This document shows, piece after piece, positions 1 to 58,085 of a stretch of DNA of 58,085 nucleotides. Numbering within the stretch: the first letter of the stretch is position 1; every line of letters starts with the position of its first letter. Below the pieces are notes generated by a model, which saw only the letters and a list, made by a program, of their open reading frames with translations, had not been told where the DNA came from and did no database searches. Made by a program: the position numbers and the translations under genes. Source of the DNA: an uncultured bacterium (GTDB lineage: Bacteria; Bacillota_I; Bacilli_A; RFN20; CAG-826); assembly GCA_949299165.1 (NCBI GenBank), contig CASFZJ010000007.1, forward strand, positions 1 through 58,085, given 5' to 3'.

Positions 1-4
1 CTAG

Positions 5-36
5 CAAAAAGGGTCCCGATTTCATTCGGTGACCCT
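5..36 (-). terminator. second terminator downstream of the ribosomal operon
   Basis: Read on the minus strand, AGGGTC and CCGA pair with TCGG and GACCCT (10-19 with 26-36, one bulged base), and five U follow. It lies about 80 bases past the first operon terminator and would stop read-through. It could also serve a gene entering from the left of the window. Confidence 0.7.
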
Positions 37-114
37 AATTTGCCAACAAACTATTTTTTTGTGAAACCCTACAAAACCCTAAAATTTTGTAAAGGACCTG
101 ATAAAAAACCACAT

Positions 115-140
115 AAAAAGGACCCATTTCTAGGCCCTTT
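115..140 (-). terminator. rho-independent terminator of the ribosomal operon
   Basis: On the minus strand an eight-pair stem (133-140 with 117-124, one G.U pair) with a short loop is followed by five U. It sits about 20 bases after the rplQ stop codon, where the S10-spc-alpha transcript should end. Confidence 0.7.
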
Positions 141-161
141 AATTTAGCAAAATAAATTTAA

Positions 162-557
162 TTAATCAGCGAAGGTGAGAAGTCTAATTGGAGCGTTATC
201 ACCTTTTCTATTAGCAAGTTTATAAACCTTAAGATAACCACCATTTCTATTAGCAAATTTTGTGCTGAGTTCAGCAAATAATTTTGTTAATGCTTCTGGT
301 TTATCTTCTACATGATAATTCTTTAAGATGCTAGCTGCTTGTCTACGTGAATGTAAATCACCTTTTTTAGCAAGTGTAACTAAGTGATCAAATGTTTTGA
401 TTACATCTTTTACCATGCTTCTTGTAACAGTAACTTTTTCAAAAAGAACTAATTCAGTAACAAGATTTCTAACTTGTGCTTTTTTCTTGCTTGAGGTATA
501 AGGGGTCTTAAATCTAACGCCGCCTTTACCATGAACATTTTTTCTTCCGATTTGCAT
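162..557 (-). CDS. rplQ: 50S ribosomal protein L17
   Basis: L17 of the large ribosomal subunit, 131 residues. The N-terminus MQIGRKNVHGKGGVRFKTPY and the segment RNLVTELVLFEKVTVT are the family's conserved start, and the protein ends after NAPIRLLTFAD. It is the last gene of the operon, 11 bases after rpoA, as in most Bacilli, and is followed by two terminators. No anomalies are seen. Confidence 0.97.
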   Translation of the reverse strand: MQIGRKNVHGKGGVRFKTPYTSSKKKAQVRNLVTELVLFEKVTVTRSMVKDVIKTFDHLVTLAKKGDLHSRRQAASILKNYHVEDKPEALTKLFAELSTKFANRNGGYLKVYKLANRKGDNAPIRLLTFAD

Positions 558-568
558 AGTTATACTCC

Positions 569-1546
569 TTATTCATCTTTTCCATCTCTGAAGTATAAAC
601 CTTTTTCAGCAAGTTTATTTTTAACTTCGAGAAGGGATTTTTTGCCAAGATTTCTAACTTTCATCATTTCTGCTTCACTCTTTTGAGTTAATTCTTGAAC
701 ATTAGCAATACCAGCTCTCTTTAAGCAGTTATAACTACGAACACTTAAATCTAAATCTTCAATAGATAAATTTTCAAATGTTTCTTCTTGATGAACGATT
801 GGATCTTTGATTAATGTAATTTCTTCAAAGTCATCATCAAGATGTAAGAAATTTTCAAAATGGAACATGAGCATTTTTGCACTTAATGCAACTGCATCGA
901 TTGGTTTAATTGAACCATTTGTCCAAACTTCGAGAATAAGTTTATCAAATCTTGGATCGTGTCCAACACGAGTTTGTTCGACTTTATAATTGACTCTAGT
1001 AACTGGTGAATAGTTACTATCAGTAGCAATAGAATTTGCGAAAAGCCCTAATGATTTGTTTTCTTCACTAGTAGCATAACCTCTACCATTTCTAATATGG
1101 AGAGTCATGTTTAAGTGTCCACCTTGAGCAACGTGACAGATTACGAGTTCAGGATTTACAACTTCAAGTCCAGTAGGAAGTTCTAAATCTCCAGCTTTAA
1201 ATTCGCCTTCTCCTCTATCAACTGTAATTTCATATTCAGCTTTGCCGATAGTGTCACTTTTAAGTACTAAATCTTTAAGGTTGAGGATGATTTGTGTTAA
1301 ATCTTCTTCAATGCCTTCTAATGCAGTGAATTCATGGACTGCACCTCTTACTTCGATAGCATAGACACTTGTTCCTGGAAGAGAAGCAAGGAGCACTCTT
1401 CTTAATGCGTTGCCAAGTGTTAAGCCAAATCCTCTTTCAAGTGGTTCAGCAACAACTTTACAATAATTTTCTGTGTTGTCACTAACTACGAGTTTATATT
1501 TGCATTCTTCAAAAGGGTGTGCAATCTTTAATTCATTTTCAGCCAT
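569..1546 (-). CDS. rpoA: DNA-directed RNA polymerase alpha subunit
   Basis: Alpha subunit of RNA polymerase, 325 residues, a normal length. The N-terminal assembly domain carries the conserved GFGLTLGNALRRVLLASLPG segment (about residues 39-58). The C-terminal domain (about 262-320) carries LSVRSYNCLKRAGI and NLGKKSLLEVKNKL, the surface that touches UP-element DNA and activators. It lies between rpsK and rplQ with a good ribosome site (AAAGGAGG) ahead of the ATG. Confidence 0.98.
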   Translation of the reverse strand: MAENELKIAHPFEECKYKLVVSDNTENYCKVVAEPLERGFGLTLGNALRRVLLASLPGTSVYAIEVRGAVHEFTALEGIEEDLTQIILNLKDLVLKSDTIGKAEYEITVDRGEGEFKAGDLELPTGLEVVNPELVICHVAQGGHLNMTLHIRNGRGYATSEENKSLGLFANSIATDSNYSPVTRVNYKVEQTRVGHDPRFDKLILEVWTNGSIKPIDAVALSAKMLMFHFENFLHLDDDFEEITLIKDPIVHQEETFENLSIEDLDLSVRSYNCLKRAGIANVQELTQKSEAEMMKVRNLGKKSLLEVKNKLAEKGLYFRDGKDE

Positions 1547-1567
1547 TTAAACATCCTCCTTTAAATA

Positions 1568-1957
1568 TTAACCGTGAGTTCTTTTTGGTGGACGGCAACC
1601 ATTATGTGGAATTGGAGTTGTATCAACAATTGATGTAATTTGAAGTCCAGCATTACTTAAAGCTCTAATTGCACTTTCTCTTCCTGCGCCAGGACCTTTA
1701 ACATCAACATCGACTGTTCTGATGCCTTGATCATAAGCAGCTTTACCAGCAGCTTCTGCAGCACTTTGAGCAGCAAATGGAGTTGATTTTTTAGCACCTT
1801 TAAATCCTAATACACCACTACTTGACCAAGCAAGTGCGTTTCCGTTTTCATCAGTGATGGTAACGATTGTATTATTGAAGGTTGCGTGAATATGAGCAAC
1901 ACCTTTCGTAAATGATCTTTTAATCTTCTTTTTACGGGTAGTTTGTTTCTTTGCCAT
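1568..1957 (-). CDS. rpsK: 30S ribosomal protein S11
   Basis: S11 of the small-subunit platform, 129 residues. [19 protein letters not shown] near residue 24 and the C-terminal [18 protein letters not shown] (about 112-129) are diagnostic. It lies between rpsM and rpoA, the standard alpha-operon order, with short spacers that suggest one transcript. Confidence 0.98.
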
Positions 1958-1976
1958 TGTCTCATCTACCTCCTAA

Positions 1977-2351
1977 TTACTTAACAGCTTCTTTCTTATT
2001 TGCAATTGTCTTTCTTGGACCTTTGCGAGTACGAGCGTTAGTTTTTGTTCTTTGACCTCTAACTGGAAGACCTCTTCTGTGTCTGATTCCACGGTAGCAG
2101 CCAATTTCTTGAAGTCTCTTAATGTTAAGCATGACTTCTCTTCTTAAATCACCTTCTGTTTTATAGTGAGCAAGTTCACTTCTTAAACGAGCGATTTCTT
2201 CTTCACTTAAATCTTTAACTCTCTTAAGTGGATCAATTTTAGCAGCCTCTACGATTTTTTTACTGGTTGTAGGGCCAATTCCATAAATGTAGGTTAAGCT
2301 AACAACAACAACCTTATCATTTGGAATGTCAACACCAACAATACGTGCCAT
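1977..2351 (-). CDS. rpsM: 30S ribosomal protein S13
   Basis: S13 of the small-subunit head, 124 residues. It begins [20 protein letters not shown], has the YGIG helix-hairpin-helix start near residue 23, and ends with the [20 protein letters not shown] tail that reaches tRNA. It follows rpmJ and precedes rpsK. Length and motifs are ordinary. Confidence 0.98.
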
Positions 2352-2369
2352 AAATTACCTATTCCTCTC

Positions 2370-2483
2370 TTATCCTTGTCTTTGTTTGTGCTTTGGATTT
2401 GAACAAATTACCATGACTTTACCATGTCTTTTGATAACCTTGCACTTGTCACAAATTGGTTTTACGGATGGTCTAACTTTCAT
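2370..2483 (-). CDS. rpmJ: 50S ribosomal protein L36 (zinc type)
   Basis: A 37-residue gene, too short for most ORF filters, reading [20 protein letters not shown] and ending KHKQRQG. Three cysteines and a histidine (C11, C14, C27, H32) form the zinc-ribbon ligands of the C+ form of L36. It fills the gap between infA and rpsM, its normal place, and AAGGAGG lies just upstream of the ATG. The ligands suggest zinc dependence; no zinc-free paralogue is visible here. Confidence 0.96.
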
Positions 2484-2503
2484 AAATGCCTCCTTAAATT
2501 AGA

Positions 2504-2722
2504 CTATTTGTGTCTAAATACAATTCTGCCATTGTTTAAATCATAAGGCGAGAGTTCAACGGTAACTTTATCACCTGGTAAAATGCGAATGTAATGCATA
2601 CGGATTTTACCAGAAACAGTGGCATGGATTACTACGTCGTTTTCAAGTTTTACCTTAAAATTACAATTAGGTAAAGCTTCTGTAACTACCGCCTCAACGG
2701 ATATAACATCTTGTTTTGCCAT
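2504..2722 (-). CDS. infA: translation initiation factor IF-1
   Basis: IF-1, 72 residues, a single OB-fold that binds the ribosomal A site during initiation. [19 protein letters not shown], the central [19 protein letters not shown] and the end GRIVFRHK are typical. Its ATG shares one base with the stop codon of map (TAATG), so the two are probably translationally coupled. Confidence 0.97.
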
Positions 2723-3489
2723 TAATTTTCTTCCCCTTTTTCTAAAGTTAAAATTTCATAGCCATTTTTAGTTATCGCTATCGTATTTTCATAGTGACAA
2801 CTTAATTTTCCATCTAGAGTTTTCACAGTCCATCCATCATCAAGCGTATAAAGCTCAACTTTTCCTTCGTTAACCATCGGTTCAATCGCAACGACCATTC
2901 CTTCTTTTAGAATTGGGCCTGTTCCAATTTCACCATTATTAAGAATGATTGGATCTTCGTGCATTTCTCTTCCAACTCCATGTCCGCCATAATCTTCGGT
3001 GAGTGTATAGCCGTTTTTTGTAGCTATTTCATGGATTTTATGAGAAATATCTCCAAGATGCACACCCGGCTTGACTAATTTAACGCCTTCAAAGAAACAT
3101 TCTTTTGTGACGTCAATTAATCGCTTAGCATTTTCGCTTGCCTCCCCTACTGGAAAAGTACGGCAAGCATCTGCTATATACCCTTCATAAGTTACGCAAA
3201 TATCATAACTTACTATATCTCCATCTTTTAAAATAATCTTTTTAGAAGGAATACCATGAAGAAGGGTATCATTGACGCTAATACAAATAGCGCCAGGGAA
3301 GCCTTCATAACCTTTGCAGGTTGGAATTCCTCCATGGCTCCTGATAAAACTTTCAGCAAGTCTATCGAGCTCATGGGTAGAAATTCCAGCTTTAGTATGA
3401 ACTTTTAAATAGTCGAATGTATCGGCTAATATGCTTCCTGCTTTTTTAATTAGGGCAATTTCTCGAGCACTTTTAATGATTATTTTCAT
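2722..3489 (-). CDS. map: methionine aminopeptidase, type I
   Basis: Removes the initiator methionine from nascent proteins, 255 residues. The metal ligands of the pita-bread fold are visible in sequence order: the two aspartates in [20 protein letters not shown], the histidine in [13 protein letters not shown], and the glutamates in VVAIEPMV and CHYENTIAI. It lacks the N-terminal zinc finger of eukaryotic forms. It sits between adk and infA, two bases after adk, as in Bacillus. Confidence 0.97.
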
Positions 3490-3491
3490 TA

Positions 3492-4139
3492 TTAGTCCTT
3501 TAAAATTGCTTTGATGTCTTCAAAAAGAACGTCGAGATCTTTTGTGCCATCAATGTCACTAACAACACCTAATTTTGTATAGTATTCGATAAGTGGTTCG
3601 GTCATCTTGTGGTATTCAGCAAGACGAGATTTTAATGTCTCCTCGTTGTCATCTTTTCTTTGGACAAGTTCACCACCACATAAGTCACAAACTCCATCAA
3701 CTTTTGGTTTCATGTTTCTTACGTGATAAGGAGCACCACATACCTTACAAACTCGTCTTCCGCAGATTCTATCAACTAAGATATCTTCTGAAACGACGAT
3801 GTTTATAACATTTGTTACTGGTCTTCCAATTTCTTCACTTAATCTTGTTAAAGCTTCGGCTTGAACAAGAGTACGTGGGAATCCATCAAGAAGATAACCA
3901 TCTTTACAATCATCTCTTGATAATCTTTCTTTTACAAGACCAATTGTAACTTCATCAGGGACAAGTAAACCCTTAGACATATAGGAAGAAGCGAGTTCTC
4001 CAAGACTAGTTTTATTTTTTATAGCTTCTCTAAACATATCTCCAGTAGAAATATGTGGAATCTTATAAAAAGTAGCGATACGTTTTGCATTAGTTCCCTT
4101 ACCAGCGCCTGGTGGACCCATTAAAATAATATTCTTCAT
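3492..4139 (-). CDS. adk: adenylate kinase, zinc-binding lid
   Basis: Interconverts AMP+ATP and 2 ADP, 215 residues. P-loop GPPGAGKGT (about 8-16), AMP-binding ISTGDMFRE and LLDGFPRT, and a long LID with two CxxC pairs (CKVC and CDLC, about 130-152), the zinc-binding arrangement of Gram-positive enzymes. It lies between secY and map, the usual Firmicute order. Confidence 0.97.
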   Translation of the reverse strand: MKNIILMGPPGAGKGTNAKRIATFYKIPHISTGDMFREAIKNKTSLGELASSYMSKGLLVPDEVTIGLVKERLSRDDCKDGYLLDGFPRTLVQAEALTRLSEEIGRPVTNVINIVVSEDILVDRICGRRVCKVCGAPYHVRNMKPKVDGVCDLCGGELVQRKDDNEETLKSRLAEYHKMTEPLIEYYTKLGVVSDIDGTKDLDVLFEDIKAILKD

Positions 4140-4150
4140 AATCTAAAGTT

Positions 4151-5497
4151 TTACATTCCTCCAATGACTTCATCATAGCTCTTTCCGGCGATAAGACCAT
4201 TGATTTGGTTATTAAGCTCAAGAGCAACACCAACAACGATGATCATTCCAGTTCCACCAAGGGCTAGAGATTGATCGCTTCCAAAGACTCCTGAAAGAGT
4301 GAGTACAACTGGAAGAGCAGAAATAAATGAGAGAGATAAAGCACCAATTAATGTGACTCTATTTAAGACTTTTCTCACATATTTTTCAGTCTCAATGCCT
4401 GGTCTAATTCCTGGAATATAACTTCCATTTCTTTGGAAGTTTTCCGCAAGTTGAGCAGGATTTATTTGTAAGTTTGCGTAGAAGAAAGTGAACGCAAACA
4501 CCAAAACGATATAAATAATTAATCCCCATGGCATCATAACTCCACCAGTATCAACAAGTTGATTGTATTGGAAGATTTTAAGCCACTCCGCATTTGCTGC
4601 ATCACTAGAGATAAAAGTTGCAATAACGCTTGGTGCCATCAAAATTGAGCTAGCAAAGATGACAGGAATAACACCTGCTGAGTTAACTTTTATTGGTAAA
4701 AAGCTGGCTTTTGCGAGTTTTTCACTTGTTCCAGTGCGGGTTGCATGTTGTACAGGGATCTTTCTACGAGAAAGTTCGATGAAGACAACAAAGGCAATAA
4801 TTGCAATAAATGCGAGCACATAGAGGATGAATTGGAAGACACCTTTTGTGGCTTCAATATTACCATGATTCCATGATTCAAGAACCCATCTTTGGAAGGC
4901 AGTTCCAATTTGACTTGGGAGAGAACAAACAATACCAGCAAAGATAATAACAGAAATTCCGTTTCCTATGCCTTTTGTAGTGATTTGGTCACCAAGCCAC
5001 ATAACTAACATCGCTCCTGCTACCATAACAGTAACAATATAAGCGTAAGTTAGGAAGTTTTCTTCCATGGTGAATGAAATCCAGGAAGTATTGAGTGCTG
5101 TTTGAATAATTCCATATGCTTGAACAGCGGCAAGCATAAGAGTGAGATAACGAGTTGCCATCTCGATTTTTCTTCTCCCATATTGCCCTTGTCGATTTAG
5201 TTCAGTTAAGGCTGGAAGAACATCCATACTTAATAATTGAATAATGATTTGAGCAGTAATATAAGGTGAAACACCAAGGGCGAAGATTGAAAAGTTTTGT
5301 AATGCCCCGCCTCCAAGTAAGTTCATTAAGGCTAAGACATTGTTAGAATTAGCCGTTAATTGGCTAGTGAGTTCACTAGCGTCAATACCTGGAGTTGGAA
5401 TTGCACAACCGATTCTAAAGACAAAAAGAATCATTATCGTAAAAAATATACGATTAACGACTTCTTTATTTTTAAAAATTTCGACAAACTTTTTCAT
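4151..5497 (-). CDS. secY: protein translocase subunit SecY
   Basis: Channel subunit of the Sec translocon, 448 residues with about ten membrane helices. The cytosolic loop YGRRKIEMATRYLT, the plug-region FRIGCAIPTPGIDASEL and the C-terminal NRVTLIGALSLSFISALPVV are recognisable. Placed between rplO and adk as in the spc operons of other Bacilli. The start at MKKFVEIFKNKEVVNRIFFT gives the normal short cytosolic N-terminus. Confidence 0.97.
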   Translation of the reverse strand: MKKFVEIFKNKEVVNRIFFTIMILFVFRIGCAIPTPGIDASELTSQLTANSNNVLALMNLLGGGALQNFSIFALGVSPYITAQIIIQLLSMDVLPALTELNRQGQYGRRKIEMATRYLTLMLAAVQAYGIIQTALNTSWISFTMEENFLTYAYIVTVMVAGAMLVMWLGDQITTKGIGNGISVIIFAGIVCSLPSQIGTAFQRWVLESWNHGNIEATKGVFQFILYVLAFIAIIAFVVFIELSRRKIPVQHATRTGTSEKLAKASFLPIKVNSAGVIPVIFASSILMAPSVIATFISSDAANAEWLKIFQYNQLVDTGGVMMPWGLIIYIVLVFAFTFFYANLQINPAQLAENFQRNGSYIPGIRPGIETEKYVRKVLNRVTLIGALSLSFISALPVVLTLSGVFGSDQSLALGGTGMIIVVGVALELNNQINGLIAGKSYDEVIGGM

Positions 5498-5531
5498 GGG
5501 AATCCTTAGAAATAATAAATCAACTTATATA

Positions 5532-5972
5532 TTATTTACTAAAAATTGCTTTTGCGCCACATTTTTCTATCTTTTCAAGAGCAGATTTTGAAAATTTTGT
5601 AGCAGTAACTGTAACTTTCTTAGTAAGTTCCCCTTCACCTAAGACTTTTAAGCCATCGAATTCTTTATTGACTAAACCAAGAGAAATAAGTTTTGTAAGA
5701 TCGACTTCTTCTCCATCGTTAAATCTATTAAAGATGGAAACGTTAACAACAGCATATTCTTTACGAGAGTGATTTTTAAATCCTCTTTTTGGAATAGCTC
5801 TGAAGAGTGGGAGTTGACCACCTTCAAATCCAAGTCTTACACCTCCGCCAGTTCTGGAGTTTTGACCCTTATTGCCGCTTCCGCCATTTTTTCCAAGACC
5901 ACTACCGAGGCCTCTGCAACGTCTTGTTTTTTCTTTTCTACTTCCTTCAGTAGGTTTAAGATTATTTAACAT
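5532..5972 (-). CDS. rplO: 50S ribosomal protein L15
   Basis: L15, about 146 residues, with the glycine-rich [20 protein letters not shown] start. Two ATGs are possible. The one at 5978 is only two bases from AAGGAGG, whereas 5972 ([10 protein letters not shown]) has an eight-base spacer, so 5972 was chosen. It overlaps the end of rpsE by 11 bases. No L30 gene lies between rpsE and rplO, where rpmD is usually found. Confidence 0.96.
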
Positions 5973-6594
5973 CAGCATTACCTCCTTTTCTTAAGGCCAT
6001 TGTATTTTTGAAATCTTTTTCATTCATTAATGCACTGGCGGTAGCTCTAATAATATTGATCTTAGTTCTACTTCCATAAACTTTGGAATAGATGTTTTTG
6101 ACGCCAGCTAACTCTAAAATAGCTCTAACTGGGCCACCAGCGATGATTCCAGTACCTTCTGGAGCTGGTTTAAGGAAAACATTTGTTGCACCAAATTTGC
6201 CAATGATTTCGTGAGCTAATGTGCCACCATTAACGATTTCAACATTAATGAGGTTTCTTTTAGCTTTATCAACAGCTTTTTTGATTGCATCTGGGACTTC
6301 GCCACTTTTACCAGTTGCAAAGCCAAATTTTCCTTTGCCATTACCAACGACGACAAGAGCTGAGAATTTCATTCTCTTACCACCCTTAACAACCTTGGTA
6401 ACTCTATTGATAGCAACGACTCTTTCTTCGTATTCTTTAACAACTTCCTTTCTAGGACCTTTGTTAAATTTTTTAGCTTTATTAAACTTCTTCTTTTCAG
6501 GAGCTTTTGTAGCATTTTCTGGGGAAGTAGTGTTATTTTCTTCTTTTTTAACTTCTTCTACTGTTGGATTTTCAACAACTTTATTTTCTTCCAT
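5962..6594 (-). CDS. rpsE: 30S ribosomal protein S5 with acidic/basic N-terminal extension
   Basis: S5, 210 residues against roughly 165 in Bacillus. The conserved double-stranded-RNA-binding part starts near residue 55 ([20 protein letters not shown]) and runs through [20 protein letters not shown] and [20 protein letters not shown]. The first ~50 residues are a low-complexity stretch, first Glu/Asn-rich ([20 protein letters not shown]), then Lys-rich. A tail of this kind is also seen in L22 and L5 of this operon. Confidence 0.96.
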
Positions 6595-6605
6595 AACCTA
6601 TCTCC

Positions 6606-6962
6606 TTAGAACTTTAAGCCATTTTCTCTTGCACTTTCTGCAAGGGCTTTAACACGACCATGATATATGTAACCGCCTCTATCGAAAACAACATTTTCAA
6701 TGCCTTTTGCAAGACATTTTTTAGCGATATCAGCACCAACTGCTTTAGCGCCTTCAACGTTATTTCCGTTAGTAAGTTTTAAAGCTACTGAAGATGAAGC
6801 AAGAAGTGTAACACCCTTTGTATCATCGATTACTTGAACTTCAATGTGTTTGTTTGATCTGAAGACACAAAGTCTAGGAGTAGTCTCAGTTCCACTAATT
6901 TTGTTACGAACTCTAACGTGCTTTCTTTTTCTAGCAACATTTTTATCAAGTTTACTAATCAT
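6606..6962 (-). CDS. rplR: 50S ribosomal protein L18
   Basis: L18, 118 residues, binds 5S rRNA in the central protuberance. [15 protein letters not shown] near the start, [18 protein letters not shown] and the end [20 protein letters not shown] are family hallmarks. It lies between rplF and rpsE, the standard spc order. Confidence 0.97.
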
Positions 6963-6975
6963 ACTTTAACTCCTA

Positions 6976-7539
6976 TTATTTCTTACCTGCACGTTTGCCT
7001 TCTTTACGTAAGACAACTTCATCAACATATCTGATACCTTTACCAAGATATGGTTCAGGTTTACGAGTTTCTCTAATTTGAGCAGCGACTTGACCAACTT
7101 TGAATTTGTCACTTCCGCTAACTTCAACATAAGCATTGACATCTTTTGCTTTTGATTCAATGACTTTAACTGTAACTCCTTCAAGTGGAGTAATTGTGAT
7201 GGCGTGAGAATAACCAACGTGTAAGACGAGATCTTTACCTTTCATTTCAGCTCTATAACCGATACCAATTATAGCAAGCTTTTTAGTAAAGCCTTCGTGA
7301 CAGCCAATGCAAGCGTTATTGATTAAAGCACGTGTTGTGCCATGCATTTCTTTAACTTCTTTTTCATCATTGGCTCTTTTAACAGTTAAGATACCATCTT
7401 TCATTTCAACAGAAATGAAGTTTGGATTAAATTCGATTTTGTCTTCGCCAAATTTACCTTTGATATCGACAAAACCTTCGCCAAGAGTTACATTTAAACC
7501 TTCTGGAATAGTGATAATTTTATTTCCAATACGTGACAT
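6976..7539 (-). CDS. rplF: 50S ribosomal protein L6
   Basis: L6, 187 residues from the chosen ATG at 7539 (MSRIGNKIITIPEGLNVTL). A longer frame reaches 7569 but would overlap rpsH, and AGGAGGT sits correctly only for the 7539 start. The C-terminal EPYLGKGIRYVDEVVLRKEG is the conserved 23S-binding end. Confidence 0.97.
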   Translation of the reverse strand: MSRIGNKIITIPEGLNVTLGEGFVDIKGKFGEDKIEFNPNFISVEMKDGILTVKRANDEKEVKEMHGTTRALINNACIGCHEGFTKKLAIIGIGYRAEMKGKDLVLHVGYSHAITITPLEGVTVKVIESKAKDVNAYVEVSGSDKFKVGQVAAQIRETRKPEPYLGKGIRYVDEVVLRKEGKRAGKK

Positions 7540-7553
7540 AACCTTACCTCCTA

Positions 7554-7952
7554 TTACCAAACGTAGCAAATAACTTCGCCACCGACGTTATTTTGTCTAC
7601 AACCTTTATCTGTTAATAAACCTTTACTTGTTGAGATGATAGCGATTCCAAGTCCTTTTAAAACAAATGGAATGTGTTTGCTATCAGCTGTAACTCTAAG
7701 ACCTGGTTTTGAAATTCTCTTAAGTCCTGTGATGACTTTTTCGCCATTTGGACCATATTTTAATGTAACTTCAATAGATTTGTGGCCTTCTTTAGTTTTA
7801 ACTTCTTTATAAGAAGCGATAAAACCTTCGTTAAGTAAGATTTTAACAATGTTAATTTTTAATTTACTAGAAGGGATAGAAACTGTGGCATGATGTAATG
7901 CGTTTGCGTTTCTGATTCTAGTAAGCATATCTGCTATTGGATCTTGATGCAT
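7554..7952 (-). CDS. rpsH: 30S ribosomal protein S8
   Basis: S8, 132 residues. It starts [20 protein letters not shown] and ends [20 protein letters not shown] plus VICYVW, the family signature. S8 binds 16S helix 21 and in other bacteria represses spc-operon translation. No obvious S8-site mimic was sought in depth here. Confidence 0.97.
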
Positions 7953-7968
7953 TCTCTATTCCTCCTAA

Positions 7969-8154
7969 TTACCATGAAGATTTTTTCATTCCTGGGATTT
8001 CGCCTTTATAAGCGAGTTCTCTTAAGCAAATTCTGCAAAGACCAAATTTAGAATAAACTGCGTGAGGTCTTCCGCATCTTTTGCAACGGGTATATTCTCT
8101 GACCTTATATTTTTGAGGTCTTGCTTGTCTAACCTTTAAACTAGTTTTTGCCAT
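7969..8154 (-). CDS. rpsZ: 30S ribosomal protein S14, zinc type (S14Z)
   Basis: 61-residue S14 of the zinc class, the usual length for Gram-positives. Two CxxC pairs (CKRC about 24-27 and CRIC about 40-43) hold zinc; the end [11 protein letters not shown] is diagnostic. Located between rplE and rpsH, its normal place. In Bacillus the zinc-free paralogue is called rpsN; none is seen in this window. Confidence 0.97.
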
Positions 8155-8165
8155 ATTTCTACCTC

Positions 8166-8825
8166 TTATTTATTAAATGGCATTCCAAGTGCCTTAAGTA
8201 AGGAATAAGCTTCTTCATCACTCTTTGCTGTTGTAACAACGATGATGTCCATACCTCTTACTTTTTGAACTTTATCGTAATTGATTTCTGGGAAAATTAA
8301 TTGTTCTTTAATACCTAAAGTATAATTTCCTCTTCCATCAAATGAGTTCTTGCTAACACCACGGAAATCTCTAACTCTTGGAAGAGCAATTGAGACAAGT
8401 TTATCGAAGAATTCATACATTCTGATTCCTCTTAATGTAACCTTACATCCGATTGGTTCGCCTTCTCTTAATTTAAAGGTTGCGATTGATTTTTTAGCTT
8501 TAGTAATGATTGGTTTTTGACCTGTGATGAGAGAGAGTTCTTCAACTGCTTCTTCAAGTCTTTTCTTATCTTGTGTTGCATCACCAACACCGATATTAAC
8601 AACAATCTTATTTAAAGCTGGTACTTCCATTACTGATTTATATTCAAATTCTTTCATCAAATTAGCTTTAATTTCAGAATTGTATAAGTCGAGTAATCTA
8701 GTATGTCTTGATGGAGCCTTATGTCCCTTAGAAGTTGCAGCTTCTTTAACAACTTTAGCTTCTTTTGGAGCAGCAGTTTTAGTTGTTTTCTTTGCTGTAG
8801 CTGTAGTTTTCTTTGTTTCTGCCAT
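8166..8825 (-). CDS. rplE: 50S ribosomal protein L5 with Lys/Ala/Thr-rich N-terminal extension
   Basis: L5, 219 residues against about 180 usually. The conserved body begins near residue 45 ([20 protein letters not shown]) and includes [17 protein letters not shown] and [20 protein letters not shown]. The first ~40 residues are repeats of Lys, Ala and Thr starting [20 protein letters not shown]. The first eight residues are identical to those of L22, and the DNA around the two start codons matches over 27 bases (see findings). The ATG follows a GGAG site, so the extension is probably translated. Confidence 0.95.
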
Positions 8826-8836
8826 AACTATCTCCT

Positions 8837-9148
8837 CTATTTAACTTCTTTACCGTTAACTTTTAAGACTCTAATCTTATTGCCATCCTTATCGAATTTG
8901 TAGCCGATACGTGATGCTTTTTTGCTCTTTTCGTCATAATACATAACGTTACTTACATCGATTGGAGCAAAGATTTCTTGGATGCTACCTTCTGGATTAG
9001 ATTGAGTTGGTTTAACGTGTTTTTTTCTAACGTTGACGCCATCGACAACAACCTTGTGTTCTTTTGGTAAAGCTTTTTGGATGTTGCCAACTTTGCCTTT
9101 GTCTTTTCCAGAGATAACAATTACTTTATCGCCTTTTTTAAGTTTCAT
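8837..9148 (-). CDS. rplX: 50S ribosomal protein L24
   Basis: L24, 103 residues from [20 protein letters not shown] (KOW motif). The frame is open 15 codons further up to 9193, but that would overlap rplN, and AAGGAGGT lies ten bases before the ATG at 9148. Normal position between rplN and rplE. Confidence 0.96.
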
Positions 9149-9164
9149 AGTGATTTTTACCTCC

Positions 9165-9539
9165 TTATAAGACTTCGTTTGCAAGAGAGACAATCTTCAT
9201 GAAGGCTTCACCTTTTTCACGTAATTCTCTTGCAACAGGACCGAATACACGGGTTCCGACTGGTGACTTATCTTCATTAATGATAACGCAAGCATTGTCA
9301 TCAAATCTGATAGTTGAACCATCTTTTCTTTCAATTGGATAACTTGTTCTAACAATAACTGCTTTAACAACGGCACTCTTTTTGACTTTACCATTTGGAA
9401 TAGCATCTTTTACTGCACATTGAACGATATCGCCAACTGAACAGGATTTTCTATGGCTGCCACCATAGATTCTGAATACTCTAACAACACGAGCACCGCT
9501 ATTGTCAGCTACAACAAGATTTGTTTCTGTTTGTATCAT
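9165..9539 (-). CDS. rplN: 50S ribosomal protein L14
   Basis: L14, 124 residues, [20 protein letters not shown] at the start and [20 protein letters not shown] near the end. It forms part of the intersubunit surface beside L19. Two bases separate it from rpsQ. Nothing unusual is seen. Confidence 0.98.
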
Positions 9540-9541
9540 AA

Positions 9542-9868
9542 CTATTCGGCCTCCTTGTTTTCTTCTTTATCTTCGTGAAGGACTTCTTTTAATTCTTCAC
9601 TTTCAGCGATCTTGACATCTTCAACAGCTTTTTTATCGATTGAGACAAGTCTAAATCTTTTTAAAGCGCTGAGTGGTCTTGATTCTTCAATAGTAACTGT
9701 ATCACCTACATGAGCGCTGTTTAATTCGTCATGAGCGTAATATTTATGTCTGAATTGAACTCTTTTTTTGTATTTAGGATGTTTTCTATATCCTTCAACC
9801 ATAACGACGATTGTTTTTGGAGTTTTGTCTCCGATAACAACACCAGTAATTCTCTTTCTGTGGTCCAT
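9542..9868 (-). CDS. rpsQ: 30S ribosomal protein S17 with acidic C-terminal tail
   Basis: S17, 108 residues against about 85 usually. The OB-fold ([40 protein letters not shown]) ends near residue 85; the remaining ~23 residues ([20 protein letters not shown]) are strongly acidic. Two bases separate it from both rpmC and rplN. Confidence 0.97.
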
Positions 9869-9870
9869 AA

Positions 9871-10080
9871 TTACTTACCTTCCTTACTCATGCCGAGTTC
9901 TCTTTCTCTTAATACAGTGTAAACACGAGCAATGTCTTTTCTAACTCTTTTAACTTCAGCTAAGTTTTCGAGTTGGCCGACAGCTTTTTTTCTTCTTAAA
10001 TTAAATAATTGTTCTTTTAAGGAGTAAATTTGATTATTTAATTCTTCGGAAGTTAATTCTCTGACTTCTTTGATCTTCAT
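9871..10080 (-). CDS. rpmC: 50S ribosomal protein L29
   Basis: L29, 69 residues, two-helix protein near the exit tunnel. MKIKEVRELTSEELNNQIYS and FNLRRKKAVGQLENLAEVKR are typical, followed by RKDIARVYTVLRERE. Between rplP and rpsQ as expected. Confidence 0.97.
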   Translation of the reverse strand: MKIKEVRELTSEELNNQIYSLKEQLFNLRRKKAVGQLENLAEVKRVRKDIARVYTVLRERELGMSKEGK

Positions 10081-10083
10081 AAA

Positions 10084-10503
10084 CTATTTGTCCTCCTTTT
10101 CTCTTTCAACAATTTTTGTGTTAAGTGGAAGTTTGTAGCTTGCTTGACGTAATGCTTCTTTAGCAATTTCAGGAGCTACTCCACCGATTTCGAACATAAC
10201 TCTGTTCTTTTTAACGACTGCTACCCAGTATTCTGGATTACCTTTACCTGAACCCATACGGACTTCAGCAGGTTTTTTAGTTTTTGCTAAGTGTGGGAAA
10301 ATTCTAATATAGATTTTACCTTCACGTTTTGTGTATCTGGATAAAACGACTCTGCAAGCTTCGATTTGTCTGTCGCTGACCCAGTTTCCGCTAGTTGCTT
10401 GGAGACCAAATTCGCCGAAAGCAACAGTATTACCACCTTTAGATAATCCTTCATATCTTATGATATGTGGACGTCTATACTTTGTTCTTTTTGGTTGTAA
10501 CAT
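10084..10503 (-). CDS. rplP: 50S ribosomal protein L16
   Basis: L16, 139 residues, [20 protein letters not shown] start; [20 protein letters not shown] and [20 protein letters not shown] are conserved. It organises the A-site region of the large subunit. Start and length match the family. Confidence 0.98.
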
Positions 10504-10505
10504 AG

Positions 10506-11201
10506 TTATTCTCCTTTCTTACGAGAGTTTGTAGTCTCAACTTCACTAACTTTAGCGTTGATTTCTTTTTCACCACGGCAGATCCAGATCTTAACGCCGA
10601 GTTTGCCATATGTAGTCATAGCTTCTCTACAAGCGTAATCGATATCACTTGTTAAAGTGTTGATTGCCATTGTGCCTTCTTTATAGCCTTCGCTACGAGC
10701 AATATCTGCTCCAGCAAGTCTACCACTGACTTCAGTTTTACAACCTTTAGCGCCAGCTTTTCTAACTTGAGCGATTGCTTTCTTTTGAACGATTCTGAAG
10801 GAAGCACGTGCTTCAAGTTGGGAACAGATTTGATCTGCAACAATTCGAGCATCAAGGTATGGTTGTTTAACTTCAACAACATCAATCTTAACTGTGCAAT
10901 GTAATAATTTTACGAGAGCATCTGTAAGTTTATTGATGTTTTCACCTTTTTGACCAATAACTGTACCAGGTTTTGCAACACAAACGATAACTCTTACAAA
11001 GTAACCTTTATCGTTTTTCTTTCTCTCGATTTCAATGTGAGAAAGTTGTGATTCTTTACCAATTTTTTCTTCGAGGAATTCTCTGATTTTAATGTCTTCA
11101 GCTAAGAAACGAGAATAATCTTTGTCGTTAGCAAACCATCTTGAGTTCCAGTTCTTATTAAGACCAATTCTCATTCCTACTGGATTAACTTTTTGACCCA
11201 T
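10506..11201 (-). CDS. rpsC: 30S ribosomal protein S3
   Basis: S3, 231 residues. [20 protein letters not shown] at the start, the KH domain with [16 protein letters not shown], and the C-terminal [10 protein letters not shown] lobe. It lines the mRNA entry site. Two bases separate it from rplP and eleven from rplV. Confidence 0.98.
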
Positions 11202-11212
11202 ATTCTCACTCC

Positions 11213-11839
11213 TTAATTTCTTTCCTTAACTGTAACGTAGATGTTACAGAATCTCTTTACTAAGCCACTTGCGCTACCTTTAGCACGTGGTAAGTATCTT
11301 CTCATCTTTAATCCATCACTTGCTTGGATTGTAGCAACATATAATTTATCTCCGTTCATATTGAAGTTATTTGTTGCATTTGCCATTGCAGAAGCGATAA
11401 GTTTTGCAACAGGTTTACAAGCTTTGTGATTGACGTTATTAAGGATTCCAAGAGCTTCATCACAATCTTTTCCTCTGACAAGATCAATGACGAGTCTAGC
11501 TTTTCTTGGAGTACATTTAACATTTAATGCTTTAGCGTGAGCTTCAGTTACAGTTGGTTTTACAACTTTTTCTTTAGCTTTTGCTTTTTCAGCTTTCTTT
11601 TCAGCTTTAGCTTCTTTTTTAGCAGCTTTTACTTCAGCTTTTTCCTCTTTCTTTGTCTTTGGAGCTTTTTCAACTGTTTCAATAACTTCTTCTTTTGTTT
11701 CAGCTTTTTTAGTTGTCTTTTTAGCTGTTGTTTTTGAAGTTGTTGTCTTCTTTGCAGTTGTCTTTTTAGCTGCTGGTTTAACTTCTTTTTCAGTTTCAGT
11801 TTCTGCTACTTTTTTAGTAGTTTTCTTTGTTTCTGCCAT
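11213..11839 (-). CDS. rplV: 50S ribosomal protein L22 with ~95-residue Lys/Ala/Glu-rich N-terminal extension
   Basis: L22, 208 residues, nearly double the usual ~112. The conserved protein starts near residue 98 (AHAKALNVKCTPRKARLVID) and ends PRAKGSASGLVKRFCNIYVT. The preceding ~95 residues are Lys, Ala, Thr and Glu only in broad terms, with repeats of the AKKTTAKKTT type followed by a charged helix-like AEKKAEKAKAKEK run. AGGAGG precedes the ATG, so it is likely translated. Its first eight residues equal those of L5. Confidence 0.95.
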   Translation of the reverse strand: MAETKKTTKKVAETETEKEVKPAAKKTTAKKTTTSKTTAKKTTKKAETKEEVIETVEKAPKTKKEEKAEVKAAKKEAKAEKKAEKAKAKEKVVKPTVTEAHAKALNVKCTPRKARLVIDLVRGKDCDEALGILNNVNHKACKPVAKLIASAMANATNNFNMNGDKLYVATIQASDGLKMRRYLPRAKGSASGLVKRFCNIYVTVKERN

Positions 11840-11852
11840 AACTTCCTCCTAC

Positions 11853-12161
11853 TTATTTCTTAATACCAGCTGCTTTCATAGCTGCTGCCTTATCTTCAGC
11901 GTTATTACCAAAGTGGCCTTTATAAGTTCTTGTTGGGGCAAATTCACCTAACTTGTGTCCGACCATATCTTCAGTTACATAAACTGTAATGAATGTATGT
12001 CCGTTATAAACAGCGAAAGTGTGTTCAACGAATTCTGGGAAGATTGTACTTCTTCTAGACCATGTTTTGATGACTTGTTTCTTGTTATCTTTATTTAAAG
12101 CTTCGACCTTTTCCATTAAACTTGCGTCTACGAATGGTCCCTTTTTTAAACTACGTGACAT
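11853..12161 (-). CDS. rpsS: 30S ribosomal protein S19
   Basis: S19, 102 residues. [20 protein letters not shown], then [20 protein letters not shown] and [20 protein letters not shown], are the family pattern. Small-subunit head protein contacting S13. Normal place between rplB and rplV. Confidence 0.98.
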
Positions 12162-12179
12162 TGTCTCTCACTCCTTTCT

Positions 12180-13013
12180 CTATTTATCGTTTCTTCTCTT
12201 AATGATTAATTTAGAAGAAGCTTTCTTAACTTTTCTTGTCTTAACACCAAGAGCTCTCTTACCCCATGGGGTGCGTGGTGCATCTCTACCAACAGGACAT
12301 TTACCTTCACCACCACCGTGAGGGTGATCTGGTGGGTTCATTGCGCTACCTCTAACTGTTGGACGAATACCATACCATCTGTTTTTACCTGCTTTACCAA
12401 AGTTGACGAGGTTCCAATCTTCATTTCCGACAACACCGATTGTTGCTTTACATTCGCCAAGAACTTTACGTGTTTCACCACTTTGAAGTCTTAAGATAAT
12501 GTATTTGCCATCTTTACCAAGAATTTGAGCAGAACAACCAGCACTTCTACAAAGTTGACCACCTTTTAAAGGTTTAAGTTCAACGTTATGAATGAATGTA
12601 CCTTCAGGAATGTTCTTGAGTGGTAATGCGTTTCCTGTAACGATATCAACGTTTTCGCCAGAAACGATTTTATCTCCAACTTTTAATCCTTTTGGATGAA
12701 TAATGTATCTTTTTTCGCCATCGAGATAGTGGATTAATGCGATATTTGCATTTCTATTTGGATCATATTCGATAGCTGCAACTTTTCCTACAACTCCATC
12801 CTTATTTCTTTTAAAGTCAATAATTCTATATTTTCTCTTGTTTCCGCCACCGATATGACGTGTTGTGATAACACCTTGTTGGTTTCTACCACCACTTTTC
12901 TTTAATGTGACGAGTAAACTTTTTTCAGGAGTTGACTTTGTAATTTCCTCATAAGAGAGCGTTGTCATTGCTCTTCTTGAAGGAGTATATGGTTTAAAAT
13001 TCTTAATTGACAT
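12180..13013 (-). CDS. rplB: 50S ribosomal protein L2
   Basis: L2, 277 residues, close to the peptidyl-transferase centre. [20 protein letters not shown] start and the conserved C-terminal [20 protein letters not shown], whose histidine is important for peptide bond formation. Ordinary length and context. Confidence 0.98.
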
Positions 13014-13041
13014 AATAATCTCCTATAAGTAAGTTTATTCA

Positions 13042-13383
13042 TTAATCAGCGAATAAATTGATTGTTTCACCATCTTTAACAGTGACAATAGCTTTCTTGA
13101 ATCCGCTAATAGTTCCTTTATATCTTGATCCACGTGTTGTAACTTTTGCAGGAACGTTAACCAAGTTAACAGCTGTAACATTTACGTTGTAAATCTTGTG
13201 GATTGCGTTTTTGATTTGTGTTTTGTTAGCAGTTGATTTGACAACAAATGTGAATTTATTGTGTTCTTGACTTGCTGACATACTTTTTTCAGTGATAAGA
13301 GGTTCAATAATTACATCGAAATCACTGATAGTTGCTTTCTTTGTTTTAACTTCTGCTGCAACTTCTTGTTTCTTTCTAGCCAT
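13042..13383 (-). CDS. rplW: 50S ribosomal protein L23
   Basis: L23, 113 residues, tunnel-exit protein that docks SRP and trigger factor. FDVIIEPLITEKSMSASQEH and VNTVNVP-like VTAVNLVNVPAKVTTRGSRY are typical. About 18 extra residues rich in Lys precede the conserved part. The ATG shares one base with the rplD stop (TAATG), suggesting coupling. Confidence 0.96.
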   Translation of the reverse strand: MARKKQEVAAEVKTKKATISDFDVIIEPLITEKSMSASQEHNKFTFVVKSTANKTQIKNAIHKIYNVNVTAVNLVNVPAKVTTRGSRYKGTISGFKKAIVTVKDGETINLFAD

Positions 13384-14006
13384 TATTTAAGTTCCTCCTC
13401 AATCTTTTTAATAACTTCTTTTGTAGTAACTACTTTCTTGAAGTTAAGAAGATCATAAACGCTAACATTTCCTTCAACTCTGAAGCCAACGTTTGCAACG
13501 TTTGCACAAGCTTGAAGAACGAGTGGATCACTTGAGATTACAAGTGTCTTTGTATTTTCAAGTTTGAATGCTTTTAATAAAGCGACGATTTCTTTTGTCT
13601 TACCGCTTACTTTTAATTCATCAAGGACAACCATATCCTTTTTAGCAAGTTGACTATATGCACTCTTTAAAGCAAGTTTATGTTCTTTTTTATTTTGTTT
13701 AATTTTGAAGTTTTGGATACCAGTTGGACCAAATACTGTTCCACCGCCAACCCAGATAGGTGATCTTGTTGAACCAGCTCTTGCTCTTCCTGTTCCTTTT
13801 TGTCTCCATGGTTTCTTACCGCCACCAGAGACTTCGAATCTTTTCTTTGTTTTAGCAGTTGCTTGTCTTGAATTTGCTTGATAAGTCATAACTGCATCAA
13901 ACATTGATTGGTTATGAGGTTCAATTCCGAAGACATCTTTTGAAACACTTACTGTAGAAACTTCTGAACCATCTTGGGAATAGACTTTAAGTTTTAAATC
14001 TGCCAT
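13383..14006 (-). CDS. rplD: 50S ribosomal protein L4
   Basis: L4, 207 residues. The tunnel loop with GGGKKPWRQKGTGRARAGST and SPIWVGGGTVFGP is conserved. In gamma-proteobacteria L4 represses the S10 operon through its leader; here a different structured leader precedes rpsJ, and a link to L4 is only a possibility. Confidence 0.98.
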   Translation of the reverse strand: MADLKLKVYSQDGSEVSTVSVSKDVFGIEPHNQSMFDAVMTYQANSRQATAKTKKRFEVSGGGKKPWRQKGTGRARAGSTRSPIWVGGGTVFGPTGIQNFKIKQNKKEHKLALKSAYSQLAKKDMVVLDELKVSGKTKEIVALLKAFKLENTKTLVISSDPLVLQACANVANVGFRVEGNVSVYDLLNFKKVVTTKEVIKKIEEELK

Positions 14007-14023
14007 AGTTTTCTCCCTTCAAC

Positions 14024-14743
14024 TTATTTAGTTTCTTGTGCTGGAGTTTCTGCTGGAGCAGCTTCAACTTTCACGCTTCTATCAATTACAGGTTTAACTT
14101 TGTAATTTTGAAGTGAAGGTTTTACAGCACTTCTAATCTTGACGATTGATTTTTTAGCACCTGGAACGCCACCTCTAACAAGGATGTAATTCTTTTCTGC
14201 ATCAACTTTAACGATAATTTCATTTAAAACTGTTGCTGATTGATTACCCATGTGTCCAGACATTTTCTTACCTGGAATAACACGGTTATTGCATCTACCA
14301 TTGTTAGCAAATGAGCCTTGTTGTCTGTGGTAACCAGAACCATGTCCTTTAGGTCCGATTGCGTGGCCCCATCTCTTAATGACACCAGCATATCCTCTAC
14401 CTTTGCTTGTTCCGATGATGTCAACGATTTCTCCGTCTTTGAATAAATCAGCTTTGATTTCTTGACCAACTTCGAATCCGTTCATCTCATCGCCTTTTAA
14501 TTCAAATAAGAATTCTTTTGTAGCGACGTTTGCTTTTTTGAAAATTCCTTTTTCACATTTGTTTAAGGATTTTTCTTTTTTGTCTTCATAACCGATTTGA
14601 ATTGCATCATATCCGTCATGGTCTTTTGTTTTCTTTTGTGTGACTACGTTAGGTAAGACTTCGATTACAGTAACAGCATACATTGTTCCATCTTCAGCAT
14701 AGACTTGAGTCATACCCATCTTACGACCGATGATTTCTTTCAT
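14024..14743 (-). CDS. rplC: 50S ribosomal protein L3
   Basis: L3, 239 residues. MKEIIGRKMGMTQVYAEDGT at the start and GSFANNGRCNNRVIPGKKMS plus GHMGNQSATVLNEIIVKVD in the centre. It carries a ~20-residue Pro/Ala/Glu tail (VEAAPAETPAQETK) beyond the usual C-terminus, in line with other tailed proteins of this operon. Confidence 0.97.
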   Translation of the reverse strand: MKEIIGRKMGMTQVYAEDGTMYAVTVIEVLPNVVTQKKTKDHDGYDAIQIGYEDKKEKSLNKCEKGIFKKANVATKEFLFELKGDEMNGFEVGQEIKADLFKDGEIVDIIGTSKGRGYAGVIKRWGHAIGPKGHGSGYHRQQGSFANNGRCNNRVIPGKKMSGHMGNQSATVLNEIIVKVDAEKNYILVRGGVPGAKKSIVKIRSAVKPSLQNYKVKPVIDRSVKVEAAPAETPAQETK

Positions 14744-14757
14744 TTCGCCTTACCTCC

Positions 14758-15069
14758 TTATAACTTGATATCGATATCAACACCGCTTGGAAGGTCTAAT
14801 CTTCTTAAAGCATCAATTGTATCGCTGTTTGGATTAACGATATCGATAATTCTTTTGTGTGTTCTAATTTCGAATTGTTCACGGGAATCTTTGTACTTAT
14901 GAACAGCTCTTAAGATTGTGTAGACTTGTTTTTCCGTTGGTAATGGAATAGGTCCGACTACAGTTGCACCTGTTTTAGTAATTGCATTTACAATCTTTGA
15001 AACACTCATATCGAGAACTTTGTGATCATAAGCTTGTAAACGAACTCTAATCTTTTTTACTTTTGCCAT
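14758..15069 (-). CDS. rpsJ: 30S ribosomal protein S10
   Basis: S10, 103 residues, first gene of the operon. [20 protein letters not shown] and [20 protein letters not shown] are diagnostic, with a normal end SGVDIDIKL. In other bacteria S10 also pairs with NusB in antitermination. AAGGAG precedes the ATG, and a ~95-base folded leader lies upstream. Confidence 0.98.
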
Positions 15070-15096
15070 GAATTCATACTCCTTTCGACTACATAA

Positions 15097-15191
15097 CTTA
15101 CCGAAGGCTCAATTACGAGTTACCTGATACATCATCATGACAACGCTTATGGGTGTATCAGCAATCTCGCATTTCATCACGTTTCCGTAAG
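15097..15191 (-). promoter_or_regulatory. structured leader of the S10 operon (candidate autoregulatory RNA)
   Basis: Three nested helices are visible: CTTAC.GAA at 15183-15191 with its partner at 15097-15105 (one mismatch), CGAG with CTCG (15116-15119 / 15166-15169), and a perfect eight-pair CTGATACA/TGTATCAG (15124-15131 / 15154-15161) closing a 22-base loop. The fold ends about 27 bases before the rpsJ ATG. Such leaders commonly bind an operon protein; the ligand here is unknown and I do not match it to a named family. Confidence 0.6.
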
Positions 15192-15199
15192 CCATAAAA

Positions 15200-15228
15200 G
15201 TATATTACATAGTAATAAGTAAAGTCAA
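15200..15228 (-). promoter_or_regulatory. sigma-A-type promoter of the ribosomal operon
   Basis: On the minus strand TTGACT (15223-15228) is followed 15-17 bases later by an AT-rich TAATATAC box (15200-15207). It lies just upstream of the folded leader and is the only good promoter before rpsJ. Confidence 0.6.
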
Positions 15229-15399
15229 CAAGAAATTTTAAAATTTTTTAATGAATTTTTTAGGCTATTTTTGGTGCGAATTTTTGGTTAAAAATCGCTT
15301 AAAATCAAATTAAAAAACCTAGGAAATTTTGCAAAAAATATTACTTTTTTACATTTTTTCCTAGGAATATTTAAAATTCTTGGACTTTTTTAAAAAAAC
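15229..15399. other. AT-rich intergenic region with CCTAGG repeats
   Basis: No gene is seen. Two CCTAGG palindromes (15318-15323 and 15360-15365) flank a short A/T-rich spacer in inverted arrangement, followed by TTGGACTTTTTT, which recurs near 46569. This resembles the other intergenic repeat clusters of the window. It may also help terminate the 15400 gene, but no GC stem is present. Confidence 0.4.
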
Positions 15400-16434
15400 C
15401 TAATGTTTTTGAGGATATTTCTCGTAAATTTTGAAGTAATATTCCTCCCAAAGTTTTTTTACGTGTTCTTCACTATAGAAATTTTTAATTTCGATAGAGT
15501 TATTGATAATCTTTTTTCTGAAGATTTCATCATCTTTAATCTTGTTAATAAGGTCTGAAAATTCATCATTATTTGTGCCAACAAGGTAGTCAGATAAGAA
15601 AATATCTTTGTATAAATCGAGATCTCTTACGAGGAATGGTTTTTCAACATTAATGCATTCAAGTAAAGTCATTGGGAAAAGTTCTTGATAAGATGGCAAG
15701 AAAAGCATATCAGCAACGTTAAAAATATCATTCATGCGTTTTCTTGGGATTATACCTAAGAATTTAAGGTTACTAGGTGGATTATCCATAATCGCTTTAA
15801 TTTCGTTATAACCTGAGGTAATTTTGCCAAAAGAGAATCCTCCAGCCCAAACAAAATAGATATCAGGATTCTTTTTAGCAACTTCTGCAAAATCAATTAC
15901 ACCTTTTCTAGTTTGTGTTTGTCCAACGCCCAAAACAACAAATTTATCTTGAGGAATATTGAATTCTTTTTTAATTTCAATAATCTTATCACTTTCTAAA
16001 GGATGGAATTTTTCACTACTAACATAATTTGGAATGTAGGTAATTTTTTCTCTAGGAATACCTATGTTTAATAAATCCTTAATAAAGTAAGGGTTAACAA
16101 CAATTACTTCATCAGCTTTCTTATAAAACTTAAGAACATACCATTTATAAGGAGCAAACATCCAGCCTGGCATTTTTAAGCTTCCGTCATTTTTTTCTGG
16201 AATGAAATGGACATAACAAACATTAATTTTCTTCTTTTTAAACTTAAAAAAGAAATTTGGATTAACCGTATGGAAATGATTGATATCATACTTTTTAGGA
16301 TTTCGACCATTAATTGTAATGTCTAATGATTCGATACGTTTTACAAGGTCAACTTGTTCAAAGAAATTAGCGCCGACTCCTTGACCTTCAATATTTAACC
16401 CGCCGGCATACATGTTTATTTTTAGCTTTTTCAT
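15400..16434 (-). CDS. GT4 glycosyltransferase, probable diacylglycerol glycolipid synthase (CpoA/alDGS-like)
   Basis: A 344-residue GT-B glycosyltransferase. The N-terminus KLKINMYAGGLNIEGQGVGA resembles the CpoA / alDGS enzymes that add a second sugar to monoglucosyl-diacylglycerol. The donor-binding half has FVVLGVGQTQTRKGVIDFAE and an E-x7-E pair in ELFPMTLLE (about 256-264). No membrane span; a basic, aromatic surface would suit peripheral membrane binding. Glycolipid synthesis is inferred from the N-terminal likeness, not proven; another sugar acceptor is possible. Monocistronic, with no strong ribosome site. Confidence 0.7.
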   Translation of the reverse strand: MKKLKINMYAGGLNIEGQGVGANFFEQVDLVKRIESLDITINGRNPKKYDINHFHTVNPNFFFKFKKKKINVCYVHFIPEKNDGSLKMPGWMFAPYKWYVLKFYKKADEVIVVNPYFIKDLLNIGIPREKITYIPNYVSSEKFHPLESDKIIEIKKEFNIPQDKFVVLGVGQTQTRKGVIDFAEVAKKNPDIYFVWAGGFSFGKITSGYNEIKAIMDNPPSNLKFLGIIPRKRMNDIFNVADMLFLPSYQELFPMTLLECINVEKPFLVRDLDLYKDIFLSDYLVGTNNDEFSDLINKIKDDEIFRKKIINNSIEIKNFYSEEHVKKLWEEYYFKIYEKYPQKH

Positions 16435-16521
16435 ATTAAAATTGTCTAATCTTAAGAGGTAAAAAGCAAGACAAAAAATAGTAGTTTTCTAGTAGATTTT
16501 TAGTATTTAAACAAAAAATAG

Positions 16522-16541
16522 TTGAGATTTGCAAGGTTTTT
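16522..16541 (+). repeat. dispersed 20-bp motif, copy at queH stop
   Basis: TTGAGATTTGCAAGGTTTTT, a full match to the window-wide consensus; its last two bases overlap the queH stop codon (the gene is on the other strand). Confidence 0.6.
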
Positions 16542-17148
16542 AATGAAAAGAGAATTCACAACCACAGTAATCTTGTCTATAAATATTTTCTTCTTTTCCA
16601 AGTTCTACTCCAATATCTTGGCCACCATTTTTCTTAAAATCAAAGTGTAAAAATTCAATATCTTTAAATTCTTTTTCAATTCTTTCGCCACACCTTGAAA
16701 GATATTCAGCGTTCTTATTTCGTGAAATACTCATGATTGTTGAAACATATTTAAAGCCTAGATTCGATGCGTAATAAAATAATCTTTTCATGCGTTTTGC
16801 AATACAAATTTTGCATCTTTCTTGACCTTCTTTTTGATCTTTATAAGGAATCAAACTTTCTTTAAACATGTCATAGTCGTAATTATCTTCAATTATATTT
16901 ATTTTTGTTTTGAAAGTATCTTCAACAAATTTCACATGCTTTTTTACCGCATTTAATCTCTTATCAAATTCTTCTTTTGGGTAAATATTTGAATTTGAAA
17001 AAAGAATTGTGATATCAAAAAGATATGTTAAATAAATTAATGGATAGATAGAGCAAGCTCCACAACAAACATGGAGCAATAATTTTGGTTTTTTATCAAT
17101 TTTTCTAATTTCTCGATATTCTTTAAAGAATAATTCATTATAATCCAT
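16540..17148 (-). CDS. queH: epoxyqueuosine reductase QueH
   Basis: Last step of queuosine synthesis: reduces epoxyqueuosine in tRNA to queuosine. 202 residues from the ATG at 17148; a TTG at 17157 is possible but overlaps the upstream gene. The cysteine pattern of QueH is complete: HVCCGACSIYPL near the start, ERCKIC in the middle and YRQDYCGCEFS at the end, enough for a [4Fe-4S] cluster plus redox cysteines. It starts two bases after the stop of the fused glycosyltransferase gene with no Shine-Dalgarno, so translation is probably coupled. queA, tgt and queT lie 3.5 kb away. Confidence 0.9.
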   Translation of the reverse strand: MDYNELFFKEYREIRKIDKKPKLLLHVCCGACSIYPLIYLTYLFDITILFSNSNIYPKEEFDKRLNAVKKHVKFVEDTFKTKINIIEDNYDYDMFKESLIPYKDQKEGQERCKICIAKRMKRLFYYASNLGFKYVSTIMSISRNKNAEYLSRCGERIEKEFKDIEFLHFDFKKNGGQDIGVELGKEENIYRQDYCGCEFSFH

Positions 17149-17150
17149 AG

Positions 17151-19250
17151 TTAACAATTAATATTTTTTTGGAAAAATTCCAAAAATTCAAGCCGTTTTT
17201 TAAGAATAGTATCTTTAGAAAATTTTAATGAATTATTATATGCGTTAGCTTTATATTCTTTCAAAAGTTCTCTATTATTAACAAGTTCTATTAACTTATT
17301 TGCGTAAGCTTCTGGATCTCTATTTTCTACGATAATTCCGCAATTTTTAGGAACTGCATCATAAGTTGAATCGCCAAAATTCGTAGTGATAACTGGGACA
17401 CTTTGCGAGTTGGCTTCATTAATAACAAGAGGCATTCCTTCAAAATTACTAGACATTAATAGTAAATCTTTTTCATTAAAAACCTTTGCAACATCTTTCT
17501 CTTCATTATTAATAAAAACGAGATTGCTTAAATCATAATTTTTGATCTTTTCCTCAAGGTTCTTTTTTAATTTTCCTGAACCATAAAAATCAAATCTAAA
17601 TTCTAATCCCTTTTGTTTTAGTTTCTTCGCTACTTCAATTAAAAATAGAGGATTTTTTTGATCAGCATATCGCCCAACAAAAACAAATTTATTATTAAAA
17701 TATTCAGTTACAAATTTAGGCTCTAATTTAATCATATTTTCAATAAAAGTAGAGTTTTGCAGAGTTTTTGGTTTTTTTGCGCCAATATCTTCTCTAATTA
17801 ATTTGCTTAAAAACACATAGTAATCAGGTTTATGATAAGTCAAAGAAAGGCTTCTTTCAGTAAAAGATAAGAAGTATTTAGAATTAAAATGGTAGTGAAA
17901 AATAAATCTTCTTCTTTTAGGCATAATTTGATAATTATCAGGACTACTCGCAATTAAAATATCATACATATTTGTATTTTTTAAAACTAATTTACGATAT
18001 TTAATTTTTCCTAAAATAGTAAAATAAAAATACCTTAAAGCAATTCCGATAGCTTTAAAATATTTCTTATTTCGCCAAGCTTTTAAAATCTTTTCATCGA
18101 CTTTAGTATTTAAATTATTGTTTAAATAAATAATTTTAATATTTTCAGATATGTTATACCTCAAATTTTCTACTTTATTCCCAGTAACAACAAAAGTTAA
18201 AGCATAATAGTTTGATAATAAATTTGCGATAGAAATCGTAGCTGTCTCGGTGCAACCAAGAAATTCTAATTGTTCTAAAAACCAAAATATTCTCTGCTTA
18301 TATACTGTTCCAGTAATATTGAAAGTATTATAAGAATTTATAAATTCATCATTCGTAAGATACGTATTTAAATCGCATTTTTTAATTTTATCAATTTCCT
18401 TTATTACCCTTTTTGCATATTTAAGATAACTTTCTTTTAAATATTTAATATTTTGAAGACCATGTACTAAAAGCATGATTTTTTTAGTCAAAAACCAGAT
18501 ATTTGTTGTATCTTTTACATTATTTTCAACTGAGTAAAATCTTAATAAAGCTAATGTATTGAGGTATTTTTTAGTAAAAGCAAACGGATCAAAATGTAAA
18601 GAAGAATTTTCTCTAAAAACATAGACATAATTATACGTTGAGGTAAAAGCAATCTTTTTTGCTTTTAAAAAGCATAAATAATTAAAGCAAACATCTTCGA
18701 CAAAAGACTTGACCGGAACCGAGTTAATATTGTTTTCAATTAAAAATTCACGACGATATATTTTATTCCATGTATATCCCCTGATTCTAATGTCTCCAAC
18801 TATCTTTTTAGCGTAAGTTAAGTTATTTTTAAAGTCCCACCAATCTTTTATTTTGATAAAAGCTTTGATTTTTCTGCCTTTTTTCTCTAGGTAATAGTTG
18901 CTAACTACTATATCGGCATCTGTTTCTTTTGCCCTTGAATAAAGATTAAATAAAAACTTGTTTTCTACATAATCATCTCCATCAACAAAGCAAACGTATT
19001 CGCCAACTGCTTTATTAACTCCATAATTTCTAACGAGTCCTTGATCTTTAAAATCGACAATATTAATCTTAAATCGTTTATCATTTAAAAATTGATTAGC
19101 GATTTTTTTATCTTCATCAGTTGGATTATCGAGCATCATTAAAACTTCGTAATCTTCAAAATTACTTTGGTTTTGCAAGGTTTTTAAACATTTTTCAAGG
19201 TATTTTGAAACATTATGAATTGGTACTATTACCGAAACTTTTACTCCCAT
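17151..19250 (-). CDS. two-domain glycosyltransferase (GT2-GT4 fusion)
   Basis: 699 residues with two catalytic modules. Residues ~1-250 are GT2 (GT-A fold): VSVIVPIHNVSKYLEKCLKT, LVRNYGVNKAVGEYVCFVDG ending in the DGDD metal motif. Residues ~330-699 are GT4 (GT-B): FVFVGRYADQKNPLFLIEVA, YGSGKLKKNLEEKI and EGMPLVINE (E-x7-E). A long linker with aromatic and basic residues joins them. Probably makes a surface glycan or glycolipid by two successive transfers; sugars unknown. A good extended -10 (TGGTATAAT, 19288-19293) precedes it. queH is co-transcribed downstream. Confidence 0.8.
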   Translation of the reverse strand: MGVKVSVIVPIHNVSKYLEKCLKTLQNQSNFEDYEVLMMLDNPTDEDKKIANQFLNDKRFKINIVDFKDQGLVRNYGVNKAVGEYVCFVDGDDYVENKFLFNLYSRAKETDADIVVSNYYLEKKGRKIKAFIKIKDWWDFKNNLTYAKKIVGDIRIRGYTWNKIYRREFLIENNINSVPVKSFVEDVCFNYLCFLKAKKIAFTSTYNYVYVFRENSSLHFDPFAFTKKYLNTLALLRFYSVENNVKDTTNIWFLTKKIMLLVHGLQNIKYLKESYLKYAKRVIKEIDKIKKCDLNTYLTNDEFINSYNTFNITGTVYKQRIFWFLEQLEFLGCTETATISIANLLSNYYALTFVVTGNKVENLRYNISENIKIIYLNNNLNTKVDEKILKAWRNKKYFKAIGIALRYFYFTILGKIKYRKLVLKNTNMYDILIASSPDNYQIMPKRRRFIFHYHFNSKYFLSFTERSLSLTYHKPDYYVFLSKLIREDIGAKKPKTLQNSTFIENMIKLEPKFVTEYFNNKFVFVGRYADQKNPLFLIEVAKKLKQKGLEFRFDFYGSGKLKKNLEEKIKNYDLSNLVFINNEEKDVAKVFNEKDLLLMSSNFEGMPLVINEANSQSVPVITTNFGDSTYDAVPKNCGIIVENRDPEAYANKLIELVNNRELLKEYKANAYNNSLKFSKDTILKKRLEFLEFFQKNINC
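19167..19185 (+). repeat. dispersed motif, copy inside glycosyltransferase gene
   Basis: TTGGTTTTGCAAGGTTTTT, one base from consensus at the fourth position, within the coding sequence for KTLQNQ (antisense to the gene). A weaker copy at 17751-17769 in the same gene encodes KTLQNS. Confidence 0.45.
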
Positions 19251-19287
19251 AAACCTGTTTTTTGCTTTTCCCCTAAATTTCTTTTAA

Positions 19288-19293
19288 ATTATA
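19288..19293 (-). promoter_or_regulatory. -10 element for the GT2-GT4 / queH operon
   Basis: On the minus strand TGGTATAAT forms an extended -10; the -35 is weak. It is 38 bases before the ATG at 19250. Confidence 0.5.
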
Positions 19294-19355
19294 CCAAAGA
19301 AAGCCATGAATATCACTTTAATTTGGCCTAATCATGCTTTAAAATAAAGATAGAT

Positions 19356-20636
19356 ATGAATTATGAACAAATTATAGGGCGGACATATTTGGCATTGTTG
19401 GGAGTTTTAGTTCTTATTCTTTTTTGCAATTGGTACTATTTAAAGTTTTTAAAAGTATATCTAAAAAAACCTAAATCTCTACCAAATCCAAGTATTTTTT
19501 ATAAATTTATCGTTTTAATCCCTGCAAGAAACGAGTCAAAAGTTATAAGAAACATCTTAAATTCTTTAAAAGAACAAACTTACGATAAAGACAAATTCGA
19601 TGTTTATGTAATTACCGAGAGTGAAGATGATCCAACAAATAAAATCGCACTTGAATATGGATATAAATATTTTGTTCGTACAAATCTAGAAAATAGACGT
19701 AGAAAAGGTTTCGCACTACAAGAAGCTTACGAACATTTAAAAGAACAAAAAATTGAATACGATTCGCTTGTTATTTTTGACGCTGATAACATTTTAACTC
19801 CACCATATTTATATCAACTCAATCAACTCAAAAATATGGGGTATGAGATTGGAGTTGGTTTAAGAGAGGCCACAAATGCTGATACAAACTACATTTCAGC
19901 CACTGCTGCTTTACTTTTTGCATTTCAATCGATGTTTATTAATAAAGGAAGGTCGATTCTTTATGAAAAAGTAATGATCTCTGGAACGGGTTATTTTATT
20001 GACAAGAAAATTGTCGATGATGCCGGAACCTGGATTTGGACAGGTCTTACCGAAGACGTCGATTTAACTCGTTATTCTTATATTAATGGTATTCGCATGG
20101 GTTATAATCCTAATGCCATATATTATGATGAGCAACCAACTGATTTAAAAACACTTCACAATCAACATGTAAGATGGGTTTGGGGATTTATGACTCGTGG
20201 TATTTTAGATTTAGCATCAAATAAAAAACCACTTTATCGCAAAACTCCAGCTTTAGGAAAATGGGAATTTTTCCACGCCATTAACCTTTTCCAATTATCA
20301 GTATGGGCTGTTGTTGCTCATTTAGTGGTTTTAATTGGATTTTTAATCCATTGTAGTGCCACTCTTCAAGCGACTTATATATTTATGTATGCGCCATTTA
20401 TTGCACTTGATGTGCTTTTAATGATCTTGATTTGCGATCTTGCTTGTTTCATCGAATTAATTTTTGCAGGCAAAAACTTCAAAGTTTCTAAAAAACTTAA
20501 AGTTTTATCAGTTTTACTTGGTTTTATTTTCTGGTCTGATTGGCTACTTGCTTGGATTGATGGATTTATTCACCCTAAAAAAAGAAAAGTTTGGGTCTCA
20601 ATCGAGCATAAAGGCCAAAATACAATTAAAAATTAA
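19356..20636 (+). CDS. membrane GT2 glycosyltransferase (processive type)
   Basis: 426 residues. One membrane helix near residues 9-28 precedes a GT2 domain with IPARNESKVIRN, FDADN (metal-binding DxD), SGTGYFIDKKIV, TEDVDLTRY and QHVRWVWG, the D, D, D, QxxRW set of processive enzymes. At least three helices follow (about 315-345, 350-375, 390-410). Likely polymerises or attaches a cell-surface polysaccharide or glycolipid; the sugar is not predictable. No ribosome site is visible and a TAAAAT box lies ten bases before the ATG, so the mRNA may be leaderless. Its stop overlaps the queA stop on the other strand. Confidence 0.8.
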   Translation: MNYEQIIGRTYLALLGVLVLILFCNWYYLKFLKVYLKKPKSLPNPSIFYKFIVLIPARNESKVIRNILNSLKEQTYDKDKFDVYVITESEDDPTNKIALEYGYKYFVRTNLENRRRKGFALQEAYEHLKEQKIEYDSLVIFDADNILTPPYLYQLNQLKNMGYEIGVGLREATNADTNYISATAALLFAFQSMFINKGRSILYEKVMISGTGYFIDKKIVDDAGTWIWTGLTEDVDLTRYSYINGIRMGYNPNAIYYDEQPTDLKTLHNQHVRWVWGFMTRGILDLASNKKPLYRKTPALGKWEFFHAINLFQLSVWAVVAHLVVLIGFLIHCSATLQATYIFMYAPFIALDVLLMILICDLACFIELIFAGKNFKVSKKLKVLSVLLGFIFWSDWLLAWIDGFIHPKKRKVWVSIEHKGQNTIKN

Positions 20637-21658
20637 TAAATAAACATTGAATCGCCAAAAGAGAAAAAGCGATATTTTTCTTCTACTGCATGTTTATAAC
20701 ATTCAAGTGTAAATTCTCTTCCCATAAAGGCACTAACAAGCATTACAAGTGTCGATTTTGGGAGATGGAAATTTGTAATTAAGCAATCAATTGCTTTATA
20801 TTCATAACCTGGAGAAATGAAGATGTTTGTCGCACTTTTTTCAGCTTTAAATTCATTAAATTTATTAAAATTTGCTTCCAAAGTTCTAACCGCTGTTGTG
20901 CCTACTGCAATAATTCTTCTGCCTTCTTTTTTGGCGAGATTCAGCTCTCTTGCAGCTTCTTCGCTTACTTCATATGTTTCAGAATGCATCACGTGATCTT
21001 TTGTATCTTGAACTTTAACTGGTCTAAACGTGCCTAATCCGATATTTAAAGTGATATCAACAATTTTGACACCTTTTTTAATAAGCCTATCTAAAAGTTC
21101 TTCAGTAAAATGAAAACCTGCTGTTGGAGCAGCTGCACTCCCTTCGACTTTTGCATAAACTGTTTGATAATCATCATTGTTTTTACATGCTTTATGGATG
21201 TAAGGAGGAAGAGGCATCGTTCCAATTCGATCTAGAACTTCTAAGAAAATACCTTTATAGGTAAATTTTATAAGTCTTATACCTTCATCTTTTACTTCTA
21301 AGCATTCACCAATTAATTCATCATCTTTAAAATGCAAAATTGTGCCTACCTTAATGGCTTTTGCGTTTCCACATAAGCATTCCCGTGTGTCATTTCCTTT
21401 ATCTTTTAAGAGTAAGACTTCAACATGAGCACCTGTTTTATCTTTTACTGCAAATAAACGTGCAGGAATAACTTTTGTATTGTTTCTAACTAGAACATCG
21501 CCTTCATGTAAATAATCAAAGATATCTTTAAAAATATGGTCTTCGTAAGTTTTAGTGCTTTTATTAACAACCATTAAACGACATTCATCTCGTACTTGGC
21601 TTGGCTCTTGAGCAATAAGCTCTTCTGGTAAATAATAATCAAATAAATTTATATCCAT
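20633..21658 (-). CDS. queA: S-adenosylmethionine:tRNA ribosyltransferase-isomerase QueA
   Basis: Transfers the ribosyl part of SAM to preQ1-modified tRNA to give epoxyqueuosine. 341 residues, starting DINLFDYYLPEELIAQEPSQ; EVLLLK, GSAAAPTAGFHFTEELLDRL and TLNIGLGTFRPVKVQDTKDH plus HSETYEVSEE are conserved. Follows tgt by 18 bases in the tgt-queA order. Convergent with the glycosyltransferase gene; the two stop codons share the four bases TTAA at 20633-20636. Confidence 0.97.
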   Translation of the reverse strand: MDINLFDYYLPEELIAQEPSQVRDECRLMVVNKSTKTYEDHIFKDIFDYLHEGDVLVRNNTKVIPARLFAVKDKTGAHVEVLLLKDKGNDTRECLCGNAKAIKVGTILHFKDDELIGECLEVKDEGIRLIKFTYKGIFLEVLDRIGTMPLPPYIHKACKNNDDYQTVYAKVEGSAAAPTAGFHFTEELLDRLIKKGVKIVDITLNIGLGTFRPVKVQDTKDHVMHSETYEVSEEAARELNLAKKEGRRIIAVGTTAVRTLEANFNKFNEFKAEKSATNIFISPGYEYKAIDCLITNFHLPKSTLVMLVSAFMGREFTLECYKHAVEEKYRFFSFGDSMFIY

Positions 21659-21676
21659 ATTAATGCCTTCTTTTAT

Positions 21677-22813
<1,137 letters not shown>

Positions 22814-23404
22814 TTACCATTTAAAATCTACATTTCTAGTTGCACTTATTAATTTAGCAAATCCCTTCGATCTCTTCATCAAAATTAATGTTAGAGGATA
22901 TCCAAAGCATGTAATGCAAACAAATTCGCCTAAAAATACCCAACCAAACATAATCCAATACATTGTATCTAAATTCATAGCATCAGCTGTTCCTAAAGTA
23001 GATAAATAAATTGTAAAAGGCACGACAATCGCATTTATCACACTTGGTAATAACGATGAAACAAATAGATTTTTAGAAATTTTTGAGAAAAAAACCATTA
23101 ACAAACAGCTTATTAAAGTTGCTAATGTTCCAAAAATCATGTCAAGTGGTCCAACTGTTGAAACAGCGTTTGCAATTAAGCAGCCAAGAGTTAGACCAAC
23201 TGTATAAGTTGGGTTAAAAAACACCAATAAATTTAATGCTTCCGAGAAGCGGAATTGAGAAAATTCATAAGCAAGTGGGCCACAAGCCATGGTTATTACT
23301 GCATATAAACAAGCAATAAGCCCATTTGTAGCAATTACACTTGTTGTGAAATTTCTTTTGAACCGAGTAAGTACTTTACTCTTCTTAAAATTTTGATTTT
23401 CCAT
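22814..23404 (-). CDS. queT: queuosine precursor transporter QueT
   Basis: Integral membrane protein of about 196 residues with five to six helices, recognised by FRFSEALNLLVFFNPTYTVG and DMIFGTLATLISCLLMVFF. QueT proteins are thought to be ECF-type substrate-binding (S) components for queuosine precursors. The ATG at 23404 was chosen over a TTG at 23407 because GGGGAGG (23414-23420) is nine bases away. First gene of queT-tgt-queA. No preQ1 synthesis genes are in the window, which fits import of preQ1 or a related base. Confidence 0.9.
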   Translation of the reverse strand: MENQNFKKSKVLTRFKRNFTTSVIATNGLIACLYAVITMACGPLAYEFSQFRFSEALNLLVFFNPTYTVGLTLGCLIANAVSTVGPLDMIFGTLATLISCLLMVFFSKISKNLFVSSLLPSVINAIVVPFTIYLSTLGTADAMNLDTMYWIMFGWVFLGEFVCITCFGYPLTLILMKRSKGFAKLISATRNVDFKW

Positions 23405-23461
23405 CAAGAAAAACCTCCCCTGTTAAATTTTACGTGTGGTTAGTCATGGGTTAGACACACG
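23405..23461 (-). promoter_or_regulatory. queT: candidate preQ1-type riboswitch in the queT leader
   Basis: The leader has a six-pair hairpin CGTGTG/CACACG (23456-23461 with 23433-23438), a 17-base loop with CTAACCC, then an A/U-rich tail and GGGGAGG. Loop CCC can pair with the GGG of the ribosome site, an H-type pseudoknot as in class I preQ1 riboswitches that block translation. The size, the gene and the position at the 5' end fit. The conserved class I tail is not an exact match, so it is a candidate only. Confidence 0.45.
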
Positions 23462-23472
23462 AGTCGATTAAG

Positions 23473-23501
23473 ATTATATATTGTTCAATGAAATTAAACA
23501 A
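23473..23501 (-). promoter_or_regulatory. promoter of queT-tgt-queA
   Basis: On the minus strand TTGTTT (23496-23501), 17 bases, TATAAT (23473-23478). A transcript would start near 23466, only a few bases before the hairpin leader. Confidence 0.7.
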
Positions 23502-23532
23502 AGTTTTTATAGAATTTATTTGCTTTTTTCAC

Positions 23533-23674
23533 AAAAAAAGAAGAGACTCATTTTTTTCACTCTTTTCCTTCTTTTTTTAATTATTATTCTTCTTCGAGCA
23601 TCTCTTCACATCGCGTTTAGATTTATGAGTCTCTTCAGTTCAGTTGATATTAGGTGTTCCTAATATCTTCCTCT
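23533..23674 (-). ncRNA. candidate small RNA, about 140 nt, with own promoter and terminator
   Basis: A consensus promoter lies just upstream and transcription should begin near 23674. The RNA has a perfect nine-pair hairpin (GATATTAGG/CCTAATATC, 23646-23667, loop of four) near its 5' end. An 11-pair long-range stem follows (AAGAGACTCAT at 23626-23636 on the minus strand with 23541-23551) closing a 74-base domain, and then C and seven U (23533-23540), an intrinsic-terminator arrangement. No convincing ORF is inside. It is separate from queT, which has its own promoter downstream. I do not recognise the family; it lacks the SRP, 6S and T-box hallmarks I looked for. Confidence 0.6.
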
Positions 23675-23680
23675 GATTAA

Positions 23681-23709
23681 TTTATACCATGGAAAAAATT
23701 TATTGTCAA
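23681..23709 (-). promoter_or_regulatory. strong sigma-A promoter of the candidate small RNA
   Basis: TTGACA (23704-23709), exactly 17 bases, TATAAA (23681-23686) on the minus strand, with TG ahead of the -10. It is the best promoter match in the window. Confidence 0.75.
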
Positions 23710-23747
23710 ACTTTTTTTAAAAATTTTTTACGAATTATTACAATAAA

Positions 23748-23762
23748 CGAAAGCGTTTTCCT
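23748..23762. promoter_or_regulatory. cre-like sequence upstream of the small RNA promoter
   Basis: ACGAAAGCGTTTTCC resembles a CcpA site (two mismatches), about 40 bases upstream of the -35. Tentative. Confidence 0.25.
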
Positions 23763-24362
23763 AAAACAAAGTAAAATTTCTAGTGTTTTTTATAAAATTT
23801 ATAGTAAATTTTCCTTTCATTTAAAAATTTCAAACGAAAGTTTCTTGAAGAAAACTTGTATTTTTAAGTACGAAATAAGGTTTAAATATATAAAAACTTA
23901 CGAAATATTTTTAAAATGAAATTAACAAATTGATGCCCAACACAATTGCTTTTTCTTTTTTCTAAAATTATATCCAGAAGATAGATTATCTATTTTAAAT
24001 TTGCAGTATTTTTTAAAGTTCTAAAAGCATGTATAGAGTCTACAAAAAACATTTTTGAAAATTGAAAGAACTCATTACCAATAACATCGCTAAATTTAAA
24101 TTCCATTTTTCGTCTATATTATTTTCGCTATTTTTGGTCTTGTCTCATTTAAAATTATGCAAGTTATCTTGATTATAAATTCACTTTCCAAATAACATTA
24201 AATTTTCAAATAAAATATCTACTTAAAAATTTAAGCAAAAAAGAATTATTTTCACAAAATAGTTGAGTTTTGCGAGGTTTTTGAAAAATAATTTCTTTTA
24301 AATAACATAAAATAAAAGAAAAATAAATCATTTTGATAGCAAAAATTTTTTTCTAAATTTTG
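23763..24362. other. gene-poor AT-rich region
   Basis: No gene is supported. The longest open frame on the plus strand (to 23919) has no start signal and a composition like translated AT-rich noise. One copy of the dispersed motif sits at 24263-24282. It could be decayed sequence, since both flanks hold intact transcription units. Confidence 0.45.
24263..24282 (+). repeat. dispersed 20-bp motif, intergenic copy
   Basis: TTGAGTTTTGCGAGGTTTTT, full consensus, about 90 bases upstream of the PfkB promoter. Confidence 0.6.
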
Positions 24363-24370
24363 ATAAATTT

Positions 24371-24399
24371 TTGATGTTAATTTTTCAATTACATAATAT
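24371..24399 (+). promoter_or_regulatory. promoter of the PfkB-type kinase gene
   Basis: TTGATG (24374-24379 region), 17 bases, TAATAT just upstream of AAAGGAG. Position fits the ATG at 24428. Confidence 0.5.
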
Positions 24400-24427
24400 A
24401 ATTAATTCAAAGGAGAACAATTCTATA

Positions 24428-25372
24428 ATGAAAAACAAAATAATTTATGTTTCCGGGGTTGTCAATTTCGAAACCATCATCGATGTTGACTCTTTCCCAA
24501 TCTTCTATTGTCCTATCGAATATCCATTTTTCGGAGTTAATAGTGACATTAGCGGACAAGCTTACAATGTAGCAAAAGCATTAAAAACACTTGGTGGTAA
24601 TGATGTAATCTTATCAGGACACGTTGGAAAAGATTTACTCGGCAAAGTTGTTGTCGATCAAATCAAAAAATTAAAAATTGATACTTCTTCTATCCACGAA
24701 ACCCTTGAGTCTACACCAAATTCAGTTTCTTTAGTTGATAGAGATAATAATGTTAAAACTTATATGGATTTAAAGGAAATCCAAGAAATTCAAAACGAAG
24801 TAACTGAAAAAGAAGAAGAAAAAATTAAGACAGCTGATATCGTTGTCATTACTAACTCCAATTTCAACAGACCATTACTTAAAAAAGCCAAAGAACTCGG
24901 TAAAAAAGTCGCAACTGACGTACACATCATTGGAACAATTGATGATGAATATAATGCAGATTTTATGTCAAGCGACATTTTATTTTTGTCTAAAAAAGGT
25001 CTTGATAGAATCAATTATGAAGACTTCCTGGTTTCAATTTATGAAAAATACCACAACGAAATTATTGTTTTAGGTGAAGGAAGAGAAGGCGCAATGATTC
25101 TTGATGCTAAAAAGCATGTTATCTATCATATCGATGCAATTACCTTAAGAGAAATCGTAAATACTGTCGGAAGCCGTGATGCTTTATTTAGTGCATTTAT
25201 CCACTTCTATTTAAGAGGTGTTGATTCGCTTGAAGCATTAGAACTCAGTGAAGTCTTTACATCTTACAAGATTGGCGAAGCTGGCGGTAGCAATGGTTTC
25301 TTAACTCAAAAAGAAGTCAAAACTAAAGCTAAAGATATTGATTTCGACGTTTATAAAATCAGAGAATTTTAA
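24428..25372 (+). CDS. PfkB-family carbohydrate/nucleoside kinase, altered GAGD motif
   Basis: 314 residues from the ATG at 24428, which has AAAGGAG in place; the frame is open further up but runs into the promoter. The ribokinase fold is shown by GQAYNVAKALKTLGGNDVIL, SGHVGKDLLGK and the C-terminal TVGSRDALFSAFIHFYLRG. The catalytic motif usually reads GAGD; here it is GSRD, keeping the base Asp but replacing the anion-hole Gly/Ala. Substrate unknown; loss of activity or an unusual substrate is possible. Monocistronic with a terminator. Confidence 0.75.
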   Translation: MKNKIIYVSGVVNFETIIDVDSFPIFYCPIEYPFFGVNSDISGQAYNVAKALKTLGGNDVILSGHVGKDLLGKVVVDQIKKLKIDTSSIHETLESTPNSVSLVDRDNNVKTYMDLKEIQEIQNEVTEKEEEKIKTADIVVITNSNFNRPLLKKAKELGKKVATDVHIIGTIDDEYNADFMSSDILFLSKKGLDRINYEDFLVSIYEKYHNEIIVLGEGREGAMILDAKKHVIYHIDAITLREIVNTVGSRDALFSAFIHFYLRGVDSLEALELSEVFTSYKIGEAGGSNGFLTQKEVKTKAKDIDFDVYKIREF

Positions 25373-25392
25373 TTTGTTTTTCTAAAAATAGC

Positions 25393-25427
25393 AAAAAAAT
25401 CTCCGCGTTTTGCGGAGATTTTATTTT
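25393..25427. terminator. bidirectional rho-independent terminator
   Basis: AATCTCCGC pairs with GCGGAGATT (25398-25406 / 25412-25420) around five bases, with A7 before and a T-rich tract after. It serves both the PfkB gene and the convergent ABC exporter operon. Confidence 0.85.
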
Positions 25428-25440
25428 GTTTAATTATTTT

Positions 25441-27366
25441 TTATTCAAGTTCAAAAGCGCCAGTATAGAGTTGATAATAAACTCCTTTAAGCTTAATCAA
25501 GTCTTCGTGACTACCTCTTTCAATAATGTGACCATGGTCTAAAACCATAATTACATTACTATTTTGAATAGTTGATAGTCTATGAGCGATGACAAAGACC
25601 GTTCTGCCCTTCATTAAGTTATCCATACCACGAGTGACAATTGCTTCAGTTCTGGTATCAATTGATGAAGTAGCTTCATCAAGAATCATAACAGGAGCAT
25701 TAGCAACCGCAGCTCTTGCAATTGATAAAAGTTGTCTTTGACCTTGTGATAAGTTAGCACCATCATTTGTTAAATAGGTGTTATAACCTTGAGGAAGTCT
25801 TGTAATGAAGCTATCGGCATTAGCAAGTTTTGCTGCCGCAATACATTCTTCATCAGTAGCATCTAGTTTACCATAACGGATGTTATCCATAATTGTGCCA
25901 CTAAATAAGTTTGTATCTTGCAAGACCATTCCAAGAGATCTTCTTAAATCTTTTTTACTAATCTTATTAATATTGATTCCATCATATCTGATTTTTCCAT
26001 CAGCAATATCGTAGAATCTGTTAATTAAGTTAGTAATTGTTGTTTTACCTGCGCCAGTTGCGCCAACGAAAGCAACTTTTTGACCTGGTTTTGCGTATAA
26101 AGTGATGTTATGAAGAACGATTTTATTTGGATTATAACCAAAATCAACATCAAACATTCTAATATCACCTTGAAGTAAGGTATATGTTACTGATTGATCA
26201 GCACTATGAGGATGTTTCCGAGCCCAAAGTGTTGCTTCTTTTTCAGGACATTCGACTATACTTCCGTTTTCATCATATCTTCCTCTAACAAGAGTTACAT
26301 AACCTTCATCTGCTTCAGGTTCTTCATCGAATAAGGCACAAATTCTCTTGCTACCTGCAACTGCTAAAGCAACTGTGTTAACTTGGTTTGCCATTTGAGC
26401 GGCAGAGTTTGTGAATTGTCTAACGATAGGAAGGAATGAAACGATAATACCAACTGTAAATGGTGAGAAACCACCCATTCCAGAGAAATTATTGATTCCA
26501 GTTACAAAGAAGACTGTTCCAACAACTGCAACGATAACATACAAGAGGTTACCAATATTTCCTAAAACTGGCATTAAGATATTTGCATAGCTATTAGCCT
26601 TTGTGCCGGTTTTTCTGAAAATTTCGGTAATATCGTGATATCCGTTGATTGATTCTTCTTCATGACAGAATGATTTAATAACTTTTAAACCATTCATCAT
26701 TTCTTCAACATAACCTTCTTGTCGACCAATGTTGACTTGTTGGACAAGGAAGTTTTTAGAAGAATGGCCGCCAATGTGTTTAGTTGCAAGAACCATCGCA
26801 ACTCCAGCCACAATTGTAATTAAGAAAAGCCAGACACTGAACATGATCATCATGACCATGACGCTCACGAATGTACAAATGAAGAATTCAACTTCACTAA
26901 TTGAGTTAATGATAAGTTGACGAATTGTATCAACATCGTTGATGTAGATTGACATAATGTCGCCTTTATCATTTTGATCGAAATAACGAACTGGTAAATC
27001 TTGCATGTGATTGAAGAGTTCTCTTCTTAAATCATCCATGTATTTTTGACCAGCAACTGCGTTAATTTGTGAATAAGTTAAACCAGCTACCGTTGAAATT
27101 ACATAGGCACAAACAAGCAAGATGCCATTAAAGACAATTTCATCCCAAAATTCCATCTTTAAGGCTAAATTGTTGCCATTTGTAGTAATATGTTTAATTG
27201 TATCTGTTATTAAATTTGTAACATTTTGAAGAACAATTGGAGCAGCAATGTTACCAAAAGCGGTAAATAAAACACAGATAAGTGAACAAATAAATGCTGT
27301 TTTATGTAACGAAATATAACCAAATATGATTCTAAATACTGGTGGAAGTTTTTTGTTCTTAAGCAT
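25441..27366 (-). CDS. heterodimeric ABC exporter, catalytic subunit (BmrCD/LmrCD-like)
   Basis: 641 residues from the ATG at 27366, preceded by GGAGGT; the longer frame to 27399 lies inside the upstream gene. Six membrane helices in the first ~330 residues, then a nucleotide-binding domain with GATGAGKTT (Walker A), LSQGQRQLL (altered signature), VMILDEATSSID (catalytic Glu present) and AHRLSTIQ. About 60 extra residues between the two domains are typical of the larger partner. Works with the next protein, whose stop it overlaps by eight bases. Probable multidrug or lipid-linked export. Confidence 0.9.
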   Translation of the reverse strand: MLKNKKLPPVFRIIFGYISLHKTAFICSLICVLFTAFGNIAAPIVLQNVTNLITDTIKHITTNGNNLALKMEFWDEIVFNGILLVCAYVISTVAGLTYSQINAVAGQKYMDDLRRELFNHMQDLPVRYFDQNDKGDIMSIYINDVDTIRQLIINSISEVEFFICTFVSVMVMMIMFSVWLFLITIVAGVAMVLATKHIGGHSSKNFLVQQVNIGRQEGYVEEMMNGLKVIKSFCHEEESINGYHDITEIFRKTGTKANSYANILMPVLGNIGNLLYVIVAVVGTVFFVTGINNFSGMGGFSPFTVGIIVSFLPIVRQFTNSAAQMANQVNTVALAVAGSKRICALFDEEPEADEGYVTLVRGRYDENGSIVECPEKEATLWARKHPHSADQSVTYTLLQGDIRMFDVDFGYNPNKIVLHNITLYAKPGQKVAFVGATGAGKTTITNLINRFYDIADGKIRYDGININKISKKDLRRSLGMVLQDTNLFSGTIMDNIRYGKLDATDEECIAAAKLANADSFITRLPQGYNTYLTNDGANLSQGQRQLLSIARAAVANAPVMILDEATSSIDTRTEAIVTRGMDNLMKGRTVFVIAHRLSTIQNSNVIMVLDHGHIIERGSHEDLIKLKGVYYQLYTGAFELE

Positions 27367-29215
27367 TTTCATTACCTCCAACTCTATTTTGCATATCATA
27401 AATTTCTTTATAAATCTTATTAGATTTTAAAAGCTCTTCATGAGTGCCCATTCCGTTTATTGAGCCATTATCCATAACGATAATTAAATCAGCATCCTGA
27501 ACGGAAGAAATTCTTTGTGCGATGATAATTTTTGTTACATCTGGTAAAGTTTCTCTTAATCCTTTTCTAATAAATGCATCAGTTTTGGTATCAACAGCAC
27601 TTGTTGAGTCATCAAGAATTAAGACTTTTGGTTTTTTAAGGATAGCTCTTGCGATACAAAGTCTTTGTTTTTGACCACCACTAACATTGCTTCCGCCTTG
27701 TTGAATATAGGTGTCGTATTTATCTGGGAAAGTTTGAATAAATGGATCGGCTTGAGCAATTTTACAAGCTTCAATCATTTCTTCTTCAGTTGCATTTTTA
27801 TTTCCCCATCTTAAATTGTCTTTAATAGTTCCGCTAAATAAGACGTTCTTTTGTAAAACCATTGATACATTATTTCTTAAAGTTTCAAGATCGTATTCTT
27901 TAACGTTTTTACCGCCGAGCAAAACTTCGCCAGTTGTAGTGTCATAGAATCTTGAAATTAAGTTAACTAAAGTTGATTTTGATGAACCAGTGCCACCAAC
28001 AATACCAACCATTTCGCCTGATTTAATCTTTAAATCAATATCAGATAAAGCGAATTTTTTAGCTACTGCTTTATATTTGAAGTTAACGTCTTTAAATTCA
28101 ATTGAGCCATCTATAACTTCATAAACAGGATTCTCAGGATTTTTGATGGTAGGTTCTTCAATCATAACCTCATAAACTCTTCGCATAGATGCGGTAGACA
28201 TTGAAATCATGACAAAAACCATGCTAATCATCATTAAACTTGATAAAATTTGAGCTCCATAGGTAATTAAAGAAGAAAGTTGACCAACTGTTAAAGAAGC
28301 AAAGCCAATAACAAGTTCGCCTTCGTCATTTGGTGTCCAATTGATTCCATCAAGAATCATATAAGACCCAATGAAAATTAAAAGGGCCATTGAGATATAC
28401 ATTGAACACATCATAACAGGATTAGTTAAAGCCATAATTCTTTCAGCTTTAGTGAATCCTTTTTTGATTTCAGCACTTCTATCTTTAAATTTAGCTTTTT
28501 CGTAATCTTCACGAGCGTAAGTTTTAACAACTCTAATACCTCTAACATTTTCTTCAATAGATTCATTTAAGGCATCGTATTTTTTGAAAACTTTAATGAA
28601 GATTGGCATAACTACGTAAATAATTAGGACAAGCGCAATAACTAAAAGTGGGACAGTAATTGCATAAACCCAGCTAATTTGTGGGGATTGAATAACTGCC
28701 ATAACAATCGAGAAAATAAGCATTAAAGGTGCTCTTAAAGCAATTCTAATGCTCATCATGTAAGACATTTGAATATAGAAAACATCAGTTGTTTGTCTTG
28801 TAACTAATGATGAAACTGAGAATTTATCTATGTTATTAAAAGAAAATTCAGTTGTTTTCTTAAATAAATCTCTTCTTATATTTGTAGAAAAACCAATTGA
28901 AGCACGGGCTGAAAATCTACCAGCGGTAATACCACAAACAAGAGATGCTGTAGCAAGTGTAACAAGAATTGCAGCATAAATTAAAACAATGTTCATAATT
29001 GAAGCATCGCCTAATTTTCCAGTTGAATAATCGCCCATCGTATCGATTAAAAGAGACATAATAAAAGGAATCGTACATTCGATAAGTGTCTCAAGTATGA
29101 TAAAAATAATTGCGATAATTGTTGGCTTTTTATATTCCCTAACTGCGGTTAAAAAAGCCCTAATCATTTCGCTATACTTGAACTTTGGTGGATCAACATT
29201 TAAATCAACGCTCAT
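27359..29215 (-). CDS. heterodimeric ABC exporter, partner with degenerate nucleotide site
   Basis: 618 residues, six membrane helices then a nucleotide-binding domain: GGTGSSKSTL, intact VSGGQKQRL signature, LILDDSTSAVD and AQRISSVQ. The catalytic Glu is Asp and the switch His is Gln, the hallmark of the degenerate half of TM287/288-type heterodimers. It overlaps marR by four bases (ATGA) and the catalytic partner by eight, so all three are translated together. Confidence 0.9.
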   Translation of the reverse strand: MSVDLNVDPPKFKYSEMIRAFLTAVREYKKPTIIAIIFIILETLIECTIPFIMSLLIDTMGDYSTGKLGDASIMNIVLIYAAILVTLATASLVCGITAGRFSARASIGFSTNIRRDLFKKTTEFSFNNIDKFSVSSLVTRQTTDVFYIQMSYMMSIRIALRAPLMLIFSIVMAVIQSPQISWVYAITVPLLVIALVLIIYVVMPIFIKVFKKYDALNESIEENVRGIRVVKTYAREDYEKAKFKDRSAEIKKGFTKAERIMALTNPVMMCSMYISMALLIFIGSYMILDGINWTPNDEGELVIGFASLTVGQLSSLITYGAQILSSLMMISMVFVMISMSTASMRRVYEVMIEEPTIKNPENPVYEVIDGSIEFKDVNFKYKAVAKKFALSDIDLKIKSGEMVGIVGGTGSSKSTLVNLISRFYDTTTGEVLLGGKNVKEYDLETLRNNVSMVLQKNVLFSGTIKDNLRWGNKNATEEEMIEACKIAQADPFIQTFPDKYDTYIQQGGSNVSGGQKQRLCIARAILKKPKVLILDDSTSAVDTKTDAFIRKGLRETLPDVTKIIIAQRISSVQDADLIIVMDNGSINGMGTHEELLKSNKIYKEIYDMQNRVGGNENA

Positions 29216-29649
29216 AACTTAACCTCCATCTTTCTAACTAACTTTTCTAAAGTTTTGATGAATGCACTTTTTTCTTCTTCTGTAAGATTTGAAAGAAGTT
29301 CATCACTTACTTCATTTAAATAGGCACCAACAAGAACAGTTATCTCCTCTCCTTTGTTGGTTAATTTTAAGGATTTTTTTCTTGAATCTCCTTCTATAAG
29401 TGAAGTTCTTGTGATTAAATTCTTGCTTTCTAACGATTGAAGGGAATCGCTCATCGAACTTTTAGAAGCTTTAAAGATTTTTTCTAAATCTTTTTGATAA
29501 ACGTCTTGACCTTTACTAGAGAAATCTTTGATAACAGCCAAAATTGCTCCTTGAAAACTAGTGATTCCTAAGGCACTAGTTTTTTCGCTCATTCCCCTTT
29601 TCAGGTAATTTGACATCGTTCTAATAGACATGCTAACAATGTTTCTCAT
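29212..29649 (-). CDS. MarR-family transcriptional regulator
   Basis: 145 residues, winged helix-turn-helix: FQGAILAVIKDFS, YQKDLEKIFKASKSSMSDSL and the wing LITRTSLIEGDSRKKSLKLT, with dimer helices at both ends. First gene of the operon with the two exporter subunits, so it probably represses itself and the pump until a ligand binds. Its likely operator is in the 100 bases upstream. Confidence 0.9.
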   Translation of the reverse strand: MRNIVSMSIRTMSNYLKRGMSEKTSALGITSFQGAILAVIKDFSSKGQDVYQKDLEKIFKASKSSMSDSLQSLESKNLITRTSLIEGDSRKKSLKLTNKGEEITVLVGAYLNEVSDELLSNLTEEEKSAFIKTLEKLVRKMEVKL

Positions 29650-29721
29650 AATTAGTTCGGTTCCGCACTAACATTTTAGGCATTTTAATTTATATGTAAA
29701 GAGTTTTTTTCAAATTTTTCA

Positions 29722-29736
29722 TGATAGCGCTGTCAA
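29722..29736. promoter_or_regulatory. palindromic operator or cre-like site before the marR operon
   Basis: ATGATAGCGCTGTCA is a near-perfect palindrome about 75 bases upstream of marR and fits the CcpA cre pattern with one mismatch. It could be a MarR operator or a carbon-catabolite site; the sequence cannot decide. Confidence 0.35.
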
Positions 29737-29762
29737 TTTGAATTTTAGTATTTTTAGGCACT

Positions 29763-29813
29763 AAAAAAGATTAGCAAATTTTGCAAAAACCCTACAAAAC
29801 TCCACTAATCTTT
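29763..29813 (-). terminator. terminator of the aconitase X operon with repeat motif in its loop
   Basis: AAAGATTAG/CTAATCTTT (29766-29774 with 29805-29813) form a nine-pair stem followed by U6 on the minus strand. The ~30-base loop is filled by a copy of the dispersed motif (29785-29804, AAAAACCCTACAAAACTCCA on the plus strand). Confidence 0.7.
29785..29804 (-). repeat. dispersed 20-bp motif, copy in a terminator loop
   Basis: Minus-strand TGGAGTTTTGTAGGGTTTTT, the GTAGGG variant also seen near the window start (64-80). Confidence 0.5.
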
Positions 29814-29822
29814 AAAATTAAC

Positions 29823-30263
29823 TTAAAGAATTCGAACTGTGCCGTCTTCTAAGATTTCGAGCGTATCACCAGTTTTAACAGTATCTAAAAATTCTTTTCC
29901 AAGTTTATCAATACAGATGATATCACTATTTTGCCAAACTTTAGCAAGAACGATACCACTTGCGGCAAGAGAGTCAATTTCTTCACTGAAAAGGAAGGCA
30001 CGTGGATTGATTTTCATATCGCAAACTGTTTGAATAACAAGTCCACCCGTAGTTGAACCTATTGTCATTGGTAAACAAAGAATTTTGCCAGTGATATTCT
30101 TATTAAATAAATCTTTATTATTTTGATCACTGACATAAACTTCTTTTTTATTCATCAAAGCTGATTTTTGAAAGCTTGCTAAAGTATTAAAACCTTGATG
30201 AGTGACAGCGGCTTCGCCTTTAAAAGTACCTTTAGCAATAACTCTTCCCTTAAATTCTCTCAT
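29823..30263 (-). CDS. aconitase X swivel (small) subunit
   Basis: 146 residues, DUF126-type swivelling domain. GEAAVTHQGFNTLASFQ, CLPMTIGSTTGGLVIQTVCD and DSLAASGIVLAKVWQNSD match the family; the GSTTGG stretch supplies substrate contacts. Aconitase X enzymes are dehydratases known for cis-3-hydroxy-L-proline and, in archaea, phosphomevalonate; the substrate here is unknown. Two bases after its large partner. Confidence 0.85.
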   Translation of the reverse strand: MREFKGRVIAKGTFKGEAAVTHQGFNTLASFQKSALMNKKEVYVSDQNNKDLFNKNITGKILCLPMTIGSTTGGLVIQTVCDMKINPRAFLFSEEIDSLAASGIVLAKVWQNSDIICIDKLGKEFLDTVKTGDTLEILEDGTVRIL

Positions 30264-30265
30264 AA

Positions 30266-31567
30266 TTAATAAACCTTCTTTCCAGCAAGAATTGCTAAAA
30301 TTTCTTCATCTTTAAAATAACGTGCCAAGGAATAAGTTCTTAATTTATTCGAATTGGTCATGATTGGTTTAGAGTGAGTGATTGGATTATTTGTATACAT
30401 TAATGGACAAATTGAAGAAATTGTAACTCCCATCTTATAAAGTTCATCATATTTTGCCTTTTCTTCCTTTTTAAAACGAGCAAGAACTTTTGGTGGAGTA
30501 TTTAACACACATTTACAGCTAACTTTGGATTTACCGTTTTCTTTAAGTGCTTTTTTAATATCTTCGTGCCATTTATTTAATTGATAATAATTTAAGTGAG
30601 GGCAACCAATAAAGCAAAGTTTTGGGCTTGCTTCCTTATCTTTCCACATAATTGGATAAGATTTATAAACTCTTTCAATTTCCTCATCATCAATTACGTA
30701 GCGTTTTGCGCCTTCTTTAATTAATTTTTCTTTTTCGTCTTTAGCTTCTGGAGTAAGTCCATCAATATGGAATAAGCCAACAGCCCCATTTGATGCACTA
30801 GCTGCACCAAAATCTTTTAAATAAGCTTCAACTTTATCGTCGATTTCTGTGCCTAAAAATTTATCAAGTCCATAAACATAAGGCACTTCTTCCATAACTT
30901 TCATACCAATTGCACTACCTAAAATTTGTGCCTCAGGTAATTTCGAAGTTTTTACTTCAACAATCCAAGTTGCTTTTCTTCCTTCATCAGTAAGAAGACC
31001 AAATTCTGGCACATAACCAATAATAGAACCAAATAAATCGAGCATTCCGCTATTTCTATTACATCTTGCACCTAAAACTGAGTTAGCAAAAACAACCGCG
31101 CTACTTTCTGCCCAGCTCAATATATCGCCTTTTTCTGGTCTATTTCCGCATTCTCTTAAATAAGATGCGCAAGAAAACGAATCTTTATCAGTTAAACCAG
31201 CTTTTGAGAGTTGCTTTTCGTATTCTTCTTGCTTTCCATATAAAATCTTATTAAATACGATTTTTTCGAGTAAATTACATTTAACGTTTTGATAATCAAT
31301 TGGACGAGGGTCACAAGTAAAGCCGCCTTCGGCTTTAATTCCTTCTTTATTTATTTCATCCATTGTTTTAAATAATGGTTTTAAAAGAGGAATACCAAAA
31401 GATGTAACAAGATGTCCTTCTTTATGAGTTACCTTTACCATTCTTTTTGCGCCAAAAATATCACCAAAAAGAACGAGTGTTTCAAGAATTTTCTTTTTTG
31501 TTTCGCCTTCTTTTCCTTCTAAAATTGCAATTAATTCATCATTTAATTCCATTTTATGTTCAATCAT
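30266..31567 (-). CDS. aconitase X catalytic (large) subunit
   Basis: 433 residues from ATG 31567 (MIEHKMELNDELIAILEGKE); the longer frame to 31636 lies in the preceding gene, and AAAGGAG sits in that gene's end. DUF521-type: FTCDPRPIDYQ, WAESSAVVFANSVLGARCNR plus NSG, and a C-terminal ICPLMYTNNP. The cysteines in GARC, SCKCVLN and ICPL are candidate iron-sulfur ligands. Works as a heterodimer with the small subunit. Confidence 0.85.
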   Translation of the reverse strand: MIEHKMELNDELIAILEGKEGETKKKILETLVLFGDIFGAKRMVKVTHKEGHLVTSFGIPLLKPLFKTMDEINKEGIKAEGGFTCDPRPIDYQNVKCNLLEKIVFNKILYGKQEEYEKQLSKAGLTDKDSFSCASYLRECGNRPEKGDILSWAESSAVVFANSVLGARCNRNSGMLDLFGSIIGYVPEFGLLTDEGRKATWIVEVKTSKLPEAQILGSAIGMKVMEEVPYVYGLDKFLGTEIDDKVEAYLKDFGAASASNGAVGLFHIDGLTPEAKDEKEKLIKEGAKRYVIDDEEIERVYKSYPIMWKDKEASPKLCFIGCPHLNYYQLNKWHEDIKKALKENGKSKVSCKCVLNTPPKVLARFKKEEKAKYDELYKMGVTISSICPLMYTNNPITHSKPIMTNSNKLRTYSLARYFKDEEILAILAGKKVY

Positions 31568-31568
31568 A

Positions 31569-33830
31569 TTAAATTTTTGCTCCTTTTCTAAAAGCGGTAC
31601 GAGTTGCTTCCCGGACTCTTCCAGGTTTAATCGCATCTCCTATCTTATAAATTTCTTTAGCAGCGTGAACTTTTACAAGTTCATCATATAAAGATGTTTC
31701 ACTTCTTGAACCAAGTGCCAAAATTAAAGCGTCCATCTTTAATTCATCTTTCTTCCATTCATCTTTAATAGGTTTTAATTTATCGATTGGATTTTCGATA
31801 TTTTCTGGTAAGATTGGTGCCCAACAAACGTATGGATTTGGTTTATTTTTTGAAGTGTTAACCATAACTTCAATCGAGTTATCGTTAATTTTAAGAAGTT
31901 TAGTCATGTTGCGTAATTCGACTTTTCCTTCATCAAGATAATGGATTAAATGTGAACGATTTGCAGTGCAAAGATGATTCATCATATATTTATCCATTTC
32001 AATAACAGTGACTTTTTTATTAAGTTCATAACGTAAGAAATAAGCCATTTCGCAACCGACCATTCCGCCTCCTGCGACAATAATTTTTTCAAAATCATTG
32101 AGTTTTGCAGGGTTTTTGAAAATTTCATCAGCTAAAAATACATTTTTCTTATCAGCGCCAGAAATGTTTGGCTTTATTTCTTTTGCTCCAGTTGCACAAA
32201 TTATAACGTCATATTTATCCTTAATTTCTTCTAGTTTTACTTCTTTAGAAAGTTCAAGTTTAAAGTCTTTATTTTCTTTTAACTTATTCACTTCCTCTTC
32301 TAGGAAATGAAGATAATTTTTCATTTCGTATTTAATTTTTGCAACGCTAGCCTCGATAAGTTGGCCGCCAATGTGATCTTCTTTTTCAACAAGATCAACT
32401 GAGTGACCACGTCTTAAAAGTGTTTTTGACATCATGATGCCAGAAGGGCCGGCACCAATAACTAGACACTTTTTCTTTGTTTCACTTGGAGTCACTTCGT
32501 TAGGGAATTCCCATTCAAAAGAAGTTAAAGGATTAACAGCACATTGAGGGTGACCACCTTCAACAAATTCATTTAAGCATCCTTCTTGGCAACCAATACA
32601 AGGTCTAATTGACATTGTTTCGCCTTTATAGGCTTTATTTACCCAATCAGGATCAGCTAGAAGAGGTCTGCCAAGCATGACCATGTCACATTTATTATCT
32701 CTTAATGCTTCTTCTGCAAGATCTGGATAACCAAGTTTTCCAACTGCAACTACTGGTACTTCTTGTCCTTTATTAGATTTAATTCCTTTTTCTTTAAAAT
32801 AATCTTTTACAAGTTCAGAAATTTCAAGGAAACATCCAGCAGGCATTGAACTTGGTGGATGTGGTAAGAACCAGTTGTCGTAGCAACCAAGATCAACGTC
32901 AAAAACATCAACTCCTGCTTTAACAAGATTTACCATAAATCTTAAAGTTTCGTGAACTTGTCTTTCTTTTCTAAAACGTTTTAATGGTTTAACGTTTCTC
33001 ATTTTTTCTTTATATGTAGCATTTAATGCTAAAGATAAATCGATACGATACATAATTGGGTAATCTGGTCCAACTCTTTTACGAATTTCTTTGACCATAT
33101 CGACTGCAAATCTTTCTTTATTTGCATAGCGCCCAAGTTTACGATGATTAAAAGCTCTATTTGAAACTTGTTCTAATAAATACCCTTCATGCCCATGAAG
33201 ATAAACTCCATCAAGATTTAGTGCTTTAGCATCAGCACTAGCCTGACCTATCTTTTTAATTATTTTCTTTAATGAATGGTCACTAAGTCTTAAACAAGGC
33301 ACTGCGCTCATATACCAGTTTGGATTAAATGAGGCTGAACGAGGGAAAGAATGTTGAGTAATTAAGCATTGAGGGTTTCCAACTCTTCCTAGACCTGGAG
33401 TTAATTGAACAAAGACTTTGGCATCGTGAGCGTGGCAAAGCATCGCAAGATCTCTCCAAGCAGGATAGACAGTTCTAGTTCTATCAATTCTAGGGAAATA
33501 AGTTAAATCTCCAAGTTCAATTAAAGATTTATCAATGCCATAACTTACTGGAACAAGACCCGTTGTGATTAAGCCAACTCCACCTCTTGCTCTTGCTTCA
33601 AAATATTTGAGCATCATCTGATTTGGTCGCCCAGTTTCTTCGGCCATATCGATATTGCCCATTGGCGCCATTACTATCCTATTTTTAATTTCACAATTAT
33701 TAATTTTTATAGGTGTGAAAATAGAAGTATAAGGATATAATTTATTTTCCATTTTAGGAATAGGAAAACCTTTATCCCACCATGAATCATAGCGAGACAA
33801 TAAATCGAAAATTTTCTTCTCGTAATCCAT
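31569..33830 (-). CDS. old-yellow-enzyme type flavoprotein (2,4-dienoyl-CoA reductase / enoate reductase family)
   Basis: 753 residues. Residues ~30-400 form the FMN TIM barrel (IVMAPMGNIDMAEETGRPNQ; GVYLHGHEGYLLEQVSNRAF). CIGCQEGC and the following C (about 412-431, spacing C-x2-C-x3-C-x11-C) hold a [4Fe-4S] cluster. Then come FAD (VIGAGPSGIMMS) and NAD(P)H (IVAGGGMVGCEMAYFLR) folds. Reduces an activated C=C bond, the kind of product an aconitase-like dehydratase makes. First gene of the aconitase X operon, preceded by AAGGAG. The 20-bp motif lies inside it at 32098-32117. Confidence 0.85.
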   Translation of the reverse strand: MDYEKKIFDLLSRYDSWWDKGFPIPKMENKLYPYTSIFTPIKINNCEIKNRIVMAPMGNIDMAEETGRPNQMMLKYFEARARGGVGLITTGLVPVSYGIDKSLIELGDLTYFPRIDRTRTVYPAWRDLAMLCHAHDAKVFVQLTPGLGRVGNPQCLITQHSFPRSASFNPNWYMSAVPCLRLSDHSLKKIIKKIGQASADAKALNLDGVYLHGHEGYLLEQVSNRAFNHRKLGRYANKERFAVDMVKEIRKRVGPDYPIMYRIDLSLALNATYKEKMRNVKPLKRFRKERQVHETLRFMVNLVKAGVDVFDVDLGCYDNWFLPHPPSSMPAGCFLEISELVKDYFKEKGIKSNKGQEVPVVAVGKLGYPDLAEEALRDNKCDMVMLGRPLLADPDWVNKAYKGETMSIRPCIGCQEGCLNEFVEGGHPQCAVNPLTSFEWEFPNEVTPSETKKKCLVIGAGPSGIMMSKTLLRRGHSVDLVEKEDHIGGQLIEASVAKIKYEMKNYLHFLEEEVNKLKENKDFKLELSKEVKLEEIKDKYDVIICATGAKEIKPNISGADKKNVFLADEIFKNPAKLNDFEKIIVAGGGMVGCEMAYFLRYELNKKVTVIEMDKYMMNHLCTANRSHLIHYLDEGKVELRNMTKLLKINDNSIEVMVNTSKNKPNPYVCWAPILPENIENPIDKLKPIKDEWKKDELKMDALILALGSRSETSLYDELVKVHAAKEIYKIGDAIKPGRVREATRTAFRKGAKI
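32098..32117 (+). repeat. dispersed 20-bp motif, coding copy identical to the one at 54537
   Basis: TTGAGTTTTGCAGGGTTTTT on the plus strand, antisense to the flavoprotein gene, where the codons read KNPAKLN. Confidence 0.65.
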
Positions 33831-34016
33831 ATTTTTCTCCTTAAATTATCTAAAATAATTATAAACTATTGAGATTTAAAATTAGATAGAAAGTTAATTT
33901 TTAGGCAAAAATATGAAACAAAAAATTCACATTTTCTTAACGGAAATTTAATAAAAAAATTATCGACTTAAACGCATATAAAAGATAAAATTTTTGCGTA
34001 AAGGAGAATTAAAGCA
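33831..34016. promoter_or_regulatory. divergent promoter region (flavoprotein operon / isomerase-like gene)
   Basis: Minus-strand TATAAT at 33858-33863 fits the flavoprotein operon. ACGCA and TGCGT flank a short AT stretch just before AAAGGAG of the plus-strand gene and could be an operator. Exact sites uncertain. Confidence 0.4.
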
Positions 34017-35213
34017 ATGAAGATTAAAATTTATCCAATTCAATCCCAATTATCCAATCAAAGAGTTTTGTTAGAGAACACTAATATCTTAATTAATAAC
34101 TTAAGAGATTATAAAATCGAAACTGAAATCGTAAATAATGTGGAAAATTTATATGAAAACGCTGATTTATCATTAATTTTGGTTCAATCAGGTGGTAGTG
34201 AAAATTTATTCATTGAAAATTTTGGTAAATTTAAAGAACCATATTATTTCTTAACTTATGGTGAAAATAATTCCTTGGCAGCATCATTAGAAATAATGGC
34301 TTTTTTAAAAAATCACAATTTAAATGGTGAAGTTTTACATGGCGCAAATGATTATTTAGCTAAAAGAATTAAAGCATTAGCAGTTTCTCCTTCAACCAAA
34401 AAGGCTGAAGCTAATTTAGGTTTAATTGGTAAACCATCCGACTGGCTAATTTCATCAGATGTCGACAAAAATGTTGCATTAGAAAAATTCGGAATCAATT
34501 TGGTCTATATCCCAATTCAAGAATTAACCGATGAATATGAGAAAAATATCGCTTTTGAAAACGAAAAAGTTTTAGATGGTCACCCATTCGATCCAAAAGA
34601 AATTTCTAAAGCTGAACACTTATATAATGCGATTAAAACTATTGTTAAAAGATACGATTTAAAAGGATTTGCAATTCGTTGCTTTGATTTACTTGGTAGT
34701 TTAAAAACAACTGCTTGCTTAGCTTTATCTCATTTTAATGATGATGGCATTATTGGAACTTGTGAAGGTGACGTTCCTTCTTTAATTGGAATGTATCTAG
34801 TTAGAAAACTTTTAAATGAGCCTTCTTTCCAATCAAATCCTTCTAAGATTAATGTCGAGAAAAACGAAATTTTATTAGCTCACTGTACAATTCCTCTAAA
34901 AATGTGTAAATCGTTTGATTTAGATACTCATTACGAATCAGGAATTGGTGTTGGAATTCATGGTGAAGTTAAGGAAGGTGATGCAACAATATTTAGATTG
35001 AATTCCGCTTTAAATGAATGCTTCATTCAAGAAGGAACAATTGAAAAAAATCAATATAAAGATAGACTTTGCAGAACTCAAATTATCTGCCATTTTCCAG
35101 AATTAAACAAAATTTTAACTTCTCCATTAGGTAACCACGAACTAATTATTCTTGGCCACCACAAAGAAAAATTACTTAAATATTTAAGTGAAAAAGGTGT
35201 GAAAATTATTTAA
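34017..35213 (+). CDS. fucose/arabinose isomerase-like protein
   Basis: 398 residues. The C-terminal half resembles the FucI/AraA fold: GFAIRCFDLLGSLKTTACLA, GIIGTCEGDVPSLIGMYLVR (an acidic metal ligand in CEGD), and ILLAHCTIPLKM (possible His ligand). The N-terminal half is more divergent. Sugar isomerase activity is plausible but the substrate is unknown. It is divergent from the flavoprotein/aconitase X operon and has AAAGGAG before the ATG, so shared control is possible. Confidence 0.6.
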   Translation: MKIKIYPIQSQLSNQRVLLENTNILINNLRDYKIETEIVNNVENLYENADLSLILVQSGGSENLFIENFGKFKEPYYFLTYGENNSLAASLEIMAFLKNHNLNGEVLHGANDYLAKRIKALAVSPSTKKAEANLGLIGKPSDWLISSDVDKNVALEKFGINLVYIPIQELTDEYEKNIAFENEKVLDGHPFDPKEISKAEHLYNAIKTIVKRYDLKGFAIRCFDLLGSLKTTACLALSHFNDDGIIGTCEGDVPSLIGMYLVRKLLNEPSFQSNPSKINVEKNEILLAHCTIPLKMCKSFDLDTHYESGIGVGIHGEVKEGDATIFRLNSALNECFIQEGTIEKNQYKDRLCRTQIICHFPELNKILTSPLGNHELIILGHHKEKLLKYLSEKGVKII

Positions 35214-35243
35214 ATAAAGACCCAAAAAATCGGGTCTTTTTTT
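35214..35243. terminator. rho-independent terminator between convergent genes
   Basis: AAAGACCC and GGGTCTTT pair around eight bases with U7 on the plus strand; it also has A-rich flanks, so it can act for the ABC-F gene from the other side. Confidence 0.8.
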
Positions 35244-35263
35244 AAAAAGCCTGCAAATCTCAA
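35244..35263 (-). repeat. dispersed 20-bp motif, overlapping ABC-F stop
   Basis: Minus-strand TTGAGATTTGCAGGCTTTTT begins at the TGA stop of the ABC-F gene (35260-35262). Confidence 0.55.
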
Positions 35264-37155
35264 TTATTTTCTAAAATTTCAAGAATTTTAAAATATTCAT
35301 ATTCGAGTTCACTTTTTCTATCAGTTAGCTCATCAATTTTCTTATAATCTTCAAAATCATTTGATAATTTATCATCTATAAAAGACAATTCGTCTTCAAT
35401 TTCTTTAGCTCGATTTTTATATTCAAGAATTTTGTTATTTGACAATTTCTCTTTCTTTTCAATTTTGTCAAAAACTAAATTTTCTTTAGCTTCAACTTTA
35501 TTTTCCGCTTCACTATTTTTATTTTGTTCTGAAAAACTCTTATCAAATATTAATTTAAAATCGTCATAATTACCTTCATTTACAATGCTCTTATCTCTTG
35601 ATAAATAAAGAACATAATCAGCTAGGGAATTAATAAAATAACGATCGTGCGATATGAAGATTATTGCGCCTTTATATTCTTTTAAAGCATTTAATAAACA
35701 TTCTTTTGTAACTAAGTCTAAATGGTTAGTAGGCTCATCTAAGATTAAAACGTCATAATCAGATAATGAAAGGTCACATAAAACTAGTCTCATTCTTTCC
35801 CCATTAGAAAGTAATGTACAATTTTTAAACACATCTTCTTTTTTAAACAAAAATCTTCCAAGTGCTGTCCTTAGTTCTTTATCTAATTTATTTGGATATT
35901 TTTTTCTTAAATAATCAAGACATGTATCTTTTGATACAAATTCATAATCATTTTGTTTAATATAACCAATTTTTAGCTCTCTTAAATATTTAATTTCACC
36001 ACTTTTTAAAGGCAAATCATGCATTATTGCCTTAACTAAAGTAGTTTTTCCTATTCCATTATCTCCAATAATTGCTAAATGATCTTTGCCATATAAAGTA
36101 AAAGAAAATGGTGGGAATAATACAGAATCATAACCTGTAGAAACATTATTAAATTCGATTAAACCCTTATTTTTCAGATTGCTTCCTTCAATGTGAAACT
36201 TAATATTTTTATTTTCTTTTGTTGGCTTTTCAATATGGTTAGCTTCAAGTTTTTCAAGTTTATGAACACGGTCTTTCGCTCTACCAACAAAACGAGGTTT
36301 AGGCATATAAAACTCGATAAATTTCTTTAAACGAGCCATCTCTTCCTCTTCCTTTTCGTATTGAGCAAGAAGATTTTGATATTTTATTTCTTTTTCTTTT
36401 AAATAATTGTCATAACTCATGTTATAAGTTGTAACAACATGATTTTCTAAATCTAAAATCTTATCAGCAAGCGTGTTTAAAAAATATCTATCATGTGAAA
36501 TAAATAAAATTGTACCTTTATAATCTTTTAAATAGTTTTCAAGCCACTCAATAGTTGAAATATCAAGGTGATTAGTAGGTTCATCTAAAAGTAAAACATC
36601 ATAGTCAACTAAAAGTAGTTTAATAAATGCAATTTTCATCCTTTCGCCGCCACTTAAGGTTTTTATTTTTTCATTTAATAATTCTTCAGGAAAACGAAAA
36701 CGAGATATGTATTCTTCAATCTTGTTATCAATGTTAAATGCACCTTTATTTGTTAAATCTTCAAGTAACTGATTATAGTTCTCTAAATCTTTTTCAGTTG
36801 AATTTTCACCTAATTTTTCGGCTAATTCATTTAATCTTTCTAAATCTTTTTTAAGACTAGAAAAAGGTAATTCCAATTCTTCTCTAACAGTATTATTTAC
36901 ATCGCTTATAGCGTCTTGATTTAAATATCCAATTTTAATTTCGTTTAAAATTGAAATATCTCCAACTTTATCTTCTTTAGCAACAAGAGTTGGTTCTTCC
37001 TCTTTTAAGATAAGCTTAAAAATAGTTGTTTTGCCAACTCCATTTGATCCGACCAAAGCAACTTTTTCGCCTTTATTTATTTGAAAAGTTACATGGTCCA
37101 AAATCAAATTCAATGAATAATACTTTGTAACGTTTGAAAAAGAAATTAAAGCCAT
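35260..37155 (-). CDS. ABC-F family ATPase (ribosome-associated)
   Basis: 631 residues, two ABC domains with no membrane part. First: GSNGVGKTT, LSGGERMKIAF, LLLDEPTNHLD. Second: GDNGIGKTT, LSNGERMRLVL (signature variant), LILDEPTNHLD. A ~60-residue arm follows the first domain (YEKEEEEMARLKKFIEFYMP), and the C-terminal ~80 residues are a charged coiled coil. Family members rescue stalled ribosomes or give antibiotic protection; which subfamily cannot be told here. Confidence 0.9.
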   Translation of the reverse strand: MALISFSNVTKYYSLNLILDHVTFQINKGEKVALVGSNGVGKTTIFKLILKEEEPTLVAKEDKVGDISILNEIKIGYLNQDAISDVNNTVREELELPFSSLKKDLERLNELAEKLGENSTEKDLENYNQLLEDLTNKGAFNIDNKIEEYISRFRFPEELLNEKIKTLSGGERMKIAFIKLLLVDYDVLLLDEPTNHLDISTIEWLENYLKDYKGTILFISHDRYFLNTLADKILDLENHVVTTYNMSYDNYLKEKEIKYQNLLAQYEKEEEEMARLKKFIEFYMPKPRFVGRAKDRVHKLEKLEANHIEKPTKENKNIKFHIEGSNLKNKGLIEFNNVSTGYDSVLFPPFSFTLYGKDHLAIIGDNGIGKTTLVKAIMHDLPLKSGEIKYLRELKIGYIKQNDYEFVSKDTCLDYLRKKYPNKLDKELRTALGRFLFKKEDVFKNCTLLSNGERMRLVLCDLSLSDYDVLILDEPTNHLDLVTKECLLNALKEYKGAIIFISHDRYFINSLADYVLYLSRDKSIVNEGNYDDFKLIFDKSFSEQNKNSEAENKVEAKENLVFDKIEKKEKLSNNKILEYKNRAKEIEDELSFIDDKLSNDFEDYKKIDELTDRKSELEYEYFKILEILENN

Positions 37156-37354
37156 ATCTCTAAAATAATAATTAATTACTATAAAAATTTCTACTTTTTT
37201 AGGTATTTTTGCAAAAAAGCTATATTTTTTAAAAAAAGTATATAAATTTTAAAAATTTCCTAGATTTTTTGAAAAAAACCTAGGAAATTTAGTTAAAAAC
37301 CTTGCAAAAATTAAATATTTTCAGGAAATTTTGATTTTTTCTTGGAAATTTTAA
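37156..37354. repeat. intergenic inverted repeat with CCTAGG
   Basis: AAATTTCCTAG pairs with CTAGGAAATTT (37253-37263 / 37280-37290) with T6/A6 inside, and a partial dispersed motif follows at 37295-37310 (AAAAACCTTGCAAAAA). It lies between prs and the ABC-F gene, both minus strand. Confidence 0.5.
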
Positions 37355-38329
37355 TTAATGAAATCTTGCGTATTGATCTTTAATCTTTTCGTGAGATTCA
37401 TGTGATCTAATACAATCCGCAATCATTTCTGCGATTGAGATAACAGTGATTCTCTTACTGTTTTCAAATTCAGGATGTTCGATTGTATCTGTTGTAATGA
37501 CTTCTTTAATATAATCACAATTCTCGAATTTTTCTAAAGCGTTTCCATTGAATAAAGCATGTGAACAACAGATAACAACTTCTTTTGCGCCTCTATCCTT
37601 TAATACTTTTGCGCCAGCTAAAATTGTGCCGCCAGTATCGATAATATCATCAACCATAATACAAACTTTACCTTCGATATCACCAACTACGTTAGTAATT
37701 TCAGCAACGTTTGGTTTTGGTCTTCTTTTATCAATAACAACGATTGATGTATGTGGAATAAAGTTAGATAAATCTCTAGCTCTATGCATTGCACCATGAT
37801 CAGGAGCTACGATAGCAATCGTATTTTTTACACTTGGATCTGATGTATTGTATTTGTTGTTAATGTATCTAGCAAATAAGAATGATGGTGATAAATTATC
37901 AACTGGAACGCCAAAGAATCCTTGAATTTGAGGTGTATGAAGTTCAACTGTTAAAACTCTTTTTACGCCAACATTTGTGAATAAATCAGCGACAAGTTTT
38001 GCACTAATTGGTTCATTAATATGAGCAATTCTATCTTGTCTAGCATAACCATAATAAGGCATAATTACCGTTACTTCACGGCAATTTGCTCTTTTTACGC
38101 CATCAATAAATATTAAAGTTTCCATGATTCGATCATTAACTGGTTTACAAGTTGATTGAATAATATAAACTTTTTTACCACGAACATCAGCAAGCGATGT
38201 TGCTAAACATTCTCCATCAGCAAAATGGTGCACTTCACTTTTACTAGCTTCAATACCAAGCAAGGCACAAACTTGTTTAGTGAGAGCAACGTTTGATGTT
38301 AAAGAAAATACCAAAATGTCTTTAATCAT
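37355..38329 (-). CDS. prs: ribose-phosphate pyrophosphokinase
   Basis: Makes PRPP from ribose 5-phosphate and ATP, 324 residues. FADGECLA, MPYYGYARQDRI, the VAPDHGAMHRARDL loop and the PRPP signature IMVDDIIDTGGTILA are present. It follows the nucleoside importer genes on the same strand, a sensible link since PRPP feeds purine salvage. A perfect dyad lies 27 bases before its ATG. Confidence 0.95.
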   Translation of the reverse strand: MIKDILVFSLTSNVALTKQVCALLGIEASKSEVHHFADGECLATSLADVRGKKVYIIQSTCKPVNDRIMETLIFIDGVKRANCREVTVIMPYYGYARQDRIAHINEPISAKLVADLFTNVGVKRVLTVELHTPQIQGFFGVPVDNLSPSFLFARYINNKYNTSDPSVKNTIAIVAPDHGAMHRARDLSNFIPHTSIVVIDKRRPKPNVAEITNVVGDIEGKVCIMVDDIIDTGGTILAGAKVLKDRGAKEVVICCSHALFNGNALEKFENCDYIKEVITTDTIEHPEFENSKRITVISIAEMIADCIRSHESHEKIKDQYARFH

Positions 38330-38355
38330 AGAAAACTCCTTTTTAAGCGAAAATA

Positions 38356-38374
38356 TCTTACATTAAATGTAAGA
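38356..38374. promoter_or_regulatory. perfect dyad before prs
   Basis: TCTTACAT-TAA-ATGTAAGA, an eight-pair perfect inverted repeat between the last importer gene and prs. No U-tract follows, so it may be an operator or mRNA hairpin more than a terminator. Confidence 0.4.
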
Positions 38375-38396
38375 CATTTTCAATTTTAAACGAACT

Positions 38397-39410
38397 TTAT
38401 CGACTTGACTTGTCGTAAGGTATACCTTCCGCTTTTGGCGCCCTTGATTTTTTCGAGAATATAACAAGCGTTAACAAAGCAATCAAATAAGGTAATAGAT
38501 AATAGAATGCACGTTGTCCAAATAAAGTATTGTTTAATCCAAGTTCTGGGTGATTCGATATTGAGGCAGAGAATGTTGGAGCAAAGGCAAAGAAGAAAGC
38601 GAAGAACAATGAACAGAAAATAATATTTGTAGCTTTCCAGTTACCAAAGATTTCGATTGCGATAACTAAGAAGCCATATCCAAGTGCACTAATTTGCCAT
38701 GTTCCAATTGGCATACAAGAGAAGATAATAAATCCTGCTAAAGCTGAGGCTGCACTACCGATTGCAGTTCCAAAATATCTCATTCTATAAACATTAATAC
38801 CAACGCTATCAGCAGCAGCTGGGTTTTCTCCACAAGCCCTAAGTCTTAACCCAAATCTCATTTTATTCATAATAAGCCATAAAGCAATAATTGCTAAAAC
38901 TCCGATTAAAACCGAGATATTTAAACCAGAGAAGGCATAATCAATAAATTGATTTCCAGTGTTAATTGCAAGAACCGAAGAGAAAATATTATTTTGTACT
39001 TCGACAGAATCAATTCCGGTAATTGTTGTGTTAAAAATTGCACAAACAGCAATAGCTAAGGAGTTTAAAGCAGTTCCGACAACAGTTTGGTCGGCTTTTA
39101 ATTTAATTGAAACAAACGAAAGCAAGAAAGAGAATAAAATGCCAGCAAGAATTGCAACAAGGACAGCAAGAAGATAGACAAGAATTAAACCTCCAGCTGT
39201 AGTAACAAGTGCTGTTCCTGCAAGCCAAATATTCATACCTTGAAGGAAAATAATGCCAGCAAATGCGCCAAAAACCATCGAACCTTCAAGAGCAATATTG
39301 ATAATACCTGCACTTTCTGAGAAGAGTCCACCATAAGATCCAAGAGTGAATCCTACAACGTACATTATTAAATATTTAAAGAAAGTACCGAAGTCAGAGA
39401 GTGAAAACAT
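38397..39410 (-). CDS. nucleoside ABC transporter permease (NupC/NupQ-type)
   Basis: 337 residues, about eight to ten helices, BPD_transp_2 family: GGLFSESAGIINIALEGSMV and LRACGENPAAADSVGINVYR are diagnostic. It pairs with the permease encoded just upstream, whose stop is one base from this ATG. Confidence 0.88.
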   Translation of the reverse strand: MFSLSDFGTFFKYLIMYVVGFTLGSYGGLFSESAGIINIALEGSMVFGAFAGIIFLQGMNIWLAGTALVTTAGGLILVYLLAVLVAILAGILFSFLLSFVSIKLKADQTVVGTALNSLAIAVCAIFNTTITGIDSVEVQNNIFSSVLAINTGNQFIDYAFSGLNISVLIGVLAIIALWLIMNKMRFGLRLRACGENPAAADSVGINVYRMRYFGTAIGSAASALAGFIIFSCMPIGTWQISALGYGFLVIAIEIFGNWKATNIIFCSLFFAFFFAFAPTFSASISNHPELGLNNTLFGQRAFYYLLPYLIALLTLVIFSKKSRAPKAEGIPYDKSSR

Positions 39411-39411
39411 A

Positions 39412-40596
39412 TTATTTAGCCTCCTTCTGTTCTACTACTTTTTTATCTCGGTTAAAATATTCGAGATTATCGTTTTTCTCATTTAATTTACCTAAAATCA
39501 TAACAAAGAACGAAGATAATGCGGCAATATAAATGACAACATTTTTAATCAATTCGGTGTAGTGAATATTATAAGCACCACCCGAAATTGTTCTAAGTGA
39601 GTTTTGAGCAGCACTAATTAAAGTTAATAAAAGTGATGAGAAAATACATCCAAATGGACTGTTTTGAGCAATTAAACTAACAGAAATTCCGTTAAAACCA
39701 TCAGTTAAAAGAGTATTTGAAGATGAATCCCAAACAAATTTTGATGGTGTGCCAGGTTCGGCGTAAAGCATATAACCACAAAGTCCAGCAAGAGCTCCTG
39801 AAATTGTCAAAGCTAAAATAATAGATTTTGTTTGGTTAACACCAGCATAATTTGATGCATGTCTATTTCTACCAGTCATTTGAAGTTCAAATCCAAATTT
39901 AGTTTTGTTTAAAACAATAAACACAATAATTACGATAACAATCGCAATAATTAATCCAATACTTACACCTTCCATATTAGGAATTCCAAGTGAAGGCATT
40001 CTTGCAGCTTCAGGAATCATTCTAAGTTCTGAAGGAGTTGCAATATCTTTAAAACTACTTGGTAAGGCCATTCTACCAATAATTCCGATTATATAGTAGA
40101 TAACCCAGTTGAGCATAATACCAGACAAAACTTCATTAACATTGAATTTTGCTTTTAAAAATCCAGGAATGAAGCCAGCAACTGCGCCGGTTATCATTCC
40201 AACTAGCATACAAACAAACCAGTTTGCGCCAGCAAGTCCACAGGTAATTGATGAGAAAGCACCGATTGTAACTTGTCCTGTGATACCAATATTAAATAAA
40301 TTCAATTTGAAGGCAAATGCTATAGCAAGACCTGAAAGAATCATTGGAGTAGCTTTATAAACTGCTCTGCCAAAAAGTTGTGGCGTTGAAAAACCAGTTG
40401 AAATTAAAGTCCATAATCCTTGCCCGGCATATTGAGGTGCCAAACAAAGCATTACTAAGAAACCACAAAAAATACCGATAACTACTGATAAAATACCTGC
40501 TACAAGCGATCTAAATCCAGGCTTTTTATTTAAGTTATGGGCGAAAACTGCGACTGGCTTAAAGCCTTTTTTAATTGATGCTAAGTACTTATTCAT
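39412..40596 (-). CDS. nucleoside ABC transporter permease (NupB/NupP-type)
   Basis: 394 residues from ATG 40596 (MNKYLASIKKGFKPVAVFAH) with AGGAGG upstream; a longer frame runs back to 40623 into the ATPase gene end. LFNIGITGQVTIGAFSSITC and MTGRNRHASNYAGVNQTKSI are family marks. The N-terminal ~45 residues are basic and cytosolic, then about nine helices. Confidence 0.88.
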   Translation of the reverse strand: MNKYLASIKKGFKPVAVFAHNLNKKPGFRSLVAGILSVVIGIFCGFLVMLCLAPQYAGQGLWTLISTGFSTPQLFGRAVYKATPMILSGLAIAFAFKLNLFNIGITGQVTIGAFSSITCGLAGANWFVCMLVGMITGAVAGFIPGFLKAKFNVNEVLSGIMLNWVIYYIIGIIGRMALPSSFKDIATPSELRMIPEAARMPSLGIPNMEGVSIGLIIAIVIVIIVFIVLNKTKFGFELQMTGRNRHASNYAGVNQTKSIILALTISGALAGLCGYMLYAEPGTPSKFVWDSSSNTLLTDGFNGISVSLIAQNSPFGCIFSSLLLTLISAAQNSLRTISGGAYNIHYTELIKNVVIYIAALSSFFVMILGKLNEKNDNLEYFNRDKKVVEQKEAK

Positions 40597-40609
40597 CGTT
40601 TTCGTCCTC

Positions 40610-42427
40610 CTATTTAATTGCATTTACTTCATCACGTTTTGCGCCGCTCATATATAAGCCAAGCTCATTAACGTTAGTTTCTTTTGGGTTGAATTCACCA
40701 ACGATTTCGCCATTGTACATAACTAAAATTCTGTCAGCTAAATTCATAACTTCTTCAAGTTCAAGAGAAACGAGTAAAACTGCATTACCTTTATCACGAG
40801 AAGATAAAATATGTTTATGAATTGCTTCGATTGCGCCAACATCAAGTCCTCTAGTTGGTTGAACAGCAATTAAAAGAGGTGTGTCTCTATCAAGTTCTCT
40901 ACCAACAATAGCCTTTTGTTGGTTACCTCCACTCATACTTCTAACAATTGAGTGAGACCCTTTTCCACTTCTAATATCGTAGCGTTCAATTAATTCGTTA
41001 GCGTATTTTTCTTTTTCCTTATTATTAATAAAACCGTATTTTTGGAACCTCTTATCAAAATATGTATCTAAAACAAGGTTGTCTCTTAAATTAAAATCAA
41101 GAACTAAACCATGTTTATGGCGATCTTCTGGAATGTGAGAAACACCACGAATATTTCTTTGGCGAACTGAAAGTTTTTCAAGGTGAACGTCACCAATTAA
41201 TGGTTGATCTTTGACTTCGCTAAATGAAACATACTTTGGATATTCTTCAATTTTAAGTTCTTGTTTTTCTTTTCTAAAAAGATTTATTGCAAAATTAATG
41301 GCGGTTTTGCAGGCTTTTTTAACATTATACCAGGCAAATCCACAATAATATGCAACATTGTACCAAGCAATTCCGAGCCCATAATTTACTTTATCTCTTG
41401 CGATGGTATACCGAGTTTCTTTTTCTTCTTTGCTAATTCTATCAACGTATTTTGCTGAATTAACATTATGCAAAACGATTTCACCGTCTTTAACTTTTTC
41501 TAAACCAGTTAAGGCGTAAACCAAATCAGTTTGACCATTTCCTTCAATACCTGCTAAGCAAACAATTTCGCCAGCTCTAATATTGAAAGATACATTATGA
41601 ACAACTTCTTTTTTACGTTCTTCATTATATACAGATAAATTTTTTACAGTTAAAATTTCTTTTCCTGGTTTACATTCTTCTTTATCTAATACAAGTTCGA
41701 CATCTCGTCCAACCATTAATTTCGATAATTCTTGTGGGTTAGTGTCTTTTGTATTTAGTGTGCCTAAACATTTTCCACGTTGTAAAACTGTAACCCTGTC
41801 TGAAACTTCCATAATTTCGTTTAATTTATGGGAAATAAAGAGGATTGATTTGCCTTCTTTTGCAAGTTCTTTCATAGATTGCATGAGTTCTTCAATCTCT
41901 TGAGGAGTTAAAACAGCTGTTGGTTCATCAAAAATCAAAATATCGTTATCACGATAAAGCATTTTTAAAATTTCGACTTTTTGTTGATTCCCGACAGGCA
42001 TATCTTCAATTTTTTGATCTAAATCTACATGGAAATTATATTTCTTGCAGAGATCCTCTAATGTTTGCCTTACTATTTTAGGTCTTAAAAAGCCATATTT
42101 TTGAGGTTCAAAACCTAAAATAATATTCTGCAAAGCTGTGTAGCACTCAACTAACTTAAAATGTTGGTGAACCATACCAATTTTAAATTTGGTAGCGTCA
42201 TTAGGATTTCTAATTTCGCTTTTTACACCATTAACATAAATTTCGCCTTCATCAGGTTCGTATAAGCCAAAAAGAATCGACATTAAGGTCGATTTACCCG
42301 CTCCATTTTCTCCAAGAAGAGCATGAATTTCACCTTTTCTTAAAGAAAGAGAAATATCGTCGTTGGCCTTAATACCTGGGAAAGATTTGCTGATGTGCCT
42401 CATTTCAATAACATTTACATTTTCCAT
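40610..42427 (-). CDS. nucleoside ABC transporter ATPase with ~80-residue insertion
   Basis: 605 residues, tandem ABC domains of the sugar/nucleoside type, about 90 longer than usual (~510). First domain GENGAGKSTL, LMVGRDVELVLD. Second domain GIEGNGQTDL at ~295 and MSGGNQQKAIVGRELDR plus LIAVQPTRGLDVG. Between them (about 320-395) is an unusual stretch with YGLGIAWYNVAYY and GFAWYNV repeats and basic patches, where a membrane or protein contact seems likely. A dispersed-motif copy (41301-41319) lies in the DNA of this insertion. Confidence 0.9.
   Translation of the reverse strand: MENVNVIEMRHISKSFPGIKANDDISLSLRKGEIHALLGENGAGKSTLMSILFGLYEPDEGEIYVNGVKSEIRNPNDATKFKIGMVHQHFKLVECYTALQNIILGFEPQKYGFLRPKIVRQTLEDLCKKYNFHVDLDQKIEDMPVGNQQKVEILKMLYRDNDILIFDEPTAVLTPQEIEELMQSMKELAKEGKSILFISHKLNEIMEVSDRVTVLQRGKCLGTLNTKDTNPQELSKLMVGRDVELVLDKEECKPGKEILTVKNLSVYNEERKKEVVHNVSFNIRAGEIVCLAGIEGNGQTDLVYALTGLEKVKDGEIVLHNVNSAKYVDRISKEEKETRYTIARDKVNYGLGIAWYNVAYYCGFAWYNVKKACKTAINFAINLFRKEKQELKIEEYPKYVSFSEVKDQPLIGDVHLEKLSVRQRNIRGVSHIPEDRHKHGLVLDFNLRDNLVLDTYFDKRFQKYGFINNKEKEKYANELIERYDIRSGKGSHSIVRSMSGGNQQKAIVGRELDRDTPLLIAVQPTRGLDVGAIEAIHKHILSSRDKGNAVLLVSLELEEVMNLADRILVMYNGEIVGEFNPKETNVNELGLYMSGAKRDEVNAIK
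41301..41319 (+). repeat. dispersed motif inside the ATPase insertion
   Basis: GCGGTTTTGCAGGCTTTTT; antisense to the gene, codons KKACKTA. Confidence 0.45.
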
Positions 42428-42442
42428 ATATACTTTCCTCTA

Positions 42443-42484
42443 AAAAAATAGTTAGTAGACTCCTCCTCAGGAGCCTACTAACTT
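42443..42484 (-). terminator. strong hairpin between lipoprotein and ATPase genes (partial terminator)
   Basis: AGTTAGTAG/CTACTAACT and CTCCT/AGGAG (42451-42465 with 42470-42484, one mismatch) followed by U7 on the minus strand. It would let the binding protein be made in excess over the membrane parts. Confidence 0.75.
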
Positions 42485-42498
42485 AAATAACATAGTAA

Positions 42499-43815
42499 TT
42501 AGCCAATGTAATTGACTACACAATATTCTGGGTTTACACCAAAGTTATTTTTGCTTAAAACATCATTGTCAGAGAAAGAGTTAACTTTGACTGTTCCACT
42601 CTTAACATCTGCATAAAGTTCATTGTATTGAGCTTCTGTAAATTCTTCAAAGCCCCAGCAACCTGTATCTTTATCAGCTTCTGGAGTTGGTAATTTGACC
42701 ATATCTGAAGAAGCACCAACTGTAACAACGTTACCTGCTAATGTATCACTCCATTTAAAGCCTTCGTTTACCCAAGTTGTTAATAAAACTTGTGTAGCGA
42801 ATGTTAAGTTTTTCATAGCTGATGTTTTTAAAGCACCACGTACAGCATCACCTAAAGTTGTATCAGCGTGTTGGTTAACGTCAACACCAATCCATGGAGC
42901 ATTGCCATTTGCATTTGAAGCTTCAACAACTGATTGATAAACAGCACCACCGCAAGCAAAGATAATGTCTGCTGTATCATTTGAATACCATGATGAAGCA
43001 TAGGATGTTGCTTCTGGAGTTGCAGCAAATTGACCTGCATAGTAGTATTGAACATTAATTGGATCGCTTAAACCTAATTCTTCTGCTGCTTTAGCTGCAC
43101 CTTGAACATAGCCAGAACCATATCTAACAACAGCTGGAACAGCCATACCACCGATAAATCCGAGTTTTCTGTAGCCATCCATTACTGCAGCATAACCTGC
43201 TAAGAAACCAGATTGTTCTTCTCTATAAATAACTGATGTAACTTCATCTGTATATTCATATGCTTGATAGTTATCATCTTCTTTAACACAATCAAGAGCT
43301 AATAATTCAATGTCGCCAAATGTTGCTTCATCTGCAATAGCTTCTTTGATAGCGCCTTGGAATAAGTAACCAGGTAAAACAATGACATCAGCTTTGAATT
43401 GTGTAGCTGCTTCTCTCATAGCTGCTAATCTACCTTGTGTATCATAAGCATCTTCAGCTGGTTGATAATATTGAGTGTGAATTTTTCCTGTTTTAACTGT
43501 ATTTGTTTCTGGATCAATTTTGCCGCCGCCATTATTAACAGCAAATGTATTAACGCCTAACCATGCTGATTCGTTGAATGAGTGATCGTTTAATGTGCCA
43601 GAATCTGTAACTAAAGCAAGTCTTAATGGATTTGATTCACTATATTCATCTAAAGCGCCAGCTTCTAATGTTGTGTTTGTGCCAATATTAGTTTCTTGTA
43701 ATTCTTCAAATTTAACGCTTGTCCAATCTCCTAAAGAATTACCACCACATGATGTAGCAAATCCAACAACGGCGAATAAGCTTAATGCCATTCCAGCAAG
43801 TCTGTTTTTCTTCAT
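42499..43815 (-). CDS. BMP-family nucleoside-binding lipoprotein (PnrA-like)
   Basis: 438 residues. Lipoprotein signal: basic MKKNR, hydrophobic core, lipobox FATSC with the Cys near residue 23. The mature part is the BMP fold: LRLALVTDSGTLNDHSFNES, IHTQYYQPAEDAYD, GGMAVPAVVRYGSGYVQGAA, DIIFACGGAVY. PnrA-type proteins bind purine nucleosides outside the membrane and feed the ABC importer. Controlled by the guanine riboswitch in its leader. Confidence 0.92.
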   Translation of the reverse strand: MKKNRLAGMALSLFAVVGFATSCGGNSLGDWTSVKFEELQETNIGTNTTLEAGALDEYSESNPLRLALVTDSGTLNDHSFNESAWLGVNTFAVNNGGGKIDPETNTVKTGKIHTQYYQPAEDAYDTQGRLAAMREAATQFKADVIVLPGYLFQGAIKEAIADEATFGDIELLALDCVKEDDNYQAYEYTDEVTSVIYREEQSGFLAGYAAVMDGYRKLGFIGGMAVPAVVRYGSGYVQGAAKAAEELGLSDPINVQYYYAGQFAATPEATSYASSWYSNDTADIIFACGGAVYQSVVEASNANGNAPWIGVDVNQHADTTLGDAVRGALKTSAMKNLTFATQVLLTTWVNEGFKWSDTLAGNVVTVGASSDMVKLPTPEADKDTGCWGFEEFTEAQYNELYADVKSGTVKVNSFSDNDVLSKNNFGVNPEYCVVNYIG

Positions 43816-44230
43816 TTTTCTTCCTCCTAAATAAGAATAGACTTCTTATAAATCATAGGAGTTTTCATGTTTCTCTATTAAGTATTGCCAACGAATACTT
43901 TTGTTTTGTGTAGTCCTTAATTTTGGTTTAAGGGTAGAGACGTAATCACCATATCTAGATTACTTATACACGAAACCCGATTGATTTATCGCTTATATTA
44001 AATAATAATTGGAAGCAAAAATATATAACAAAATTCAAAAGTTTTTGTGAAAACACTTTCATATTATTTTCACATTAAAAAAGTAAAAATAATGTTTTAC
44101 AAGATGAAAAATTGGTATAAAATAACTTAAAGTTTTTCACAAAATCCAAAATTAAGATAATATTAACAAATTGTAAATTTTTCCTAGGAAATTTTATCAA
44201 AAATCCTAGGAATTTTTATTAACTAAAAAT
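43816..44230. other. leader and intergenic region of the nucleoside operon
   Basis: Holds the riboswitch (43908-43971), a hairpin AAGTATT/AATACTT at about 43880-43900 that may be its expression platform, a cre-like TGAAAACACTTTCA at 44048-44061, and two CCTAGG palindromes (44183-44188, 44205-44210) at the lipase gene end. No gene is seen. Confidence 0.5.
43908..43971 (-). ncRNA. guanine-class purine riboswitch
   Basis: The three-helix aptamer is complete on the minus strand: P1 GTGTA/TACAC, P2 GTAATC/GATTAC closing a loop with GATATGG, the J2/3 CTCTACC, and P3 CCTTAA/TTAAGG. The J3/1 strand reads GGACTAC, with C at the ligand-pairing position (74), which specifies guanine/hypoxanthine over adenine. 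Its only evident target is the nucleoside-binding lipoprotein and importer operon, so uptake would be shut off by purine. Confidence 0.88.
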
Positions 44231-45121
44231 TTAATTTTCGAAGAAATTTAAGACGTCATTATAAACTTTTTGGTTATCTTTTTCGTTTAAGATTTCATGA
44301 CGCATATTTTCATAAATTATTAATTTGGCGTTTAAGTTATATTTTTTATATAACTTAGCAAGATTAGTTAAACCTTTGCCAAAATTACCTACTGCATCAT
44401 CACTTCCACCAATAATTAGAATTGGTAATTTAGGAGAGATTTCTTTTACGTTTTTACCTTTTTGAATAGAAACTAAACCTTTCATGAATTCTTTATAAAA
44501 ACCATTTGTAGGTCTATATCCACTATATTGATCAGCATCATATTTTTTAACATTTTCTTCATTATAAGAAATCCACGCATTGTTACTGATTCCATCTTTG
44601 ACAGTTTTTTCATAAGCTCCGATTGCAAGATTATGAATAAATCCAGCTGTCTTATTGTAGTTTGTATGATTAATAAATAATTTTGTATATAAGTAGCCAA
44701 ATTTAACAAGTGGGTTGCGCCCGTTAGTGCCGCATAAAACTACTTTATCAATAATGCGGGAATATTTTTCAATAAAACCTTGAGTGACAAAGCTGCCCAT
44801 CGAATGAGAAAATAGATAAACTTTTAAACCAGTTTCGCCTTTGATTTTTAAAACGAATTCTTTAATAGTTTCTTGCATCTTGAAAAAATAATCTCTTCCT
44901 GGATTTCCAAGTTCGCCATTTTTTCCAAGACCTTGACCATAATGGTCAATACAATAAACCGAATATTTATGTGCGTTTAAAAATGTAGCAAAATCATCGT
45001 AACGTGCCGAATTTTCAGCCATACCAGTTACAATTAAAATTATTGCTTCAGGGTTTTCAATTTCCCATGAGTTACCATATAAAGTATCGTTATAACGATT
45101 TTTAAAACTTAATTCTTTCAT
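44231..45121 (-). CDS. alpha/beta hydrolase, monoacylglycerol-lipase-like
   Basis: 296 residues, Hydrolase_4 family. The nucleophile elbow is FSHSMGSFVTQG (near residue 102), the acid probably in LIIGGSDDAVGNFG, and the His in YENMRHEILNE. Likely a lysophospholipase or monoacylglycerol lipase. ATGA overlaps the upstream glycosyltransferase stop by four bases, so they are coupled and may act on the same lipid or glycan. Confidence 0.8.
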   Translation of the reverse strand: MKELSFKNRYNDTLYGNSWEIENPEAIILIVTGMAENSARYDDFATFLNAHKYSVYCIDHYGQGLGKNGELGNPGRDYFFKMQETIKEFVLKIKGETGLKVYLFSHSMGSFVTQGFIEKYSRIIDKVVLCGTNGRNPLVKFGYLYTKLFINHTNYNKTAGFIHNLAIGAYEKTVKDGISNNAWISYNEENVKKYDADQYSGYRPTNGFYKEFMKGLVSIQKGKNVKEISPKLPILIIGGSDDAVGNFGKGLTNLAKLYKKYNLNAKLIIYENMRHEILNEKDNQKVYNDVLNFFEN

Positions 45122-46449
45122 TTTGTTTCACCTTCTTCTGGATGATAATAAATTTTATTTCGATGTACTTTGTTCCAACTTGGTTTAGAAATAATACCTA
45201 AAAAGAGCGTCAAACAATAAACAACAACAAAGCAAGGATAGATGATAATTCCGCTCATTAATTCTCTTCTATTTTTAGCTCCGAGCTTTTTATAATCGCA
45301 CATAACGAGTAAAAAAGCCTGCAAAATCCCGGCGAAAGCAAATAAAATTCCTAGAGCAAGGCCGGCAATTATTGCAGTTCTTTGTAATATTTTTAAATAT
45401 TCTGCTGCAGTTAAAAGTGTAACTTCTATCGCCCCATAACTAGCCATGCATAAATAGGTAATATCATAAATATAGAATAAAGGGATCCATGTACATAAGA
45501 CAGCGCAAATTACACAGAAATAGAATTGGAAAAATACTTCTAAGTAAGAGAAATTGAATGTAGTAAAGAATTTTCCAAAAAGTTTAAATCCGTGAGTAAA
45601 GAAAAGACGAGAAACGCCATGTCCCATTCTTTTATTACGGGCGTAAGTATCTTTGTAAGTAGATGGCAAATCTTCATAAACTACCGCATCTTCTACGAAA
45701 TGACCATAGACCTTATTTAGCAAACGTTTTGCTAAATATTCAGAGTCATCAGAAATACTTTTAACATCGTATCCATATTTTTTTACTATGCGCATAGAGA
45801 ACATCGCACCTGGTCCATTTACATGTGCCGCTAAATGAAACCTTTCTCTTACTCTACTTGCGAATCGAGAATCATATGCATAATAAAGACCACTAGCTTT
45901 AGTATATTTATTTTGTGTAATATTTAAGGCACTTTCATAAGGACGCGCAAACTCAACACCAGCATTAAACGCATCATTCATATAATTGAAAAAATCATCA
46001 TTTATTAAATTATCTGCATCAAGTTTAATTACAAAATCATATTCTTTTTCATATTTAATTAATTGGTCAAAACCATATCTAATAGCATAAGCTAAACAAT
46101 GTGTTTTTGGATCTGGATCTGAATATTCAAAAACAACAGCACCTGCTTCTTTAGCTAATTTAGCAGTATTATCAGTGCAATTATGAGCAACCACAAAAAC
46201 ATCATAGAGATTTCTATCATATTTTTGTCGGTCAAAAATTCTTTTTATTGTGTTATAAATAACATCTTCTTCATTATGAGCCGCAATTAATACAGCTACC
46301 TTATTTTTCTTTTCAGTTTTTGGATATGTTTTCTTTTTTAACCATCCAAATAGCATAAATATAATTTGAATAAAGAAAGGGATTCCAATTAAAGTCAAAA
46401 TAACATTATTAATGTTGTTTAAAACGTTATATAAAATCTCGTGCCACAT
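45118..46449 (-). CDS. membrane GT2 glycosyltransferase
   Basis: 443 residues. A membrane helix near 12-35, then GT2 motifs AVLIAAHNEEDVIYNTIKRI, KLDADNLIND (DxD) and ISDDSEYLAKRLL, then four helices (about 300-330, 335-355, 365-390, 400-425). The paralogue at 19356 has QxxRW; here the matching region reads RNKRMGHG, so it may not be processive. Substrate unknown. Two copies of glycosyltransferase of this type in 27 kb suggest active envelope glycan synthesis. Confidence 0.78.
   Translation of the reverse strand: MWHEILYNVLNNINNVILTLIGIPFFIQIIFMLFGWLKKKTYPKTEKKNKVAVLIAAHNEEDVIYNTIKRIFDRQKYDRNLYDVFVVAHNCTDNTAKLAKEAGAVVFEYSDPDPKTHCLAYAIRYGFDQLIKYEKEYDFVIKLDADNLINDDFFNYMNDAFNAGVEFARPYESALNITQNKYTKASGLYYAYDSRFASRVRERFHLAAHVNGPGAMFSMRIVKKYGYDVKSISDDSEYLAKRLLNKVYGHFVEDAVVYEDLPSTYKDTYARNKRMGHGVSRLFFTHGFKLFGKFFTTFNFSYLEVFFQFYFCVICAVLCTWIPLFYIYDITYLCMASYGAIEVTLLTAAEYLKILQRTAIIAGLALGILFAFAGILQAFLLVMCDYKKLGAKNRRELMSGIIIYPCFVVVYCLTLFLGIISKPSWNKVHRNKIYYHPEEGETK
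45312..45330 (-). repeat. dispersed motif inside glycosyltransferase gene
   Basis: Minus-strand GGGATTTTGCAGGCTTTTT, sense to the gene, codons LQAFLL. Confidence 0.45.
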
Positions 46450-46542
46450 AAAAAGTCCTCAATTTTGTTTTGATAAAATAATTATAAACTTTAATCGCTA
46501 TTTTTTATATATAATTCGATAAAAAATGCCAGGGATTTGGTC

Positions 46543-46635
46543 AAAAAGTAGTACTTTTTTCACTTTTTTTGGACTTTTTTGAAAAAACATTAATATTTAT
46601 TAAAAAAGTACTACTTTTTGATATTTTTCTAGGAA
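46543..46635. repeat. 17-bp inverted repeats with CTAGG before dinB-like gene
   Basis: AAAAAGTAGTACTTTTT (46543-46559) and its exact reverse complement AAAAAGTACTACTTTTT (46603-46619) flank TTGGACTTTTTT; TCTAGGAAATTT follows. A rearranged version lies at 57616-57674. Confidence 0.6.
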
Positions 46636-46698
46636 ATTTATCAAAATTTACTAGTCAAAAAAATTAATTTTTTCACGATTTTATAAGATAATAATTAT

Positions 46699-47946
46699 AT
46701 GGAAAATTGGATTGCAGTCATAGATTTGAAAGCATATTATGCGACATTTGAATGTGTAGAGAGAGGACTCGATCCTTTTACTACCCCTTTAGCTGTGACT
46801 GACACCGAAAGAAAAGGTGCTACTATTGTTTTAAGTGTTTCACCATATTTAAAAAGTTTAGGCGTGCCTTCTAGACTCAGAAGAAGAGATCTTCCAAAAA
46901 ATATTCCTGGAATGATTTATGCTAAGCCACAGATGGAAAAATATGTGAAAAAAAGTGCCGAAATAGTGTCGATTTTTTTAGATTTCATAGGAAAAGAAGA
47001 TTTACATGTCTATTCAATCGATGAATCTTTTTTAAATATTGGACCTTATTTAAAACTATATAAAACTACTCCGTATGAATTATGTAAAAGAATATTGGAA
47101 AGAATCCATAAGCAAACAGGACTCACTGCGACTTGTGGCATTGGACCAAATATGTTTCTTGCGAAGATGGCTGATGATAAAGAAGCTAAAAATGCCAAAG
47201 ACTTTATCGCAATCTGGGATTATAAAGATGTGCCAGAAAAACTCTGGCCACTTAAACCTTTAAGTGAAATGCGGGGAATTTCAAGAGGCTTTGAAACAAG
47301 ACTTAATAAGTTAGGTTTATATACTGTTTATGATGTTGCTCATTATGAAAAAGCCTTATTAATCGAAAAATTTGGAATAATGGGTGAAGATATATATGAA
47401 CATGCTAACGGAAGAGATGAAAGTAATATCAGAGATAAATATATACCAGTAAACAAGAACCTATCACTTGGACAGGTTTTAATGAGAGATTATACAGTTA
47501 AAGAAACACGCCTTGTTTTAAAAGAAATGTGTGATGAATTATGTATTCGATTAAGACAAACTCATTTAAAAGCAACAGGAGTATCCTTGATGATTCGCTA
47601 TTCTTTCACTTCTAACTTACCTCCTTTCGCTCATCAACTACATCTTGAAGCAACCGATTTAAATAGTGATTTATTAAAAGCAATTCTTTATTTATACGAT
47701 ACTTATATTGAGGATGGATTTATTAGACAAATTGGTATTTCATATGGTGGTTTAGTTGAAGAAAAAAATGAACAATTATCCATATTTAAAAACCTTGAAG
47801 CGGTAGATAAGGAAAGAAATCTTTACCACGCACTTGATGAAATATCCAAAAAATATGGAAAAAATAAAGCTTTAAAAGCAACTAGTTTATTAAAAGAATC
47901 AACTATAAAAGAACGACACAATCAAATTGGTGGACATCGCCGTTAA
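46699..47946 (+). CDS. Y-family DNA polymerase (UmuC / UvrX-like)
   Basis: Translesion polymerase, 415 residues. AVIDLKAYYATFECVERGLD at the start (metal Asp), YSIDESFLNI (Asp-Glu pair), CGIGPNMFLAKMAD, and a clamp-binding peptide EQLSIF near residue 372. This matches the UvrX/YqjW class more than DinB. No LexA box (CGAAC-N4-GTTCG) and no ribosome site is seen; TATAAG lies 11 bases before the ATG, so a leaderless mRNA is possible. Confidence 0.87.
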   Translation: MENWIAVIDLKAYYATFECVERGLDPFTTPLAVTDTERKGATIVLSVSPYLKSLGVPSRLRRRDLPKNIPGMIYAKPQMEKYVKKSAEIVSIFLDFIGKEDLHVYSIDESFLNIGPYLKLYKTTPYELCKRILERIHKQTGLTATCGIGPNMFLAKMADDKEAKNAKDFIAIWDYKDVPEKLWPLKPLSEMRGISRGFETRLNKLGLYTVYDVAHYEKALLIEKFGIMGEDIYEHANGRDESNIRDKYIPVNKNLSLGQVLMRDYTVKETRLVLKEMCDELCIRLRQTHLKATGVSLMIRYSFTSNLPPFAHQLHLEATDLNSDLLKAILYLYDTYIEDGFIRQIGISYGGLVEEKNEQLSIFKNLEAVDKERNLYHALDEISKKYGKNKALKATSLLKESTIKERHNQIGGHRR

Positions 47947-48096
47947 ATTTTTATAAACAATTTTAAAAAAATAGTAAAATTTTTTTATTTTAAATAATAC
48001 GCATTTTATCGAGTTTTCTTTGTGTTTATAAAAAATATTTTAATTTTTTGTGAAAATTTTTTAACATTTTTCGAAATGACCTCCTTCGTATTAAGT

Positions 48097-48146
48097 GAAA
48101 GGGTATAAAGTGGACAAATAGCCAAATTCACTTTAAGTAAACTTTC
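48097..48146 (+). other. left-end hairpin of the TnpB element
   Basis: GAAAG/CTTTC and TAAAGTG/CACTTTA (48106-48112 with 48129-48135) nest around a 16-base loop, like the subterminal hairpins TnpA binds. Confidence 0.5.
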
Positions 48147-48158
48147 ATCTAAAAATAT

Positions 48159-48180
48159 AAGGAGGTTTTCAATGTAGTAA
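48159..48180 (+). other. Shine-Dalgarno followed by ATG-TAG-TAA
   Basis: AAGGAGGT, five bases, then ATG TAG TAA: a start codon next to two stops. A second AAGGAGGT 48 bases on serves the tnpB TTG. Confidence 0.6.
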
Positions 48181-48224
48181 TTTGCTTTTAACAAACTAAT
48201 TAACACAAGGAGGTACTCAATAAA

Positions 48225-49562
48225 TTGCAATACATTTACATCGCTCAAAAGGTTTCTCTGAAACCTAACAAGGCTGCAGATATGGTTTTATCCCAACTCT
48301 TCGGTGCAACTCGATTTATTTACAACTTCTCATTAGAGAAATTTTATAAATCGATAGAAGAGACTGGAGAAATCTTGTCTTCAGGAAAATTAAAAAATCA
48401 TTTTCTCTTAAATCGTTATAAATTTGATTTTTTAAAAGACTTATATCATGAAACGACAGATAAAGTCTTTGATAATTTGTCCAAAGGAATAAGAATATAT
48501 AAAGAAGAAATGCAAAAAAATCATTCTTTTAAATTGAAATTTAAGAAAAAATATTTAGACAATTCGTTCTTTGTTTATGGAAGTCGCGTTAAAATTATCG
48601 AAAAGGTGACCAGTAAAAGAAAATTCATTTATTTTGATGGATTAAGTGAACCAATCAAAATAATGGACAAATTACGTTTTGATGCGCCAATTGTTTCTGT
48701 CACTTTTAAGAAAGACCATAAAAAATATTACGCTTCTATTCTTTATAGACTTAGCAAAACTAAATACGAACAATCTCATAAATTCTCTTTCTTAAGAAAC
48801 AATAAGTTCATCGGAATTGATTTAGGGATAAGTAAAACCTTAACTACTTCTGCAGGATTAGTAATAGATACACCATTATTCCTAGAGAAAGCTAAGAAAA
48901 AACAAAAACGTATGAGTCGAGCTTTAACAAGAAAAGTCTGCACTAAAACTGAAAATGGTGAGACTATTGAGTCTAAAAATTACCAAAAGTATGTTTTAAA
49001 AATTGCAGAATTTCATAATAAAATCACAAACAAAAGGAAAGATTATATTAAGAAACTTTCCTCAGTTTTAGTTCGCAATTTTGAAGGTATTTGCATGGAG
49101 GATTTAGACGTTAAATCACTTCAACAAAATAAACACTTCGCTAAAAAGGATATTGATTTAAATTTCTACGAATCATCAGAAACTATTAAAAAGAAAATGG
49201 ATTCTATTGAAGGACGCATATTTTTAAGAGCGGATCGATATTATCCAAGCACAAAAAGATGTTATAAATGTGGATATATTAAAGAAAGTATGCTTTTAGG
49301 CGATAGAGTTTACCGTTGTGAAAATTGCGGAACTATTATTGAAAGAGATTTCAATGCAGCTTGTAATCTCTTTAAATACATGAAATCAATCATAGGGCGT
49401 GGAACGTCCAATTTAAAGTCTGCGGAGAAAGAAAAAATCTCAAAAGATTGCGTTAACAATAATTTGAGATTTTATTTCGTTGAACCAGAAAATGTTGTTA
49501 ATTTAACTAACTATAATAATCAAGTTAGTAAGAATAAATTAATGGCAGCTCCACATATTTAA
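48225..49562 (+). CDS. tnpB: TnpB RNA-guided nuclease
   Basis: 445 residues starting at TTG 48225 with AAGGAGGT ten bases upstream. RuvC catalytic acids are all present: Asp in FIGIDLGISKTLTTS (~198), Glu in GICMEDLDVKSL (~290), Asp in ERDFNAACNLF (~385). The zinc ribbon is CYKCGYIKES and YRCENCGTI. The N-terminal part is the wedge/REC region. TnpB cuts DNA at sites named by its omega-RNA next to a short target-adjacent motif and helps retain the element. It seems intact. Confidence 0.93.
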   Translation: MQYIYIAQKVSLKPNKAADMVLSQLFGATRFIYNFSLEKFYKSIEETGEILSSGKLKNHFLLNRYKFDFLKDLYHETTDKVFDNLSKGIRIYKEEMQKNHSFKLKFKKKYLDNSFFVYGSRVKIIEKVTSKRKFIYFDGLSEPIKIMDKLRFDAPIVSVTFKKDHKKYYASILYRLSKTKYEQSHKFSFLRNNKFIGIDLGISKTLTTSAGLVIDTPLFLEKAKKKQKRMSRALTRKVCTKTENGETIESKNYQKYVLKIAEFHNKITNKRKDYIKKLSSVLVRNFEGICMEDLDVKSLQQNKHFAKKDIDLNFYESSETIKKKMDSIEGRIFLRADRYYPSTKRCYKCGYIKESMLLGDRVYRCENCGTIIERDFNAACNLFKYMKSIIGRGTSNLKSAEKEKISKDCVNNNLRFYFVEPENVVNLTNYNNQVSKNKLMAAPHI

Positions 49563-49656
49563 TTTTTAAATATTAGTACGGCGGGTTACGTCGAAATTGA
49601 AGGCTGCGGAGTTCACAAAGGTCTAATTTAATTAGGCGAACTATGAAACAGCAAAA
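49391..49656 (+). ncRNA. candidate omega-RNA (TnpB guide RNA scaffold)
   Basis: It overlaps the tnpB 3' end and runs to the right end, as in related elements. GGGCGT/ACGTCC (49395-49400 with 49404-49409, one G.U) forms a tight hairpin inside tnpB; GTTC/GAAC (49611-49614 / 49638-49641) with inner CTAAT/ATTAG (49623-49627 / 49631-49635) forms the 3' stem-loop. The guide would start just after this, near GATGTAAATGTATT (49657-49670). Confidence 0.55.
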
Positions 49657-49674
49657 GATGTAAATGTATTCCTA

Positions 49675-52452
49675 TTATTTGCTAATTTTTTTATGAAGGT
49701 ATCTAATCAAAACAATAACTTCATGAATTATTAATGGAATAATAGAGAATCCTATCGTTATCAGCCATTCACTCCAGTCAAGGTTAGCTGTTGTGAATAA
49801 AGTTTGTACCCCAGGAGTCTCAATAACGAAGAGTTGCAAGATAATACCTACAGCGAATGCGACTAACATCATCCAGTTTTTGTCTTTAAAAACATGGACA
49901 AAACTTCTGTTTACATCTGACATTCCAACCATATGGAAGAGTTCAGAGAAAGCCAACGTGGTAAACGCCATAGTTTGAGCTTGGTGTAAAATATCTGGAT
50001 TATTTGCATATAAATTTTTAATTGCCATAAAATCAGATGCACCATGTAACCAACCACAACTAAAGTAAGAGATTAAGACACCAATAGTAAGAATAGCACC
50101 ATATAAGAGTGTATTCTTCATTCCACCTTGAGCGAAAATACCTTCTTTTGGATCTCGTGGTTTTTGTTCCATAATGTGAGGATTTACTGGATCCATACCT
50201 AGCGCGATAGCTGGTAATGAGTCAGTTAATAAATTAACCCATAATAAGTGAATTGCGATTAATGGAGCTGGTAAACCAAGACAAATAACAACAAACATCG
50301 CTAATACTTCGGCAATATTACTACTTACTAAGAAAATAACAGTCTTTTTAATATTAGCGTAGATACCTCTACCTTGTTCACAAGCTTTTTCAATCGAAGC
50401 AAAGTTGTCATCGGTCAAGACCATATCAGCCGCGCCCTTGGCGACATCGGTGCCTGTGATACCCATAGCAATTCCAATATCAGCTCCCTTTAATGAAGGA
50501 GCATCATTGACGCCATCACCAGTCATAGCGCAAATATTCCCATTTGCTTGGAAAGCTTTGACAATTTGAATTTTGTTTTCAGGTGAAACACGAGCAAAAA
50601 CTCTTGTTGTTTTGCAAGCTTCTTGAAGTTGTTCTGGAGAAAGTCCATCGACTTCGGATCCCATTAAACATTGGCTGATATCGTTTGCTATTCCTAAATC
50701 TTTAGCAATAGCAAAAGCAGTATCTTTATGATCTCCAGTAATCATAACAGTAGTAATACCTGCTTGTTTGAACTTTTCAACAGCTGGTTTAGCTTCCGGA
50801 CGAGCAGGGTCAATCATAGCAGTTAAGCCAACAAAGATAAGATCCTTTTCTTCTATTTGATCTTTATTTGTATAAGCTAATGCTAAAACTCTTAAAGCCT
50901 TGTCAGAGAAATATTTATTAGCATTGTTAATTTTTTCAATATCTTCTTTAGTAATATCTCTTTCAGTACCACGATCTAAAATCTTAACAGTTCTAGAAAG
51001 AATTGAATCTAAAGCGCCTTTTGTATAAATAATTGTTTTACCATCTGTTTTAGTGTGTTTTGTAGACATCATTTTTCTCACGCTGTCAAATGGTAATTCA
51101 TCTACTCTAGGTGTTCTACCTTCTAAGAAAGATTTATGTAAATCAAATTCATTAGCAAAAGCAACTAATGCAATTTCAGTTGGGTCACCATATAAACCTT
51201 CATCAACTGTAGCATTACTGCATAAAGACATACCTTCCGCTAATAACAATAAATCTTTATTATCACTATCTTTTTTAAAGTCGTCTTTGACATAATATTT
51301 ATCATCAGCATAAGCTTCAACTACTGTCATTTTATTTTGTGTTAAAGTTCCTGTTTTATCAGAACAAACAACACTAACAGCACCAAGGGTCTCAACACTA
51401 TTTAATTTTCTAACAACTGTGTTGACCTTAACCATTTTTTGAACACCAATTGAAAGAACGATTGTAACAACAGCAGCCAAACCTTCAGGAATTGCAGCGA
51501 CAGCTAATGCAATTGAAGATAAAACAGCTTCAATCCAAGCTTCAACTTCACTACCATTGCCATCAACGAAGATCCAAATAACATCGACAATGAAAACTGC
51601 GACAACAACGATTAATGTAATAAGACCTAAAATCTTTGATAAATTATCTAATGCTTTTTGAAGTGGAGTTTCAACATCTTCTTCTTCATCTAATGCAGTA
51701 GCGATTTTACCAATTTGTGTGTTCATTCCAGTTTCTACGACAACACCCATTCCTCTCCCATAAGTAACAGGAGTTGACATAAAAGCCATATTTACTCTAT
51801 CACCAATTGCGACAGTATCAGAAAAAACAATAGATGAATCTTTTTCAACTGGCACAGATTCTCCAGTTAAAGATGATTCATTAACTTTTAAATTTACGGC
51901 TTCAATGAGTCTTAAATCAGCACCAATTGTATCGCCTTCTTCTAAAATAACGATATCGCCTGGCACTAAATCAGCTGATTTAACTTTAAATCTTTTTCCG
52001 GCTCTTAGAACAGTACTTTCTGGGGAAGATAAATTTTTAAGTGCTTCAAGAGAAGTTTGAGCCTTAACTTCTTGAACTGTTCCAATGACTGAATTCATTA
52101 AAATAACAGCAAGAATGATAATAACATCTGGCCAGTCACCAACATTAAAGAAATCAAATCCTTTCATGATAGTTTCATAAATTGAAATACCAATCGTTAC
52201 TGCAATTGCAGCAAAAAGAACGTAAATCATCGGATTTTTCAATTGTTCAAAGAAAATTTGAATCCGAGTTTTCTTTTTCTTTTCTTCTAATTTGTTAGGG
52301 CCATACTTTTCAAGTCTAGCCTTTGCTTCTTCATCGCTTAATCCAGTAGAAAAATTTGTTTCAAGTTTTGTTTCAAGATCTTTTGCTGAAAAGGTTTCGA
52401 AATTTACAACTTCTTTTTTATTTTCTACTATTTCACTTTGCTTAGTACCCAT
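49675..52452 (-). CDS. P-type cation ATPase (PMCA/PacL type, likely Ca2+ or Mn2+)
   Basis: 925 residues. SSLTGESVPVEKD (actuator), VCSDKTGTLTQNKMTVVEAY (phosphorylated Asp), TGDHKDTAFAIAKD and TGDGVNDAPSLKGAD are complete. Membrane ligands: AAIPEGLAAVV in M4, SSNIAEV in M5, NLLTDSLPAIALG in M6, which match Ca2+ pumps. N-terminal cation-ATPase domain starts near residue 18 (FETFSAKDLETKLETNFSTG). A yybP-ykoY riboswitch upstream suggests Mn2+ control. Confidence 0.93.
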   Translation of the reverse strand: MGTKQSEIVENKKEVVNFETFSAKDLETKLETNFSTGLSDEEAKARLEKYGPNKLEEKKKKTRIQIFFEQLKNPMIYVLFAAIAVTIGISIYETIMKGFDFFNVGDWPDVIIILAVILMNSVIGTVQEVKAQTSLEALKNLSSPESTVLRAGKRFKVKSADLVPGDIVILEEGDTIGADLRLIEAVNLKVNESSLTGESVPVEKDSSIVFSDTVAIGDRVNMAFMSTPVTYGRGMGVVVETGMNTQIGKIATALDEEEDVETPLQKALDNLSKILGLITLIVVVAVFIVDVIWIFVDGNGSEVEAWIEAVLSSIALAVAAIPEGLAAVVTIVLSIGVQKMVKVNTVVRKLNSVETLGAVSVVCSDKTGTLTQNKMTVVEAYADDKYYVKDDFKKDSDNKDLLLLAEGMSLCSNATVDEGLYGDPTEIALVAFANEFDLHKSFLEGRTPRVDELPFDSVRKMMSTKHTKTDGKTIIYTKGALDSILSRTVKILDRGTERDITKEDIEKINNANKYFSDKALRVLALAYTNKDQIEEKDLIFVGLTAMIDPARPEAKPAVEKFKQAGITTVMITGDHKDTAFAIAKDLGIANDISQCLMGSEVDGLSPEQLQEACKTTRVFARVSPENKIQIVKAFQANGNICAMTGDGVNDAPSLKGADIGIAMGITGTDVAKGAADMVLTDDNFASIEKACEQGRGIYANIKKTVIFLVSSNIAEVLAMFVVICLGLPAPLIAIHLLWVNLLTDSLPAIALGMDPVNPHIMEQKPRDPKEGIFAQGGMKNTLLYGAILTIGVLISYFSCGWLHGASDFMAIKNLYANNPDILHQAQTMAFTTLAFSELFHMVGMSDVNRSFVHVFKDKNWMMLVAFAVGIILQLFVIETPGVQTLFTTANLDWSEWLITIGFSIIPLIIHEVIVLIRYLHKKISK

Positions 52453-52472
52453 AAAATTCTCCTTATAAATTT

Positions 52473-52558
52473 CAATGGTCTCGTAAAGTAACTCATATAG
52501 TCCCAGATTAATATTTAATCGTGAATGTTGGAAACTATATCTAAACTAATCCCCATGC
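52473..52558 (-). ncRNA. yybP-ykoY (Mn2+-sensing) riboswitch
   Basis: On the minus strand CATGGGGATTAG at the 5' side and ACGAGACCATTG at the 3' side pair through ATGG/CCAT, the conserved base of this class. The second leg has ATATAGT/ACTATAT with CC/GG and an inner GATTAA/TTAATC. Only about 20 bases separate it from the ATG, so it probably controls translation of the P-type ATPase. Recognised from memory of the consensus, not aligned. Confidence 0.72.
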
Positions 52559-52660
52559 GCATAATTTTAGTCGAAATCAATAAATATGTAAATATTTAAT
52601 TCCTTCAAAATTTACATTAATTTTTACGATTTTAAACGAATTTAAAAATTAAAATATTAA

Positions 52661-52677
52661 ACTTTTGCAAGGTTTTT
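52661..52677 (+). repeat. dispersed motif, partial copy upstream of endonuclease gene
   Basis: ACTTTTGCAAGGTTTTT, 3' part of the consensus, 36 bases before the ATG. Confidence 0.4.
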
Positions 52678-52713
52678 ATTTAAAAAATCGTAAAATTACT
52701 TTATAGTGTTTAT

Positions 52714-54240
52714 ATGAATAAAATTCTTTCTATATTCGCTACAAGTCTATTAGCGATTTCACCTAATAATTTCGATAACTTTTTAAATGAGACTCAAAAA
52801 GTTTCGCCACAAATTAATGTGATTAATTATGAACATTTAAGCGATGAAGAGATTCAATCTTATTACTCTGAATTAAAAACCGGCGATAAAGGTGAATCTC
52901 TTTTAGACAGTCTTCAAACCCTACTAAAAGAAAATCAAATAAAAGTTAATTATGATTCTGGTTATATTCAAGGCGGAAAAAGCACAGCTTGGTACGGATA
53001 TTATCTTTACGAAAGAAATCGGGACTTATCTCCTCTTGAAGAAGCCGAAAAGGAAGGAAAATTTAAAACAAGTGACATTTGGGTAAATGTCATGTATTTA
53101 AATTCACCAATTTATATTGAAGAAGCTGTAAATAGAAAAAATACAAATTTTAAATATTATCCTAATTACCCAGACACCACTACTATTGAAACTGGTACCT
53201 TTAAAAGTGGCGTTCAATTTGATAGAGAACATGTTTTGCCTAAATCATATGGATTTAATGGTGTAAACGGCGATAAAGATGCTTATAAAGATTTAATAGT
53301 AGGTTGTGATGCTCATAACTTGCACATGGCTGATGGCACTGGTAATCAACAAGGCCACAATAATCTCCCTTTTGGTGAAGTTGTTAATGTTAAAGAAGAA
53401 ATCAAAAGTGCAGTAACAGGCGAAATAGTAGGACATGTTGGAACCGGCACTAACGGTAACGAAGTTTTCGAACCACTAGATAAAGACAAAGGTGACATCG
53501 CTCGCTCTATCTTTTACATGGCTGCAAGATATCATAATTATGAAAATCTTGGTGAAGAAGAATCGCCTTCTATCATTCTTGGAAATAACGTAAAACGAGT
53601 TGAAACAATTGAGCCTTCTGAAACTAAAGAAAATCCCGCTATTTATGGCGAACTGGATGATTTACTTGCTTGGAACGCGTTAGATCCAGTTACAGATTTT
53701 GAAAGATATCGCAATGACTTAATCTACAATAATATTCAGGGTAATCGAAATCCTTTTGTCGATTTTCCATCATGGGCTGATGCCTGTTTTGATCCAGAAA
53801 ATTCGAATGGAATCGAATTTTCTAACACTCAAGGTGCTTATAAAATTGAGTTAAAAGCTAAAGAAAACTTTAAAAATTCATACTATTTTTTAGATAAAAT
53901 TGATTTAAGGAATTTTGAAACTAGTGTAATTAAAAGCGAAGAGACACTCGTTGATCCTGAAGTTACTTTTTTTCTTGACAATCAAGAAATCAAAAACGGC
54001 GATACATTATCGTCCATCGGAAACAAGGAAATCAGAGCTAAAGCATTAGTTAATGGCCGAGTTGTCGCGACGTCAAATTCAATAACAATCAATATATCTT
54101 TCTCACTCGTTCAAATAATAATTGTAGCCGCAATAAGCTTAGTCATTTTAATTATTCTTATCGTTATTTTCACAAAATTAAATAAAAGACAGAAAAATAA
54201 AATTAAAAAAGCAATCAAGAAAAATCTCAAGAAGCGATAA
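52714..54240 (+). CDS. surface-anchored endonuclease I family nuclease
   Basis: 508 residues. N-terminal signal (MNKILSIFATSLLAISPNNF). The nuclease domain (about 165-330) has FDREHVLPKSYGF, a HxxP-like catalytic motif, and GCDAHNLHMADGTGNQQGHN plus NLPFGEVV. After a ~100-residue Ig-like region comes a helix (QIIIVAAISLVILIILIVIF, about 465-490) and a Lys-rich tail, so the enzyme is tethered outside the cell. Probably digests external DNA for salvage. No ribosome site; TATAGT is six bases before the ATG. Overlaps the convergent NAD(P)HX gene by 14 bases. Confidence 0.85.
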   Translation: MNKILSIFATSLLAISPNNFDNFLNETQKVSPQINVINYEHLSDEEIQSYYSELKTGDKGESLLDSLQTLLKENQIKVNYDSGYIQGGKSTAWYGYYLYERNRDLSPLEEAEKEGKFKTSDIWVNVMYLNSPIYIEEAVNRKNTNFKYYPNYPDTTTIETGTFKSGVQFDREHVLPKSYGFNGVNGDKDAYKDLIVGCDAHNLHMADGTGNQQGHNNLPFGEVVNVKEEIKSAVTGEIVGHVGTGTNGNEVFEPLDKDKGDIARSIFYMAARYHNYENLGEEESPSIILGNNVKRVETIEPSETKENPAIYGELDDLLAWNALDPVTDFERYRNDLIYNNIQGNRNPFVDFPSWADACFDPENSNGIEFSNTQGAYKIELKAKENFKNSYYFLDKIDLRNFETSVIKSEETLVDPEVTFFLDNQEIKNGDTLSSIGNKEIRAKALVNGRVVATSNSITINISFSLVQIIIVAAISLVILIILIVIFTKLNKRQKNKIKKAIKKNLKKR

Positions 54241-55732
54241 TTTCGTTAATTGCTTCAGGGATTTTTTCGACCACATCACGAGCAAGAAGAGAATATTCAT
54301 TAATTTTTAAAGTTGCCAGATCAGCACTACTACCTAATAAATAGGCACCGCAAGCAACTCTTTTAACAATTTCATCATTTTTATTTGCTAGGCCAAGAGT
54401 GATTCCGCTTAAAACATCTCCACTTCCGCCTTTTGCTAAACCTGCATTCCCATTAACATTTATATAGAATTCATTGCCATCAGTAATAATACTAGTATTA
54501 CTCTTTAAATTTAATATTACACCATATGTTTTTGCGAAAAACCCTGCAAAACTCAAATATTTTTCTTTTATTTCAGAAATTTCTTTATTAATTAAACGTG
54601 AAAATTCTTTTAAATGAGGTGTCAAAATAACATTTTCACAAACCTTTTTTTTAAGAATTTCAACACCATATTTTGACAATGAATTTAACGCATCAGCATC
54701 AAGAACTAAATTGCCTTTATAGTTATTCAATAAATAAGAAATGATTTTATAAACTTCTTCGTTAACGCCTATACCTGGCCCTACAAGAATTGCAGAATAA
54801 TGTAATAATTTATCTAATTTTTCTTTATCAAATTGAATTTGACCATCTTTATCGCTAAAACATAAATAAATATTTTCAGGATTTTTTAATGCATATATAT
54901 CATACAATGATGAAGGGATACAAACAGTGCAATATCCAACTCCACATCTTAAAGCAGCAAGTGCACTATCAGACATATATAAAGCACCTGGTGTTAGCTT
55001 ACTTCCACCTATTAAAGCTACTCTTCCATAATCCCCTTTATTTGTATTTTCTTTTCGCTTTTCAAAAATAAATTTGAAATCGCTTTTATTTAATATTTTA
55101 GAAAAATATTGAGGTTTTGCGGGGTTAATTCCAATTCTAACAGTTTTTAACTCTTTGTAAACATCTTTTCCATCGTTTAAAAAATGCCCAGTTTTTAAAA
55201 ATTCAATAGTTAAGGTTAAGTCACTTTTAAATGCTGTTCCAAGAATTAAACCACTTGTTGCATCGACGCCACTATTTATATCAACACTAACTTTATAAGC
55301 ATTAATTTCATTAAGCTTGTTAATTAATTCAATATAATTATCTTTTAATCTAGAATCAACACCAACACCAAGCAAAGCATCTACAACTACCGTAATTTTT
55401 TCTTTACCTAAAAATGAATATATGTCATCAACAATTTTCCCTTTATATCTATTCAAATTTATTTCGGTTTCATTTTTTAGATGTCTTGAAATCAAATAAA
55501 CGTTTACATCATATCCGTTTTCAAGCAAATAACGAGCGATAACAAGTCCATCTCCACCATTACCGCCTCCACCACAGGCAACAAGGATTTTATCCTTTTT
55601 ATTTATCTTTTCTTTAATTATTTCAAAGCAGCCTTTTCCAGCTCTCTCCATGAGTTCAATTGATGGAGTAAAATTTTTAATGGTATAAGCATCGCTTTCT
55701 TGCATTTCTTCACTTGTTAAAACGTATTCCAT
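54227..55732 (-). CDS. nnr: bifunctional NAD(P)HX epimerase / ADP-dependent dehydratase
   Basis: Repairs hydrated NAD(P)H. 501 residues: residues ~1-210 are the epimerase (ACGGGGNGGDGLVIARYLLE), ~220-501 the ribokinase-like dehydratase (ALIGGSKLTPGALYMSDSAL, LDADALN, LTPHLKEFSRLI, AKGGSGDVLSGITLGLA). Fusion is the usual bacterial form. Starts one base after the xth stop. Contains two dispersed-motif copies (54537-54556, 55109-55128). Confidence 0.95.
   Translation of the reverse strand: MEYVLTSEEMQESDAYTIKNFTPSIELMERAGKGCFEIIKEKINKKDKILVACGGGGNGGDGLVIARYLLENGYDVNVYLISRHLKNETEINLNRYKGKIVDDIYSFLGKEKITVVVDALLGVGVDSRLKDNYIELINKLNEINAYKVSVDINSGVDATSGLILGTAFKSDLTLTIEFLKTGHFLNDGKDVYKELKTVRIGINPAKPQYFSKILNKSDFKFIFEKRKENTNKGDYGRVALIGGSKLTPGALYMSDSALAALRCGVGYCTVCIPSSLYDIYALKNPENIYLCFSDKDGQIQFDKEKLDKLLHYSAILVGPGIGVNEEVYKIISYLLNNYKGNLVLDADALNSLSKYGVEILKKKVCENVILTPHLKEFSRLINKEISEIKEKYLSFAGFFAKTYGVILNLKSNTSIITDGNEFYINVNGNAGLAKGGSGDVLSGITLGLANKNDEIVKRVACGAYLLGSSADLATLKINEYSLLARDVVEKIPEAINEIIAS
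54537..54556 (-). repeat. dispersed 20-bp motif, coding copy identical to 32098
   Basis: Minus-strand TTGAGTTTTGCAGGGTTTTT, here sense to the gene (LSFAGFF), while the identical copy at 32098 is antisense. Confidence 0.65.
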
Positions 55733-55733
55733 A

Positions 55734-56501
55734 TTAATCTATATCAATATCAAGTTCGATTGGGCAGTGATCGCTGCCGTAAATTTCGTTTAAGATTTTT
55801 GAATCTTTAACTTTATCAATAATATTTTCTGAAACTACAAAATAATCGATTCTCCAACCGACATTCTTTTCTCTTGCTCTCATTCTGTAGCTCCGCCAAG
55901 AATATTTAATAGTATCTTTATATAAATATCTAAATGTATCAATATATCCATTACTCAATAAATTCGTAAAAGCATTTCTCTCCTCATCTGTAAAACCAGC
56001 ACTATGATGATTAGTAGCAGGATTTTTTAAATCAATCTCTTCGTGAGCGACATTTAAATCACCAGCATAAACAACCGGTTTTTTTGCTTTTAACGAATTT
56101 AAATATTCAACAAGATCTTTTTCAAAAGTCATACGGAAATCAAGTCGCTTTAACTCTTCTCCACTATTTGGAACATAACATGCAACATAATAAAAATCAT
56201 TAAATTCTAAAGTCACTGCTCGACCTTCATCATCGTATTTTCCATCAAGTAAACCATAATGGACACTTAATGGATGTATTCTTGTAAAACAAGCAACACC
56301 ACTATAGCCTTTTTTCACGATAGAATTTGTAAAATATACTTCGTATCCATCAGGACAAAATGGGAATTCTTTGTGAATATCATCATTTAATTTTGTTTCA
56401 TTTAAAGAAAAAATATCCGCATCAAGATTTTTAAAATCTTCCTCGAAATTTTTCTTCAAAATTGCTCTAATTCCGTTAACATTAAAAGATATAATTTTCA
56501 T
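55734..56501 (-). CDS. xth: exodeoxyribonuclease III
   Basis: AP endonuclease / 3' exonuclease, 255 residues from ATG 56501 (MKIISFNVNGIRAILKKNFE) with GGAG upstream; the frame to 56516 adds four residues. SLNETKL (metal Glu), YVPNSGEEL, YAGDLNVAHEEIDL and the end YGSDHCPIELDIDI show the full active site. Base-excision repair. Confidence 0.96.
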   Translation of the reverse strand: MKIISFNVNGIRAILKKNFEEDFKNLDADIFSLNETKLNDDIHKEFPFCPDGYEVYFTNSIVKKGYSGVACFTRIHPLSVHYGLLDGKYDDEGRAVTLEFNDFYYVACYVPNSGEELKRLDFRMTFEKDLVEYLNSLKAKKPVVYAGDLNVAHEEIDLKNPATNHHSAGFTDEERNAFTNLLSNGYIDTFRYLYKDTIKYSWRSYRMRAREKNVGWRIDYFVVSENIIDKVKDSKILNEIYGSDHCPIELDIDID

Positions 56502-56618
56502 AGTTAAAATCTCCATATATATTATATCTAAATAAGCGACATTTTCACTTTTAAAGCTGTATTTTTTGTTTAATTAAAACTTAAAGTGTTAGAATAATTG
56601 CGAAAGGAAAAACTTTTT

Positions 56619-57494
56619 ATGGCAGCAAATGTTTACTTTACAAAAAATATTACATCTAAAAATTTAGTTAAAATCTTCAATTTATTGGAAAAAGAGAAAA
56701 AATTACACGGAAATATCGCTATTAAGATTCATAGCGGTGAAGAAGGAAACCAAAATTTCTTACGCCCAGAATTCTTAAAAGCAGTAATTGATCATGTTGG
56801 CGGTACAGTTGTTGAATGTAACACAGCTTATGATGGCGAAAGAGATACAACCGAAAAACATGAAAAATTAATCGAAAAACGTGGTTGGAATAAATTATTT
56901 AAATTTGATTTGCTCGATGCTACTGGACCAGATATCGAACTTAATATACCAAATGGCGTCCAAATTAAGAAAAACTATATTGGAAAAGATTTTGCAAAAT
57001 ATGATTCATTACTAGTTTTATCTCACTTTAAGGGACATCCAATGGGCGGATTTGGTGGAGCTTTAAAACAATTATCAATTGGTTGTGCTTCTAGCTATGG
57101 TAAAAAATACATCCATGGAGCAGGAAATACTGAAGGTGATTATTTTGCAACTGAACAAAATGCTTTCTTAAGATCAATGGCTGATGCAGCAGGAAGTGTT
57201 GTAAATTATTTTAAAGGGAACATTTTATATATCAATGTTATGAAAAATTTATCAGTTGATTGCGATTGTTGCGCAGTCGCTGAAGATCCATGTATGAAAG
57301 ATATTGGAATTTTAGCGAGTACTGATCCTGTCGCAATTGACCAAGCTTGTATTGATTTGATTTACTCTAGCAAAGATCCAGGAAGAGATCATTTTGTTGA
57401 AAGAGTTGAAACAAAAAATGGTCTTTTAACGATTGATACAGCAAATCAAATCGGTTATGGTAAAAAAGAATATAATTTAGTAGAATTTAACTAA
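56619..57494 (+). CDS. DUF362 domain protein
   Basis: 291 residues from ATG 56619 (MAANVYFTKNITSKNLVKIF) with GAAAGGA upstream. The DUF362 body has SHFKGHPMGGFGGALKQLSI, GCASSYGKK and DCDCCAVAEDPCMKDIGILA, a possible iron-sulfur ligand cluster. Function unknown; often linked to ferredoxin-like proteins. Monocistronic with a strong terminator. Confidence 0.85.
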   Translation: MAANVYFTKNITSKNLVKIFNLLEKEKKLHGNIAIKIHSGEEGNQNFLRPEFLKAVIDHVGGTVVECNTAYDGERDTTEKHEKLIEKRGWNKLFKFDLLDATGPDIELNIPNGVQIKKNYIGKDFAKYDSLLVLSHFKGHPMGGFGGALKQLSIGCASSYGKKYIHGAGNTEGDYFATEQNAFLRSMADAAGSVVNYFKGNILYINVMKNLSVDCDCCAVAEDPCMKDIGILASTDPVAIDQACIDLIYSSKDPGRDHFVERVETKNGLLTIDTANQIGYGKKEYNLVEFN

Positions 57495-57521
57495 TGAGGG
57501 AATAAAGGGGTATATTCTTTG

Positions 57522-57557
57522 ATTCGCGTATTGAAAAATACGCGAATTTTTATTTTT
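57522..57557 (+). terminator. rho-independent terminator of the DUF362 gene
   Basis: ATTCGCGTATT/AATACGCGAAT (11 pairs, 57522-57532 with 57537-57547, loop GAAA) and a T-rich tract. Confidence 0.92.
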
Positions 57558-57577
57558 TAAAATTTGCGATTTCATAC

Positions 57578-57754
57578 AAAAACCTTGCAAATCTCATATA
57601 TTTTTGCAAAAACATAAAAATAGTACTTTTTTAAATATTTCCTAGGAAAAATGTAAAAAAGTACTACTATTTTTTATTTTTGTTAACTTTTTTTAAAATT
57701 TCTAAGAAAAATTGCAAAAAGTCTACTTTTTAAGTTTTTATTAAGCATAATAAC
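57578..57754. repeat. intergenic repeat cluster
   Basis: Dispersed motif copy on the minus strand (57578-57596, TGAGATTTGCAAGGTTTTT), TAGTACTTTTTT at 57619-57632, CCTAGG at 57641-57646 and AAAAAAGTACTACTATTTTT at 57655-57674. No gene. Confidence 0.5.
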
Positions 57755-58085
57755 AATCCACCAGCCTAGCTGGTGGTTTTTCTTTTTCGGGCAACTAAGC
57801 CCTCGAATACCAGCCGCCGCATGTTGCGGCGAAAGCAACGCGTCACCGCCGCTATTTTCTTTTGCTTCCGCTACAACAATCTACCCGTTCAACGGGTCAT
57901 CTGGAAATTCCAGAGCCAGTTGCATTACTTGTTCATCATCTTTTTATTGATTTTGGATGTACGCTTTTATTTTCTCGGTGTTTTTGCCGACTGTGTCGAC
58001 ATAAAACCCTCGACACCAAAATTGTCTGTTTCTGTATTTATATTTCATGTTTCCCCGCTTTTGATATATCATCAAACTTGATTTG
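57755..58085 (-). mobile_element. right end of an IS200-type insertion sequence, partial
   Basis: Markedly more GC-rich than its surroundings, with a perfect terminal hairpin CCACCAGC/GCTGGTGG (57758-57776) followed by T-rich DNA that can stop plus-strand transcription. A second hairpin GCCGC/GCGGC lies near 57810-57828. TnpA enters from the right edge. The element continues beyond the window. Confidence 0.85.
57881..58085 (-). pseudogene. tnpA: IS200-family TnpA transposase C-terminal part with in-frame stop
   Basis: Minus-strand frame from the window edge reads KSSLMIYQKRGNMKYKYRNR, then QFWCRGFYVDTVGKN and KIKAYIQNQ, the Y1 transposase end with its catalytic Tyr. A TAA (57944-57946) falls where relatives have Leu, and the same frame goes on KDDEQVMQLALEFPDDPLNG to TAG (57881-57883). 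Enzyme cut to YIQNQ may still work since the Tyr precedes the stop. The N-terminal HUH part is outside the window. Confidence 0.8.

Follow-up and report, generated by a model that had tools for sequence, protein, structure and literature searches.

Just 5' of queT, the queuosine-precursor transporter gene, a 58,085-nt contig from an uncultured bacterium (the window, by which we mean the whole stretch of DNA analysed) carries a promoter-like sequence, a long stem and a U-tract, raising the question of whether an RNA is made there and, if so, whether it serves queT or stands on its own. The first-pass annotation had taken the locus for an orphan RNA forming an independent unit, and had likened it to riboswitches and 6S-like RNAs. 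Reading of the sequence places this unit on the minus strand, at 23709-23533.

Layout of the locus in the window

The unit begins with a -35 box, TTGACA (23704-23709, minus strand, as for all features of the unit), followed after a 17-nt spacer by the -10 box TATAAA (23681-23686), a sequence match placed in the alignment of the members (A7); TTGACA, TTGACT or TTGATT stands at the equivalent -35 position in the other members. The predicted start at about 23675 would give an RNA of approximately 142 nt. Its 5' domain (23640-23676) combines an outer UCAG/CUGA pairing with a perfect 9-bp hairpin, GATATTAGG-AACA-CCTAATATC (23667-23646). The closing stem, P1, has a 3' arm, ATGAGTCTCTTC (23540-23551), that is the exact complement of the 5' arm, GAAGAGACTCAT (23625-23636), and doubles as a terminator stem in front of a U7 tail (23533-23539). 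The 12 perfect pairs of P1 enclose 73 nt, which contain an inner hairpin, P4 (CGA-U-GUG..UGC-UCG, 23595-23613; conserved and short, and aligned partly by hand), and a conserved unpaired motif, AUAAURRU, which is AUAAUAAU in the window (23580-23587; alignment A8). All the elements that had been annotated at first, namely TTGACA-17-TATAAA, the perfect 5' hairpin, the long stem and U7, are present on this strand; for the stem, the counts of 11 pairs and 74 enclosed bases become 12 and 73. The locus was also said to hold no ORF, and indeed no minus-strand ORF of at least 30 aa overlaps it. Upstream of the unit, TTCGTAAA lies close to the -35 box and is common to the genomes G000, G013, G017 and G001, and around 660 nt of AT-rich DNA (23710-24370) separate the RNA promoter from pfkB without a gene of at least 80 aa.

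The predicted fold of the RNA reaches -32.4 kcal/mol, compared with -18.6 ± 3.0 kcal/mol for shuffled sequences (z = -4.6; none of 200 shuffles was as good). A search for a perfect 12-bp stem with a loop of 35-110 nt and a T-run returned a single site in the window, the RNA locus, and a single one in 30 dinucleotide-shuffled versions of the 58 kb, both strands included. It could still be argued that the locus is only a terminator with a fortuitous promoter and yields no functional RNA, given that the genome is AT-rich and promoter-like sites are common in it. A consensus promoter scan of the window returned 11 such sites against 12.6 expected, and does not list the promoter of the RNA because it requires T at the last -10 position. 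Against this explanation, the RNA in the window is not preceded by the end of a gene, and the comparison with related genomes bears on it as well.

Members of the family and their covariation

A BLAST search against 59 related genomes found the RNA in G013 (95%) and G017 (79%) and its 5' half in G001; matches from the fifth rank down were rejected, as they look like A-rich, low-complexity sequence. The DNA upstream of queT was read in 23 genomes of the genus, as was that upstream of the divergent pfkB, and members in G009 and G012 were recognised by eye from synteny. These two have an equal architecture with very different stem letters, the arms being GAGGGAACTCAC...GTGAGTTCCCTC in G009 and GAAGGATCTACT...AGTAGATCCTTT in G012. 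A covariance model trained on five members (R2) recovered two more, in G025 (E 2e-6) and G004 (E 1e-5), both outside the training set, these E-values being rough. The unit is thus found in seven of the 26 genomes of the genus, and in an eighth, G001, as the 5' half only, at a contig end. The RNAs range in length from about 88 to 143 nt. The 5' hairpin is present in G000, G013, G017, G001, G009 and G012, and in all six the hairpin's GATAT lies exactly 19 nt from the first -10 base. The members in G025 and G004 lack it and are made up of just the core, with the closing stem, the inner hairpin UUCAG..CUGAA, the motif AUAAUAGU, the stem and the U-tract. In these two and in G009 and G012, AUAAURRU sits exactly 4 nt before the P1 3' arm. 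A 20-nt palindrome, TATATCAATATATTGATATA, overlaps the RNA promoter in G025 (L116, ~9860-9835, minus) and G004 (L117, ~4225-4250), and is a possible operator.

In the core alignment (A8), 98.9% of the cells are standard pairs and 10 of the 15 pairs are altered on both sides; for P1 by itself, pairing is 100% and 8 of 12 pairs are altered on both sides. None of 500 shuffles reached the A8 covariation score, and sliding the partner by 1-3 columns lowers the pairing to 40-53%. The A7 alignment, which includes the 5' hairpin, is 98.4% paired, and in 12 of its 27 pairs both bases change. Part of the work on the core alignments was manual: inserts were trimmed, N padding was added and the register was picked by hand. 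These choices favour the short P4, so that the evidence for P4 is weaker than that for P1, whose arms are uninterrupted and whose covariation is independent of that register. The 12-bp stem followed by a U-tract, as in intrinsic terminators, is also kept with compensatory changes, and all seven members fold better than their shuffles (z = -4.1 to -6.3). The covariance comparison in relatives proposed in the first-pass annotation therefore came out on the side of an RNA, the paired bases being conserved through compensatory changes. With its shape preserved while its letters change, we conclude from these alignments that this is a real small RNA family, earlier undescribed.

These results refute in the main the idea of a fortuitous promoter beside a terminator, through the stem covariation in the first place; the fixed 19-nt spacing, the conserved inner motif, the recovery of unseen members by the model and the persistence of the RNA in the clade also stand against it, and we regard it as very unlikely. 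We find it hardly credible that the RNA is of a toxin-antitoxin or leader-peptide type, in which the domain would conceal a short ORF. Short GTG, TTG or ATG frames can be read in single members, for example G009 and G012, but the members share no frame, start or peptide, and no ORF of at least 30 aa lies on the strand. Moreover, G000 and G013, though near-identical, are set apart by indels of 1 and 4 nt within the domain, which is therefore not coding.

A supported branch (95/96) of the queT protein tree sets the seven carriers apart from the other genomes in it. R2 and R3 were run against 279 genomes of the order and gave no further convincing member; 12-17 candidates were scored per genome, so distant members may be missed. 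Three weak model matches within the family had E-values of 0.09-0.24. After inspection of sequence and fold, the weak matches of R1, R2 and R3 in the genus, and the best of those in the order, were dismissed as coding or as simple terminators that lack the inner motif. Synteny and covariation together can thus establish an RNA gene despite a sequence turnover that leaves BLAST the nearest relatives only.

Changing neighbours and the queT leader

The next gene on the same strand is queT in G000, G013, G009 and G012. In G017 it is an ORF of 137 aa starting about 8 nt past the U-tract; G025 and G004 have a transporter operon there, behind a Tyr/Phe-rich leader peptide, with the 137-aa ORF, queT, tgt and queA about 5 kb beyond that operon. 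This is most simply read as a single ancestral locus, 5' of the queT block, at which the RNA persisted while genes around it were inserted or lost.

The main rival to a stand-alone RNA is a cis-acting leader, in which a riboswitch-like or protein-binding domain, with the closing stem as terminator, would gate read-through into the next gene. We consider it possible but rather unlikely. The ORF in G017, so near the U-tract, lacks a clear promoter of its own, and the stretch between the RNA and the leader peptide of the transporter in G025 and G004 holds no obvious strong promoter; in addition, a compact stem-closed domain with an unpaired motif at fixed spacing may recall an aptamer. However, the downstream gene is not conserved, and instead of the constant gene or pathway of a riboswitch the RNA precedes queT, an HTH-like ORF or a transporter. 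As had been annotated, queT has a promoter-like sequence of its own (TTGTTT-17-TATAAT, 23501-23473), downstream of the RNA, followed by its own conserved leader (23466-23414, minus), and both features are shared by every member and by relatives that lack the RNA. Elsewhere in the genus, where the RNA is absent, the 137-aa ORF directly follows its own promoter-like sequence. Refolding of the seven members with P1 forbidden cost 15-22 kcal/mol and left both arms essentially unpaired in all of them; no competing or antiterminator pairing was found for the arms, and since they have no alternative partner, no switch is visible. The changing neighbours, the lack of another pairing for the closing stem and the riboswitch-like leader that queT already has weaken the suggested likeness to a riboswitch. 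In turn, the view of the locus as an independent orphan RNA gains from the clade-wide structure and promoter, the strong covariation and the same changes in flanking genes.

The RNA was also considered as a leader of the 137-aa ORF in general, and rejected because that ORF occurs elsewhere without such a leader. The 137-aa protein is conserved in G017 (L081, 4865-5278, minus) and nine other genomes, with no confident Pfam match, and is possibly an HTH protein. In most genomes other than G017, the start codon, ATG, lies at most ~20 nt past a TATAAT-like box, a closeness which suggests a leaderless mRNA. A role as transporter leader was likewise rejected, as the leader of the transporter is found in three genomes only, two of them with the RNA. 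There, the ABC transporter operon is preceded by a short ORF, MSNLIKFVNSFYFYYYYFDRNQ, that has a good ribosome site, and then by a terminator-like hairpin (G004, L117 4448-4630; G025, L116 ~9627-9450, minus), an arrangement that looks like ribosome-mediated attenuation by tyrosine/phenylalanine.

The queT leader (23414-23466, minus, in the window) is strongly conserved there and in 22 other genomes, with the pattern GAGUG/GUGUG-UCU-[insert, sometimes a hairpin]-CCCAUGACUAAC-CACUC/CACAC-UUAAAA..AACAGGGG. Compensatory changes are seen in its P1, and a CCC/GGG pseudoknot extends to the Shine-Dalgarno region. Type II preQ1-I riboswitches have AC before the P1 3' strand and an A-rich tail (PMC11625349), and the queT leader fits both. 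A comparison of the leader with Rfam gave no match at E-values up to 10; it is likely a preQ1-I riboswitch of variant form, missed by Rfam, in which the loop is enlarged. Elsewhere in the window, a purine riboswitch (RF00167) is found at 43891-43991 (minus; 52.9 bits).

Proposed action and relation to known RNAs

Considering that the downstream genes differ and that no antiterminator pairing is seen, we read the unit as a stand-alone small RNA. It has a promoter-like sequence of its own (a sequence match at a fixed distance to the hairpin) and the stem and U-tract of an intrinsic terminator, and it is noncoding. It is probably a small RNA gene with its own promoter and a closing stem that is the terminator, most likely acting in trans via AUAAURRU. 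Transcription would start at its own promoter and end constitutively at the U-tract, and the closing stem would be at once the helix that closes the domain and the intrinsic terminator. AUAAURRU, with P4 beside it, would be displayed at the open side of this stem as the most likely working part, and in trans it might pair with mRNAs or bind a protein. Pairing of the inner domain with the starts of the queT and pfkB mRNAs was no better than in shuffles, hence neither is supported as a target. Unlikely, in our view, is a variant in which P4 and AUAAURRU make up a compact domain, binding a ligand or protein and closed by the terminator helix, where binding would set termination without an antiterminator; if true, a compact domain closed by its own terminator would be a new RNA architecture.

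In agreement with the early view that no known family fits, Rfam scans of the window and the RNA locus at gathering and permissive thresholds gave nothing relevant to the RNA, and scans of four divergent members at E-values up to 1 gave no match of any kind. Nothing on this RNA was found in the PubMed Central literature, and a literature search on Candidatus Onthovivens and its relatives found no sRNAs. The family thus adds a structure-supported RNA to these poorly studied uncultured gut Bacilli.

The small RNA resembles preQ1 riboswitches (RF00522, RF01054, RF02680) in its place upstream of queT in the window. It differs from them in being a separate unit with its own terminator rather than the queT leader itself, in being missing 5' of queT from most genomes of the genus, and in preceding other genes in G017, G025 and G004.

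What it has in common with 6S RNA (RF00013) is a long stem that closes off a single-stranded region. That it could be a strongly diverged housekeeping RNA, for example 6S, is extremely improbable in our view. RF00013 has no match in the 26 genomes of the genus, so that the place of 6S is formally vacant there, but the same search was positive in only five of 14 control genomes and this absence means little; it may reflect divergence rather than loss. The RNA itself is shorter than 6S RNA, has one long closing stem and a small inner hairpin where 6S RNA has a central bubble between closing and apical arms, and is found in only seven of 26 genomes; lacking the apical arm and any match to the 6S model, or to Rfam at all in four divergent members, it does not bear out the 6S-like comparison made at first.

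The closest likeness is to the intergenic bacterial sRNAs, which also have a promoter-like sequence of their own, no ORF, a length such as the 88-143 nt seen here, a stem with a U-tract and a narrow phylogenetic range. In this sense the sRNA family, new and narrow, is of an ordinary, known kind, although it matches no Rfam family. To the specialist it is one more orphan sRNA, unusual in that the helix enclosing its entire domain doubles as the terminator stem, in place of a separate 3' hairpin.

What the first reader, a model, noticed from the sequence alone, without database searches (positions are those of the whole stretch)
48225..49670. Guide-side arm of the TnpB element is complementary to its own tnpB start
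GATGTAAATGTATT (49657-49670), right after the predicted omega-RNA 3' stem-loop, is the exact reverse complement of AATACATTTACATC (48229-48242), codons 2-6 of tnpB just after the TTG start. If it is the beginning of the guide, the RNA could pair with the tnpB mRNA start and damp translation, or the repeat could mark element ends. A 14-base perfect match is unlikely by chance but possible in AT-rich DNA.
Basis: partly seen in the sequence, partly recalled or inferred. Interest (0 to 1): 0.7.

Follow-up and report, generated by a model that had tools for sequence, protein, structure and literature searches.

The report
Competence-linked TnpB with self-matching guide
The reported 14-letter match between a TnpB guide RNA and the start of its own gene is real, but only one sister species shares it and it is about as likely a coincidence as a regulatory device; the larger result is that TnpB genes and guide RNAs in this bacterium share a promoter with the DNA-uptake (competence) genes, which appears not to have been reported.

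Summary
In detail: GATGTAAATGTATT (49657-49670) is the exact reverse complement of 48229-48242, codons 2-6 of tnpB, and these are the only two copies in the 1.43 Mb genome. A random 22-mer has a match of 14 or more to the tnpB start about once in 12,000. The one orthologue (same locus, 92% aa) keeps 13 of 14 bases. All other related elements lack it (6-8 nt), and another guide/tnpB pair in the genome shows a 14-nt AT-rich coincidence. RNA energetics are not specific in the window. I judge chance (about 0.5) slightly ahead of RNA-level feedback (0.3) and DNA-level self-targeting (0.12).

The surroundings are more interesting. This tnpB, the other tnpB genes and all omega-RNA loci found in the genome (several stand-alone) carry one promoter, TTTAAC-N20-TCGTANTANRTGA (28 sites, 0 in control), shared with recA, comEA-comEC, a comFA-like gene and dprA. 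In a relative whose competence promoter has diverged, the tnpB promoters diverged with it. These are TnpB/omega-RNA units of a late-competence regulon, probably guarding their loci during transformation (inferred).

The parts
48060..48098 (+). late-competence-type promoter TTTAACATTTTTCGAAATGACCTCCTTCGTATTAAGTGA, with an A/T-rich region upstream (about 48010-48059)
   Evidence: 28 sites genome-wide, 0 in the reversed control; the same element lies upstream of recA, comEA-comEC, comFA-like and dprA
48092..48224 (+). tnpB leader, 3% divergent from the sister species against 16% just upstream
48172..48177 (+). start-stop mini-ORF ATGTAG after its own Shine-Dalgarno (AGGAGG 48160-48165); related leaders have ATGACTTAG or ATGACTTAA
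48207..48213 (+). Shine-Dalgarno AAGGAGG of tnpB
48225..49562 (+). tnpB, 445 aa, RuvC residues D199, E292, D375 and zinc ribbon intact
48229..48242 (+). 5' arm AATACATTTACATC (tnpB codons 2-6)
49388..49499 (+). second omega-RNA-like match inside the tnpB 3' coding region (E 1e-6)
49572..49652 (+). omega-RNA scaffold; closing helix GCTG 49603-49606 / CAGC 49649-49652 with compensatory changes across 7 sequences
49655..49674 (+). guide segment up to the ATPase stop codon; starts at about 49655-49656
49657..49670 (+). 3' arm GATGTAAATGTATT, exact reverse complement of 48229-48242
49675..52452 (-). convergent P-type cation ATPase gene whose stop codon abuts the guide
46699..47946 (+). DinB-like polymerase gene; the dinB/ATPase convergent pair is the ancestral neighbourhood into which the tnpB unit came

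Best explanation
The locus is a stationary TnpB/omega-RNA unit transcribed from a late-competence-type promoter. The transcript carries a structured leader, tnpB, and an omega-RNA scaffold whose guide is simply the DNA between the scaffold and the stop codon of the neighbouring ATPase gene. The first ~15 guide nucleotides happen to be antisense to tnpB codons 2-6. Shown: the match, its uniqueness, the scaffold/guide border to about 3 nt, intact catalytic residues, the promoter shared with competence genes, and 13/14 retention in one orthologue. Inferred: the match itself is fortuitous, kept because both segments are conserved for other reasons (leader and protein start on one side, guide seed on the other), and the unit works as an ordinary RNA-guided nuclease switched on with competence, most plausibly protecting its own locus from replacement by element-free alleles during transformation.
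For: Other family members do not share the match: own-guide antisense matches are 6-8 nt in L002, L006, L003, L028, L013, L024 and L032. A second, clearly fortuitous 14-nt guide x tnpB match exists in the same genome (C11 guide x tnpB of C2, AT-rich). The window has 8 inverted matches of 14 or more within 3 kb, 4.4 expected. The 5' arm encodes the family's conserved YIYIAQKV start, so it is protein-constrained. The 3' arm lies outside the scaffold, where guides are flanking DNA (Nety et al., PMC10278001). 38-nt stretches without any change occur in 6% of tnpB windows, so retention of the arm is not exceptional. Own-pair co-folding energy for the window (-13.2) is within the range of swapped pairs (-6.3 to -17.0). 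Competence context.
Against: The position-specific chance is small (8e-5 to 5e-4). Both arms survive in the sister species while the sequence just beyond the 3' arm changed by substitution and indel. The leader plus codons 1-15 are unusually conserved (4 changes in 179 nt against 7-16% around). The global minimum-energy fold of the 1.6 kb transcript includes the pairing, and the bipartite duplex in the orthologue is strong (-42.1 kcal/mol, z -5.4).
Confidence: 0.5

Rival explanations
1. RNA-level negative feedback: the guide end of the tnpB/omega transcript, or of a processed omega-RNA, pairs with codons 2-6 just downstream of the start codon. This blocks ribosome loading, and conversely the mRNA start occupies the guide so that the nuclease is held back while tnpB mRNA is abundant.
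For: 14 bp (13 in the orthologue) inside the initiation footprint with a weak TTG start; the 5' arm is unpaired in the local fold, and the pairing appears in the global minimum-energy fold; the orthologue's own-pair interaction is much stronger than most swapped pairs (-16.9 against -2.6 to -11.2 with other elements' starts). Precedent: a region of AmaTnpB mRNA inhibits its RNP, with mRNA/omega-RNA pairing proposed (PMC10278001).
Against: Not conserved outside the orthologous pair; not specific for the window in co-folding; no compensatory change to test; AU-rich duplex of only about -15 kcal/mol; the guide is flanking DNA, so such a match would have to evolve after insertion.
Confidence: 0.3
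2. DNA-level self-targeting: the TnpB-omega-RNA complex recognises its own tnpB start (guide nt ~2-15), binding it as a roadblock or nicking it, as an autorepression or self-limiting device.
For: The only other occurrence of the guide seed in the genome is the tnpB start; a Deinococcus TnpB uses only the proximal 12 guide nt (PMC10278001); TldR proteins show that the fold can work as an RNA-guided repressor (PMC13418256); the sequence 5' of the site reads TTTTGAGC, which contains a TTGA motif.
Against: The TAM of this family is unknown and could not be derived; guide nt 1(-2) would be mismatched, at the TAM-proximal end; the RuvC triad is intact, so targeting would cut the chromosome rather than repress; no other family member targets itself.
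Confidence: 0.12
3. The inverted match marks element ends or derives from an inverted duplication between the two ends of the unit.
For: Two collinear 5-bp helices (GUUUC/GAAAC, CCUAA/UUAGG) continue the pairing inward.
Against: Sequence similarity of the adjoining 32-nt stretches is no better than random (P 0.87-0.89); the 5' arm lies inside the ORF 169 nt downstream of the start of the promoter; related units have no such ends.
Confidence: 0.03

Closest known systems
IS200/IS605-type TnpB with omega-RNA (ISDra2 TnpB, AmaTnpB)
   Same: TnpB fold and catalytic triad, omega-RNA scaffold downstream of tnpB, guide outside the scaffold
   Different: No tnpA seen and no defined transposon ends; vertically kept at the same dinB/ATPase locus in two species; competence-type promoter; stand-alone omega-RNAs under the same promoter
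AmaTnpB mRNA cis-inhibition of its RNP (Nety et al. 2023, PMC10278001)
   Same: Proposed pairing between tnpB mRNA and its own omega-RNA giving negative feedback
   Different: There the inhibitory region is mRNA nt 825-875 and is proposed to disrupt the scaffold; here the mRNA start would pair with the guide
TldR nuclease-dead TnpB repressors (PMC13418256)
   Same: Domesticated TnpB with a fixed genomic neighbourhood and short guide matches near gene starts
   Different: TldR is nuclease-dead and represses other genes (fliC); this protein keeps D199/E292/D375
Long-form tracrRNA (tracr-L) autorepression of Cas9 (from memory, not found in the library)
   Same: An RNA of the system with a short match to its own effector's control region
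   Different: Cas9/CRISPR; the match is in the promoter and regulation is experimentally shown
Late-competence (ComX/SigX) regulons of Firmicutes
   Same: One promoter type in front of recA, comEA-comEC, comFA and dprA
   Different: Different promoter sequence (TTTAAC-N20-TCGTANTANRTGA); includes tnpB genes and omega-RNAs; the sigma factor was not identified here

Membership tests
TnpB RNA-guided nuclease (IS200/IS605 group) | TnpB domain architecture and RuvC D/E/D with zinc ribbon | tested here: met
   Pfam PF01385, PF07282, PF12323; NF040570 176 bits against cut-off 100; D199, E292, D375 and CxxC motifs invariant in 9 relatives
TnpB RNA-guided nuclease (IS200/IS605 group) | omega-RNA scaffold directly 3' of tnpB | tested here: met
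   RNAalifold helices with compensatory changes; CM hit 86 bits, E 1.5e-19 (the window sequence is in the model, but omega loci outside the alignment were also found at G000:C17 and in G012 and G009)
TnpB RNA-guided nuclease (IS200/IS605 group) | mobile element with tnpA and recognisable ends | tested here: not met
   No transposase ORF between dinB and the ATPase gene; same locus in two species
TnpB RNA-guided nuclease (IS200/IS605 group) | TAM-dependent, guide-directed cleavage | not testable with these tools
   needs biochemistry; the TAM could not be inferred because empty sites are too diverged
Late-competence regulon | promoter shared with the DNA-uptake and recombination genes | tested here: met
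   recA, comEA-comEC, comFA-like, dprA and tnpB share TTTAAC-N20-TCGTANTANRTGA; in G009 the tnpB promoters follow the diverged comFA/recA promoter
Late-competence regulon | induction of the transcript during competence | not testable with these tools
   no expression data; competence of this uncultured lineage is itself inferred
mRNA/omega-RNA autoregulation | complementarity conserved by compensatory change across relatives | tested here: inconclusive
   arms identical in one orthologue (13/14), absent elsewhere
TldR repressor | inactivated RuvC | tested here: not met
   catalytic triad intact

The most novel reading that the evidence does not exclude
A host-kept, competence-induced TnpB system: several TnpBs and stand-alone omega-RNAs are switched on with DNA uptake and cut element-free alleles brought in by transformation, so that their loci resist replacement. 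The window copy additionally limits itself through pairing of its guide with its own mRNA start.
Probability: 0.2. Interest if true: 0.85.

Novelty: new variant of a known kind. Interest (0 to 1): 0.55.

Why it matters
TnpB is thought to act when its element is lost from a locus, but when the nuclease is switched on in nature is little known. Placing tnpB and trans omega-RNAs in the DNA-uptake regulon would tie RNA-guided cutting to the moment when transformation can erase mobile elements (the conflict described in PMC4774983), which is directly testable. The self-complementarity would, if functional, be a TnpB counterpart of effector autoregulation by its own RNA; at present it is a lineage-specific lead.

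Tried and rejected
Inverted-duplication origin: adjoining stretches are no more alike than random. Native ATPase 3' flank as the source of the 3' arm: relatives without tnpB lack it, but this intergenic DNA is too diverged to decide. TAM from the left end: the conserved 'left end' turned out to be the competence promoter, and the empty site of the C17 unit in G019/G009 is too diverged. More relatives: none in viral contigs, only one close orthologue among 224 genomes of the family and in the genome collection. Conserved self-targeting in other TnpB units: none. A paper search linking TnpB to competence found nothing relevant in the open-access library; subscription papers and preprints are not covered.

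Full report
Observation. The 5' arm covers codons 2-6 of a TTG-started 445-aa TnpB. The match is rare for its position (P 5e-4 for leader/start x 3' region; 8e-5 for a random 22-mer against the 200-nt start). It is not rare as a mere repeat: 8 inverted pairs of 14 or more within 3 kb, 4.4 expected.

Anatomy. The unit sits between two convergent genes, dinB and a P-type ATPase, which are neighbours in several relatives without tnpB. The guide runs straight into the ATPase stop codon. Aligning scaffolds of related units gave a consensus with a closing helix (alignment columns 33-37/82-86) supported by compensatory changes. In the window this is GCUG 49603-49606 with CAGC 49649-49652. Other units continue AA(G) and then their guide. 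In the stand-alone pair G000:C6/G012:C77 the sequences diverge immediately after GCAAGAAG.

Conservation. The sister genome G012 (the same genome as L005/L012) has the orthologous unit at the same locus with 92% protein identity. Both arms are kept for 13 bases, and the sequence beyond changes at once. The leader plus codons 1-15 show 4 changes in 179 nt against 7.4% in the rest of tnpB and 16% upstream. A 38-nt unchanged stretch on the 3' side is not exceptional (6% of tnpB windows). Guide conservation between sister units varies: kept here, in L003/L028 and mostly in C11/C80, not in C6/C77, partly in C2/C22. No other unit has an own-guide match to its tnpB start above 8 nt, and one unrelated guide/tnpB pair has a 14-nt AT-rich coincidence. 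G009 has a TnpB next to the same ATPase gene, with a different left flank and no match.

Energetics. The duplex of the two arms is -15.0 kcal/mol and is part of the global minimum-energy fold of the transcript. Against shuffles the 100-nt regions score z -3.7 (window) and -5.4 (orthologue); these scores include the arm itself. With swapped partners the window interaction is unremarkable, while the orthologue's is specific.

Protein. D199, E292 and D375 are invariant in nine relatives, so this is not a TldR-type dead repressor.

Competence promoter. The conserved block upstream of tnpB is one of 28 genome copies of TTTAAC-N20-TCGTANTANRTGA, with none in the reversed control. Genes directly downstream include recA, comEA followed by comEC (Pfam/NCBIfam), a comFA-like helicase and dprA. 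The same element or a close variant precedes this tnpB, the tnpB genes of C1, C2 and C15, and the stand-alone omega-RNA units C6, C11, C14, C17 and C2b. G012 has 21 sites, and other genus members have none or one. In G009 three tnpB genes carry TTTAAAAA...AGTAATCNCCNTCTANATANTGA, and the comFA gene and, more loosely, recA of that genome carry the same variant. A promoter consensus that diverges in step in competence genes and tnpB genes is strong evidence of common regulation; induction itself was not tested.

Stand-alone omega-RNAs. A covariance model found 6 scaffold loci in G000, 4 in G012 and others in G009. The G000 units C6, C11, C17 and C2b have no tnpB of their own, so guides may act in trans with the TnpBs. 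The model also matches inside the 3' coding part of tnpB (49388-49499), suggesting that the C-terminal extension grew over an older scaffold (inference).

How it probably works. During competence the promoter drives leader-tnpB-omega-RNA. TnpB, with its own or stand-alone omega-RNAs, would recognise the flank joined to a TAM, that is, the allele without the unit. Transformation tends to delete insertions (PMC4774983), so expressing the nuclease then would protect the unit. This is inference from anatomy and from known TnpB retention biology (PMC10278001). The self-match may be chance (0.5), RNA-level feedback (0.3), for which AmaTnpB mRNA inhibition is a precedent, or DNA-level self-targeting (0.12), which needs a TAM at TTTTGAGC that could not be evaluated.

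Verdict. The regulatory reading is possible, lineage-specific and unproven. The competence-regulon setting is the more robust and more interesting result.

Noticed in passing
window 48060-48098 and 27 further sites (L090-L117): One promoter type (TTTAAC-N20-TCGTANTANRTGA) in front of recA, comEA-comEC, comFA-like, dprA, transporters, tnpB genes and omega-RNAs: an apparent late-competence regulon with an unusual promoter.
   Followed up: yes
L105, L107, L111, L113, L115 (G000 C11, C14, C17, C2, C6): Stand-alone omega-RNA-like units without tnpB under the competence-type promoter, several with a start-stop mini-ORF ATGACTTAG or ATGACTTAA in the leader.
   Followed up: partly
L099, L100, L102, L103, L112 (about 100-250 nt downstream of the promoter): Five loci encode similar ~26-aa hydrophobic peptides with charged tails (e.g. 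MEVVFILLLLVILVKEIKKSDNDENR) after a mini-ORF, resembling small membrane toxins or competence-linked peptides.
   Followed up: no
window 48160-48177: Start-stop mini-ORF (ATG TAG) with its own Shine-Dalgarno in the tnpB leader; analogous ATG ACT TAG/TAA in L002, L006, L032 and stand-alone units.
   Followed up: partly
window 49388-49499: omega-RNA covariance model also matches inside tnpB 3' coding sequence here and in G012 and G009, suggesting a duplicated scaffold now read as protein.
   Followed up: no
L079, L085, L108-L110, L116-L117 (G000:C15:30214-30743): Five tandem copies of the competence-type promoter upstream of one tnpB gene; L032 in G009 has a similar tandem array of the variant promoter.
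   Followed up: no
L013/L008 (G009:C59): A 45%-identical TnpB beside the same ATPase gene in another species but with a different left flank: repeated insertion at one site or rearrangement.
   Followed up: partly
window 43891-43991 (-): Purine riboswitch (Rfam RF00167, 52.9 bits).
   Followed up: no
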